Of a stretch of DNA of 37,615 bases, positions 1 to 37,615 are shown piece after piece; the first letter of the stretch is position 1; every line of letters begins with the position of its first letter. The stretch is from positions 1 to 37,615 of the forward strand of contig JAGDMS010000006.1 in the NCBI GenBank assembly GCA_017860575.1, in the 5' to 3' direction. Under the pieces are notes generated by a model that was not told the DNA's origin, made no database searches, and worked only from the letters and a program-made list of their open reading frames with translations. The stretch comes from Deltaproteobacteria bacterium (GTDB lineage Bacteria; Desulfobacterota; Binatia; HRBIN30). The translations under genes and the position numbers were made by a program.

Positions 1-323
1 CGCGACGCTCCCGTGCGTTGCATGTTGCGCGAAATTACGATGACCCGTGCCGGCCCTTGAGCGGGCGCGGTCACGTCCGGTCCAGTCGTTCCAGCGTCGG
101 AGTCTACGATCCGTGGCGTACTCTCCGGCCCCTGCAGCAGACGCGTGGAAGGGATGGACATATCGCGCGTCTCCGCCTTGACGTTCGGTGGCGGAGAGTC
201 GGCAAAGTGCACCACACCACGGTCGTCAGTCCACTTGTATGCAACTTGCGCCGTGACCGCGGAACAGCAAACCACGAAGAGGCTCCACCCAACAACGAAC
301 AACGGGGCTCGGCACTCAATCAT
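1..323 (-). CDS. DUF4124-domain secreted protein, 3' part beyond the left edge
   Basis: This frame is missing from the ORF track because it runs off the window without a stop. I translated it by hand from the ATG at 323 to base 3 and found about 107 uninterrupted codons. A hydrophobic signal sequence (about residues 6-25, ending near VTAQ) is followed by YKWTDDRGVVHFADSPPP, the typical start of a DUF4124 domain (YKWxDxxGxxxFxDxPP). A less ordered Pro/Thr-rich stretch comes next. A GGGAGGTGA ribosome-binding-like sequence lies about 15 nt upstream, which is rather far. The start is 36 bp after the fimT-like stop on the same strand, so it is probably the last visible gene of the minor-pilin operon. 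DUF4124 proteins are commonly periplasmic and often sit beside pilus genes; their biochemical role is not known to me. Confidence 0.75.
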   Translation of the reverse strand, partial: MIECRAPLFVVGWSLFVVCCSAVTAQVAYKWTDDRGVVHFADSPPPNVKAETRDMSIPSTRLLQGPESTPRIVDSDAGTTGPDVTAPAQGPARVIVISRNMQRTGAS

Positions 324-359
324 AGTTGGTAAGGACCGTCACCTCCCGTTGGCAACGCC

Positions 360-809
360 TTAGTTCGCCACGGGCTTGCCCGTCGGATAGATCGTAACGG
401 TTTTGAAGTCCCCGGCGGGGTCCTGGAGCCTGAACGTGACAGTCGTGGGCGGATTCAGTAGCCCGCGCGCATCGTAGGTCACGGTGATTGGATTGTCGCT
501 CGCGATGGCGATGCCGGGACCGTAGGTGTCTAGGTTTTCGGTGTAGTAGGTCGTCGATCCACTCAAGTCGGTCACCTGAATTGACGCGGGTGGGGTAAAC
601 ACCATGCGTCGCGGCGTATTGCTGGCGATTGCCCCGCCACGGGTCCGGTAGAGCGCGCTTATCACCTCGCGCTGAGCGCTGACCAGGCTGGCTTTATTAC
701 GCAACGTGCTCACCGCCGGCACGGCAATGGTATAGAGCACTCCAACAATGCCGAGTGTGGCGACAACCTCGACCAGCGAAAAGCCGTGACTTGACCGAAG
801 GGGCTGCAT
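360..809 (-). CDS. FimT/FimU-GspH family minor pseudopilin
   Basis: 149 aa. The N-terminus carries a class III prepilin signal, HG|FSLVEVVATLG, with Gly before the cleavage site and Glu at position +5 of the mature protein, followed by the usual hydrophobic helix (about residues 10-32). The rest is a beta-rich globular domain of the size expected for GspH/FimT pseudopilins. The product should be processed by the prepilin peptidase and act in the pilus-initiation or pseudopilus tip complex at the inner membrane. It starts one base after the stop of the upstream pilX-like gene (TAG C ATG), with no obvious ribosome binding site of its own, so translational coupling is likely. The family is clear; the exact orthologue (FimU or FimT) is not settled by sequence alone. 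Confidence 0.85.
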   Translation of the reverse strand: MQPLRSSHGFSLVEVVATLGIVGVLYTIAVPAVSTLRNKASLVSAQREVISALYRTRGGAIASNTPRRMVFTPPASIQVTDLSGSTTYYTENLDTYGPGIAIASDNPITVTYDARGLLNPPTTVTFRLQDPAGDFKTVTIYPTGKPVAN

Positions 810-810
810 G

Positions 811-2109
811 CTAGCGAAACTGTTGGAAGGTGAGTAACTGCAGCGGCATGACCGCCGCGGCGTACCGGTTTAGGTTGGTGGTGCTGTACTGCATCAGCGA
901 GTTCCCGCCGCCATCGTCCTTGTACGATGGGATGCCCACGTATTCAGGATTCGTGGCCCAGGGTGTCTTGATGTTGGCCACCAGCGTGGTGCCGCGCATC
1001 CATCCCGGACCGTTGCCGGTGTGTTCGTAGCTTCCCGTACCGATGGCCAGCATCAAGCCGTCGTACTGAAACCCGCCGTTGAATTTCAGCGCGCCGGTCA
1101 CCAATATGATGCCCGCCCCGGTCCAGTTGTTGGGGAACGACGCATCACCATCGATCGCAATGATCTTCGGATTGCTGGTGCTGCCGCCGGTAAAGCCGGG
1201 GTCACTCAAGGAATGGAAATCGGCGGCTTCCGTGACGCTCTTGACGAGCTGTTTGAGGTACTTCACTCGAATCAAGCGTGGATCGCCGACGAGCAGCGGC
1301 ACATTGGCGCTCACCGGATCGTAGGGGTTGTCGGCAGTCGGCAGGAAGTTCTCCGTTGCGGTGCCCGTAAACGGAAGACAGCTCTGGTAGGAGGTGGGTC
1401 GCTTGTCGACGATAGCGGCATCAACGAGCGCTCGCGCAGCGTTCGTGGTGACGGCGACCGTCGGAAAGCATCCACTTCCACCGACGTCAACTCCGGTCAC
1501 CTGGCGCGCGTTGCTGCTGAAGGTGCCAAAATTTACGGACGGGCCGGGCAACACGAGCACGCCCGGCATGCTGCGTCCCGCCAGAAAGGCATCAAAGACC
1601 TTGAGCTGTTCCTGCACGGCGGCGAGCGCCCCGCCCGGCATGCTGGCAACCGACGTAATCATGATCCGGTTGTTTGTGTCGGTTTTCGATTTGACGCTGG
1701 CCGCTTGAGTGAGTGCGCCGGGTTCCGTGCGGTCATTCGTGAGGAAGACCTGGAAGGTGCCCGACGCGAAGCTCGTAGGAGCGATCAGTGGCTTGTTCGT
1801 GGTCGCGTTGGAAAGGCCGGTCGAGCCGTTCAAGGCGGAGTAAACGGTGGCATCGATGAGGTCGCCGTTGTTCGCCGCGTCCAGAAGTTTCTGATTGAGC
1901 GTTGCGCCCGCGCGGAGTTGGGCACGCAGGGTTTCGCGTGCATACTCAGCACCGGCTGCCGCGACCGACCGTGCGCCCTTACTGAGCCGATCCATACCGG
2001 ACACCCGCAGGCTCGCGACCGAGTTCTGTAATACCGCGAGTCCGAGAACGGTCAGCAGCACGAAGGCGAGCAGCGCAAAGACCAAGGCCGCGCCCTGCTG
2101 ATCCGTCAT
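811..2109 (-). CDS. pilX: PilX-like minor pilin assembly protein
   Basis: About 432 aa from the chosen ATG (MTDQQGAALV). The N-terminal QQGAALVFALLAFVLLTVLG matches PilX-type proteins, whose N-terminal helix lacks the canonical Glu+5 of major pilins. The remaining roughly 400 residues are a large extracytoplasmic domain with no motif I recognise; it is much longer than classical PilX (about 200 aa), so extra domains are possible. The ORF is open to 2166. Starts at 2109 and 2145 both have a GAGG ribosome binding site 6-7 nt upstream, so the start is uncertain; I prefer 2109 because it follows the pilW stop by 13 bp and gives a short leader. It belongs to the pilV-pilW-pilX-fimT operon. Long PilX-like proteins of this kind are common in delta-proteobacterial pilus clusters. 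Confidence 0.8.
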   Translation of the reverse strand: MTDQQGAALVFALLAFVLLTVLGLAVLQNSVASLRVSGMDRLSKGARSVAAAGAEYARETLRAQLRAGATLNQKLLDAANNGDLIDATVYSALNGSTGLSNATTNKPLIAPTSFASGTFQVFLTNDRTEPGALTQAASVKSKTDTNNRIMITSVASMPGGALAAVQEQLKVFDAFLAGRSMPGVLVLPGPSVNFGTFSSNARQVTGVDVGGSGCFPTVAVTTNAARALVDAAIVDKRPTSYQSCLPFTGTATENFLPTADNPYDPVSANVPLLVGDPRLIRVKYLKQLVKSVTEAADFHSLSDPGFTGGSTSNPKIIAIDGDASFPNNWTGAGIILVTGALKFNGGFQYDGLMLAIGTGSYEHTGNGPGWMRGTTLVANIKTPWATNPEYVGIPSYKDDGGGNSLMQYSTTNLNRYAAAVMPLQLLTFQQFR

Positions 2110-2122
2110 CAATTGCCTCGGC

Positions 2123-2770
2123 TTACGAACAGGTGGGAAGGACATTGGCTTGCCTCGTTCCGACATCGCCCTTGAGGGTTCTGGTGACGACGCTTCCCTT
2201 GTAGGTGCCGGTGCCGGTCAATCGGGTTGAGATGTACGTCGTGGTGCCGGTGGTCAGCACCTCCTCCGCCGTCTGTTTGGTGATGACCGCAGTGCACGGA
2301 TCCACGCGATAAAAGGTGAGTGAGAATCCCGTCACCCCGGCTGCCACCGGCTGCGGGGTCGCCGGAGTCCATCCGCCCACACCGCTCCACGCCTCCTGCG
2401 TTCGCATCAACTTGCCATCGACTACCGCATAGCTGATGCGCTCGGAGACGTTGTCAGCGTTGACGTCGCCGACAAACACAATGCTATCCGCCTGCGTGTC
2501 GGCAACCAGCCCTTGAAAAACCGGCTGGGACACGCCGTCGGTGATATAGCCCGCCGCCCGCAGGTCATCTTGCAGGAGAACGATCGCGGTCGCGACATCG
2601 AGCTGAGCATCGACCATCCGAGACTGGTAGCCGACCGAGTTGAAGGTGCCGCTCACCAGCGCCGTGGTGGCGGCACCGACAACGGAGAACAGGACAACGC
2701 TCACCATTACCTCGCTGATGCTCATGCCACGCTGATTGTCGATGCGTCGGGGTATCATCGCGAGCGCCAT
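2123..2770 (-). CDS. pilW: PilW-like minor pilin
   Basis: 215 aa from ATG 2770, which overlaps the pilV stop (TGATG). The ORF-track start at 2911 lies inside pilV and is not credible. The prepilin motif QRG|MSISEVMVSVVLFSVVGA has Gly at -1 and Glu at +5, followed by a hydrophobic helix. A Cys pair near the middle and C-terminus (DPCTAV and the terminal PTCS) could form the disulfide often seen in minor pilins. PilW-type proteins form, with PilV, PilX and FimU, the complex that primes pilus assembly in the inner membrane. The gene order V-W-X here matches Pseudomonas-type minor pilin clusters. Confidence in the family is high; the exact symbol rests mainly on position and size. Confidence 0.82.
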   Translation of the reverse strand: MALAMIPRRIDNQRGMSISEVMVSVVLFSVVGAATTALVSGTFNSVGYQSRMVDAQLDVATAIVLLQDDLRAAGYITDGVSQPVFQGLVADTQADSIVFVGDVNADNVSERISYAVVDGKLMRTQEAWSGVGGWTPATPQPVAAGVTGFSLTFYRVDPCTAVITKQTAEEVLTTGTTTYISTRLTGTGTYKGSVVTRTLKGDVGTRQANVLPTCS

Positions 2771-3243
2771 CAGAACCCGACAGCCCGGATCGTCGAAAAA
2801 ACGACCCGGTGCTGCAGGTTGTATTTGGTCCAGCTCACTCGGACGGCGATGGTCTTCGTGAACGGAAGCGGAGTGTTGTCCGATATCTTCCAGGTGCGAG
2901 TGTATCCGCACTTCTCACCGCTACAGGTGGTGCCGTCCGGCGCCAGCGGATTGGCATTGCTCAAGGTCGCGCTGGGCGCCACATAATCGGAGGTCGCAGC
3001 GAGACGGGGATCGCTATAGGGGATGGCGTTGACCTTATCTGCCAAGTCCATCGCCAGTGCCGAGGCCGCGAGGAATCCGTACGACCGGACACCGTTACGC
3101 ACGCCACTGCTTTGAACGTAGGCCAGGGGCATCAGAGCCAGGCTCAGCAGAGAGACAGCGATGAGCACCTCCAGCAACGAGAGGCCCGCCTGGCCGCTCA
3201 GCCGCTGGGAAGACGAGGCTGGCATCGGCGCCCGCACGAGCAC
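2770..3243 (-). CDS. pilV: PilV-like minor pilin
   Basis: Up to 157 aa. The first possible start is GTG at 3243; an ATG at 3225 (MPASSSQRL) is equally plausible and gives a more usual leader. The prepilin signal GQAG|LSLLEVLIAVSLLSLAL has Gly at -1 and Glu at +5 and is characteristic of PilV/GspI-type pseudopilins. The C-terminal domain contains a Cys pair (TTCSGEKCGYTRTW), probably a disulfide. The gene begins 4 bp after the stop of the YVTN gene and overlaps pilW by one base, so it is cotranscribed. It is expected to be a priming-complex subunit at the inner membrane or pilus tip. Confidence 0.83.
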   Translation of the reverse strand: MLVRAPMPASSSQRLSGQAGLSLLEVLIAVSLLSLALMPLAYVQSSGVRNGVRSYGFLAASALAMDLADKVNAIPYSDPRLAATSDYVAPSATLSNANPLAPDGTTCSGEKCGYTRTWKISDNTPLPFTKTIAVRVSWTKYNLQHRVVFSTIRAVGF

Positions 3244-3246
3244 ACC

Positions 3247-4254
3247 TTAGATGTCGCGGATAACGCTAGCGACCGCAGTGGGCGTGCCGCCGAGCGTCAC
3301 GCTGCCGGTGGGGCGCAGCGAGTTCGGCTTGAGTTGATAGAAGACCAAGCTGCCGCTGCCGTAGTTGGGAATGAGAAGCGAGTTGCCATGTGGTGTGACG
3401 TTGAGTTCGTACGGCGATGCCGTTGCACCCATGCTGATGGTACGATCCAGTGAGCCACTCTTTCGGAGGAAGGAGACGGTACCGTCGTCGGAATTTGTGA
3501 CATACACCGCATCGACCGTCGGGTCCGGATTCACGAGCACCGCCCAAGGTGCCGTCCCGACAGTGGTCGTGCCGGAGATTGTGCCGGTCGCCGTCGCTAC
3601 GACTGTTACCACACTGTTGTTGACGTTGCTGACGTATGCGATGCTGCCGTCAGGAGAAAGAGAGACATACCAGGGGAAGTCGCCGACCGGGATTTCTCCC
3701 GTCACCGTGAGCGAGGTCGCATCGATGACCGAGAGGGTCCCGGAGGCCCGGTTCGTCACATAGATTGGCGTGCCCCCCGGGGCAACGGCAATGTGCCCGG
3801 GGAAGCTGCCTACCGCAACCGTCGCGCGGACGCTCCGACTGGCCGTGTCAACCACGGAGACGCTGTTGGAAAACGTGTTGGCGACGTACAGGGTGGCGCC
3901 GTCCGGGCTCAGCGCGATACCCTCGGGCGCCCCGCCTACCGGAATATTGGCAACCGTCGCATTCAAACTCGTCGCGATCACCGAGATCGAATTCGATCCC
4001 CGATTGCTGACATAGAGGGTTGTCGAATCAGGCGACGCTTCAATGTCCACAGGCGTGTTTCCCACCGGAATCGCCGTTAGAATATTGATAGTGTCGATAT
4101 CAACGACCTGGACCACGTTGGTCGTTGTGTTGGTCACATAGGCAACGGTTCGAAGGGTGGCGTGAGCGGCTCCAAGTGGAGCGATGCCCATGGCAAGACC
4201 CACCATCATGAGTGTCCACCGAGATGCATCCCGCTTGGAAGGCGACGTATTCAT
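3247..4254 (-). CDS. Secreted YVTN-repeat beta-propeller protein heading the minor-pilin operon
   Basis: 335 aa from ATG 4254, which is preceded by GGAGAGGAG; the track start at 4278 lacks such support. A signal peptide (TLMMVGLAMGIAPLGAAHA) is followed by about seven repeats of the YVTN type, for example AYVTNTTTNVVQVVDIDT, LYVSNRGSNSISVIATS, LYVANTFSNSVSVVDTA and IYVTNRASGTLSVIDAT, alternating with (I/V)PVGxxPxxIxxSPDG. This predicts a seven-bladed periplasmic or surface beta-propeller. No catalytic motif is visible. It is the first gene of the operon, 4 bp upstream of pilV. PilY1, which also has a beta-propeller domain, is often found in such operons but is not seen here, so this protein might take part of its place; that is inference. 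Some YVTN proteins are surface-layer or quinohaemoprotein-like, so the role remains open. Confidence 0.85.
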   Translation of the reverse strand: MNTSPSKRDASRWTLMMVGLAMGIAPLGAAHATLRTVAYVTNTTTNVVQVVDIDTINILTAIPVGNTPVDIEASPDSTTLYVSNRGSNSISVIATSLNATVANIPVGGAPEGIALSPDGATLYVANTFSNSVSVVDTASRSVRATVAVGSFPGHIAVAPGGTPIYVTNRASGTLSVIDATSLTVTGEIPVGDFPWYVSLSPDGSIAYVSNVNNSVVTVVATATGTISGTTTVGTAPWAVLVNPDPTVDAVYVTNSDDGTVSFLRKSGSLDRTISMGATASPYELNVTPHGNSLLIPNYGSGSLVFYQLKPNSLRPTGSVTLGGTPTAVASVIRDI

Positions 4255-4295
4255 TGTAGGCTCCTCTCCCTTCGGCACTGCCCACCTTCGACAAA

Positions 4296-4311
4296 AGCAA
4301 TCGACATGCCG
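4296..4311 (-). promoter_or_regulatory. Candidate sigma54 (-24/-12) promoter of the minor-pilin operon
   Basis: On the minus strand the sequence reads CGGCATGTCGATTGCT, a good fit to TGGCACG-N4-TTGCW with the invariant GG and GC ten bases apart. The predicted transcription start would be near 4286, leaving a leader of about 32 nt before the ATG at 4254. Pilin genes in many proteobacteria are sigma54-dependent, so the context fits. No experimental support is possible from sequence alone. Confidence 0.5.
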
Positions 4312-4382
4312 CTATCTCAGGGCGTACGAAGGTGTGATGGCGGCAGCCGTCAAACTTGCACCCCTGATGAATCGTCGCCGGA

Positions 4383-4545
4383 GCGACAAGACTATGACGC
4401 TTTTGCTGGATCGACGATGCGCCGACGCTTTTCTCTGAACAACGACAATGTGACGCTTTCTGCGGAGCGACAATACTCTACCGCTCTAGCCTGCCCGACA
4501 ATACACTGCCTCCATTATCTGAGTGACGATACGATGACGCAGCTA
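4383..4545. repeat. Six degenerate direct repeats with ~28-bp periodicity
   Basis: Units begin near 4383, 4411, 4442, 4467, 4495 and 4523. The best are GCGACAAGACTATGACGCTTTT, TCGACGATGCGCCGACGCTTTT and ACGACAATGTGACGCTTTC; later units keep CGACAATAC or TGACGATACGATGACGC. Start-to-start distances are 28, 31, 25, 28 and 28 bp. They lie about 75-230 bp upstream of the sigma54-like promoter, which is enhancer distance. They also resemble, from memory, the multiple transposase-binding repeats at IS21-family ends. The sequence does not decide between these two readings. Confidence 0.55.
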
Positions 4546-5025
4546 TGCGGTTTGCCTGGCAATTCGGCTGGGCAGTTGGTGGATTCAATCGGGTTTTCTC
4601 TTGCGACAACACGAAGCGACGCCGCGGCCAAGCACTGATCCAAGGCAACCCGCTTCCGAGAGTTCCGACGAACAGCCGTGGACGCGCCGTCGGCGTCGCG
4701 GGCTCACGGCATAGGCACGCCGTGTGAGCGCCTCGTGCAAGCGCCGTTCAACATCGTCGCTCGGGTTGACGAATACGTCGCGTAGCTGGTGTCACCAGCG
4801 TACCCCTTCGCGCCGCAGGGGATTGGTGTCACGACGCATCCCCGCCTGCGCCGAGGTTGGTGTGGTACAAGACACGCTACGCTGTCGCCAAGATGCGTAT
4901 GACGTTCCAGGTTGCGGGCGCGCCCATCACGGTGTCCGACAAGACCGGAACCGTCCAGGGTGGCATGAACTTCTCGGAAGACGCTGCCATCCAGAGCCCT
5001 GCCCCTGCTGAACCGGAGGTCGACG
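4546..5025. other. Gene-poor stretch, possibly with a decayed coding remnant
   Basis: No convincing gene. It holds an imperfect hairpin (GCTCACGGC at 4702-4710 against GCCGTGTGAGC at 4719-4729). A plus-strand frame at about 4857-5025 reads protein-like (YAVAKMRMTFQVAGAPITVS, then SDKTGTVQGGMNFSEDAA), but it has no ribosome binding site and runs into antisense of the Thr/Pro repeats. I treat it as a possible remnant and assign no function. Confidence 0.35.
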
Positions 5026-6585
5026 CTATCCTCCGCGTCGTGTGCGCGTCGGCGTTGGAGTTCGGGTCGGCGTTCTCGTCGGGGTTAGTGTCCGGGTCGG
5101 CGTTGGGTTACCCGTCGGCGTTGCCGTAGACGTAGGTGCCGGGGTCGGCGGAAAGGTGGACGTCGGCGTCGTCGTCGCAGTAGGTGTCCGCGTAGGCGTT
5201 GGGGTGGCTGACGCCGGTGCCGTAGGTGTGGGTGAAGGGGTCGGCGAAGGTGCGGACGTCGGCGTCGTGGTCGCCGTTGGTGTCCGGGTCGGTGTTGGGG
5301 TGTTCGTCGGAACCGACGTGGGGGTCAAGGTCGGAGTAACGGTTGCCGTCCTCGTTGGTGTTGACGTCACGGTCGGGGTACGTGTCCTCGTAGGTGTTGC
5401 CGTTATCGTCGGTGTCGGCGTCGGTGGATTCGGGCAACACACGAACCCTGCGCTCCATGCGGGAAGGGTTGTCCCGAACAACGTGCCGGTGTGCCCGTTC
5501 CCGCTCGCGTCCGCCGCCGTGGCACCACTCCCATCGTCCAGTTTCCAGTGGGCGAGCAGACCCCCGGCCGTATCGTCGCACTGCCCCGACCCGCCGCTGA
5601 AAATGGCTGCGACCTGGCTAGCGCTCAGTCCAATCGCGTAGACCCGTACGTCGTCCAGCGTCCCGGTCAGCCACGCGGGATCGCCCGGCGCCCACCCCAG
5701 CGTGACGTCCGTCGTGCTGCGGTAAATGAGCGCTCCCGCAGGCCACGTTACGGCACTGCCATCGGCGACACCGTCGATGTAGACTTGCAGCGTGCTCCCG
5801 TCCAAGGTGCCTGCAACGTGGTGCCATTGCCCCGCCATCAGTGGGAGGCCGCTTGATGCGGTGTGGACGCCAAAGGCGTTGTCATTCACCGTAAAGGCAT
5901 AACCGTTCGCTGAGACGGACAATTCCCACGCGGTGCGGTTGATCCCGCCGCTCTGCCCCGCAATGAAGTAGTGACCGGTCGTCGGCACATAGACCCACGC
6001 CGCCACGGACATCGTATTACCGGTGAACCACCACAGCCCGGTATCGACATACTGACGCTGCGAAGCCGTGAAAGTCAGGCCCACTTGCGTTCCGTTGGCG
6101 CACGCCGGCGCTGCAGGCGGCGTGCGCGTGGGCGTGAGCGCCGGTGTCACGGTCCGTGTGGGCGTACTGGGTCGCGTGGCCGTCGGCAGCAATGTGGCGG
6201 TCGTGCTGCTCGTTGGTGGCGGCGGGGGCAAAGTCGGTGTGACAAGTGGTGAGGCTGTGGGCGTTGTCGTTGCTGCCGCAGTTGGCGTCAATGCCACGTA
6301 GCAACCTTGGAGGGCCCAATTTACCATCGTCAGGATCTCATCCACGGTCACTTGGTCGTCATCATTGATGTCTCCCGGACACGCTTGCGCTAGCGCACCA
6401 TTGCTGACGGGACAGCCCTGCAGAGCGACATTCACAACTGTGAGGATTTCGTCCACGGTGACTCGCTGGTCGCCGTTGATATCACCCGGGCACACTTGCG
6501 CGACCGCATTATCGGCGACGAAGACTGCCGATGCTGCCTGCAACACTAGTGTCAGCAGCATTGCCGCTACGGGTTGCTTGTTCAT
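5026..6585 (-). CDS. Secreted protein: paired dockerin-like EF-hands, LamG-like domain, Thr/Pro tail
   Basis: 519 aa from ATG 6585 (GGAGGG upstream; the 6609 start is less likely). Order: signal peptide to about residue 30; two dockerin-like EF-hand repeats, [20 protein letters not shown] and [20 protein letters not shown], each with a D-x-N-x-D calcium-loop pattern and each closing with a Cys; a Thr/Pro linker; a LamG/concanavalin-like lectin domain ([19 protein letters not shown], then [19 protein letters not shown] and [20 protein letters not shown]); and a C-terminal Thr/Pro-rich tail of about 130 residues ending TRTRRGG. The protein is probably exported and calcium-stabilised. Ending inside low-complexity repeat is odd and suggests a missing C-terminal domain or a frameshift. 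No cohesin or cellulosome genes are nearby, so cellulosome assembly is not implied. Confidence 0.8.
5030..5435 (-). repeat. Thr/Pro-codon low-complexity repeat tract
   Basis: The 3' end of the LamG-like gene consists of hexamer-rich repeats that read GTCGGC/GTCGGT-like on the plus strand and encode [16 protein letters not shown]-type units. The 16-residue unit [16 protein letters not shown] appears twice almost unchanged. Such tracts favour slippage and misassembly, so the end of this gene should be read with caution. The antisense frames (VGVGV...) are artefacts. Confidence 0.75.
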
Positions 6586-6588
6586 GCA

Positions 6589-6618
6589 ATCCCTCCGTTG
6601 CCCCACCAAAGGAGGGAT
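6589..6618 (-). promoter_or_regulatory. Hairpin masking the ribosome binding site of the LamG-like gene
   Basis: In the minus-strand RNA, ATCCCTCC (6618-6611) can pair perfectly with GGAGGGAT (6596-6589) across a 14-nt loop. The 3' arm is the Shine-Dalgarno sequence, three bases before the ATG at 6585. This eight-pair stem would block ribosome binding when formed, a layout seen in translational riboswitches and RNA thermometers. Confidence 0.5.
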
Positions 6619-6712
6619 ATCCGTAGGGTGGATCGTAAACGGGTTCGCGTTGTCACACCAGGGACGCAGGAAGATACTGCGCCTTCAACTCGCACATATC
6701 TACTTGGAGGAG

Positions 6713-7099
6713 CTAGTTGGCCCTTAAACCCACCGCGAGGCTTGTTTCCCTCGGCAAGCGTTGCGGTAGCGGAGAACTGTGCCCGCGCTGTCGAACCGGG
6801 GTAGCGTCCCCATTGGACCGGTCTTCGTCTGTCTCCAGCGCACAGCGAAGGCAATACGCCGCGGCGTCATTACTCGTTTCGTAGCAGACGGTCGTGCTGG
6901 CACGCCCGCAACGGGTACAACCGTAGCAATCTACGGTCCGTTCCGCCATCCACCGTTGATCGGCACGCAGAATTTCTACGTTTGGTTTTGAATGCAGGAG
7001 GTGGGCAACGTAATCCACGAGGTCCTGTCGGTCCGCCGGCCCATCGTTCGGTAGGAAAATCCCGCCGCCAACAAATGAGAGATGCACAACATCCGTCAT
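6713..7099 (-). CDS. Small Cys-rich (putative zinc-binding) hypothetical protein
   Basis: 128 aa, ATG at 7099 preceded by GGAGAGG at good spacing. Six cysteines fall in a compact block: CYGCTRC (C58, C61, C64), C72, and CLRC (C83, C86), a pattern consistent with one or two zinc sites. The N-terminal part (VVHLSFVGGGIFLPNDGP, then DLVDYVAHLLHSKPNVEIL) looks like a small folded domain; the C-terminal 40 residues are basic and low in structure. There is no signal peptide, so it is probably cytoplasmic. It lies upstream of the LamG-like gene on the same strand with a gap of about 130 bp. I do not recognise the family. Confidence 0.55.
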   Translation of the reverse strand: MTDVVHLSFVGGGIFLPNDGPADRQDLVDYVAHLLHSKPNVEILRADQRWMAERTVDCYGCTRCGRASTTVCYETSNDAAAYCLRCALETDEDRSNGDATPVRQRGHSSPLPQRLPRETSLAVGLRAN

Positions 7100-7215
7100 G
7101 TCAAAATTCCTCTCCGCCTACCTGTCGCTGCTGGGCTCTGGCACGCGGTCGCCGAAGCGCGCGAACCTGCAAAGGTAGCGCCCATGACTAGACGGTCGGG
7201 AACTAACCGTCAATA

Positions 7216-7229
7216 TAGGGTTTTCCCTA
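7216..7229. promoter_or_regulatory. Short perfect inverted repeat, operator-like
   Basis: TAGGG-TTTT-CCCTA, in an AT-richer patch about 100 bp before the truncated gene at 7327 and about 115 bp upstream of the Cys-rich gene on the other strand. It could be an operator between divergent promoters. Five-base arms are short, so chance cannot be excluded. Confidence 0.25.
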
Positions 7230-7326
7230 GTGAAGCCTTCTCCTGTGAAAAATCCCGCTGCGCCCTAATCATCCGCCAGAACACGACGCCAACGGTCGCT
7301 CACGCGGAAGCACAAGGAGTTAGCGC

Positions 7327-7761
7327 ATGGGAAAGCTCCCATTCGTGAGCGGGGCAAGCGCGATCCTGCTCGCACTCATCGGTTCTCTCGCTGTCGCAGG
7401 TGCCGGTGGTACGTGCCCTCAGCTCGGTGACGCGCGTTACAGCGCTCGGTTTGTGGTTCAGGGGAGCAGCCCCCCACCGGTGCTAACCGGTCTCGTGCAG
7501 CCGGGTCAGAACTGCGGCAAACGCCGTCGTCCCCTTATGGGCCGATGGTCTCGCTCACACCCGCCGGAGCCGGCGTCGGCACTCGTAGCACGATGCTCTT
7601 CGGGTCGCCCAGGTTGCCGGCAAGATCCCGCACCCGGACCGTCAGTAGCGTGTCCCCCGCATCCAGGGCCAACTCCGACCCGATCGGCTCGGGGGAGATG
7701 TATTGCCGCAAGCTGGCAGGCGGATTCACAAACCGCGGAATTTGCGGCGTCGGCTCCGTGA
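7327..7761 (+). pseudogene. Truncated secreted protein, N-terminal fragment
   Basis: The start is well supported: AAGGAG lies 7 nt before ATG 7327 and a clean signal peptide follows (FVSGASAILLALIGSLAVAG). The mature start, TCPQLGDARYSARFVVQGSS followed by PPPVLTGLVQPGQNCG, looks like a genuine secreted protein. After about residue 65 (near 7520) the frame becomes Arg/Pro-rich and runs antisense through the 3' end of the neighbouring minus-strand gene, so residues 66-144 are probably not native. The likeliest explanation is a deletion joining the start of one secreted-protein gene to the convergent neighbour. An ORF caller may still report all 144 codons. I do not recognise the parent family. 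Confidence 0.5.
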
Positions 7762-8764
7762 TCGCCTCGTCCGAGGAGAGCTTGACCACGAACCGACAGC
7801 CGAAGTCATTCAGCGCATCGGTGATGTATTGCTGGTTCGTGGTGGAGGCATTGATCGGGGGTACACCGCCGGGGGTAATCGTGGGCGTCGGCCCAGGCCC
7901 GACTGGCGCCGCATCACACACCAGCAGGCTGCCGTCGCCCAGTTTCCGGTCCGCCTGGATCTGCAGATCAGGCCGGCCCGTAGGATCGGAATTGATGGTC
8001 ATGGTCCCCGGCAGCGAACCGGACGAGCCCGATCCCGCCTCGACCACGATATAGAAACCGCGGCCATTGGCATTCGGGGGTTTCGTGAAAATGGGGTTGC
8101 CCTCCACGTCCGCACCAACGGTCGGCAGGGGGCCCCTATCCTGCCCCGCAAGACCGAAGTACGTGATCAGCGGACCCATCGACACCGGCGATGTCGGCTT
8201 CGGAGTGACGGTTGGCGTGGAAGTCGAGCCGGCCGTGGGACTGCTGGTGTGCGTCGGGGTTCCGGTCGGTATGCCGCTCGGCGTCGATGTCGGGCTGGCC
8301 GTGGGGGCTCCGGTCGGCGTCGACGTTGCCGCAGGGGTCGGGCTTGGCGTCGCCGGCAGCGCTTCGCACCCATTCAACGCGCTGTTGACGGCGGTGATAA
8401 TCTCATCGATGGTTATCTGGCTGTCGTGGCTCACGTCGCCCGGCGGGCAGCTGACAACGTCGACCTCAGCCAGGGCGATACTGGTCAGCAACAAAATCTC
8501 GTCAACAGTCACCGCACCATCGCTATTGCAGTCGCCGCTACAAGGTATTGGAGCCGCAACAACGCGACTGCTTGCAACGCGCGCGTCAACTTGGGAAGCC
8601 ATCGCCGACCCACCGCAGCACACGAAAAAAGCGAGCGAACCTGCAACAGCAGCCACTGGGCGACGCATGAACTGCCAGGTCGCGCACCAATGGACCCCCT
8701 GTAGCCCCGTCACCAACCAGCGCCGCAGCGTAAACGGCTCAACCTGGCTCATGGCCATCTTCAT
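7535..8764 (-). CDS. Secreted protein with paired dockerin-like EF-hands and Thr/Pro linker
   Basis: 409 aa from ATG 8764, where GGGAG sits 6 nt upstream; ATG 8668 (MRRPVAAVAGSLAFFVCCGG) gives a shorter, cleaner signal peptide and is the alternative. The track start at 9001 crosses a transcription terminator and is rejected. Order: signal peptide; two EF-hand repeats, CSGDCNSDGAVTVDEILLLT and PPGDVSHDSQITIDEIITAV, closing in CXALNGC-type ends; a Thr/Ser/Pro linker of about 60 residues; then a beta-rich region of about 220 residues with no recognised domain, ending in a CARDB/cadherin-like VRVRDLAGNLGDPKSIVLRV. It is a paralogue in design of the 5026-6585 protein, sharing the EF-hand module and linker but not the C-terminal domain. 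Probably exported; ligand unknown. Confidence 0.75.
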   Translation of the reverse strand: MKMAMSQVEPFTLRRWLVTGLQGVHWCATWQFMRRPVAAVAGSLAFFVCCGGSAMASQVDARVASSRVVAAPIPCSGDCNSDGAVTVDEILLLTSIALAEVDVVSCPPGDVSHDSQITIDEIITAVNSALNGCEALPATPSPTPAATSTPTGAPTASPTSTPSGIPTGTPTHTSSPTAGSTSTPTVTPKPTSPVSMGPLITYFGLAGQDRGPLPTVGADVEGNPIFTKPPNANGRGFYIVVEAGSGSSGSLPGTMTINSDPTGRPDLQIQADRKLGDGSLLVCDAAPVGPGPTPTITPGGVPPINASTTNQQYITDALNDFGCRFVVKLSSDEAITEPTPQIPRFVNPPASLRQYISPEPIGSELALDAGDTLLTVRVRDLAGNLGDPKSIVLRVPTPAPAGVSETIGP

Positions 8765-8924
8765 CGCCAACTCCCGAGACACTTTCTGTACCTGAAGCGG
8801 CTGGATCGCGGAAGACCTTTTGCGCAGGAATGTAAAGTTCCCGCCCACCGCCGCTTTCCAGTGCGATCCGCACGGCGATCTCTGTCGCGCGAGCCGCCCG
8901 ACGGTGCCGGAGGAATAGCACGCC

Positions 8925-8974
8925 AAAAAAAGGAAAGCGCAGGGGAAAAACTCAACTTCCACACCCTGCGCTTT
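8925..8974 (-). terminator. Rho-independent terminator inside the leader of the EF-hand gene
   Basis: On the minus strand AAAGCGCAGGG (8974-8964) pairs perfectly over 11 bp with CCCTGCGCTTT (8944-8934), and CC plus seven T residues follow (8933-8925). It lies about 160 nt upstream of the start at 8764 and in the same orientation. It must therefore either end a short upstream transcript or act as an attenuator for the gene below it. Confidence 0.7.
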
Positions 8975-9120
8975 CACCGGAGGCTCTTCACCGGCGCACA
9001 TCCGAGAAAGCTTCGGTCGGCTCCTTTCCGACCTCTGCTCGCCTTTCCTCGCCGGCGGTCCACTCCCGGCAAGACCAATTTAACCAGCTGTCCCCCTGCC
9101 GCAACCGGCACAGAGGATGT
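8975..9120 (-). ncRNA. Candidate structured leader or small RNA ending at the terminator
   Basis: Directly before the terminator the minus strand can form several helices: CCTCTG with CAGAGG, GCCGGT with GCCGGC inside it, GGTCGG-AAAGGAG-CCGACC, and a CCGGTGAA direct repeat. No convincing ORF occupies this stretch on either strand. I compared it from memory with SRP RNA, RNase P RNA and the cobalamin, FMN, glycine, TPP, SAM and c-di-GMP riboswitches and found no match. The 5' boundary is a guess. Confidence 0.3.
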
Positions 9121-9231
9121 TCTCGGAAAAATTCTACACGTCGTCGCAGTTGCACGGCGCGCAGACCACGGCGACGTTCGCGCTTTTCGCGATTCTGTTT
9201 TATGAATCGTCCTTTAAGCAAAGGAGATCGC

Positions 9232-10707
9232 ATGGCTACCACGAAACGCACTCGCCCGTCCGCCGTCCGGAACGCACGCAACGTCGGCAGGTGGGATCTA
9301 GAGGCGGACGTCGTGGTTGTCGGATATGGTTGTGCCGGCGCCTCTGCCGCGATCGAAGCGGTGGAAGCCGGGGCGGACACACTGATCGTCGAACGGGCCA
9401 GCGGTGGCGGCGGCACCTCAGCAAACGCCGGCGGGCTCCTTTATATGGGCGGCGGAACCCCGGTGCAGCGGGCCTGCGGCTTCGAGGACACGCCGGAGGA
9501 GATGTTCAAGTTTCTGATGGCGGCGTGCGGACCGGATCCCGACGCAGCAAAGATTCGGGTGTATTGCGATGATAGCGTGGCGCATTTTCACTGGCTGGTC
9601 GCGCATGGCGTGCCCTTCAAGAACAGCTTCTATCCGGAGCCGTGGGAGCCGCCCACCGATGACTGTCTAACGTATTCCGGCGGCGAGAATGGCTACCCGT
9701 TCAACCGGATCGCCAAGCCGGCACCGCGGGCGCACAAGCCGCAGTGTGTCGGGTCAGCCGGCGGCCTCCTCATGCAGAAGCTCACGGCAGCCGCGGACGG
9801 CAGCGGCGCACGCATCGAGTGCGACGCACGCTGCGAAGCCTTGGTCGTCGATGATGCGCGCAGGGTTGTTGGTGTCGTCGTCTGGCAAGATCGGACGGAG
9901 CGCCTGGTACGTGCCCGGCGCGGGGTGATCCTGACGGCAGGTGGCTTCGTGAACAATCCCGAGATGGTGCAGCGCCACGTTCCCCTGCTCGCGCGTTGTG
10001 CCGTCAAAACCGGCACTGAAACCGACGATGGCCGCGCCATCCGGATGGCGATGAGTGCGGGCGCCGATGTCATTCGCATGCATGCCGCCGAGGTCGCGTA
10101 CCCGCTCGCCCCCCACCGCCTGATGCGCGGTATTTTGGTCAACCGCTACGGCCAGCGCTTCATCAACGAGGACACCTACTTCGGCCGGTTGGCACAGGAG
10201 GGCCTGTTCCGCCAGGATGGCGAGATGTTCCTCATCGTCGACACGGCCATCTACGAGCCAACCGCCTTCGGCATGCAAGCCGCCTTTGTGGAGGAGAGCA
10301 TGGCTGCACTCGAACGCGCCATCGGTCTCCCGACGGAATCGCTACAAGCCGCAGTGGCATACTACAATCGTTTTGCGGCACGCGGGGAAGATCCGCTGTT
10401 TCACAAGACCGCAACGTTGCTGCAGCCACTGTCGACGCCACCCTATGCCGCGTTCGACTGCCGCTTGAGCACGCAAGACGTCTCGGTCAATGCCACGTTC
10501 AGCGGCTTCACGCTCGGCGGCCTGCATACCCTGCCGACCGGTGAGGTACTGGACCCCGACGGCCAAATCATTCCCGGTCTCTATGCCGCCGGTCGCACCA
10601 CGTCCGGGGTAGCCGCGGGCGGTTACTGTAGCGGCCTCTCGCTTGGGGATGGCACCTTCTTTGGCCGCAAGGCCGGCCGTAGCGCCGCGATGGCGCCCGC
10701 GGTCTGA
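9232..10707 (+). CDS. FAD-dependent dehydrogenase, fumarate reductase / 3-ketosteroid dehydrogenase type
   Basis: 491 aa; ATG 9232 has a strong AAAGGAG six nt upstream, so the track start at 9202 is rejected. An N-terminal Rossmann motif DVVVVGYGCAGASAAIEA (GxGxxG at residues 31-36) is followed by the Ser/Asn-rich FAD loop GGGGTSANAGGLLYMGGG. The C-terminal GLYAAGRTTSGVAAGGYCSG is the second FAD-contacting segment of the fumarate-reductase flavoprotein family. No signal peptide or heme-binding CXXCH is present, so it is a soluble cytoplasmic flavoenzyme. The family contains 3-oxosteroid 1-dehydrogenases and related alpha,beta-desaturases; which substrate is used here cannot be read from sequence. 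It stands alone on the plus strand, convergent with the phosphotransferase gene. Confidence 0.85.
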   Translation: MATTKRTRPSAVRNARNVGRWDLEADVVVVGYGCAGASAAIEAVEAGADTLIVERASGGGGTSANAGGLLYMGGGTPVQRACGFEDTPEEMFKFLMAACGPDPDAAKIRVYCDDSVAHFHWLVAHGVPFKNSFYPEPWEPPTDDCLTYSGGENGYPFNRIAKPAPRAHKPQCVGSAGGLLMQKLTAAADGSGARIECDARCEALVVDDARRVVGVVVWQDRTERLVRARRGVILTAGGFVNNPEMVQRHVPLLARCAVKTGTETDDGRAIRMAMSAGADVIRMHAAEVAYPLAPHRLMRGILVNRYGQRFINEDTYFGRLAQEGLFRQDGEMFLIVDTAIYEPTAFGMQAAFVEESMAALERAIGLPTESLQAAVAYYNRFAARGEDPLFHKTATLLQPLSTPPYAAFDCRLSTQDVSVNATFSGFTLGGLHTLPTGEVLDPDGQIIPGLYAAGRTTSGVAAGGYCSGLSLGDGTFFGRKAGRSAAMAPAV

Positions 10708-10743
10708 CCCGGTGGTCTGTTGGGGACTCCGCATCCGCACCGA

Positions 10744-10762
10744 CCGCCGCTCAGCGCGGCGG
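10744..10762. terminator. Hairpin between convergent genes
   Basis: CCGCCGC (10744-10750) pairs with GCGGCGG (10756-10762) over a 5-nt loop. It sits between the flavoenzyme stop (10707) and includes the last codons of the convergent phosphotransferase gene. There is no T tract, so termination would be weak or Rho-assisted. Confidence 0.3.
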
Positions 10763-11875
10763 ATCGGTCCAGCGGTACGGGATCTCGAGAATATCGGCGA
10801 GCAACTGCGTCGCGACGTTGTTGATCGACATGTTCATCTCAGGCGGCACTCGGCCGGATGCGGTGAGACGTTCGCCGAGGGGGATGAACACGGTCGTGTA
10901 CCGCAGCGCCGCGAACGCCTCGAAGTAGGTCATCTTCCTCAAATGACGGCCCGTCAGTGCGTTGTAGTACGCAACCTGTTCCTCGCGTGTCGGCAATCCC
11001 TCCGGGCGTGGAATGCCATAGCCCTCGTGGGCGGCGCGGTCTTGCGACAGCCACCAACCGACATCGACCTCCGGAGGCGCCAACGCAACCGCCTCCCAGT
11101 CGGTGACGGCTGCGCACGTATAGTCGGCAAAAATCATGTTGCCGATACGCGCATCACCCCAACTGATGACGAGGTCGCTTTCCACCGGGAAATTGTCTTC
11201 CAGCCAATCAAAAGCACGCTCGAGGATTGCATGCGTGCGGCCATGCAGTTCACGCCGCGCATAGTCGCGGTAGAGCTCCAGTTGCCACCTGAGGCCAGGG
11301 GTTCTCCCCTCCGGCACCAGCCACGCAAGTTCCGCCGCCTTCCAATCGATGCGGTGAATCCGCGCCAGCGCCTCGAGCCCGCTCTCCACCAACCGGCGCC
11401 GCTGCGCCGGTGTCGCCTCTTCAACCAGAAAGCCCGACTGGCTGTAGGGCGGCACGTCGGACGGCACCCGGCCATCCACGTATTCCATGACGAAGAACGG
11501 CCGTCCGAGCACGCTCGAGCGGTGTTCATATCCGATCAACGGGGCGATCGGTACGGTGCTGTGCTGCGCAACCGCCGCCATGGCCCGATACTGAATCTCC
11601 ACCGAAGGCAAGCGCTCCGCCGTTTGCGGCGGGAATATCGGCGGGCTCATCGGCTCGATGCGCATGACGTAGCGCCCCTCGCGCCGTCGCCCTGCCTCCC
11701 GCCACGCCGCACGAAAGATGACGGTCTCATTGGAAAATCCCGTCTCCTTTGGCGTGATCAGATCGTGGATATCTACCCCCTGAGCCCCAGGCCAACGGGC
11801 TTCCAGCCAGCCGGCAAGGAGCCGCGGGAGCTCATCGTGAGCCAGCACTGTACCGACACTGTCTGCTTGATCCAT
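10751..11875 (-). CDS. Phosphotransferase family protein (APH/ACAD10-like)
   Basis: 374 aa with ATG 11875 preceded by AGGTGA. The protein has the APH kinase fold: an N-lobe with TGFSNETVIFRAAW as nucleotide loop, the hinge region PFFVMEYVDGRVPSD (about 126-140), and the catalytic segment VISWGDARIGNMIF with D241 and N246, followed by VTDWE (D259) as the metal-binding Asp. The usual HGD of aminoglycoside kinases is WGD here, as I recall for the ACAD10/11-related subfamily associated with acyl-CoA metabolism. It probably phosphorylates a small hydroxylated metabolite, perhaps a hydroxyacyl compound; antibiotic resistance is not implied. It is divergent from the GspE-like gene and convergent with the flavoenzyme. 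Confidence 0.85.
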   Translation of the reverse strand: MDQADSVGTVLAHDELPRLLAGWLEARWPGAQGVDIHDLITPKETGFSNETVIFRAAWREAGRRREGRYVMRIEPMSPPIFPPQTAERLPSVEIQYRAMAAVAQHSTVPIAPLIGYEHRSSVLGRPFFVMEYVDGRVPSDVPPYSQSGFLVEEATPAQRRRLVESGLEALARIHRIDWKAAELAWLVPEGRTPGLRWQLELYRDYARRELHGRTHAILERAFDWLEDNFPVESDLVISWGDARIGNMIFADYTCAAVTDWEAVALAPPEVDVGWWLSQDRAAHEGYGIPRPEGLPTREEQVAYYNALTGRHLRKMTYFEAFAALRYTTVFIPLGERLTASGRVPPEMNMSINNVATQLLADILEIPYRWTDPPR

Positions 11876-12047
11876 CCGGTGTCACCTAACCTTTCCAGAG
11901 CGATCGCTTGCCCGAACAGACGAGAACGCACCAGCGCAACCGTACGAAAATGTCAGCCACTTATCACGCAGGGCGTATTGCTTGCTAATGCCGCGCGTCG
12001 TTGCAGGTGGCATGCGAGTTGCTGCCCTCCAGCGGTCGGGGGGATTG

Positions 12048-14498
12048 ATGGCCGACACAAACGGCGATCTAGCGTTGCTGCGATTCTTGGCGCGGACCGG
12101 CGTGCTCACCAATGATCTGGCGCAGGTTGCCGAAGCGCAGCTCCCAAATCTCGCGAACGGCAGAAACCTGATCGACGTCCTCCGCGACAAGGGCGTGCTG
12201 CAGGAGGACGATTTAGCCAAGACGCTCGCCAGCAAGCTGCAGCTGCCGTTTGTCGACTTGCCGACCGTGGCGTTGGACTCGACCATCGGCGCCTTGCTCA
12301 AGGAGGAGTTGGCCATGCACTACAAGGCCGTCCCCACAGGTGTCGACGGCCCAACGTTGACCATTACGATGGCGAATCCGCTCGACCACGCGGCCATTCG
12401 CGCCATCGAATTCGCCACGGGCAAGCGCGTGCAAATCGGCGTCGCGGCACAAACGGCGGTACGTGATGCTATCGATCATCTCTACCATCTGGAGGAAGCG
12501 CTCGACACCTACCTGAAGGGGATTCCCGGGGACGGCGACGCCCCGATCGCCGAACTGCGGGAGGGCTCCGCAGCGGACATCCGGGGGCTGGAGCGCGACT
12601 GCCCCGTTGCCCCCGTGGTCAAGCTGTTCAATTCGATTCTGCGCGAGGCCTTGCGCACCGGCGCCAGCGATATCCACATCGAGGCGACCAGCACGGGGCT
12701 TCGCGTCCGCAACCGCGTCGACGGACTGCTGGAGGAGTTTTTGCGGCTGCCGAAGTGGGTGCAAGACCCTCTCATCGCACGATGCAAGGTGCTCGCCAAA
12801 CTCGACATCACCGAGCGCCGCGTCCCGCAGGATGGCCGTATCAAAATTCGCTACGGCGACTCCGTCGTGGATCTGCGGGTGTCGAGTCTTCCGACACAGT
12901 ACGGTGAGAAGGTCACGATGCGGGTGCTCGACTCCGGCACAGCGCCCGCCAACCTGGAAAAGTTCAGTTTTGCCGAGCGTGAACTCGGCTGGATTCGCCA
13001 CGCCATCAAACGGCCTGAGGGACTCGTTCTGGTCACCGGCCCGACCGGCAGCGGTAAGACCACCACGCTCTACGGCATGATCGCTGAGGTGGTCGCGCCT
13101 GAGCGCAACGTCGTCACCATCGAGAATCCGATCGAGTACCAGATGGAGGGCGTCAATCAGGTCGAGATCAACGATAGGCAGGGACTCACGTTCGCCAGCA
13201 CCCTACGTTCGATCCTCCGGCAGGATCCGGATGTCATTCTAGTGGGGGAGATCCGGGACACAGAGACCGCGGAAATCGCGCTGCGGGCGGCGCACACCGG
13301 GCATCTGGTGCTCAGCACGCTGCACACCAATGACGCGGTGGCCACGATCACACGGCTGCTCGATCTGGGAATCGAACCGTACCTGTTGGCCTCGGCGCTG
13401 AATCTGGTCATTGCGCAACGCCTGGTGCGGCGGGTGTGCGCACACTGCGCCGCACCCGACGAACCGGATGTCGCCGCGCTGCGTCGACTGGAGATCCACG
13501 ACGGCAACCATCAGTTTCGCCGCGGCCGCGGCTGCAAGCAGTGCCGTGGTTCAGGCTATGCCGGTCGGATCGGCATTTTCGAGGTGATCCCGATTACCGC
13601 TCGCATGGGTCGATTGATCGAGAAACGTGCCCTGGAAAGCGCGATGCGCGCGCAGGCGCGGGCCGATGGTACTGTCTTCCTGTCCACCCACGCCGCGCAC
13701 AGGGTGTGCGCCGGTATGACCACCGCGGACGAAGCCCTCCGCATTGTGGATGTCGGTAACCAGCAGCCTCGTTGCCCGTCATGCAACCACTCGGTCGAGG
13801 ATACGTTCGCCGTCTGCCCCCATTGTGCGACCGTCCTGCGCCGGAACTGCGGGAACTGCGGCGTGCAGCTCGATGAGGAGTGGCGGATCTGCCCGCACTG
13901 TGCCACGCCGGTGCGGCAACGGATATCCGCCCCCGCGCCGGTCCAGGAACCCAAGGCTCCCGCACCCGGACCCCCGGCCACACTCCAACCTCTCCCCGCG
14001 CTCGGCCCCGTCGTCACCCCGTCGACCACGGCGCGTCAGTTCCGCGCTCTGGTCGTTGACGATCACGCCGACATGCGCCGCTTGATTTCCCTGGCACTGG
14101 AGCGCAGCGGGCTTCCGATCCTGGTCAGCACCGCTGAAAATGGGATTCAGGCGCTCGAGCAAGCCGGCCACGATCCACCCGACCTCGTACTACTCGACCT
14201 CATGATGCCGGGCATGGATGGCTTCGAGGTCTGCCAACAATTGCGCGGAAATGTCCGCACCGCCTTCGTGCCCATCTTGATGCTCACGGCGCGCAATGAT
14301 GCGGCCAGCCGAGCCCGCGGCTTCCTCGTCGGCACCGACGACTATGTCAGCAAGCCGTTCGCGCGCGCCGAGTTGGTCGCACGGGTCCGCCGGCTGATCG
14401 AGCGAACGTACGGAACGGTCCTGACCACAGGATCCGACGTCGTGCCCACAGCGGCTGACGACACCGTCACACGCCCGCTCGGCGTCTCACTGCAGTAG
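12048..14498 (+). CDS. GspE/PilB-type secretion ATPase fused to zinc ribbons and a response-regulator receiver
   Basis: 816 aa from ATG 12048 (GGGGGG upstream); the track start at 11982 adds 22 unsupported residues. Order: MshEN-like N-terminal domain (about 1-140, with NLIDVLRDKGVLQEDDLAKT); GspE ATPase with Walker A GPTGSGKTTT (about 331), Asp box and Walker B (DPDVILVGEIRD, about 393), His box LSTLHTND; the CM-type tetracysteine region (CAHC...CKQC); then a double zinc ribbon (CPSC...CPHC...CGNC...CPHC, about 576-620); a Pro-rich linker; and a full CheY-like receiver with DD near residue 670, phospho-acceptor D at about 717 (VLLDLMMPGMDGFE) and K in YVSKPF. The first part drives pilus or type II secretion assembly at the inner membrane. 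The attached receiver suggests direct control by phosphorylation. Such a fusion is unusual in my knowledge. Confidence 0.9.
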   Translation: MADTNGDLALLRFLARTGVLTNDLAQVAEAQLPNLANGRNLIDVLRDKGVLQEDDLAKTLASKLQLPFVDLPTVALDSTIGALLKEELAMHYKAVPTGVDGPTLTITMANPLDHAAIRAIEFATGKRVQIGVAAQTAVRDAIDHLYHLEEALDTYLKGIPGDGDAPIAELREGSAADIRGLERDCPVAPVVKLFNSILREALRTGASDIHIEATSTGLRVRNRVDGLLEEFLRLPKWVQDPLIARCKVLAKLDITERRVPQDGRIKIRYGDSVVDLRVSSLPTQYGEKVTMRVLDSGTAPANLEKFSFAERELGWIRHAIKRPEGLVLVTGPTGSGKTTTLYGMIAEVVAPERNVVTIENPIEYQMEGVNQVEINDRQGLTFASTLRSILRQDPDVILVGEIRDTETAEIALRAAHTGHLVLSTLHTNDAVATITRLLDLGIEPYLLASALNLVIAQRLVRRVCAHCAAPDEPDVAALRRLEIHDGNHQFRRGRGCKQCRGSGYAGRIGIFEVIPITARMGRLIEKRALESAMRAQARADGTVFLSTHAAHRVCAGMTTADEALRIVDVGNQQPRCPSCNHSVEDTFAVCPHCATVLRRNCGNCGVQLDEEWRICPHCATPVRQRISAPAPVQEPKAPAPGPPATLQPLPALGPVVTPSTTARQFRALVVDDHADMRRLISLALERSGLPILVSTAENGIQALEQAGHDPPDLVLLDLMMPGMDGFEVCQQLRGNVRTAFVPILMLTARNDAASRARGFLVGTDDYVSKPFARAELVARVRRLIERTYGTVLTTGSDVVPTAADDTVTRPLGVSLQ

Positions 14499-14499
14499 C

Positions 14500-14515
14500 C
14501 GTCAGCCGACTGACG
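14500..14515. terminator. Short perfect hairpin between convergent genes
   Basis: CGTCAG-CCGA-CTGACG lies two bases after the GspE-like stop and 19 bp before the end of the convergent sppA gene. The stem is six pairs with a tetraloop and no T tract, so it is only terminator-like. Confidence 0.3.
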
Positions 14516-14533
14516 ACCCGAGGACCGCGGGCG

Positions 14534-16237
14534 TCAGCGAATCTCCACGACCTCCGGCATCAGGGTCAACCAACTCCCTTCGGAAAACGGCGGCAGCAGC
14601 CGCTGCAGCACGTGTTGCCATGTTGGCGGGAGTTCCACCGCGGCATGGCCCGACAGAAACCCACCAATGCGATCAAGGAAACCGTGTGCCTGCGGGTAGT
14701 AGGCGAGCTCGACCTCCTGCGTCGCCGCGATCCCCGCCGCGGCCTTGGCGGCTCGGATCGCCACCTGGAATCCACCCAGTTCGTCGATCAGACCGTTGTC
14801 CTTGGCTTGGGCACCTGTCCACACCCGCCCGCGACCGATCTCATTCACCCGCTCGGCCGTCATCTGGCGACCGCTCGCGACGCGACTGACGAAGACACTG
14901 TAGATGTGGTCCAGTTCGGCAACAAGTTTCTGGCGACCGGCCGCCGTCAACGGCTCCGTCATCGCCTCCAGATCGGCAAACTTGCCCCGGCTGATGGTCT
15001 GCGTGTTGATGCCCATACGGGCCAGCAGTCCGCGGACGTTGGGCCGCGCCATCAGCACACCGATCGAACCGGTCAACGATGCCGGCTGGGCCACGATGCG
15101 ATTGGCGCCGGCGCCGATGTAGTAGCCACCAGACCCGGCAATGTCGGACATCGACACGATGACCGGTTTCTTGGTGCGTGCCTGTTGGGTGGCACGCCAG
15201 ATCACGTCCGAGGCCAGGGCCGAACCGCCCGGACTGTCGATGCGTAGGATAATGGCGCGGGCATCGGCGTCACCGGCCGCCTCGTTGAGCGCCTGCGACA
15301 GCGTGTCGGCACCAACGGTCTCCCCCTGCACGGAGGTGCCCCCCTCGCCCATGGCGATCGTCCCCGCCGCGTACACCACCGCGATTTTCGGTCCCTGCCC
15401 CAAGCCCAAGCTCTGTGGCGTCACCTGGACATAGTCACGCATGGGTACCAACGGCGTGTTCTCTGCGCCGAGTTCCTCGTGGATGTCGTCCAGGTGCTTG
15501 GTGCCGTCGCTCAACTGTGCCCTCTCGAACTCGGCTGGCGAGACGGGCGCTTGCTCGATCAGCGCGGCAATTCTCTCGGGGGCCATTCCGCGACCACGGG
15601 CGAGACCGTCGACGAACTGCGCATTGAGGCTGTCGAGCAGCGCGTCCGCCATTTCGCGATGGGCCGGGGTCATCTCCTTGCCGGCAATCGCATCGCCGGC
15701 GGTTTTGTATTCACCGATCTTTTCGACATCCATCTGGATGTCGACCTTGTCCCAGAGACCACCCAGAAACAGGAACTGTGACACCAGACCGGTCAGCGGT
15801 GTGGTGACATCCGGGGACAGGTAGATCCGGTCGGCGGCCGTCGCCAAGTAGTATTCCTGGTTGCCGCCCCCTTCCTGCTGCAGCAACGCCAGCAGCGGCT
15901 TTCCGGATTGCTTGTACTCGAGCAACGCGTCACGGATCTCCTGCGTCTTGGCCCAGCCGACCTCCAGCGCGGAGATTCTCACGATCACGCCCTTCAGTCG
16001 CTGATCAACCCGCGCCTCACGAATGATGCCCAGCAGATCGATCAAGGTTCGCATCCGCCGGCGCAGCAACCGGCCGAACAGGTCCTGTGGAGGGGCCTCC
16101 GCATAATTGCCGCCAACTTCCAAGACAAGGTAACTGTTGGCGGGAATCGTCGGCCCGCGTAAGGCTCGTCGCCCGACGAGCACTGCCACCACCACGAGGA
16201 TGACCACAATCAGAAGGTAACGTCTGCGTCTGCGCAT
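14534..16237 (-). CDS. sppA: Signal peptide peptidase SppA (protease IV, long form)
   Basis: 567 aa from ATG 16237, five nt after GGAGGCGGG; the track start at 16450 would overlap the divergent promoter and is rejected. An N-terminal positively charged membrane anchor ([20 protein letters not shown]) is followed by two tandem S49 domains, as in the roughly 67-kDa Escherichia coli type. The predicted general base is K178 in [12 protein letters not shown] of the first domain and the nucleophile S369 in [14 protein letters not shown] of the second. It degrades leftover signal peptides in the membrane. It is transcribed alone, divergent from the permease gene and convergent with the GspE-like gene. 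Nothing is missing compared with the family. Confidence 0.93.
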
Positions 16238-16420
16238 ACCCGCCTCCACTGCCGCGATGTATTGACGGTTCTCTACCCCACGACCCGACAGGTGCCAAGC
16301 GCGGAGCGCGCGGTGAAGCACTTCAGCGGACTGGCTGTGCCATCCGCGTGCCTCTCTGGGCGCGGTGCTTGCGGTCTCGGTCGCACTCTCGTAGCCTCCG
16401 ATCGAGAGAGTGCATCTGCG

Positions 16421-17341
16421 ATGACGCCACTGCTGACCAGCCTGCTCCAATCCACGGTGACGATGGCGGTACCGTTACTGCTGGCGGCGCTGGGAGAACT
16501 GTTGGCGGAGCGAGCGGGCGTCATCAACATCGGACTCGAAGGACTGCTGCTCATGGGGGCGTTCGCCGGGATGGTGGCAACCTACGCGACAACGGTGCCG
16601 CTTTGCGGGCTGCTGGCCGCCTGGGTGTGCGGACTCGCGCTCGCGCTGCTGTTCGCCTACGTCGTGATCGTTCATCGCGCCAATCAGATCGTCGTAGGAA
16701 CGGCGCTGAATCTGCTCGCGCTGGGCATTACCGGCGTGGCCTATCGGGCCGTTTTCGGAGTCACCGGGGCCACGCTGACGGTTGGCGGCTTTGCACCTGT
16801 GCCCCTGCCCGTGTTGTCGTCGCTGCCGATCCTCGGACCCGCCGTGTTTTCACAGACGCTGCTGGGGTATCTCGCCTTCCTGCTCGTACCGCTCGTCTGG
16901 TTCGGCCTCTACCAAACCATTCCCGGGTTGCAGCTGCGCATGGTCGGTGAGAATCCCGCTGCCGCGGCGGCGCAGGGTGTCCCCGTACGGCGCACCCAGC
17001 TGCTGGCGCTGCTCGGATGCGGGCTTCTAGCCGCAACCGCCGGCGCCTACCTGGCCATTGCCTACGCCCACACGTTCATCGAGGGCATGTCGGCTGGTCG
17101 CGGCTTTATTGCGTTGGCGATCGTGATTTTCGGTCGCTGGTCGCCGTGGGGCATCGTGGGCGCGGCACTCCTCTTCGGTCTGGCCACCGCGCTGCAGTTC
17201 CACGTCCAGGCACTGGGCCTGCCGATCCCGTATCAGTTCCCCCTGATGCTGCCGTATGTGTTGACATTGCTCATGCTGGCCGGCAACGCCGGTGTCACGA
17301 ACGCACCGGCCGCGTTGGGTGCCCCGGTCGACGGAAACTGA
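16421..17341 (+). CDS. ABC transporter permease, BmpA-associated nucleoside/simple-sugar type
   Basis: 306 aa from ATG 16421; the upstream 53 codons of the track ORF lack membrane character and are rejected. Only a weak GAGAGAG precedes the start. The protein is almost entirely hydrophobic with about 8-10 transmembrane helices and the BPD_transp_2 family signature LGELLAERAGVINIGLEGLL, typical of the second permease (YufQ/RnsD/NupQ-like) of nucleoside importers. The EAA-like cytoplasmic loop is GENPAAAAAQGVPVRRTQLL. Normally the gene sits behind a BmpA lipoprotein, an ATPase and a first permease; none of these is in the window next to it. It may therefore be an orphan or have partners elsewhere. 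Confidence 0.85.
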   Translation: MTPLLTSLLQSTVTMAVPLLLAALGELLAERAGVINIGLEGLLLMGAFAGMVATYATTVPLCGLLAAWVCGLALALLFAYVVIVHRANQIVVGTALNLLALGITGVAYRAVFGVTGATLTVGGFAPVPLPVLSSLPILGPAVFSQTLLGYLAFLLVPLVWFGLYQTIPGLQLRMVGENPAAAAAQGVPVRRTQLLALLGCGLLAATAGAYLAIAYAHTFIEGMSAGRGFIALAIVIFGRWSPWGIVGAALLFGLATALQFHVQALGLPIPYQFPLMLPYVLTLLMLAGNAGVTNAPAALGAPVDGN

Positions 17342-17389
17342 GCCGCAGCCTGGGCCGCCAGCGGCCTGACGCGATTGCCGCACGGTCGG

Positions 17390-17884
17390 TCACCGCTGGC
17401 CGGCGGGTGGCTCGTCGCGCACTACCAGCGAGTACACCACCAGGATCGCCATCCCGACGGTGATGCAGGAGTCGGCCACGTTGAAGGTGGGCCAATGATA
17501 GTCGCGCCAGTAGACGTCGAGGAAATCGGTCACCTCTCCCGACGTCATCCGATCAATCAGGTTCCCCAGCGCGCCGCCTAGAATGGAGCCGAGTGCTACG
17601 AGCAGCCACCACTGCCCGGGCTGTACGCGGCGCACGAACATGAGCAGTACGACGATGGCCACGCACGACGCCATCAAGAAGAAGGGCAGGCGCCAGGCGC
17701 GCGCGCCCTGATTGAGCAAGCCGAAGGCGCCGCCCGCGTTACGCGCGTGGGTGATCCGGAAGAAGGAATCGATGACGCTCAGGGACTCGTACAGGGCGAA
17801 GTGCTGACGGATGTACCACTTGCTGATCTGGTCGACGATCACGGCGACCCCGGCGAGGCTGAGGACCACCGCGTACTTGTTCAT
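17390..17884 (-). CDS. lspA: Lipoprotein signal peptidase (signal peptidase II)
   Basis: 164 aa from ATG 17884, which overlaps the ileS stop (ATGA). The membrane protein has four predicted transmembrane helices and all family blocks: VDQISKWYIRQHF, ITHARNAGGAFGLL, GGALGNLIDRMTSGEVTDFLDV and FNVADSCITVG. The two catalytic aspartates are those of GNLIDR and FNVADS. It cleaves prolipoprotein signal peptides before the lipidated Cys. The ileS-lspA coupling is widespread in proteobacteria. The alternative start at 17923 lies inside ileS and is not needed. Confidence 0.96.
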   Translation of the reverse strand: MNKYAVVLSLAGVAVIVDQISKWYIRQHFALYESLSVIDSFFRITHARNAGGAFGLLNQGARAWRLPFFLMASCVAIVVLLMFVRRVQPGQWWLLVALGSILGGALGNLIDRMTSGEVTDFLDVYWRDYHWPTFNVADSCITVGMAILVVYSLVVRDEPPAGQR

Positions 17885-20697
17885 GCGCCCATCACCTTCA
17901 TCACGTCGGCACAGCGCTCGCATAGTCCTGGATGCACACTATCGCGGCCGACCGCTTCACTGTAGTTCCAACAGCGCTCGCATTTGCCCCCCAGCGCAGG
18001 CGCCACCTGAACGCTCAACTCCGCAAGCAGTGGACTGACCGTGTGCCCCGGAAGATCGTCGACGAGTTGCACCTGGGAAACGATGAACAGCGCCGGCAGA
18101 TCTCGCACCTCGCCCTCGAGCAGCGCGCGCAGGCCGTTCCGCGCGCTCAGGTGCACGCGCGCATCGAGTGAATGGCCAATCGATCCCGACTGGCGCGCCT
18201 CCTCCAGGGCTTTGGTGACGGCGGCGCGTACCGCCAGCAGCCGCTCCCATTTCGCGGCCAACTGCGCGTCCTGCCGAGCCGGCTCCGGAAGCCCTGCCAG
18301 AAACACGCTCGGCGGCCGCCGGTCGGCCGGCAAATGCGTCCAGATCTCCTCGGCGGTGAAAGACAAGATCGGCGCCATCAAGCGCGTCAGCGCCTCGACA
18401 ATCTCCCGCAGCGCCGTCTGCGCGGAGCGGCGTTCCGGCGCCGTCGCCACCGAACAGTACAGCCGATCCTTGACGATATCGAGGTACAACGCGCTCAGGT
18501 CGACGGCACAGAAGTTGATCAACTGCTGCACCACGAGATGGAAACTGAAACTGTCGTAAGCCTTGCGCACCCGGCTGATGAGTTCGGCGGTGCGCTGCAG
18601 GATCCAGCGGTCCAGCTCGAGCAACGCGTCGCCTGACACCGCGTCACGCTGGGGGTCGAAGTCGAACAGGTTCCCGAGCAGGAAGCGGCAGGTATTGCGG
18701 ATTTTCCGGTAGGACTCCAACAACGGCGGCAGCAGCTTCTTCGAAAAGCAGGTGTCCGCCGTGTAATCGACCGAGGCAAACAGCAGCCGCAGGATCTCCG
18801 CCCCGTTGGCCTTGATGACCTCCTCCGGAGCGACGACATTGCCGAGTGACTTCGACATTTTCTTCGCCGCTTCGTCAAGGATGAGTCCGTGTGTCAGCAC
18901 ATTGTGGTATGGCGCCTGACCGTGAACCGCTACCGATGTGATCAGCGACACCTGGAACCAACCGCGGTGCTGGTCGACCGCTTCCACGTACAAGTCCGCG
19001 GGCCAGGCCAGCTGGGGACGCTGACGTAGGACCGCTTCGTGCGAACAGCCCGCATCGAACCACACATCGAGGATGGTGTTGTCCTTCTCGAACTCCTCGC
19101 TGCCACAGGCGCAGCGGAAGCCCGGCGGGAGCAGTTCCCGGCTCGGCAGCTCGTACCAGGCGTCCGATCCGCGCGCGGCGAACACCCCCTCGACCTGCCG
19201 GATCACATCCGGCGTGTACGCCACCGCGCGACACTGCCGGCAGTGAAAGGCCGGGATGGGCACTCCCCACGCCCGCTGGCGTGAGAGGCACCAGTCGGGG
19301 CGGGTTTCCATCATGTGATGGATGCGGTCATGGCCCCACGCGGGCAGCCACGACACGCGATCGATCTCGATCAGTGCCTGGCTACGCAGGTCGGCATGGT
19401 CCACGCGTAAAAACCACTGCTCGGTCGCGCGGAAGATCAGCGGACTCTTGCAACGCCAGCAGTGGGGGTAGGAGTGCTGCAACTGTTCGACCTGCACCAA
19501 CGCGCCGTGCGTGCGCAATTCGTCGACAATCGCATCGTTGGCTTCGAAGACCGGACGACCCGCGTAGGCGCCGGCCTCCGCGGTGAACCGACCGGCCGCG
19601 TCGACGGGAGTCAGCACCGGCAGACCGTACTTCTGTCCGACCGCGAAATCCTCGTATCCGTGACCCGGCGCCGTATGCACACAGCCCGTACCGACGTCGG
19701 CGGTGACGTGGGACTCAAAGACGAGCCGCGCCGGACGCTCGATGAACGGGTGACGGAACACATCACGCCCGTCGAGCGCAGCGAGATTGACGGGGATGCG
19801 CCGTCCCGTCTCCCGGCAGCCCGTCGCCTTCAGGAACGCATCCGCCAGGCGCGCCGCCACCACGTAATCAGCGTGCTCCACCTGGACCGCGACGTACTCG
19901 AGATGTGGGTTCAGACACACCGCCAGGTTGGCCGGCAGGGTCCAGGGCGTTGTCGTCCAGATGACCGCCGCCAACCGCTGGTAATGCTGCGCGAGTTCCG
20001 CCGCGTCCTCCGGCAGCAGAGCGATCGCCGCGGCCTCCTCGGCCGTCCCGCAAAACGGGAAGCGAACGTAAATCGATGGAGAGGTGTGGTCGGTGTATTC
20101 AACTTCGGCTTCCGCCAACGCCGTCGCGCACACCGGGCACCAGTGCACCGGCCGCAGGCCGCGATAGATAAAGCCACCTTCGACCAACTGACGAAACACG
20201 GTGATGATCGCTGCCTCATAGGCCGGCGCCATTGTCAGGTAGGGCTGCTCCCAGTCCCCGATGACGCCGAGCCGGCGGAATTCCTCCCGCTGAATGCCAA
20301 AGTACTTCTCGGCGTACGCACGGCAACGACGGCGAATCTCCAACTGGCTCAGTTGCCGTGCCTTCGCACCCAGATCTTTGGTCACCTGGTGTTCGATCGG
20401 CATGCCGTGACAATCCCAGCCCGGAACGTACGGGGCCTGGAATCCGCTCATGGACTTCACCTTGACGATGATGTCCTTGATGATCTTGTTGAGTGCCGTG
20501 CCAAGATGGACGTGACCGTTCGCGTAGGGCGGCCCATCGTGCAACACGTACTTCGGTTTGCCGGCATTGGCCTGCAAGAGTTGTTGGTAGAGACCGATCT
20601 CGTCCCAGCGCGCGATGATCGCCGGTTCCCGTGCCGGCAGATTAGCCCGCATGGGAAAATCGGTCTTGGGAAGACTGAGCGTGTCCTTGTAATCCAT
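17881..20697 (-). CDS. ileS: Isoleucyl-tRNA synthetase
   Basis: 938 aa from ATG 20697; the codon before it is GTG, so a one-residue longer product is possible. Class I signature: HGPPYANGHVHLGT-like block (here DGPPYANGHVHLGTALNKII, with Thr in place of the last His of HIGH) and KMSKS in EAAKKMSKSLGNVV. The editing (CP1) domain carries TTPWTLPANLA and HTAPGHGYEDF. A zinc-type Cys set lies at the C-terminus (CERCWNYSE...CERC). The length is normal for bacterial IleS. It charges tRNA-Ile with isoleucine in the cytoplasm. It is translationally coupled to lspA. HLGT variants occur in other bacterial IleS proteins as far as I recall. Confidence 0.97.
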   Translation of the reverse strand: MDYKDTLSLPKTDFPMRANLPAREPAIIARWDEIGLYQQLLQANAGKPKYVLHDGPPYANGHVHLGTALNKIIKDIIVKVKSMSGFQAPYVPGWDCHGMPIEHQVTKDLGAKARQLSQLEIRRRCRAYAEKYFGIQREEFRRLGVIGDWEQPYLTMAPAYEAAIITVFRQLVEGGFIYRGLRPVHWCPVCATALAEAEVEYTDHTSPSIYVRFPFCGTAEEAAAIALLPEDAAELAQHYQRLAAVIWTTTPWTLPANLAVCLNPHLEYVAVQVEHADYVVAARLADAFLKATGCRETGRRIPVNLAALDGRDVFRHPFIERPARLVFESHVTADVGTGCVHTAPGHGYEDFAVGQKYGLPVLTPVDAAGRFTAEAGAYAGRPVFEANDAIVDELRTHGALVQVEQLQHSYPHCWRCKSPLIFRATEQWFLRVDHADLRSQALIEIDRVSWLPAWGHDRIHHMMETRPDWCLSRQRAWGVPIPAFHCRQCRAVAYTPDVIRQVEGVFAARGSDAWYELPSRELLPPGFRCACGSEEFEKDNTILDVWFDAGCSHEAVLRQRPQLAWPADLYVEAVDQHRGWFQVSLITSVAVHGQAPYHNVLTHGLILDEAAKKMSKSLGNVVAPEEVIKANGAEILRLLFASVDYTADTCFSKKLLPPLLESYRKIRNTCRFLLGNLFDFDPQRDAVSGDALLELDRWILQRTAELISRVRKAYDSFSFHLVVQQLINFCAVDLSALYLDIVKDRLYCSVATAPERRSAQTALREIVEALTRLMAPILSFTAEEIWTHLPADRRPPSVFLAGLPEPARQDAQLAAKWERLLAVRAAVTKALEEARQSGSIGHSLDARVHLSARNGLRALLEGEVRDLPALFIVSQVQLVDDLPGHTVSPLLAELSVQVAPALGGKCERCWNYSEAVGRDSVHPGLCERCADVMKVMGA

Positions 20698-20899
20698 CAC
20701 ACCCCGGTGAGTTTTCCGAGCCCGTTCTCATAGCAGCAGGACCCGGCCCATTCAAATTGCCCCTCCCGGCCCGCAAGGGCCGCAGCAACGAGGAGACGCA
20801 CAAAATCGCGGGCGCGGGTTGATCGCACTATCGCTCCGGAGCTAGTCTCACCGATACCTATGGCTCGAGACGCGATTCGGCACCGACCGGAGGTCACCC

Positions 20900-22384
20900 G
20901 TGACCAATTATGAGCGCTTAAGCGCCCTGGACGCGTCATTTCTGGAACTCGAGGACGAGAACCTCCACATGCAAGTTGGTGGGGTCATGATCTTCGATGC
21001 CGGACCTTTGAGCAGGGATGGCGGCGGCATCGACATCGAGCGGATCCGCGGCACGATCGCATCGCGCCTGCATCTCGTGCCGCGTTTTCGGCAACGCCTG
21101 GCGTACATTCCTTGGGAGCACCTGCCCATCTGGGTCGACGATGAACGCTTTCGGCTGGACTATCACGTCCGTCACGCGTCTCTTCCGCGGCCGGGAGACG
21201 GTCGCCAACTGAAACGGCTGGTCGGCCGGATCATGTCACAGCCCCTCGACCGCACCCGCCCCTTGTGGGAGATGTGGCTGATCGAGGGATTGGACGGGGA
21301 CCGCTTCGCCCTGCTGTCAAAGTGTCATCACTGTATGATCGACGGCGTATCCGCCGCCGACGTGATGTCGTTGATCCTGCGGCCGACCCCTGACACCGCG
21401 ATTGCGCCTCCGCGTCCGTGGGTGCCACGTTCGCATCCGAGCGAGGCACGTCTGGTCCTGGACGAACTGCAACGCCGCGCCACGCAGGCCACCACGGTCT
21501 GGCAGTCCGTACGCGACGCTATGAGCCAGCCGGAGAAAGCGGCGCGCAGACTGGGAGCATCGCTCGCCGGGGTGTTGGAAGCCGTCGTCCCCGCCCTGAG
21601 TCGGGTGTCCGACACGCCAATCAACGTCAAAGTCGGATCGCACCGGCGCTTCGACTGGTTGGACATGGACTTGCGCGATCTGAAGACGGTCACCGACGGG
21701 CTCGGCGGAACAGTCAACGATGTCGTGCTCGCCACCACGAGCGGTGCCCTACGCGCATTTTTCGAGCAGCATGGCCTGGCTGCCGATGGGCTTGAAATCC
21801 GGGCGATGGTACCCGTAACCGTCCGCACCGACGAGGAGCGCGGGCACCTGGGGAACCGGTTGACGGAGATTGTCGTACCGATCCCGGTGCACCTCGCGGA
21901 TCCGGTCGCGCGCCTGCGGGCCATTCAGCGGACCACCGCCGATCTGAAGCGATCGCGGCACGCGCTGGGAGCGCAGGTACTCACGACCGTCAGCGAATGG
22001 ACGCTCCCGACGTTACTGGTCCAAGTGGTCCGTTTCGCTTCGCGGACGGGAGCCTGCAATCTGGTCGTGACGAACGTCCCCGGTCCCCAGGTGCCGCTCT
22101 ATCTCTGCGGCGCGCCGATGCGGTCTGTTTACCCTGTGGTCCCGCTCTTCGAGAACATGGGAGTGGCGGTTGGACTGTTCAGCTACAATGGCGGCCTTTT
22201 CTGGGGCGTCAACGGCGACTGGGAAGCCATGACGGACCTGCACGAATTCGTGGAGGCGATCGACGCGTCGTTTCGCGCGTTGCAGCGTGCGGCGGAACAC
22301 GCACGACGGCCACGCGTCTCGCCACGCCAACGCCGGCGCCCGCTGCGGGCCGCCAGGGAAGCGCGGCCGTTACGAGCCAGTTAG
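20900..22384 (+). CDS. Wax ester synthase / diacylglycerol acyltransferase (WS/DGAT)
   Basis: 494 aa; the start is GTG 20900 with GGAGGT five nt upstream. The opening RLSALDASFLELEDENLHMQ is typical of the family, as is the catalytic HHxxxDG motif at residues 143-149 (HHCMIDG). The second half has PLWEMWLIEGL and, near the C-terminus, the DUF1298-type block LVVTNVPGPQVPLYLCGA. The enzyme transfers acyl groups from acyl-CoA to fatty alcohols or diacylglycerol, giving storage lipids at the membrane surface. The C-terminal 35 residues are Arg-rich (ARRPRVSPRQRRRPLRAARE), longer than usual. It is a single gene, divergent from ileS. Confidence 0.92.
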   Translation: MTNYERLSALDASFLELEDENLHMQVGGVMIFDAGPLSRDGGGIDIERIRGTIASRLHLVPRFRQRLAYIPWEHLPIWVDDERFRLDYHVRHASLPRPGDGRQLKRLVGRIMSQPLDRTRPLWEMWLIEGLDGDRFALLSKCHHCMIDGVSAADVMSLILRPTPDTAIAPPRPWVPRSHPSEARLVLDELQRRATQATTVWQSVRDAMSQPEKAARRLGASLAGVLEAVVPALSRVSDTPINVKVGSHRRFDWLDMDLRDLKTVTDGLGGTVNDVVLATTSGALRAFFEQHGLAADGLEIRAMVPVTVRTDEERGHLGNRLTEIVVPIPVHLADPVARLRAIQRTTADLKRSRHALGAQVLTTVSEWTLPTLLVQVVRFASRTGACNLVVTNVPGPQVPLYLCGAPMRSVYPVVPLFENMGVAVGLFSYNGGLFWGVNGDWEAMTDLHEFVEAIDASFRALQRAAEHARRPRVSPRQRRRPLRAAREARPLRAS

Positions 22385-22474
22385 ACGATCCCCACCTCGC
22401 CGGCGCCCGCCACTCGCCGCAGCGTGTCGCCCGCACCGGAACGAAGGGCCGGGAAACCGTCCGCAACCCGACCG

Positions 22475-23356
22475 TTATCCGAGCAGCGCCGGGGCCAACT
22501 CACGCCACTGGCGCAGCGGCAGGGCGCGCGCGTCCGCATCGAGCACCTGGACGCCGACGTGATCGGCACCGGCGTCGTGATGCGCCTTCACCCGCCGCAC
22601 AATCGCGTCGACGTCGCCCCACGCCACAATGGCGTCCACCAGGCGATTGCTGCCGCCGTTGGCAACGTCATCATCGGTGAAACCGAGCCGTTTGAGGTTG
22701 TTCACATAGTTGGGCAGACCCAGGTAGGTGATCATGTGGGCCCGGGCGATGTCGCGCGCCGTGCTAGCGTCGGTCTCGAGCACCACCGCCTGTTCCGGAC
22801 AGAGGAGCGGGCCCGGTCCCATGATTCGGCGGGCGTCAGCGGTGTGCTCCGGCGGGACGAAGTACGGGTGTGCGCCCGCGGTGCGCTCCGCCGCCAGCTT
22901 CAACATCTTCGGGTGCAGCGCACCGATCACACGCACCGGCGCCGTGGTCGGCGCCGCGCCCGTGTACGGCGCCGCATCCATGGCATCGAGGTACTTGCGC
23001 ATGGTGGTGAGGGGCTTTTCGTACCGGTGACCGCGCACCATTTCCACCAAGGGCGCATGGCTCACACCGATGCCCAGCAGAAAGCGATCCGGGTACGCCT
23101 CGGTCAACGTTTTCTGCGCCGCCGCCATGGTCACCGGGTCGCGGGCGAAAATACTGGCAATGCCGGTAGCCACTGCCAGGCGGCGCGTCCCCGCCAACAG
23201 CAAGCCGGCGTGGCTGAACGCCTCACGCCCCATCGCCTCCGGGATCCACACGACCTTGAATCCCAGTGCTTCGATCTCGGCCGCAGCCTCCTGGGCTTGC
23301 CGCGCCGGAAGCAGTTCCAACGTGAAGTTCCAGATACCCACCCGTCCGATGTCCAT
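22475..23356 (-). CDS. F420-dependent LLM-class oxidoreductase (TIGR03620-like)
   Basis: 293 aa with ATG 23356 behind AGAGGGG. The TIM-barrel luciferase-like family is seen in RVGIWNFTLELLPARQAQEA, LGFKVVWIPEAMGREAFSHA, RRLAVATGIASIFARDPVTM and PDRFLLGIGVSHAPLVE, with the conserved GRVGIW start and the ADHVGVQVLDAD end. This pattern matches the actinobacterial-type TIGR03620 group predicted to use coenzyme F420; the cofactor is inferred, as no F420 biosynthesis gene is in the window. The substrate is unknown. It stands alone between the WS/DGAT gene (convergent) and the UbiA operon. Confidence 0.88.
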   Translation of the reverse strand: MDIGRVGIWNFTLELLPARQAQEAAAEIEALGFKVVWIPEAMGREAFSHAGLLLAGTRRLAVATGIASIFARDPVTMAAAQKTLTEAYPDRFLLGIGVSHAPLVEMVRGHRYEKPLTTMRKYLDAMDAAPYTGAAPTTAPVRVIGALHPKMLKLAAERTAGAHPYFVPPEHTADARRIMGPGPLLCPEQAVVLETDASTARDIARAHMITYLGLPNYVNNLKRLGFTDDDVANGGSNRLVDAIVAWGDVDAIVRRVKAHHDAGADHVGVQVLDADARALPLRQWRELAPALLG

Positions 23357-23498
23357 GGTTCACCCCTCTTCGACTTGAGACCGCTCAACGCTCATCTTCG
23401 CCGGCGAAGTGTACCCGAGATTCTCGCTGATACAAGCACCACCGATGCGAGCACCCGGTGCTCACGCCCCTGACCGAGTCCGCCTCCGCAGACCGACA

Positions 23499-24422
23499 TC
23501 AGGGCGTCCAATAGAGCAACAGCGCCGCGGTCACGATCCACAGCAACACGTCGAGAAGCAGCGGCTGGTCGGACAGCAGCAGTTGGGTCGGATTGCCGCC
23601 CTCTTCGCGCTGATGCACCAGGTAGAGGTAGCGGAAGATCCCGAAGAGCACGAAGGGGATGGTGAGGTAGAGTTTGTCCGTTCCGAGCTTCTCGCGAACT
23701 TCGGGCGAGACGGTATAGATGGCATAAGCCACCACCGTCGACGCGGTCACCACGGCAATCATCTGGTCGAGGAAATACGGGCTGTATTCCTTGAGGCTTG
23801 CACGATGGTCGATGGCGCGGGCTTCGAGCAAGATCAGCTCATGGCGCCGCTTGGAGAAACCGAGAAACAGCGCCAGCAGGAACGTGCAGATGATGAGCCA
23901 AGGCGATACCGGCACGGCGATGATGACGCCGCCGGCCACGGCACGAATGACGAAGCCGGAGGCGATGGCCATCACGTCGAGGATGACGACCTCTTTCAAC
24001 CAGAAGGTGTACGCCAGTTGCAGGAGGAAATAGAGGCCAGCAAGCACACCGAACCACCGGCTGAGCAGGGCCGTTCCCGCGAGCCCGACCACCACAAGAC
24101 CAACAGCCATCGCCACTGCGGTCCCGCGCCGCACACGTCCGGACGGGAGCGGGCGTAACGATTTCAGGGGATGCTCACGGTCGCGGTCGCAATCCCACAG
24201 ATCGTTCATCACATACGTGCCGCTTGCGAGCGCACAGAACGCAACGAATCCCAGCGACACCACCACGACGGCGTCGAGATTGAAGAGATGCTTGGAGAAC
24301 ATCAGCGCCGCGAACAACACGGCGTTCTTACTCCACTGTGTCGGCCGCAATAGGGACACCACGTCCCGCAACGACGAGGGTCGTTCTTGCATCCTTGCGA
24401 TCTGGGGCACCCCCGTCTTCAC
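23499..24422 (-). CDS. UbiA-family decaprenyl-phosphate phosphoribosyltransferase-like protein
   Basis: 307 aa; the GTG at 24422 has GGAGGT six nt upstream, whereas the internal ATG at 24392 has none. About nine transmembrane helices. The first Asp-rich motif is NDLWDCDRDREHPLKSLRPL (residues 73-92) and the second region is LKEYSPYFLDQMIAVVT, both typical of 5-phosphoribosyl-1-pyrophosphate:polyprenyl-phosphate transferases such as Rv3806c and unlike ubiquinone or heme prenyltransferases. It would make a polyprenyl-phosphoribose used for arabinan-type sugars at the membrane. It follows the unknown 24440-24976 gene by 17 bp, so they form a small operon. The DprE1/DprE2 epimerase genes that complete the arabinose pathway are not in the window. 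Confidence 0.87.
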   Translation of the reverse strand: MKTGVPQIARMQERPSSLRDVVSLLRPTQWSKNAVLFAALMFSKHLFNLDAVVVVSLGFVAFCALASGTYVMNDLWDCDRDREHPLKSLRPLPSGRVRRGTAVAMAVGLVVVGLAGTALLSRWFGVLAGLYFLLQLAYTFWLKEVVILDVMAIASGFVIRAVAGGVIIAVPVSPWLIICTFLLALFLGFSKRRHELILLEARAIDHRASLKEYSPYFLDQMIAVVTASTVVAYAIYTVSPEVREKLGTDKLYLTIPFVLFGIFRYLYLVHQREEGGNPTQLLLSDQPLLLDVLLWIVTAALLLYWTP

Positions 24423-24439
24423 GGCACTACCTCCGCACC

Positions 24440-24976
24440 CTACTTGCGCCAGCGTGCGAGCAGCGCCCCCAACAGCGGCGTGCGCTGCTCGGCAGTCTCC
24501 GTGGCGTTCGACGGCGCCGCCGGCGCGGTCTCATCCCACCATTCGACTGCGCTCGTAGTGATCCCCGAGAGCCTGAACACCGCCGGGAGCAACCGATCCC
24601 TGACGAATGCGTTGTTCACCTCCGTTGGCTCGCGTAGCATCACGTCCACCTGCCGGACGTAGTTCTCCCCGCCATGGATCATGACGGGGATCGGAACCAC
24701 GGCTGCGACAGCCGGAAGTGCCGCCTGCATCGCGGCGTCCTCGATCCGATTCAACGCCGAGTCGGCCGCCGCTCGGCTCTTCTCGTCGGGCGCATCCACC
24801 ATGAAAGTGAGCGACAGGTAGCGCATGCCGGCAGCAGCGCCCTTCTGCTTGGAGATACGGCACAGTCCCGCGGTCCCGGTCGGTCCCCCGATGCGGAACT
24901 CGAAGAAGGCCAGCATCTCCTCCTGTTTATAAAGGTCGACGAATTCCTGGATGAGATCGATTCGTTTTTCTGCCAT
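24440..24976 (-). CDS. Hypothetical protein cotranscribed with the UbiA-type gene
   Basis: 178 aa from ATG 24976 (MAEKRIDLIQEFVDLYKQEE); the track start at 25039 has no better ribosome binding site. No signal peptide or membrane helix is seen. The N-terminal half is acidic and helical, then FFEFRIGG and YLSLTFMVDAPDEKSRAAAD suggest alpha/beta structure, and VPIPVMIHGGENYVRQVDVM is beta-rich. The last 35 residues are Ala/Pro/Arg-rich and probably disordered. I do not recognise the family. The 17-bp gap to the UbiA-type gene suggests a shared transcript, but the function cannot be inferred from that. Confidence 0.6.
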   Translation of the reverse strand: MAEKRIDLIQEFVDLYKQEEMLAFFEFRIGGPTGTAGLCRISKQKGAAAGMRYLSLTFMVDAPDEKSRAAADSALNRIEDAAMQAALPAVAAVVPIPVMIHGGENYVRQVDVMLREPTEVNNAFVRDRLLPAVFRLSGITTSAVEWWDETAPAAPSNATETAEQRTPLLGALLARWRK

Positions 24977-25346
24977 CGTTTTCCCGACGTGTCCGTGCCG
25001 AGGCTGGAGCGCATGGAGTTCAACCGGTTCCCCCCACACCCGCGACCACGATCACTATACGTTTCCCTTGCACGCCGCTACACCGTTGCCCACCGTCACT
25101 CCGATCTGAAGCATCGCGGGACACGTTCGCCTACTGATACCGCAGGAGCCAACCGCATACCATTATCGGAACGGGGCGCAAAGTATACCCACCGTACCCC
25201 GTCATGCTACCGTGCCCGTGCGATGCGACCCACCGGACGTCGTCGCACTGCAGGCTTGCTTGATCCCGTTGCCGCGCCGATGTACCAAGCCCGGCAACGG
25301 GATCTGGACTTGCGAATCACCGCGTAGAGCGAGGAAAGGACGAGCG
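24977..25346. other. Divergent intergenic region, no gene seen
   Basis: About 370 bp between two divergent genes. It is AT-richer than its surroundings in 25140-25200. ACGGGG and CCCCGT form a loose inverted repeat flanking GTATACCCACCGTAC. I see no tRNA, small ORF or clear promoter consensus. Confidence 0.4.
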
Positions 25347-28316
25347 ATGAGTGACGGGAGCAAACGGCAGGACGACCGATTCTCTTCGCGCACCAATGCC
25401 GGTTTCGCGAATGGGGAACGTTTCCTCAATGGGGCGCTGACACGAAGGGGCTTTCTGCAGGCCACGGCCAGCACGCTGGCACTGACACTCCTGAATCTCC
25501 ACCGCGGCGAGAGCCAGAGTCCGGGCCAGCCAGATACACCGCAGAGCCTCAACTCACCCGGTAATATCGAGTACCGTGGTGTCGAGGATATTTACCGCAA
25601 GAAGTGGACCTGGGACCGTGTGGTGAGAGGGACCCATCACTCCAACTGCGGGTACCAGCGCTGCGCCTGGAACGTGTATGTCAAGGATGACATCGTCTGG
25701 CGCGAAGAGCAGGTCGCGCACTACCCGCAGACCAACCCCGATCTGCCGGATTTCAATCCGCGCGGGTGCCAGAAAGGGGTCTGCTACAGCGACCGCATGT
25801 ACGATCAAGCCCGTCTGAAGGTGCCGTTGAAACGGGCTGGCGCGCGCGGTGAGGGCAAGTGGACGCGGATCAGCTGGGACCAGGCGCTCACCGAGATCGC
25901 CGACAAGTTCATTGACGCGATGATCTCGAAGGAGCATGGACCCGGCTCGATCTACTGGGACCTGGGCTCGTCATCGAGCAATGGGTGTCATGCCCTGGGC
26001 CTGACGCGTAGCGGCTATCTGCTCGACACCCCGCTCCTCGAGGACACCACCGAGATGGGTGACCATGCCCCCGGTGTCGCTGTCACAACCGGGAAGGTGC
26101 TGTTCACCAGTTCGATGGATGATCTGCTCTACAGTGACCTGATCCTGATCTGGGGCGGCAATCCGATCTACACCCACATTCCCAACGCCCACTTCATTTA
26201 CGAGGCCCGTTACAAGGGGGCCTACCTCGTCACCATCGCGCCGGACTACAGCCCTTCCGCGTTCCATGCCGACGAGTGGGTGCCGGTCAATATCGGTACG
26301 GATGCCGCTCTGGCCCTGTCGATGGCGCAGGTCATGGTCGAGGAGAAGCTGTACAAGCCGGACTTCATCGCGGAACAGACCGACATGCCGTTCCTGGTCC
26401 GCCTCGATACCGAACGCTTGCTGCGCGGGAGCGATATGTCCTCCGGGGGTGCGGACGATGACTTCTATATGTTCGATACCGTGCAGAAGAAGATCGTCCC
26501 GGCGCCCAAGCGCAGTCTGCAGCTGGATGGCGTCAAACCCGCGCTGGAGGGCATCTTCGACGTCAAGACACGTAATGGGTCAGTGAAAGTCACCACGGTG
26601 TTCGAGCGTCTCAAGCGGCAACTCCAGCAGTACGCACCGGAACAGACCGAAAAGATCACGGGCGTGGCAGCCTCCGTCGTGCGCAACTTGGCCCGGCGCA
26701 TCGCGAAGGCGCGGGCGTGCGCCAACATCACGCAGACCAACTTCGGCAAGTTCTACAATGGCCTGGAGGCGGAACGGAGCATCCTGCTGGTCTTTGCGTT
26801 GGCTGGCCAGTTCGGCAGGCACGGTGCGGGCTACTCGGCGGTTCCGATGCTGTCCGTCTCCGGTGCCGAGCCGCTGAACCTGGCCAGCGGCAAGTACGCC
26901 CCCAAGATCGGTATCGGCATGCTGGCGGCGCAGAACGCGCTCGAGATGCTCAAGATGAAGATGGCGGGGTATACCAACGAGATGATGGTGTACGAGCTTG
27001 CGCGCCAGGATTATGCGCGTGGGAACGTGATCCCCCCCACCTTGCTTTACTATCAGCACTGCGGCCTCAAGGAACTGTACGGCAGTGCCAAGCGCTGGGA
27101 TCCGAGCCTCAAACGCGAGTTTGATGAGTACCTCCAGGAGGCGGTGAAGAAGGGCTGGCAGTTTGTTCCGCAAAAAGCGCCACGCATCTTTTTCTCTGTC
27201 GGGGGCAACACCTTCCGCCGCGTACGCGGCTACCACAAGCTGCTCGAACACATGCTGCCCCAATTGGATCTTCTGGTCACGCTCGATTGGCGCATGAGCA
27301 ACACCGCCCGCTACAGCGACTATGTCCTGCCGGCGGCGGGCTATTACGAGCGGAACGACATCGCGTGGAGCACCGCGCTTGCGCCCTTCAGCCACCCGAC
27401 CGTTGAGGCGGTGAAACCGGTGGGCGACTCGAAGAGCGATTGGGTGTTCCACTGTCTGTTGCTGAAGACGATTCAGGAGCGGGCCAAAGCGCGCGGCATC
27501 ACGACGTATGCCGATCGCCACGGTGAGCAGCGGCGTTTGGACGAATGTTACGATGACTTCACGTTCCAGGGTCGCTTCACCGAGGACAACCCGGAGGATC
27601 TGCTGCAGGAGATCCTGGCGCTATCCGACAATTTGAATGGCAAGAGCTGGAAGGAATTGAAGGAAAAAGGCTTCGAGCGCTTTACCGGTGTGGGCATGGG
27701 GGTGACGCACATCGGCAACGCTGCGGATATCGATCCGCACGAGCCGATCGTGGCCAATAGCTGGTATGTCCAGAAGAAGATGCCCTGGCCGACGCTGACG
27801 CGGCGCATGCAGTTCTACATCGACCACCCCTTCTACCAGGAGCTGGGGGAGGTGCTGCCGGTGCACAAGCCTCTTCCGGCCATCGGCGGTGACTACCCGC
27901 TGCAGTTGACGAGCGGGCACAACCGCTGGTCGATCCACGCGGCGTGGCGTGACAACAAGAAACTGCTGGGATTGCAGCGCGGGCAGCCGGCCATGTTCAT
28001 GAGCAGCGACGATGCCAAAAGACGCGGCATTGCCGATGGCGACATGGTGCGCCTGCATAACGATATCGGTGACTGCATGATTCAAGCCCAGGTATCACCG
28101 GCGGTGAAACCGGGCCAGGTCATCATCTACCACGCGTGGGAACCGTTTCAGTTCAAGGACGGGCGTTCGGATCAGGTGCTGACGCCCAGTCCGTTGAACC
28201 CGATACAGCTGGCAGGCGGGTATTTCCACCTGCAGGGCCGGATCATGATTGGAACGCCGGGCGGCACCGATAGGGGAACGAGAGTGGAGGTGGAGAAAGC
28301 CCAGGCGGTCGCCTGA
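25347..28316 (+). CDS. Type II DMSO-reductase-family molybdopterin oxidoreductase, catalytic subunit
   Basis: 989 aa from ATG 25347 (AAGGA upstream); the track's earlier start is rejected. A Tat signal, TRRGFLQATASTLALTLL, predicts export of the folded enzyme. The FeS (FS0) motif is H97-X3-C101-X4-C106-X34-C141; NarG-type enzymes, as I recall, have CX3C between the first two cysteines, so the spacing is one residue longer. Typical family blocks follow: NPRGCQKGVCYSDRMYDQAR, PLKRAGARGEGKWTRISWDQ, a candidate Mo-ligand Asp (D239 in EMGDHAPG), LILIWGGNPIYTHIPNAHF, and the C-terminal MopB-binding TSGHNRWSIHAAWRDN. The group includes ethylbenzene, dimethylsulfide and steroid C25 dehydrogenases, selenate and (per)chlorate reductases and Nar. 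The beta, gamma and delta partners are not adjacent, so the substrate is open. Confidence 0.88.
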   Translation: MSDGSKRQDDRFSSRTNAGFANGERFLNGALTRRGFLQATASTLALTLLNLHRGESQSPGQPDTPQSLNSPGNIEYRGVEDIYRKKWTWDRVVRGTHHSNCGYQRCAWNVYVKDDIVWREEQVAHYPQTNPDLPDFNPRGCQKGVCYSDRMYDQARLKVPLKRAGARGEGKWTRISWDQALTEIADKFIDAMISKEHGPGSIYWDLGSSSSNGCHALGLTRSGYLLDTPLLEDTTEMGDHAPGVAVTTGKVLFTSSMDDLLYSDLILIWGGNPIYTHIPNAHFIYEARYKGAYLVTIAPDYSPSAFHADEWVPVNIGTDAALALSMAQVMVEEKLYKPDFIAEQTDMPFLVRLDTERLLRGSDMSSGGADDDFYMFDTVQKKIVPAPKRSLQLDGVKPALEGIFDVKTRNGSVKVTTVFERLKRQLQQYAPEQTEKITGVAASVVRNLARRIAKARACANITQTNFGKFYNGLEAERSILLVFALAGQFGRHGAGYSAVPMLSVSGAEPLNLASGKYAPKIGIGMLAAQNALEMLKMKMAGYTNEMMVYELARQDYARGNVIPPTLLYYQHCGLKELYGSAKRWDPSLKREFDEYLQEAVKKGWQFVPQKAPRIFFSVGGNTFRRVRGYHKLLEHMLPQLDLLVTLDWRMSNTARYSDYVLPAAGYYERNDIAWSTALAPFSHPTVEAVKPVGDSKSDWVFHCLLLKTIQERAKARGITTYADRHGEQRRLDECYDDFTFQGRFTEDNPEDLLQEILALSDNLNGKSWKELKEKGFERFTGVGMGVTHIGNAADIDPHEPIVANSWYVQKKMPWPTLTRRMQFYIDHPFYQELGEVLPVHKPLPAIGGDYPLQLTSGHNRWSIHAAWRDNKKLLGLQRGQPAMFMSSDDAKRRGIADGDMVRLHNDIGDCMIQAQVSPAVKPGQVIIYHAWEPFQFKDGRSDQVLTPSPLNPIQLAGGYFHLQGRIMIGTPGGTDRGTRVEVEKAQAVA

Positions 28317-28372
28317 CAGCCGCTCGAAATACGCTGCCCCCGGCTCGTGTTCGACCGCACAGCCGTCGCGAA

Positions 28373-28396
28373 GTCCGGGGCCGCGCAGCCCCGGAC
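28373..28396. terminator. Strong GC-rich hairpin between convergent genes
   Basis: GTCCGGGGC (28373-28381) pairs perfectly with GCCCCGGAC (28388-28396) over a six-base loop, and GCGA/TCGC extends the stem past one bulge. It lies between the molybdoenzyme stop (28316) and the convergent two-TM gene (ends 28409). It probably serves both transcripts, although no T tract follows. Confidence 0.55.
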
Positions 28397-28408
28397 TCGC
28401 GATCAGGA

Positions 28409-28807
28409 TCAGCGTTCGCCGTCGTGTTCACCCGCCGCCGGGTTCCATTCAGCTCCGGCGATCTCGTCCTCCGTGATCGTGCCGTTGAGATACATGAAGG
28501 AACCGACCAGCCATAGCGCGCTCCCGATGCCGAGCACGACGAGGGTCGCCCTGGCAAACGGCACGACATTGTCGAAGAGAATCGCTGCCAGACCGGCATC
28601 AACCCCGCCCGCAAAGCAGGCGACACAATACAGGATGACGCCCACGACCGTGAGCACGAAGCCGGCGAGGATCAGCCTGTCGCCAGCCTTTTGCTGCATT
28701 CGTGCGCGTGCCACGCGATCGGCGTGCGTCGCCCGTGCCTCTTGGATGGGAACCCGTCCCGCTGACGCGGCTCCGACGGAACCGGAAGTTGAGTGCGTGC
28801 TCATCAT
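28409..28807 (-). CDS. Two-TM hypothetical membrane protein
   Basis: 132 aa; ATG 28807 is preceded by GGAGGG and overlaps the end of the TDT transporter gene by four bases (ATGA), so the two are translationally coupled. A basic, Ala-rich N-terminus of about 45 residues is followed by two hydrophobic helices (LILAGFVLTVVGVILYCVAC and ATLVVLGIGSALWLVGSFMY) and a short acidic tail (TITEDEIAGAEWN). It probably is an inner-membrane protein, perhaps an accessory of the transporter. The family is not recognised. Confidence 0.7.
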   Translation of the reverse strand: MMSTHSTSGSVGAASAGRVPIQEARATHADRVARARMQQKAGDRLILAGFVLTVVGVILYCVACFAGGVDAGLAAILFDNVVPFARATLVVLGIGSALWLVGSFMYLNGTITEDEIAGAEWNPAAGEHDGER

Positions 28808-29958
28808 GATGTCTGCCCTCCTATAAGAGATTCGCGAACGCTAGAGCGTTCGGTTAATTGCAGCGATTGCGCAACGGATCGCACCGTCAGCACCAGCAAG
28901 TACACACCGTTGCTCAACAGACCAAAAAACGTCAGCAGCCAGGCCGCCAGCGCCACCATCGCGAAACCGCGGGAAACCCAGATCAGAAAAGACAGCTCGA
29001 AGGTGGCGACCAGCCGGAGGGTGCAGACGGAGTACATTCCGAGCGGAAACACCAGGCCCCAGTACAGCGGGTCGTACGTCAACGGAATGCGCCGCACAAA
29101 GTGACGCCAGATGCCGAGGACGAGCAGCATCGGGATCCACCAGGTAGCTGTAGCCCAGTAGAGTATGGTGAAACCCTGCACGAACGGCTTGATCGACGCG
29201 ATGAGCGCCGTGTCGCCCAGGTCACCGAGAAGGGCGGTCCCGGCGAGCGTCGAGATCGCAACCGCCCCCATGTTGATCCAGTAGGGTGGCATCAGATCCG
29301 ACGGCAGGAAGCGGAAGAAGGTATACCGGTAGAAGATCAGCGAGATCATCCAAATGTAGAGCATGCCGCCGCACAGCCAGCACGCCGTCAGAACGAACGC
29401 CACGGCGTTGCGATCGGCCACATAGTGCGGCAGTACCGCACACCCGAGTACGCAGACGGACTGGGTTGCGACGACGGCCAGCAGCCAGCCCCCGTTGATA
29501 CCGTCGGCGAGCGACGGCTTGTCTTCCCGGATGCTCAACGCCACGAAAATCGCGTACGTGCAGATCATCCAGAGGGTCGCCGCCAGGCACCAGAGGGCCA
29601 TGGCGACGACCCGATCGTCGCGCAGCAATAGAAACTGCAGCCCGACGACGCAGGTGGCGGCCACCGATGTGAAGAAGCCCGGTCCGCGCGCGTGGCTGGT
29701 CCAGTCGCGCAGGAAGGCGTCGCGGTAAAAGACCGCCCGCGCGATGGTCGCCAGCCACACCAAGCAGTAGCAGGGGATGTTCACCCAGAACAGCAGGTCG
29801 GCAACGGCCAGCAAGCCAAGCCGCCAGCAGGCGATCGAGACGATGCCGGTCGCCATCGCCGCGGCGAAATACGAAGGGTGCAGTGTCTCGATGCTCCGCT
29901 CGACGCGTTGCGTGACGCGCCCGAGGGTCGCGTGCGATTCCGATTGCCGCTTGATCAT
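28804..29958 (-). CDS. TDT-family transporter (TehA/Mae1/SLAC1-like)
   Basis: 384 aa with about ten transmembrane helices. The opening LHPSYFAAAMATGIVSIACW is the typical first block of the tellurite-resistance/dicarboxylate transporter family, and the Phe- and Gly-rich helices FFTSVAATCVVGLQFLLL and PLYWGLVFPLGMYSVCTLRL match its later repeats. Members move C4-dicarboxylates, sulfite, chloride or other anions across the inner membrane; which is used here is not shown. The gene follows the response regulator of a two-component system by 102 bp on the same strand and overlaps the small membrane protein behind it, so this is likely the target of that system. A Shine-Dalgarno is only weak (TGAGAC). 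Confidence 0.85.
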   Translation of the reverse strand: MIKRQSESHATLGRVTQRVERSIETLHPSYFAAAMATGIVSIACWRLGLLAVADLLFWVNIPCYCLVWLATIARAVFYRDAFLRDWTSHARGPGFFTSVAATCVVGLQFLLLRDDRVVAMALWCLAATLWMICTYAIFVALSIREDKPSLADGINGGWLLAVVATQSVCVLGCAVLPHYVADRNAVAFVLTACWLCGGMLYIWMISLIFYRYTFFRFLPSDLMPPYWINMGAVAISTLAGTALLGDLGDTALIASIKPFVQGFTILYWATATWWIPMLLVLGIWRHFVRRIPLTYDPLYWGLVFPLGMYSVCTLRLVATFELSFLIWVSRGFAMVALAAWLLTFFGLLSNGVYLLVLTVRSVAQSLQLTERSSVRESLIGGQTS

Positions 29959-30017
29959 GCGGTCTCAGGATCGCCTGAAACTGCACGCTTGTGTATCCGT
30001 CTCGGTCCGACCGATGC

Positions 30018-30056
30018 GTAGGACACAGAAAAAAGATGTGTCCGCCTCTGTCCTAC
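30018..30056. promoter_or_regulatory. Overlapping inverted repeats between response regulator and transporter gene
   Basis: GTAGGACA (30018-30025) pairs with TGTCCTAC (30049-30056), and inside that GGACACA (30021-30027) pairs with TGTGTCC (30037-30043) around GAAAAAAGA. The two stems are mutually exclusive because GGACA is shared. This lies in the 102-bp leader of the TDT gene. It may be an intra-operon terminator or attenuator, or an operator for the NarL-like regulator. Confidence 0.45.
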
Positions 30057-30060
30057 AGAA

Positions 30061-30690
30061 TCACGCGACCAACCCGTGCCGGACCGCGTACTGAATGACT
30101 TCGGCGTTGGATCGGAACGACATCTTCTCGAGGATGCGGGTTCGATAGGTGCTGACCGTTTTCACGCTCAGACCGAGGCGTTCGGCAATCGTCGAAACAG
30201 AGAGCGCCGATGCGAGGAGCAAGAAGACCTCGAGCTCTCGCGGCGACAACGCCTCGTGAGGCTCGCCCACGGTATCCATCGCCAAATGGTCGGCGAGCTG
30301 CTCGGCCAGCGCCTCGCCGATGTAACGGCGGCCGGCAAGTACGGTGCGCACCGCCAAAAACAGTTCGTCCGGCGGCCGCCCCTTCGTCAGGTACGCCGAG
30401 GCCCCTGCGCGCATGGCTTCGACGACGAACGGCCGCTCTCCGTACATGCTCAGCACGATGACCGGCAGGGCCGGCCGCAACTGCTTCAGCGCCGGCAATT
30501 CGTGCAGACTGTTCCGCTCTCCCAGGGAAATATCCAGGATCAACACGTCCCAGGGCGAGGACCGAACCTGTTCGCGCAATTCCTTGCAGCTTGCAACCTC
30601 GCCAATAACGACGCCACGGAACTCGTCCTCGAGGATTCGTCGCAATCCCGAACGGAACATGGCGTGGTCGTCGGCAAGCAGGATCCGCAT
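30061..30690 (-). CDS. NarL/FixJ-type LuxR-family response regulator
   Basis: 209 aa from ATG 30690 (GGAGACTAGCG upstream); the longer track ORF is an artefact running through the kinase gene. Receiver domain: MRILLADDHAMFRSGLRRIL, phospho-acceptor D53 (DVLILDISLGE), K103 in SAYLTKG. The C-terminal GerE helix-turn-helix is LSPRELEVFLLLASALSVST followed by IAERLGLSVKTVSTYRTRIL. It starts at the tail of its kinase gene and is therefore its partner. It probably controls the downstream TDT transporter gene; the overlapping inverted repeats at 30018-30056 are a candidate site. Confidence 0.94.
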   Translation of the reverse strand: MRILLADDHAMFRSGLRRILEDEFRGVVIGEVASCKELREQVRSSPWDVLILDISLGERNSLHELPALKQLRPALPVIVLSMYGERPFVVEAMRAGASAYLTKGRPPDELFLAVRTVLAGRRYIGEALAEQLADHLAMDTVGEPHEALSPRELEVFLLLASALSVSTIAERLGLSVKTVSTYRTRILEKMSFRSNAEVIQYAVRHGLVA

Positions 30691-30692
30691 CG

Positions 30693-32513
30693 CTAGTCTC
30701 CGTTCCCCAAATGATCCGGCGGTTGCCGCGGCACACGCACCACCACCGTCGTGCCCTTCCCCACCGCTCCCGAGATTGTACATGATCCGCCGACCAATTG
30801 GGCGCGCTCCTTCATTCCCAATATGCCCAAGGAGTGCTTGCTCTCGGTCATGCTCGGGTCGATTCCACGCCCGTTGTCCTGCACGGTGAGCACGAGTGCA
30901 TCTTCGCTGCCAACAAGGTCGATCTTCACCTCCGTCGCCGCCGCATGGCGCACCACGTTGGTGAGCGCCTCCTGCGCGACACGGAACAGGGTCATGGCAA
31001 CGGTGCTGTTGCACGGCTCCTCGACCTGGCGCAGGTCGAGGATGACTGCGAGCCCGGACTGCGCTTCGAATTCGCTCGCCAACCATTGCAAAGCGGCCGC
31101 GATCCCCAGACGGTCGAGCACCGTGGGACGCAACTCGGACGCCAGCCGGCGTACAAATTCGATCGCGCCTTCCACCCGCTTTATCATGTCGGCGACGGAC
31201 TGTTTCATGGCGTGGGCGCAGTCGTGGTTGCTGTCGGGCGCGCAAATTCTCTGCAGCCGCGTCAGCTCGATCGTCACACTCGTCAGCACCTGGCCAAGCT
31301 CATCGTGCAGCTCACGCGCGATGCGTCCAGCTTCGGTATCCCGAGCGACTTGAAGTCGCTGCGACAGGGCCCGGAGTCGCTCTTGAGCCGCACTCGCCTC
31401 CCGATGCCGTGCGGCGAGCGCATCCGCCATGCCGTTGAATGCCTCAGCGAGATCACGCAACTCGCCTTGGCTACCGGGAAGCGTCGCCCGAGCCGAAAGG
31501 TCGCCAGCGCCGAAGCGGCGCGCCGTGTGGGACAGGCCGCGCAGCACGCGCAGGACGGACACTTCGGCCGCCGCGATACCCACCGTCACCGTGAATAACG
31601 TCAGAAACAACAGGCCGATCATCGTCCGGTAGAAGGCCCTGTTCGCCTCGGCTTGTACGCGTTCGTAAGGCAGACCGACCACCGCAAACACGCCGCTGAT
31701 ATCCTCTATCGGCGTCGCGACGACGAATCGTCTCACGTGCCGCTCGCCGATCTCCAGGACCGCTCCCTCCACACGATGCAGCACGTGTCGGAGCCCGGGA
31801 ATCGTGGGCGGCCCGCCCGGGGTTCCGGCTTCCACATCGCCGGACCGAGCCAGGATCCGACCTTCCCGATCGGTGATGAGCAGGGCGTAGTCCTGGGGCA
31901 GCTTGGCCTGCTGCGCCAGCCGGTCGAGCCACCGCAAGTCGAGGGCGACGAAAGCGACCTTGCATGGTTCCCCACCCGCATCGCGCACCGCGTAGGCTAC
32001 CCGCAGCACGGGCCGACCGACGATCGGCCCGAAGACGTAGGATCCGACCTCGGGGTTCTCCGATGCCAGCGCGCGCTCGAAGGCGGGATCGCCGGCGATG
32101 TTGAGCGGATGGTCGACACCGACCGCGCTGCAGAGCAGTCCGCCATGAACGTCGAGCACCGCGATGGTCGCGAACTGCGGCAGTCCCGCCAGCAGCGCCG
32201 GCAGATAGTCCGGACAAGGTGGTGCGGCCGTGCCGGCAGCGTCGCAGGCTAGCGGTTCCCGGAGACGCAGCAGGAGATCCCTGGCGCCCTGCAGCTGGTG
32301 CGCATGCTCCCGCGACGCGAGGCCGCCGAGCTGACGCGCCTCGGTCTCCATCCGTTCCATGGTCGCCTGACGCTCTCGGGCGGCGACATAGAAGATGAAC
32401 AATAGCGCCGGGACGGTGGCGAAACAGACGAGCAGTATCAGGCGCCCCCGCAACGTGACGAAAAGGGACAAATAGCGGCGCGCAACCGAACTGGTGGTCG
32501 CCAGTGGCGTCAT
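30693..32513 (-). CDS. Membrane sensor histidine kinase (NarX/LiaS class, HisKA_3)
   Basis: 606 aa from ATG 32513 (AAGGGT upstream). Order: first transmembrane helix (LRGRLILLVCFATVPALLFI); a periplasmic Cache-like sensor of about 260 residues (VLDVHGGLLCSAVGVDHPLN and VGRPVLRVAYAVRDAGGEPC); second helix (MIGLLFLTLFTVTVGIAAAE); a HAMP linker (RRFGAGDLSARATLPGSQGE); HisKA_3 with the phospho-His H403 in ARELHDELGQV; and a HATPase domain with VAQEALTNVVRHA and VQDNGRGID. The ligand is unknown, though a Cache-type sensor usually binds a small molecule. It is divergent from the rsbW-like gene, and its stop lies two bases before the regulator start, so they form one operon. The ORF track's start at 33053 is an antisense extension. 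Confidence 0.93.
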   Translation of the reverse strand: MTPLATTSSVARRYLSLFVTLRGRLILLVCFATVPALLFIFYVAARERQATMERMETEARQLGGLASREHAHQLQGARDLLLRLREPLACDAAGTAAPPCPDYLPALLAGLPQFATIAVLDVHGGLLCSAVGVDHPLNIAGDPAFERALASENPEVGSYVFGPIVGRPVLRVAYAVRDAGGEPCKVAFVALDLRWLDRLAQQAKLPQDYALLITDREGRILARSGDVEAGTPGGPPTIPGLRHVLHRVEGAVLEIGERHVRRFVVATPIEDISGVFAVVGLPYERVQAEANRAFYRTMIGLLFLTLFTVTVGIAAAEVSVLRVLRGLSHTARRFGAGDLSARATLPGSQGELRDLAEAFNGMADALAARHREASAAQERLRALSQRLQVARDTEAGRIARELHDELGQVLTSVTIELTRLQRICAPDSNHDCAHAMKQSVADMIKRVEGAIEFVRRLASELRPTVLDRLGIAAALQWLASEFEAQSGLAVILDLRQVEEPCNSTVAMTLFRVAQEALTNVVRHAAATEVKIDLVGSEDALVLTVQDNGRGIDPSMTESKHSLGILGMKERAQLVGGSCTISGAVGKGTTVVVRVPRQPPDHLGNGD

Positions 32514-32560
32514 ACCCTTGCTTTCGTGTACCCCGCATCGATAGAACACGCCGCGCAACA

Positions 32561-32587
32561 GCGTCAAGCGCGCAGCGCGCAAGACGC
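32561..32587. promoter_or_regulatory. Palindromic element in the divergent kinase/anti-sigma promoter region
   Basis: GCGTC-AA-GCGCGC-A-GCGCGC-AA-GACGC: two pairing arms broken only by an AA mismatch, centred between the kinase start (32513, minus) and the rsbW-like start (32638, plus). The position favours a regulator site for either or both promoters. GC-rich sequence makes chance more likely. Confidence 0.35.
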
Positions 32588-32637
32588 ATTGCGTACCCGG
32601 TGCGCCTCGTAGGAGAATGCCAGAGACGGAACGAGGG

Positions 32638-33060
32638 ATGAGCCAGCTGCAGATCGTCGTGAAAAACGAGCTTGCCGAACTCGAACGGGTCAGCCATGAG
32701 GTTGAGGCGTTCGGGGCGGCACATGGGTTCGCACACAAGGTGATCTTCCAACTCAACCTGGCGTTGGATGAGATTCTGACCAACGTGATCTCGTATGCCT
32801 TCACGGATGGCGCCGCGCATGACATCGTGCTGCGCCTTGCCGTGTCCGCCGGGGAAATCACGGTGGAAGTCGAAGACGACGGGCAAGCGTTCAATCCGCT
32901 AGATGTCGCCCCGCCGGCGTTGGACGCCCCGCTCGTCGAGCGGTCGGTCGGCGGTCTCGGCCTACATCTCGTGCGCCAAGTGGTCGACCGGTTGGCGTAC
33001 CGGCGCGAAGAGGGTAAGAACGTCCTGGTGTTGAAAAAGGCCGTGGCAACCAACCCCTAG
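32638..33060 (+). CDS. RsbW/SpoIIAB-like anti-sigma serine kinase (HATPase)
   Basis: 140 aa from ATG 32638; an alternative start at 32617 adds seven residues and has AGGAG only two bases away. It is a stand-alone GHKL ATPase: N-box LALDEILTNVISYAFTDGA, G1 box VEVEDDGQAFNPLD, G2 box VGGLGLHLVRQVVDRLAYR. The last block, with no histidine dimerisation domain in front, is typical of anti-sigma factors of the RsbW/SpoIIAB group. It is expected to phosphorylate STAS antagonists and hold a partner (sigma factor or effector). The rsbV-like gene starts 33 bp downstream. No sigma factor gene is in the window. Confidence 0.88.
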   Translation: MSQLQIVVKNELAELERVSHEVEAFGAAHGFAHKVIFQLNLALDEILTNVISYAFTDGAAHDIVLRLAVSAGEITVEVEDDGQAFNPLDVAPPALDAPLVERSVGGLGLHLVRQVVDRLAYRREEGKNVLVLKKAVATNP

Positions 33061-33092
33061 CGAGGCAGGCTGGCGAACGGCAGAAGGCGGAC

Positions 33093-33428
33093 ATGGAGAT
33101 CACGGAGAGCAAGAGGAACGGGGTTGTCGTTCTCGGTATCGCGGGACGGATTGACGCCACCAACGCCGGGGCATTTGAAGGAAAGCTGCTCGGCTTGATT
33201 GCGGCGGGCGAAAGGCGTTTTGTGGTGGAGTGCAGCCGGCTGGATTACATCAGCAGCGCCGGCCTGCGCACCCTGCTCGTGGCCGCCAAGCGGTTGGCCC
33301 CCACGGACGGCAAGCTCGCTCTGTCGGCACCCAAGGAACTCATCAAAGAGATTCTCGACATCGCCGGTTTCTCATCGATCTTTCCGATCTACCGTACGCA
33401 CGAGGACGCCCTCACCGCGCTGCGGTAA
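33093..33428 (+). CDS. RsbV/SpoIIAA-like STAS anti-anti-sigma factor
   Basis: 111 aa; ATG 33093 with AAGG six nt upstream. A single STAS domain: VVVLGIAGRIDATNAGAFEG, then LDYISSAGLRTLLVAAKRL, where S55 aligns with the phosphorylated Ser58 of Bacillus SpoIIAA. The C-terminus AGFSSIFPIYRTHEDALTAL is typical of the family. When unphosphorylated it would bind the RsbW-like kinase encoded just upstream and free the kinase's partner; when phosphorylated it would not. Operon with the kinase. A SpoIIE/RsbU phosphatase that would reverse the reaction is not clearly seen in the window. Confidence 0.92.
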   Translation: MEITESKRNGVVVLGIAGRIDATNAGAFEGKLLGLIAAGERRFVVECSRLDYISSAGLRTLLVAAKRLAPTDGKLALSAPKELIKEILDIAGFSSIFPIYRTHEDALTALR

Positions 33429-33526
33429 CGACGCCGTACCGCAATCGTGCGGGACAGCTGGCGCGCGGGCACCTGGCGCACGGCAGAGCGGGGCGTCCCC
33501 GGTCGCGAGCAGCGGGCCGGTGATCC

Positions 33527-34339
33527 CTACACGTACGCGCGGCGGAGCATTTCGGCGGCCGACTCGTCCAGCTGCTCGCCCCGGCGGACCTCCTCGAACC
33601 GTGCCAGCAAGTCGTCCGCACGCAATCGTCGCTTCTCCGCACCGAGGAAGTCGTGGATGATCCGCCCCCGATGCATCATCACGAGCCGGTCTCCAAGATT
33701 GGCCGCCTGTTGCATCGAATGCGTGACCATCATGGTGGTCAGCTGATCACGCGCAACGATCTCTTCGCTCATGCGGATGACCTGATCGGCGCTCTTGGGA
33801 TCGAGCGCCGCCGTGTGCTCGTCGAGCAACAGCAACTGCGGCTTCAACCAGGTCGCCATCAGCAGCGTGATGGCCTGCCGCTGTCCGCCGGACAATGTCC
33901 CCATCGCATTATCCAGTCGATTTTCGAGGCCCAGGCCAAGCCGCCGCACGCGCTCGTGCATCGCGTCGGCGAGGTCACGTCGTAGCGCCCACCCCAGACC
34001 GCGCCAGCACCCCCGCCGCGCCGCCAGCGCGAGGTTCTCCGCAATCGACATGTCCGGTGCAGTGCCGCTGAACGGGTTCTGAAAGACCCGGCCAACGAGG
34101 GTCGCACGTCGATGCTCCGGCCACCGCGTCACGTCGTGTCCGGCCAGCCGGATCGATCCGGCGTCGACGAAAAAGCCGCCGGCGACTGCGTTCAACAACG
34201 TCGACTTGCCCGAGCCGTTGGTGCCAATCACGATGACGAACGAACCGGGATCGACGGTCAGGCTGACTTGCTGCAGCGCGCGCACCTCGTTGGGGGTACC
34301 GGCGCTGAACGTCTTCGAGATGTTCGCAACCTCAAGCAT
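33527..34339 (-). CDS. ABC transporter ATP-binding protein (TrpZ-like importer)
   Basis: 270 aa with ATG 34339, overlapping the permease end by eight bases. All nucleotide-binding elements are present: Walker A GTNGSGKST (39-47), Q-loop VFQNP, signature LSGGQRQA (149-156), Walker B LLLLDE (169-174), and H-loop MMVTHSMQQA. The final 30 residues are charged and less conserved. It energises the permease encoded directly upstream and, with the PF04392-type binding protein, forms an importer. The family around TrpX/TrpY/TrpZ is suggested by gene order and by the binding-protein type; the substrate cannot be read from sequence. Confidence 0.9.
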   Translation of the reverse strand: MLEVANISKTFSAGTPNEVRALQQVSLTVDPGSFVIVIGTNGSGKSTLLNAVAGGFFVDAGSIRLAGHDVTRWPEHRRATLVGRVFQNPFSGTAPDMSIAENLALAARRGCWRGLGWALRRDLADAMHERVRRLGLGLENRLDNAMGTLSGGQRQAITLLMATWLKPQLLLLDEHTAALDPKSADQVIRMSEEIVARDQLTTMMVTHSMQQAANLGDRLVMMHRGRIIHDFLGAEKRRLRADDLLARFEEVRRGEQLDESAAEMLRRAYV

Positions 34340-35270
34340 GGTCGGCCCGTGCCCCCTTCGGTCGCACGCGCGCCAGGAAATCCGGCAAAATGAGGGCCGC
34401 GAAGACGAAGGCGGCGGTGATCAACTTGAGGTCGTTCGGGTTCAGACCAGCACGCAACGCGATGGCGACCAGCAGCCGAAAGAGCACCGACCCCATCAGC
34501 GCGCCGGTAATCACCAACCCGAGTTGTGTTGACCCGACCAGCGCCTCGCCGATGATGACGCTTGCCAACCCCCACACCACCATACCAATGCCCATCTGCA
34601 CGTCGGCAAAGCCTTGATATTGGGCCAGTAGCGCGCCTGCCAGGCCGATCAGGCCGTTCGACAGCGCCAGGCCCAACACGATCATGTTCCCGACGTTGAC
34701 CCCGAGCGCGCGAATCATCTGCGGATTGTTGCCGGTCGCCCGCATCGCCGTTCCCAGGTTGGTGCGGAAAAACGCGTACAACGCACTGCTCACCACCGCG
34801 ATGATCAGGATCACCAGGATGAGCACTGACGCGTCCCGGACGGCAATTTCCCAATTCAACAGGTGCAACACTTCGCTGGCACCGAACAGGCGCTGGCCGA
34901 CGGCCTCGGCCGCCTGTGGGAAGGTCTTCACCGCCAGCAGCGGGACGTTGCTCTTGCCCATCACGTGCAAGTTGACCGAATACAGGGCCGTCATCACCAG
35001 GATGCCGGACAGCAAGCCGTTGATCCTGAACTTGGTGTGCAGCACCCCGGTCGTCGCCCCTGCCAGCACGCCGCCGCAAAAAGCCGCCGCCGTCGCCCAC
35101 AGCGGACTGATCCCCTTCACCAACAGGACCGCGGCAATCGCCGCCCCGAAGGTGATGGAACCGTCCGCCGTGATGTCCGGGAAATCAAAGACGCGGAAGC
35201 TGATGAAGACGCCCAGCGCCAGCAGGGACAGAATCAGCCCGATCGTCCAGGCACCGAGGAGCAGCGTCAT
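34332..35270 (-). CDS. ABC transporter permease (TrpY-like, BPD_transp_2)
   Basis: 312 aa from ATG 35270; the track start at 35480 is in the STAS gene and is rejected. About 8-9 transmembrane helices and the family block VFDFPDITADGSITFGAAIA that is typical of permeases paired with PF04392 binding proteins, plus the cytoplasmic coupling loop TNLGTAMRATGNNPQMIRAL. The start is one base after the STAS-gene stop, so the genes are translationally coupled. Only one permease is encoded, so it would form a homodimer. It should sit in the inner membrane with the ATPase at 33527-34339. Confidence 0.9.
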   Translation of the reverse strand: MTLLLGAWTIGLILSLLALGVFISFRVFDFPDITADGSITFGAAIAAVLLVKGISPLWATAAAFCGGVLAGATTGVLHTKFRINGLLSGILVMTALYSVNLHVMGKSNVPLLAVKTFPQAAEAVGQRLFGASEVLHLLNWEIAVRDASVLILVILIIAVVSSALYAFFRTNLGTAMRATGNNPQMIRALGVNVGNMIVLGLALSNGLIGLAGALLAQYQGFADVQMGIGMVVWGLASVIIGEALVGSTQLGLVITGALMGSVLFRLLVAIALRAGLNPNDLKLITAAFVFAALILPDFLARVRPKGARADHA

Positions 35271-35271
35271 G

Positions 35272-36516
35272 TCAGTCTCTTTCCAGCGCAACGTCCGTAA
35301 CCGGTGCGATCCAGCAGGCGCCACGCACGAACTCGCTCTGCCCGGTGCCGACGATTGCGCGGTCGTCATTGAGCAGATGCAGCACGCCTTGGAGGGTCTC
35401 GGCCTCGAATAGCGCCGCCACCGTCGGCCGCAGGTTGATCCGTCCTTTCTGGAGCGGCCGGTACGAGAACGCCGCGGCATGGAAGTGCCCGGCCGGCCAG
35501 GGTGCCGTTCCCAAAGGACGCAGCAATGGTGTCAACTCGGGACGGTCGGCTCGGGTCACCACACCAACGACCAGGGCCACGCTGCGCGGAAAGGCGCGCT
35601 CCGGCGTGAAGGACAGCCACTCGCGCACCTGGGGATGGGTGAAGGGAGCCGCCGCAACCGCTTCGAGCGCCGGTGACCGGCGGAGCGCCGCACCCATCAG
35701 GCCCGCGGATTCGCCGACCAGCACGACACCCGCGGTGTCCGACGCCGCGATGTCGAGAGCCGCATCGGCCAAGTCCGCGAGCGTCAACGCTCTCCCTCCC
35801 CCCTTCGCCTCGAAGCGTGTCAGCCAGGCAAAGCTGCCCTCGCACACCAACCCGTACAGCATGTTCAGCTCCGGCACGAGGGCGCCGGCCGACACCACAT
35901 AGTCCGGCACATTGGTCCCGTCGGTCGGGAGATACGCGGCGGCTCCGGCGGCCACGACGAACTCCCCGAAGCGGGCGCGGCAGTCGGTAAAGTCCCCTCC
36001 GAACGCGCCGAGCCCGACCCCGAAGGTGGATTCGGGAAACGCGCGGCGGTGGCAGTGGCGCGCCTCGAATCGCGCCCCCGAGAGCGGCTCGGGACTGCCG
36101 ACGACGTGACAGCGCACCCCACCCGCCGCGGTGACGTCGAACACCTCGAATGCCGCGGTGTCACGCTCGAGCATCCGCGCACGCGGCCGCTCCGCCGCAG
36201 AGGCCGCCGTCGGCGCCGCAGCTGCGAGCAGCGATTCGAGGCCCGCCAACGCCAGCACCGTCTTCACGGCGTCCGACGGATTGGAGACCACAAACGAACC
36301 ATTCAAACGCTGCAACTGCTTGTGGAATTTCAGCAGCACCCGGATGCCGACCGAGCTCATGTACGAGACGTCGGCCATGTTCAGCCGGATGCGATCGGCA
36401 CCATCCCGGATGACTTCTTCCAGTCCGCGGGTGAGATGGTCTGCCCAATAGGCATCCAGGCGCCCCTTGACCCGCACCTCGACGACGTCACCCGCCTGCT
36501 GCTTGGAAATCTCCAC
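35272..36516 (-). CDS. STAS-domain protein with large unrecognised C-terminal domain, inside an ABC operon
   Basis: 414 aa with ATG 36516. Residues 1-105 are a STAS domain: VVEVRVKGRLDAYWADHLTR, then VSYMSSVGIRVLLKFHKQLQ. S55 lies where SpoIIAA has its phosphorylated Ser58. A linker rich in Ala leads to about 300 residues that I do not recognise. A segment reads FGGDFTDCRARFGEFVVAAG, which loosely recalls the GGDFYD motif of RsbU/SpoIIE-type phosphatases, but the later GDVSGKG-type block is absent, so phosphatase activity is doubtful. There is no signal peptide or membrane helix, hence cytoplasmic. It lies between the binding protein (18-bp gap) and the permease (1-bp gap), so it is a built-in component of this importer operon. 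It could be a substrate for the nearby RsbW-like kinase; that is inference. Confidence 0.85.
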   Translation of the reverse strand: MEISKQQAGDVVEVRVKGRLDAYWADHLTRGLEEVIRDGADRIRLNMADVSYMSSVGIRVLLKFHKQLQRLNGSFVVSNPSDAVKTVLALAGLESLLAAAAPTAASAAERPRARMLERDTAAFEVFDVTAAGGVRCHVVGSPEPLSGARFEARHCHRRAFPESTFGVGLGAFGGDFTDCRARFGEFVVAAGAAAYLPTDGTNVPDYVVSAGALVPELNMLYGLVCEGSFAWLTRFEAKGGGRALTLADLADAALDIAASDTAGVVLVGESAGLMGAALRRSPALEAVAAAPFTHPQVREWLSFTPERAFPRSVALVVGVVTRADRPELTPLLRPLGTAPWPAGHFHAAAFSYRPLQKGRINLRPTVAALFEAETLQGVLHLLNDDRAIVGTGQSEFVRGACWIAPVTDVALERD

Positions 36517-36534
36517 GTTCCCCTTCTCCGATAC

Positions 36535-37615
36535 TCATTGGTTGGTCACGACGACACCGGGCCGCTGCAGCAGTGATTCCGGCAGCGTCAGCCTGGTCGC
36601 CCGCGCCGCCACCGGGTTGATGATGATGCGCGTCTTGTCGAGCGGTTGGAACGGAATCGTCCGCGGATTCTCGCCCCGCATGATGCGCGCCGCGATCTTT
36701 CCCGCGTCGCGACCGCCGTCGAAGTAATCACGCGCCACCACCACGCCGGCACCGGACAGGCTGTCACTGCTCAGTGAGCCGAACAGGGGCATGCGAGCCC
36801 GGCGCGCAGCCTGCGTGAGGCTGGCAAACGACGCGGTAGTCAGGTTGCCCGCAATCTGCACCACCGCGTCGATCCGCTGATTGCAGAGCGCCGCCGCCGC
36901 ATCGGACATTTCGGCGCTGGTGTTGGCCGCCACCGCCACCACCTCGATCCCCTGTTGGCGGGCCGTCTGCGTCAAGCGGTCCTTGTTGTAGACTGAGTTC
37001 ACTTCCGCGGGTACGAATAACGTCCCGATCCGGCGCACGCCCGGCAGGCACTCCCGAACCGTGGCAATCAGTTCGCCGTATGCGCTCGTCGTCGGCACTC
37101 CGGTCACGTTGGGCAGATGGTCCTCGTTGCTGCGGCCCGCTCCTGCCGCGATCGCGTCGGCAACGAACGTAAAGACGATCGGCAGATCACGCGTCCGCTG
37201 CACCGCCGCCTGCAACGTCGGCGTCGACAAGGTCATGATGAGATCGGTGCCGTCGCTTATGGCCGCGTCCACCAGGGCCCCGAGTGTCGGCATATCCCCC
37301 TGCGCATTGCGTATCCGAATGTGGTAGTCCCGCCCTTCCACCAACCCGGATTCCCGCAACCCCTCGCGGATGCCCTTCTCCCCCTCCTCCACATCCAGCA
37401 CGTTGATGTATTCCAGCACGTCCACCTTCCATGGCTTCGCCAGCAACCGCTGGGCGACCGTGAGATTCAGCGCCACCGTCTTCGTCGCGACGTTTGCAAT
37501 CGGCACGTCCTTCGGCTTCGCACCCAGCAAGACGCGGGCGGCCATCTCGCCCGCGGCGTATCCGGGCTGGTAAAAGCCGATGCCGACGCACGCCAGCACA
37601 CCTTTTTCCGCGATC
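36535..37615 (-). CDS. ABC transporter substrate-binding protein with tandem PF04392 domains, N-terminus beyond the right edge
   Basis: The frame is open to base 37615, so the gene is partial; the GTG at 37599 in the track is not a real start. The C-terminal 300 residues form a full ABC_sub_bind domain: GIREGLRESGLVEGRDYHIR, LIMTLSTPTLQAAVQRTRDL, PIVFTFVADAIAAGAG, ending VARDYFDGGRDAGKIAARIM followed by RGENPRTIPFQPLDKTRIII. The first visible residues, GFYQPGYAAGEMAARVLLGA then KPKDVPIANVATKTVALNL, closely resemble that ending, so they are the tail of a second, preceding domain. The protein therefore has two binding modules in tandem. It should be periplasmic and deliver substrate to the permease and ATPase downstream. 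The family includes the tryptophan-binding TrpX. Confidence 0.88.
   Translation of the reverse strand, partial: IAEKGVLACVGIGFYQPGYAAGEMAARVLLGAKPKDVPIANVATKTVALNLTVAQRLLAKPWKVDVLEYINVLDVEEGEKGIREGLRESGLVEGRDYHIRIRNAQGDMPTLGALVDAAISDGTDLIMTLSTPTLQAAVQRTRDLPIVFTFVADAIAAGAGRSNEDHLPNVTGVPTTSAYGELIATVRECLPGVRRIGTLFVPAEVNSVYNKDRLTQTARQQGIEVVAVAANTSAEMSDAAAALCNQRIDAVVQIAGNLTTASFASLTQAARRARMPLFGSLSSDSLSGAGVVVARDYFDGGRDAGKIAARIMRGENPRTIPFQPLDKTRIIINPVAARATRLTLPESLLQRPGVVVTNQ

Follow-up and report, generated by a model that had tools for sequence, protein, structure and literature searches.

The gene at positions 25347–28316 of the window, by which we mean the whole 37,615-nucleotide stretch of DNA analysed here (contig C565 of its assembly), encodes an ethylbenzene dehydrogenase-like (EbDH-like) catalytic (alpha) subunit of the type II (Asp-ligated) DMSO reductase family. 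The best reading of its genomic setting is that this and related alphas can replace one another as the catalytic subunit on a single common hub for electron exit, a gamma-beta-delta gene set located on another contig (C247). That the window alpha itself is an EbDH/S25DH-like, water-dependent C-H hydroxylase subunit, which resides in the periplasm and shares the C247 set, we consider likely. Hydroxylating an unactivated C-H bond without O2 is difficult chemistry, and only a small number of enzymes that do so have been characterised.

The catalytic subunit and its FS0 site

The features of the gene are as follows (positions in the window).

25347..28316, + strand: alpha catalytic subunit of an EbDH-like type II DMSO-reductase-family molybdoenzyme, 989 aa (sequence search, alignment, tree, structure model)
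25440..25457, + strand: Tat export motif T-R-R-G-F-L, residues 32-37 (sequence; same position in paralogs, consensus TRRxFL)
25635..25769, + strand: FS0 [4Fe-4S] ligand region H97, C101, C106, C141, HX3CX4CX34C (alignment and motif counts)
26061..26063, + strand: Asp239, counterpart of the EbdA Mo ligand Asp223 (alignment)
26748..26750, + strand: Lys468, counterpart of EbdA Lys450, family-invariant (alignment)

The reading frame is free of internal stops, and a plausible ribosome-binding site (GAGGAAAGG) precedes its ATG; together with the Tat motif, this bears out the preliminary description of a complete, Tat-targeted catalytic subunit. When the protein was used to search PDB sequences, EbdA scored best (670 bits), followed by PcrA (463) and NarG (247). 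An AlphaFold2 model built from 32 relatives (pLDDT 86, pTM 0.87) likewise found its best fold match in EbdA (2ivf_A; target-normalised TM 0.93, 2.4 Å, E 9.7e-90). The family model TIGR03479 matched full length (span 1-913, 939 bits, E 2.7e-282), below the curated cut-off of 984.75. The top-scoring paralog (984.2) also stays just below that value. The shortfall is a narrow miss of a naming cut-off and does not concern a structural feature. Against NF042978, the model for ethylbenzene dehydrogenase proper, the window alpha reached 714 bits and thus fell short of the 2000-bit equivalog cut-off. In an alignment of 32 sequences, the four FS0 ligands as well as Asp239 and Lys468 are invariant, while EbdA His192 is replaced by Ser in the window alpha and EbdA Asp485 is not conserved.

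The FS0 motif had been described as one residue longer than that of NarG, and the ligands are indeed as claimed, NarG in the PDB reading CTGSC (CX3C). The further proposal that CX4C marks a separate subgroup did not hold, as the clade is otherwise CX5C and CX4C recurs elsewhere. Among the 32 aligned relatives, nine have X3 at the second FS0 gap, eight have X4, 14 have X5 and one has X6. EbdA has CX5C (CWPQGSC) and so do all close paralogs of the window alpha (mostly CWYQRGC), a comparison that was missing from the earlier observation. Within the window clade, CGYQRC is confined to the window alpha and its 74% ortholog (L140, genome G021); CX4C is also found in unrelated CYPGGC alphas of Myxococcota and Chloroflexota. 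Because the ortholog comes from another family of the order and has the short gap too, the spacing is real, and an assembly or sequencing error is ruled out. The CX4C of the window alpha is thus the loss of a single residue, limited to its own twig and independent of the CYPGGC alphas.

Paralogs and phylogeny of the alphas

The window genome is a 5.8 Mb MAG in 601 contigs (93.8% complete, 6.1% contaminated), and a genome-wide search revealed at least 12 EbdA-like alphas in it. Eight are of the window kind, namely the window alpha and seven paralogs at about 55-59% identity to it (two on C597, one each on C587, C492, C41 and C134, and C190/C297, the last resembling two halves of one gene). Four further alphas, on C257, C280, C215 and C234, show identities near 40%. 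In a 65-row alpha tree the window clade comprised 19 rows (support 100) alongside a second alpha set and a third clade, which holds EbdA and alphas with a beta next door. The EbdA-containing clade is the sister group of the window clade (fork SH-aLRT 99), with PcrA and ClrA outside both; since the SH-aLRT values come from a short search and ClrA sits on a long branch, the deep order is provisional. The tree thus places the window alpha in the hydroxylase (EbdA-like) lineage of type II enzymes, within a separate clade that has good support and consists mostly of orphan alphas; CX4C is no marker of this clade.

PcrA and ClrA resemble the window alpha in the type II alpha fold and the FS0 site, and differ from it in the CX3C of PcrA, in their position in the tree and in an ordinary clrABDC-type operon. 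The window enzyme might instead be a terminal reductase or another non-hydroxylase of the family (selenate, chlorate or DMS type), given that SerA, ClrA, PcrA, NarG and DdhA share its cofactors and that sequence alone leaves the direction of the reaction unfixed (PMC10100899). However, PcrA and ClrA do not join the clade of EbdA and the window alpha, a dozen or more divergent paralogs are easier to explain by a range of organic substrates than by a single oxyanion, and several sister alphas adjoin dehydrogenases, CoA-ligases or CoA-transferases. A reductase therefore seems to us quite unlikely, and a hydroxylase remains the preferred reading.

With regard to the host, an rpoB tree, in which the rows of G018 and G009 (wrong frame) were disregarded, joined the window genome with a Candidatus Binatota genome (that of locus L062) and bin Glo_18 (support 88/99). 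No 16S was found in the window genome and a comparison of IleRS did not decide its placement; it probably belongs to Candidatus Binatota. The largest alpha set met was that of G021 (same order, 5.9 Mb), with 23 EbdA-like alphas versus five EbDH-type betas.

The gamma-beta-delta hub and its proposed pairing with the alphas

The preliminary description was right to see the partners of the gene as a puzzle. Its term orphan applies locally, as genome-wide searches for type II beta, gamma and chaperone families placed none on the window contig, and does not apply functionally, given the set on C247. This contig carries the single EbDH-type beta of the genome (531 bits to TIGR03478) together with its single matching gamma and single matching delta chaperone, in the order gamma-beta-delta, unlinked to the window alpha and without any other alpha. 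The beta (four FeS clusters), gamma (heme b) and delta match the ebdB, ebdC and ebdD models. Partners elsewhere in an operon had been named as an outcome that would speak against a separate subgroup; this outcome is largely borne out, although the operon is unusual in lacking an alpha. The suggestion of an electron acceptor peculiar to the window alpha found no support, as this module is conserved in relatives: the alpha-less gamma-beta-delta operon is kept in G012, G014 and G018 (beta identity 90, 88 and 82%, respectively), and hub-type betas form a clade of their own in the beta tree (100/99). Several near-identical hubs may have collapsed, or betas may be missing, in an assembly as fragmented and incomplete as that of the window genome. 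Against a collapse, the same alpha-less operon is present in G018, where the layout is no assembly artefact because the assembly consists of only six contigs.

C477 and C153 were rejected as the partner set, the beta being just 47% identical over part of its length and belonging to a distant type II system. C477 (L083) holds the beta, gamma and chaperone of this second molybdoenzyme set, and C153 (L095, 14049-15623) a truncated alpha at the contig end; the two perhaps represent one split operon.

Most window-clade alphas have no beta nearby. In G013, however, a window-clade alpha is immediately preceded by a beta that shares 71% identity with the hub type and is accompanied by a gamma, and in a Halioglobus bin (L060) only 4 bp separate another such alpha from the beta upstream of it; the two betas are placed close to the hub clade. 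Of 15 genomes of the order, six have both alphas and EbDH-type betas and the other nine have neither, and the alpha:beta counts in the six are roughly 12:1, 12:3, 9:5, 6-8:3, 4:2 and 23:5. From gene content and sequence, we infer that the window alpha pairs with the C247 beta. The exception is G021, a genome with many window-clade alphas, the 74% ortholog among them, whose five EbDH-type betas each lie on an alpha-carrying contig, none being of the stand-alone type; the absence of a recognisable hub there weakens the shared-hub pairing. No conserved gene neighbourhood was found around this ortholog.

An alpha that works alone or with a private acceptor, as a separate subgroup, would agree with the lack of a partner in the 37.6 kb window, of a linked beta near the orthologs L140 and L058, and of a stand-alone module in G021. 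Yet all FS0 ligands are kept, which would be pointless without an electron-transfer partner; moreover, two clade members adjoin betas, and S25DH was active only when alpha, beta, gamma and SdhD were together (PMC6016249). We regard a self-sufficient alpha as very improbable, and retain the shared hub.

The genes around the hub suggest where the electrons leave. Upstream of the gamma-beta-delta module are genes for a cytochrome b561-family protein and a TetR protein. Further upstream, G012 and G014 have a cytochrome c with eight CxxCH motifs (octaheme) and petD-like and petB-like genes, as well as a Rieske gene that is Pfam-confirmed in G012 and a look-alike by appearance in G014. The hub contig of the window genome ends inside a gene resembling the same cytochrome c in position and sequence, so that complete copies of the octaheme cytochrome and bc genes come from the relatives only. 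The gene runs of L179 (489-9057) and L180 (2997-10561), in which gamma-beta-delta follows cytochrome b561, TetR, octaheme cytochrome c, petD, petB and Rieske-type genes, are a possible respiratory electron-exit island. For EbDH and S25DH, the electron exit is only presumed to be a cytochrome c, and the cytochrome b561/bc-type cluster provides a testable candidate. The wider scheme is a plug-in respiratory hydroxylase system of this Binatota-like order, in which a conserved gamma-beta-delta hub, co-encoded with cytochrome b561, octaheme cytochrome c and a bc-type complex, would serve at least a dozen scattered, interchangeable Mo alphas, each with its own C-H substrate; we put it forward tentatively, as a serious possibility that stops somewhat short of likely. 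In addition, C79 (L096) and C93 (L097) carry two NarG-size alphas (1,211-1,270 aa) with adjoining NarH-type genes. The organism may thus respire nitrate, which would be in keeping with anaerobic hydroxylation.

Proposed reaction, related systems and possible substrates

In the mechanism we propose, the window alpha (Mo-bisMGD) would be folded and loaded by the unlinked delta chaperone, exported by Tat to the periplasm and assembled with the beta and gamma from the C247 operon, a set that would also serve the remaining orphan alphas of this genome. As homology suggests, Mo(VI)=O would take hydrogen, the OH would rebind to give an alcohol, and water would reload the Mo. Electrons would pass one at a time from Mo via FS0 and FS1-4 to heme b, the hydroxylation cycle and relay following published accounts (PMC6153880, PMC8840923), and from there probably to a cytochrome c or bc-type complex, as the gene order in two relatives suggests. 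The substrate may be a lipophilic alkyl, terpenoid or steroid-like molecule.

EbdABCD of Aromatoleum aromaticum (PDB 2IVF) is similar in the fold of its alpha (38% identity), in the His-Cys3 ligation of FS0, in the Mo-ligand Asp, Lys450 and the Tat signal, and in the models matched by the hub subunits. It differs in that EbdA has CX5C and His192 where the window alpha has CX4C and Ser, and in that its partners share one ebdABCD operon whereas the window alpha is unlinked and would draw on a common gamma-beta-delta set. The steroid C25 dehydrogenases S25DH1-4 and S26DH1-3 of Sterolibacterium denitrificans, likened here by description, also have more alphas than beta-gamma sets, shared subunits, a separate chaperone and an active site without His. 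The eight S25DH alphas of Sterolibacterium share fewer beta-gamma sets, and S25DH1 and others have been reconstituted with a common beta3-gamma3 plus SdhD (PMC6016249); according to a review, S25DH lacks the active-site His (PMC6153880). In contrast to 8 alphas versus about 6 beta-gamma sets in that organism, the window genome has at least 12 versus 1; its host is Binatota-like, and its hub is linked to cytochrome b561 and, in relatives, to bc-type genes. The shared-hub arrangement is best read as an extreme version of the known S25DH shared-partner principle, the diverse EbDH-like alpha set in an uncultured lineage being new. An order with up to 23 alphas per genome and few beta sets represents a large reservoir of candidate regioselective hydroxylases. 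If the hub is single and conserved, one expression platform with gamma-beta-delta could screen many alphas, and testing them would therefore be practical.

The preliminary description had suggested hydrocarbon or steroid hydroxylation. The flavoenzyme and wax-ester neighbours that it invoked are weak evidence: no tie between the wax-ester synthase and the alpha genes was established, and the two genes below are only loosely linked to the alphas.

10751..11875, - strand: APH-family kinase, 374 aa, 62.5% identical to a kinase two genes from the alpha on C280; possible pathway gene
9202..10707, + strand: FAD_binding_2 oxidoreductase (PRK07121 type)

These two genes are 13-15 kb away from the window alpha. 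The FAD enzyme has 53-55% homologs less than 10 kb from alphas in L058 and L062, and the recurrence of kinase and FAD enzyme near other alphas hints at a common pathway. On this basis, the window alpha could be a steroid side-chain hydroxylase (S25DH/S26DH ortholog) of a sterol pathway, with the kinase corresponding to 25-hydroxysteroid kinase (25-HSK), a phosphotransferase of about 40 kDa, and with ring A as the target of the FAD enzyme. The missing active-site His and the many alphas with few beta-gamma sets, both as in S. denitrificans, fit such a role. However, neither APH kinases nor FAD_binding_2 enzymes are rare, 13 kb separate the kinase from the alpha, and the best family of the FAD enzyme is generic FAD-binding, with scores far below the 3-ketosteroid dehydrogenase cut-offs. 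The neighbours of sister alphas also vary. On C41 (L090, 1-5495), the alpha is directly followed by two HGD-D proteins (benzoyl-CoA reductase/2-hydroxyacyl-CoA dehydratase family, a 2-hydroxyglutaryl-CoA-dehydratase-like pair), a layout that suggests an anaerobic aromatic or acyl-CoA pathway. C134 has a short-chain dehydrogenase, a sulfotransferase and a luciferase-like flavoenzyme, C492 type III CoA transferases, C280 an AMP-ligase and the APH kinase, and C257 luciferase-like flavoenzymes. Named S25DH references were also sought among plasmids, where only ClrA, haloarchaeal and nitrate-reductase-type enzymes turned up. A dedicated sterol enzyme appears unlikely; steroid or hydrocarbon hydroxylation in the broader sense is plausible for the window alpha.

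Two other genes of the window deserve mention. One (11982-14495, + strand) encodes a PilB/GspE-type secretion ATPase (MshEN and T2SSE) joined, in an unusual fusion, to zinc-ribbon and response-regulator receiver domains. The other (23502-24422, - strand) encodes a UbiA-family enzyme that scores above the cut-off for decaprenyl-phosphate phosphoribosyltransferase, an enzyme best known from arabinan-making actinobacteria and found here in a Binatota-like genome.
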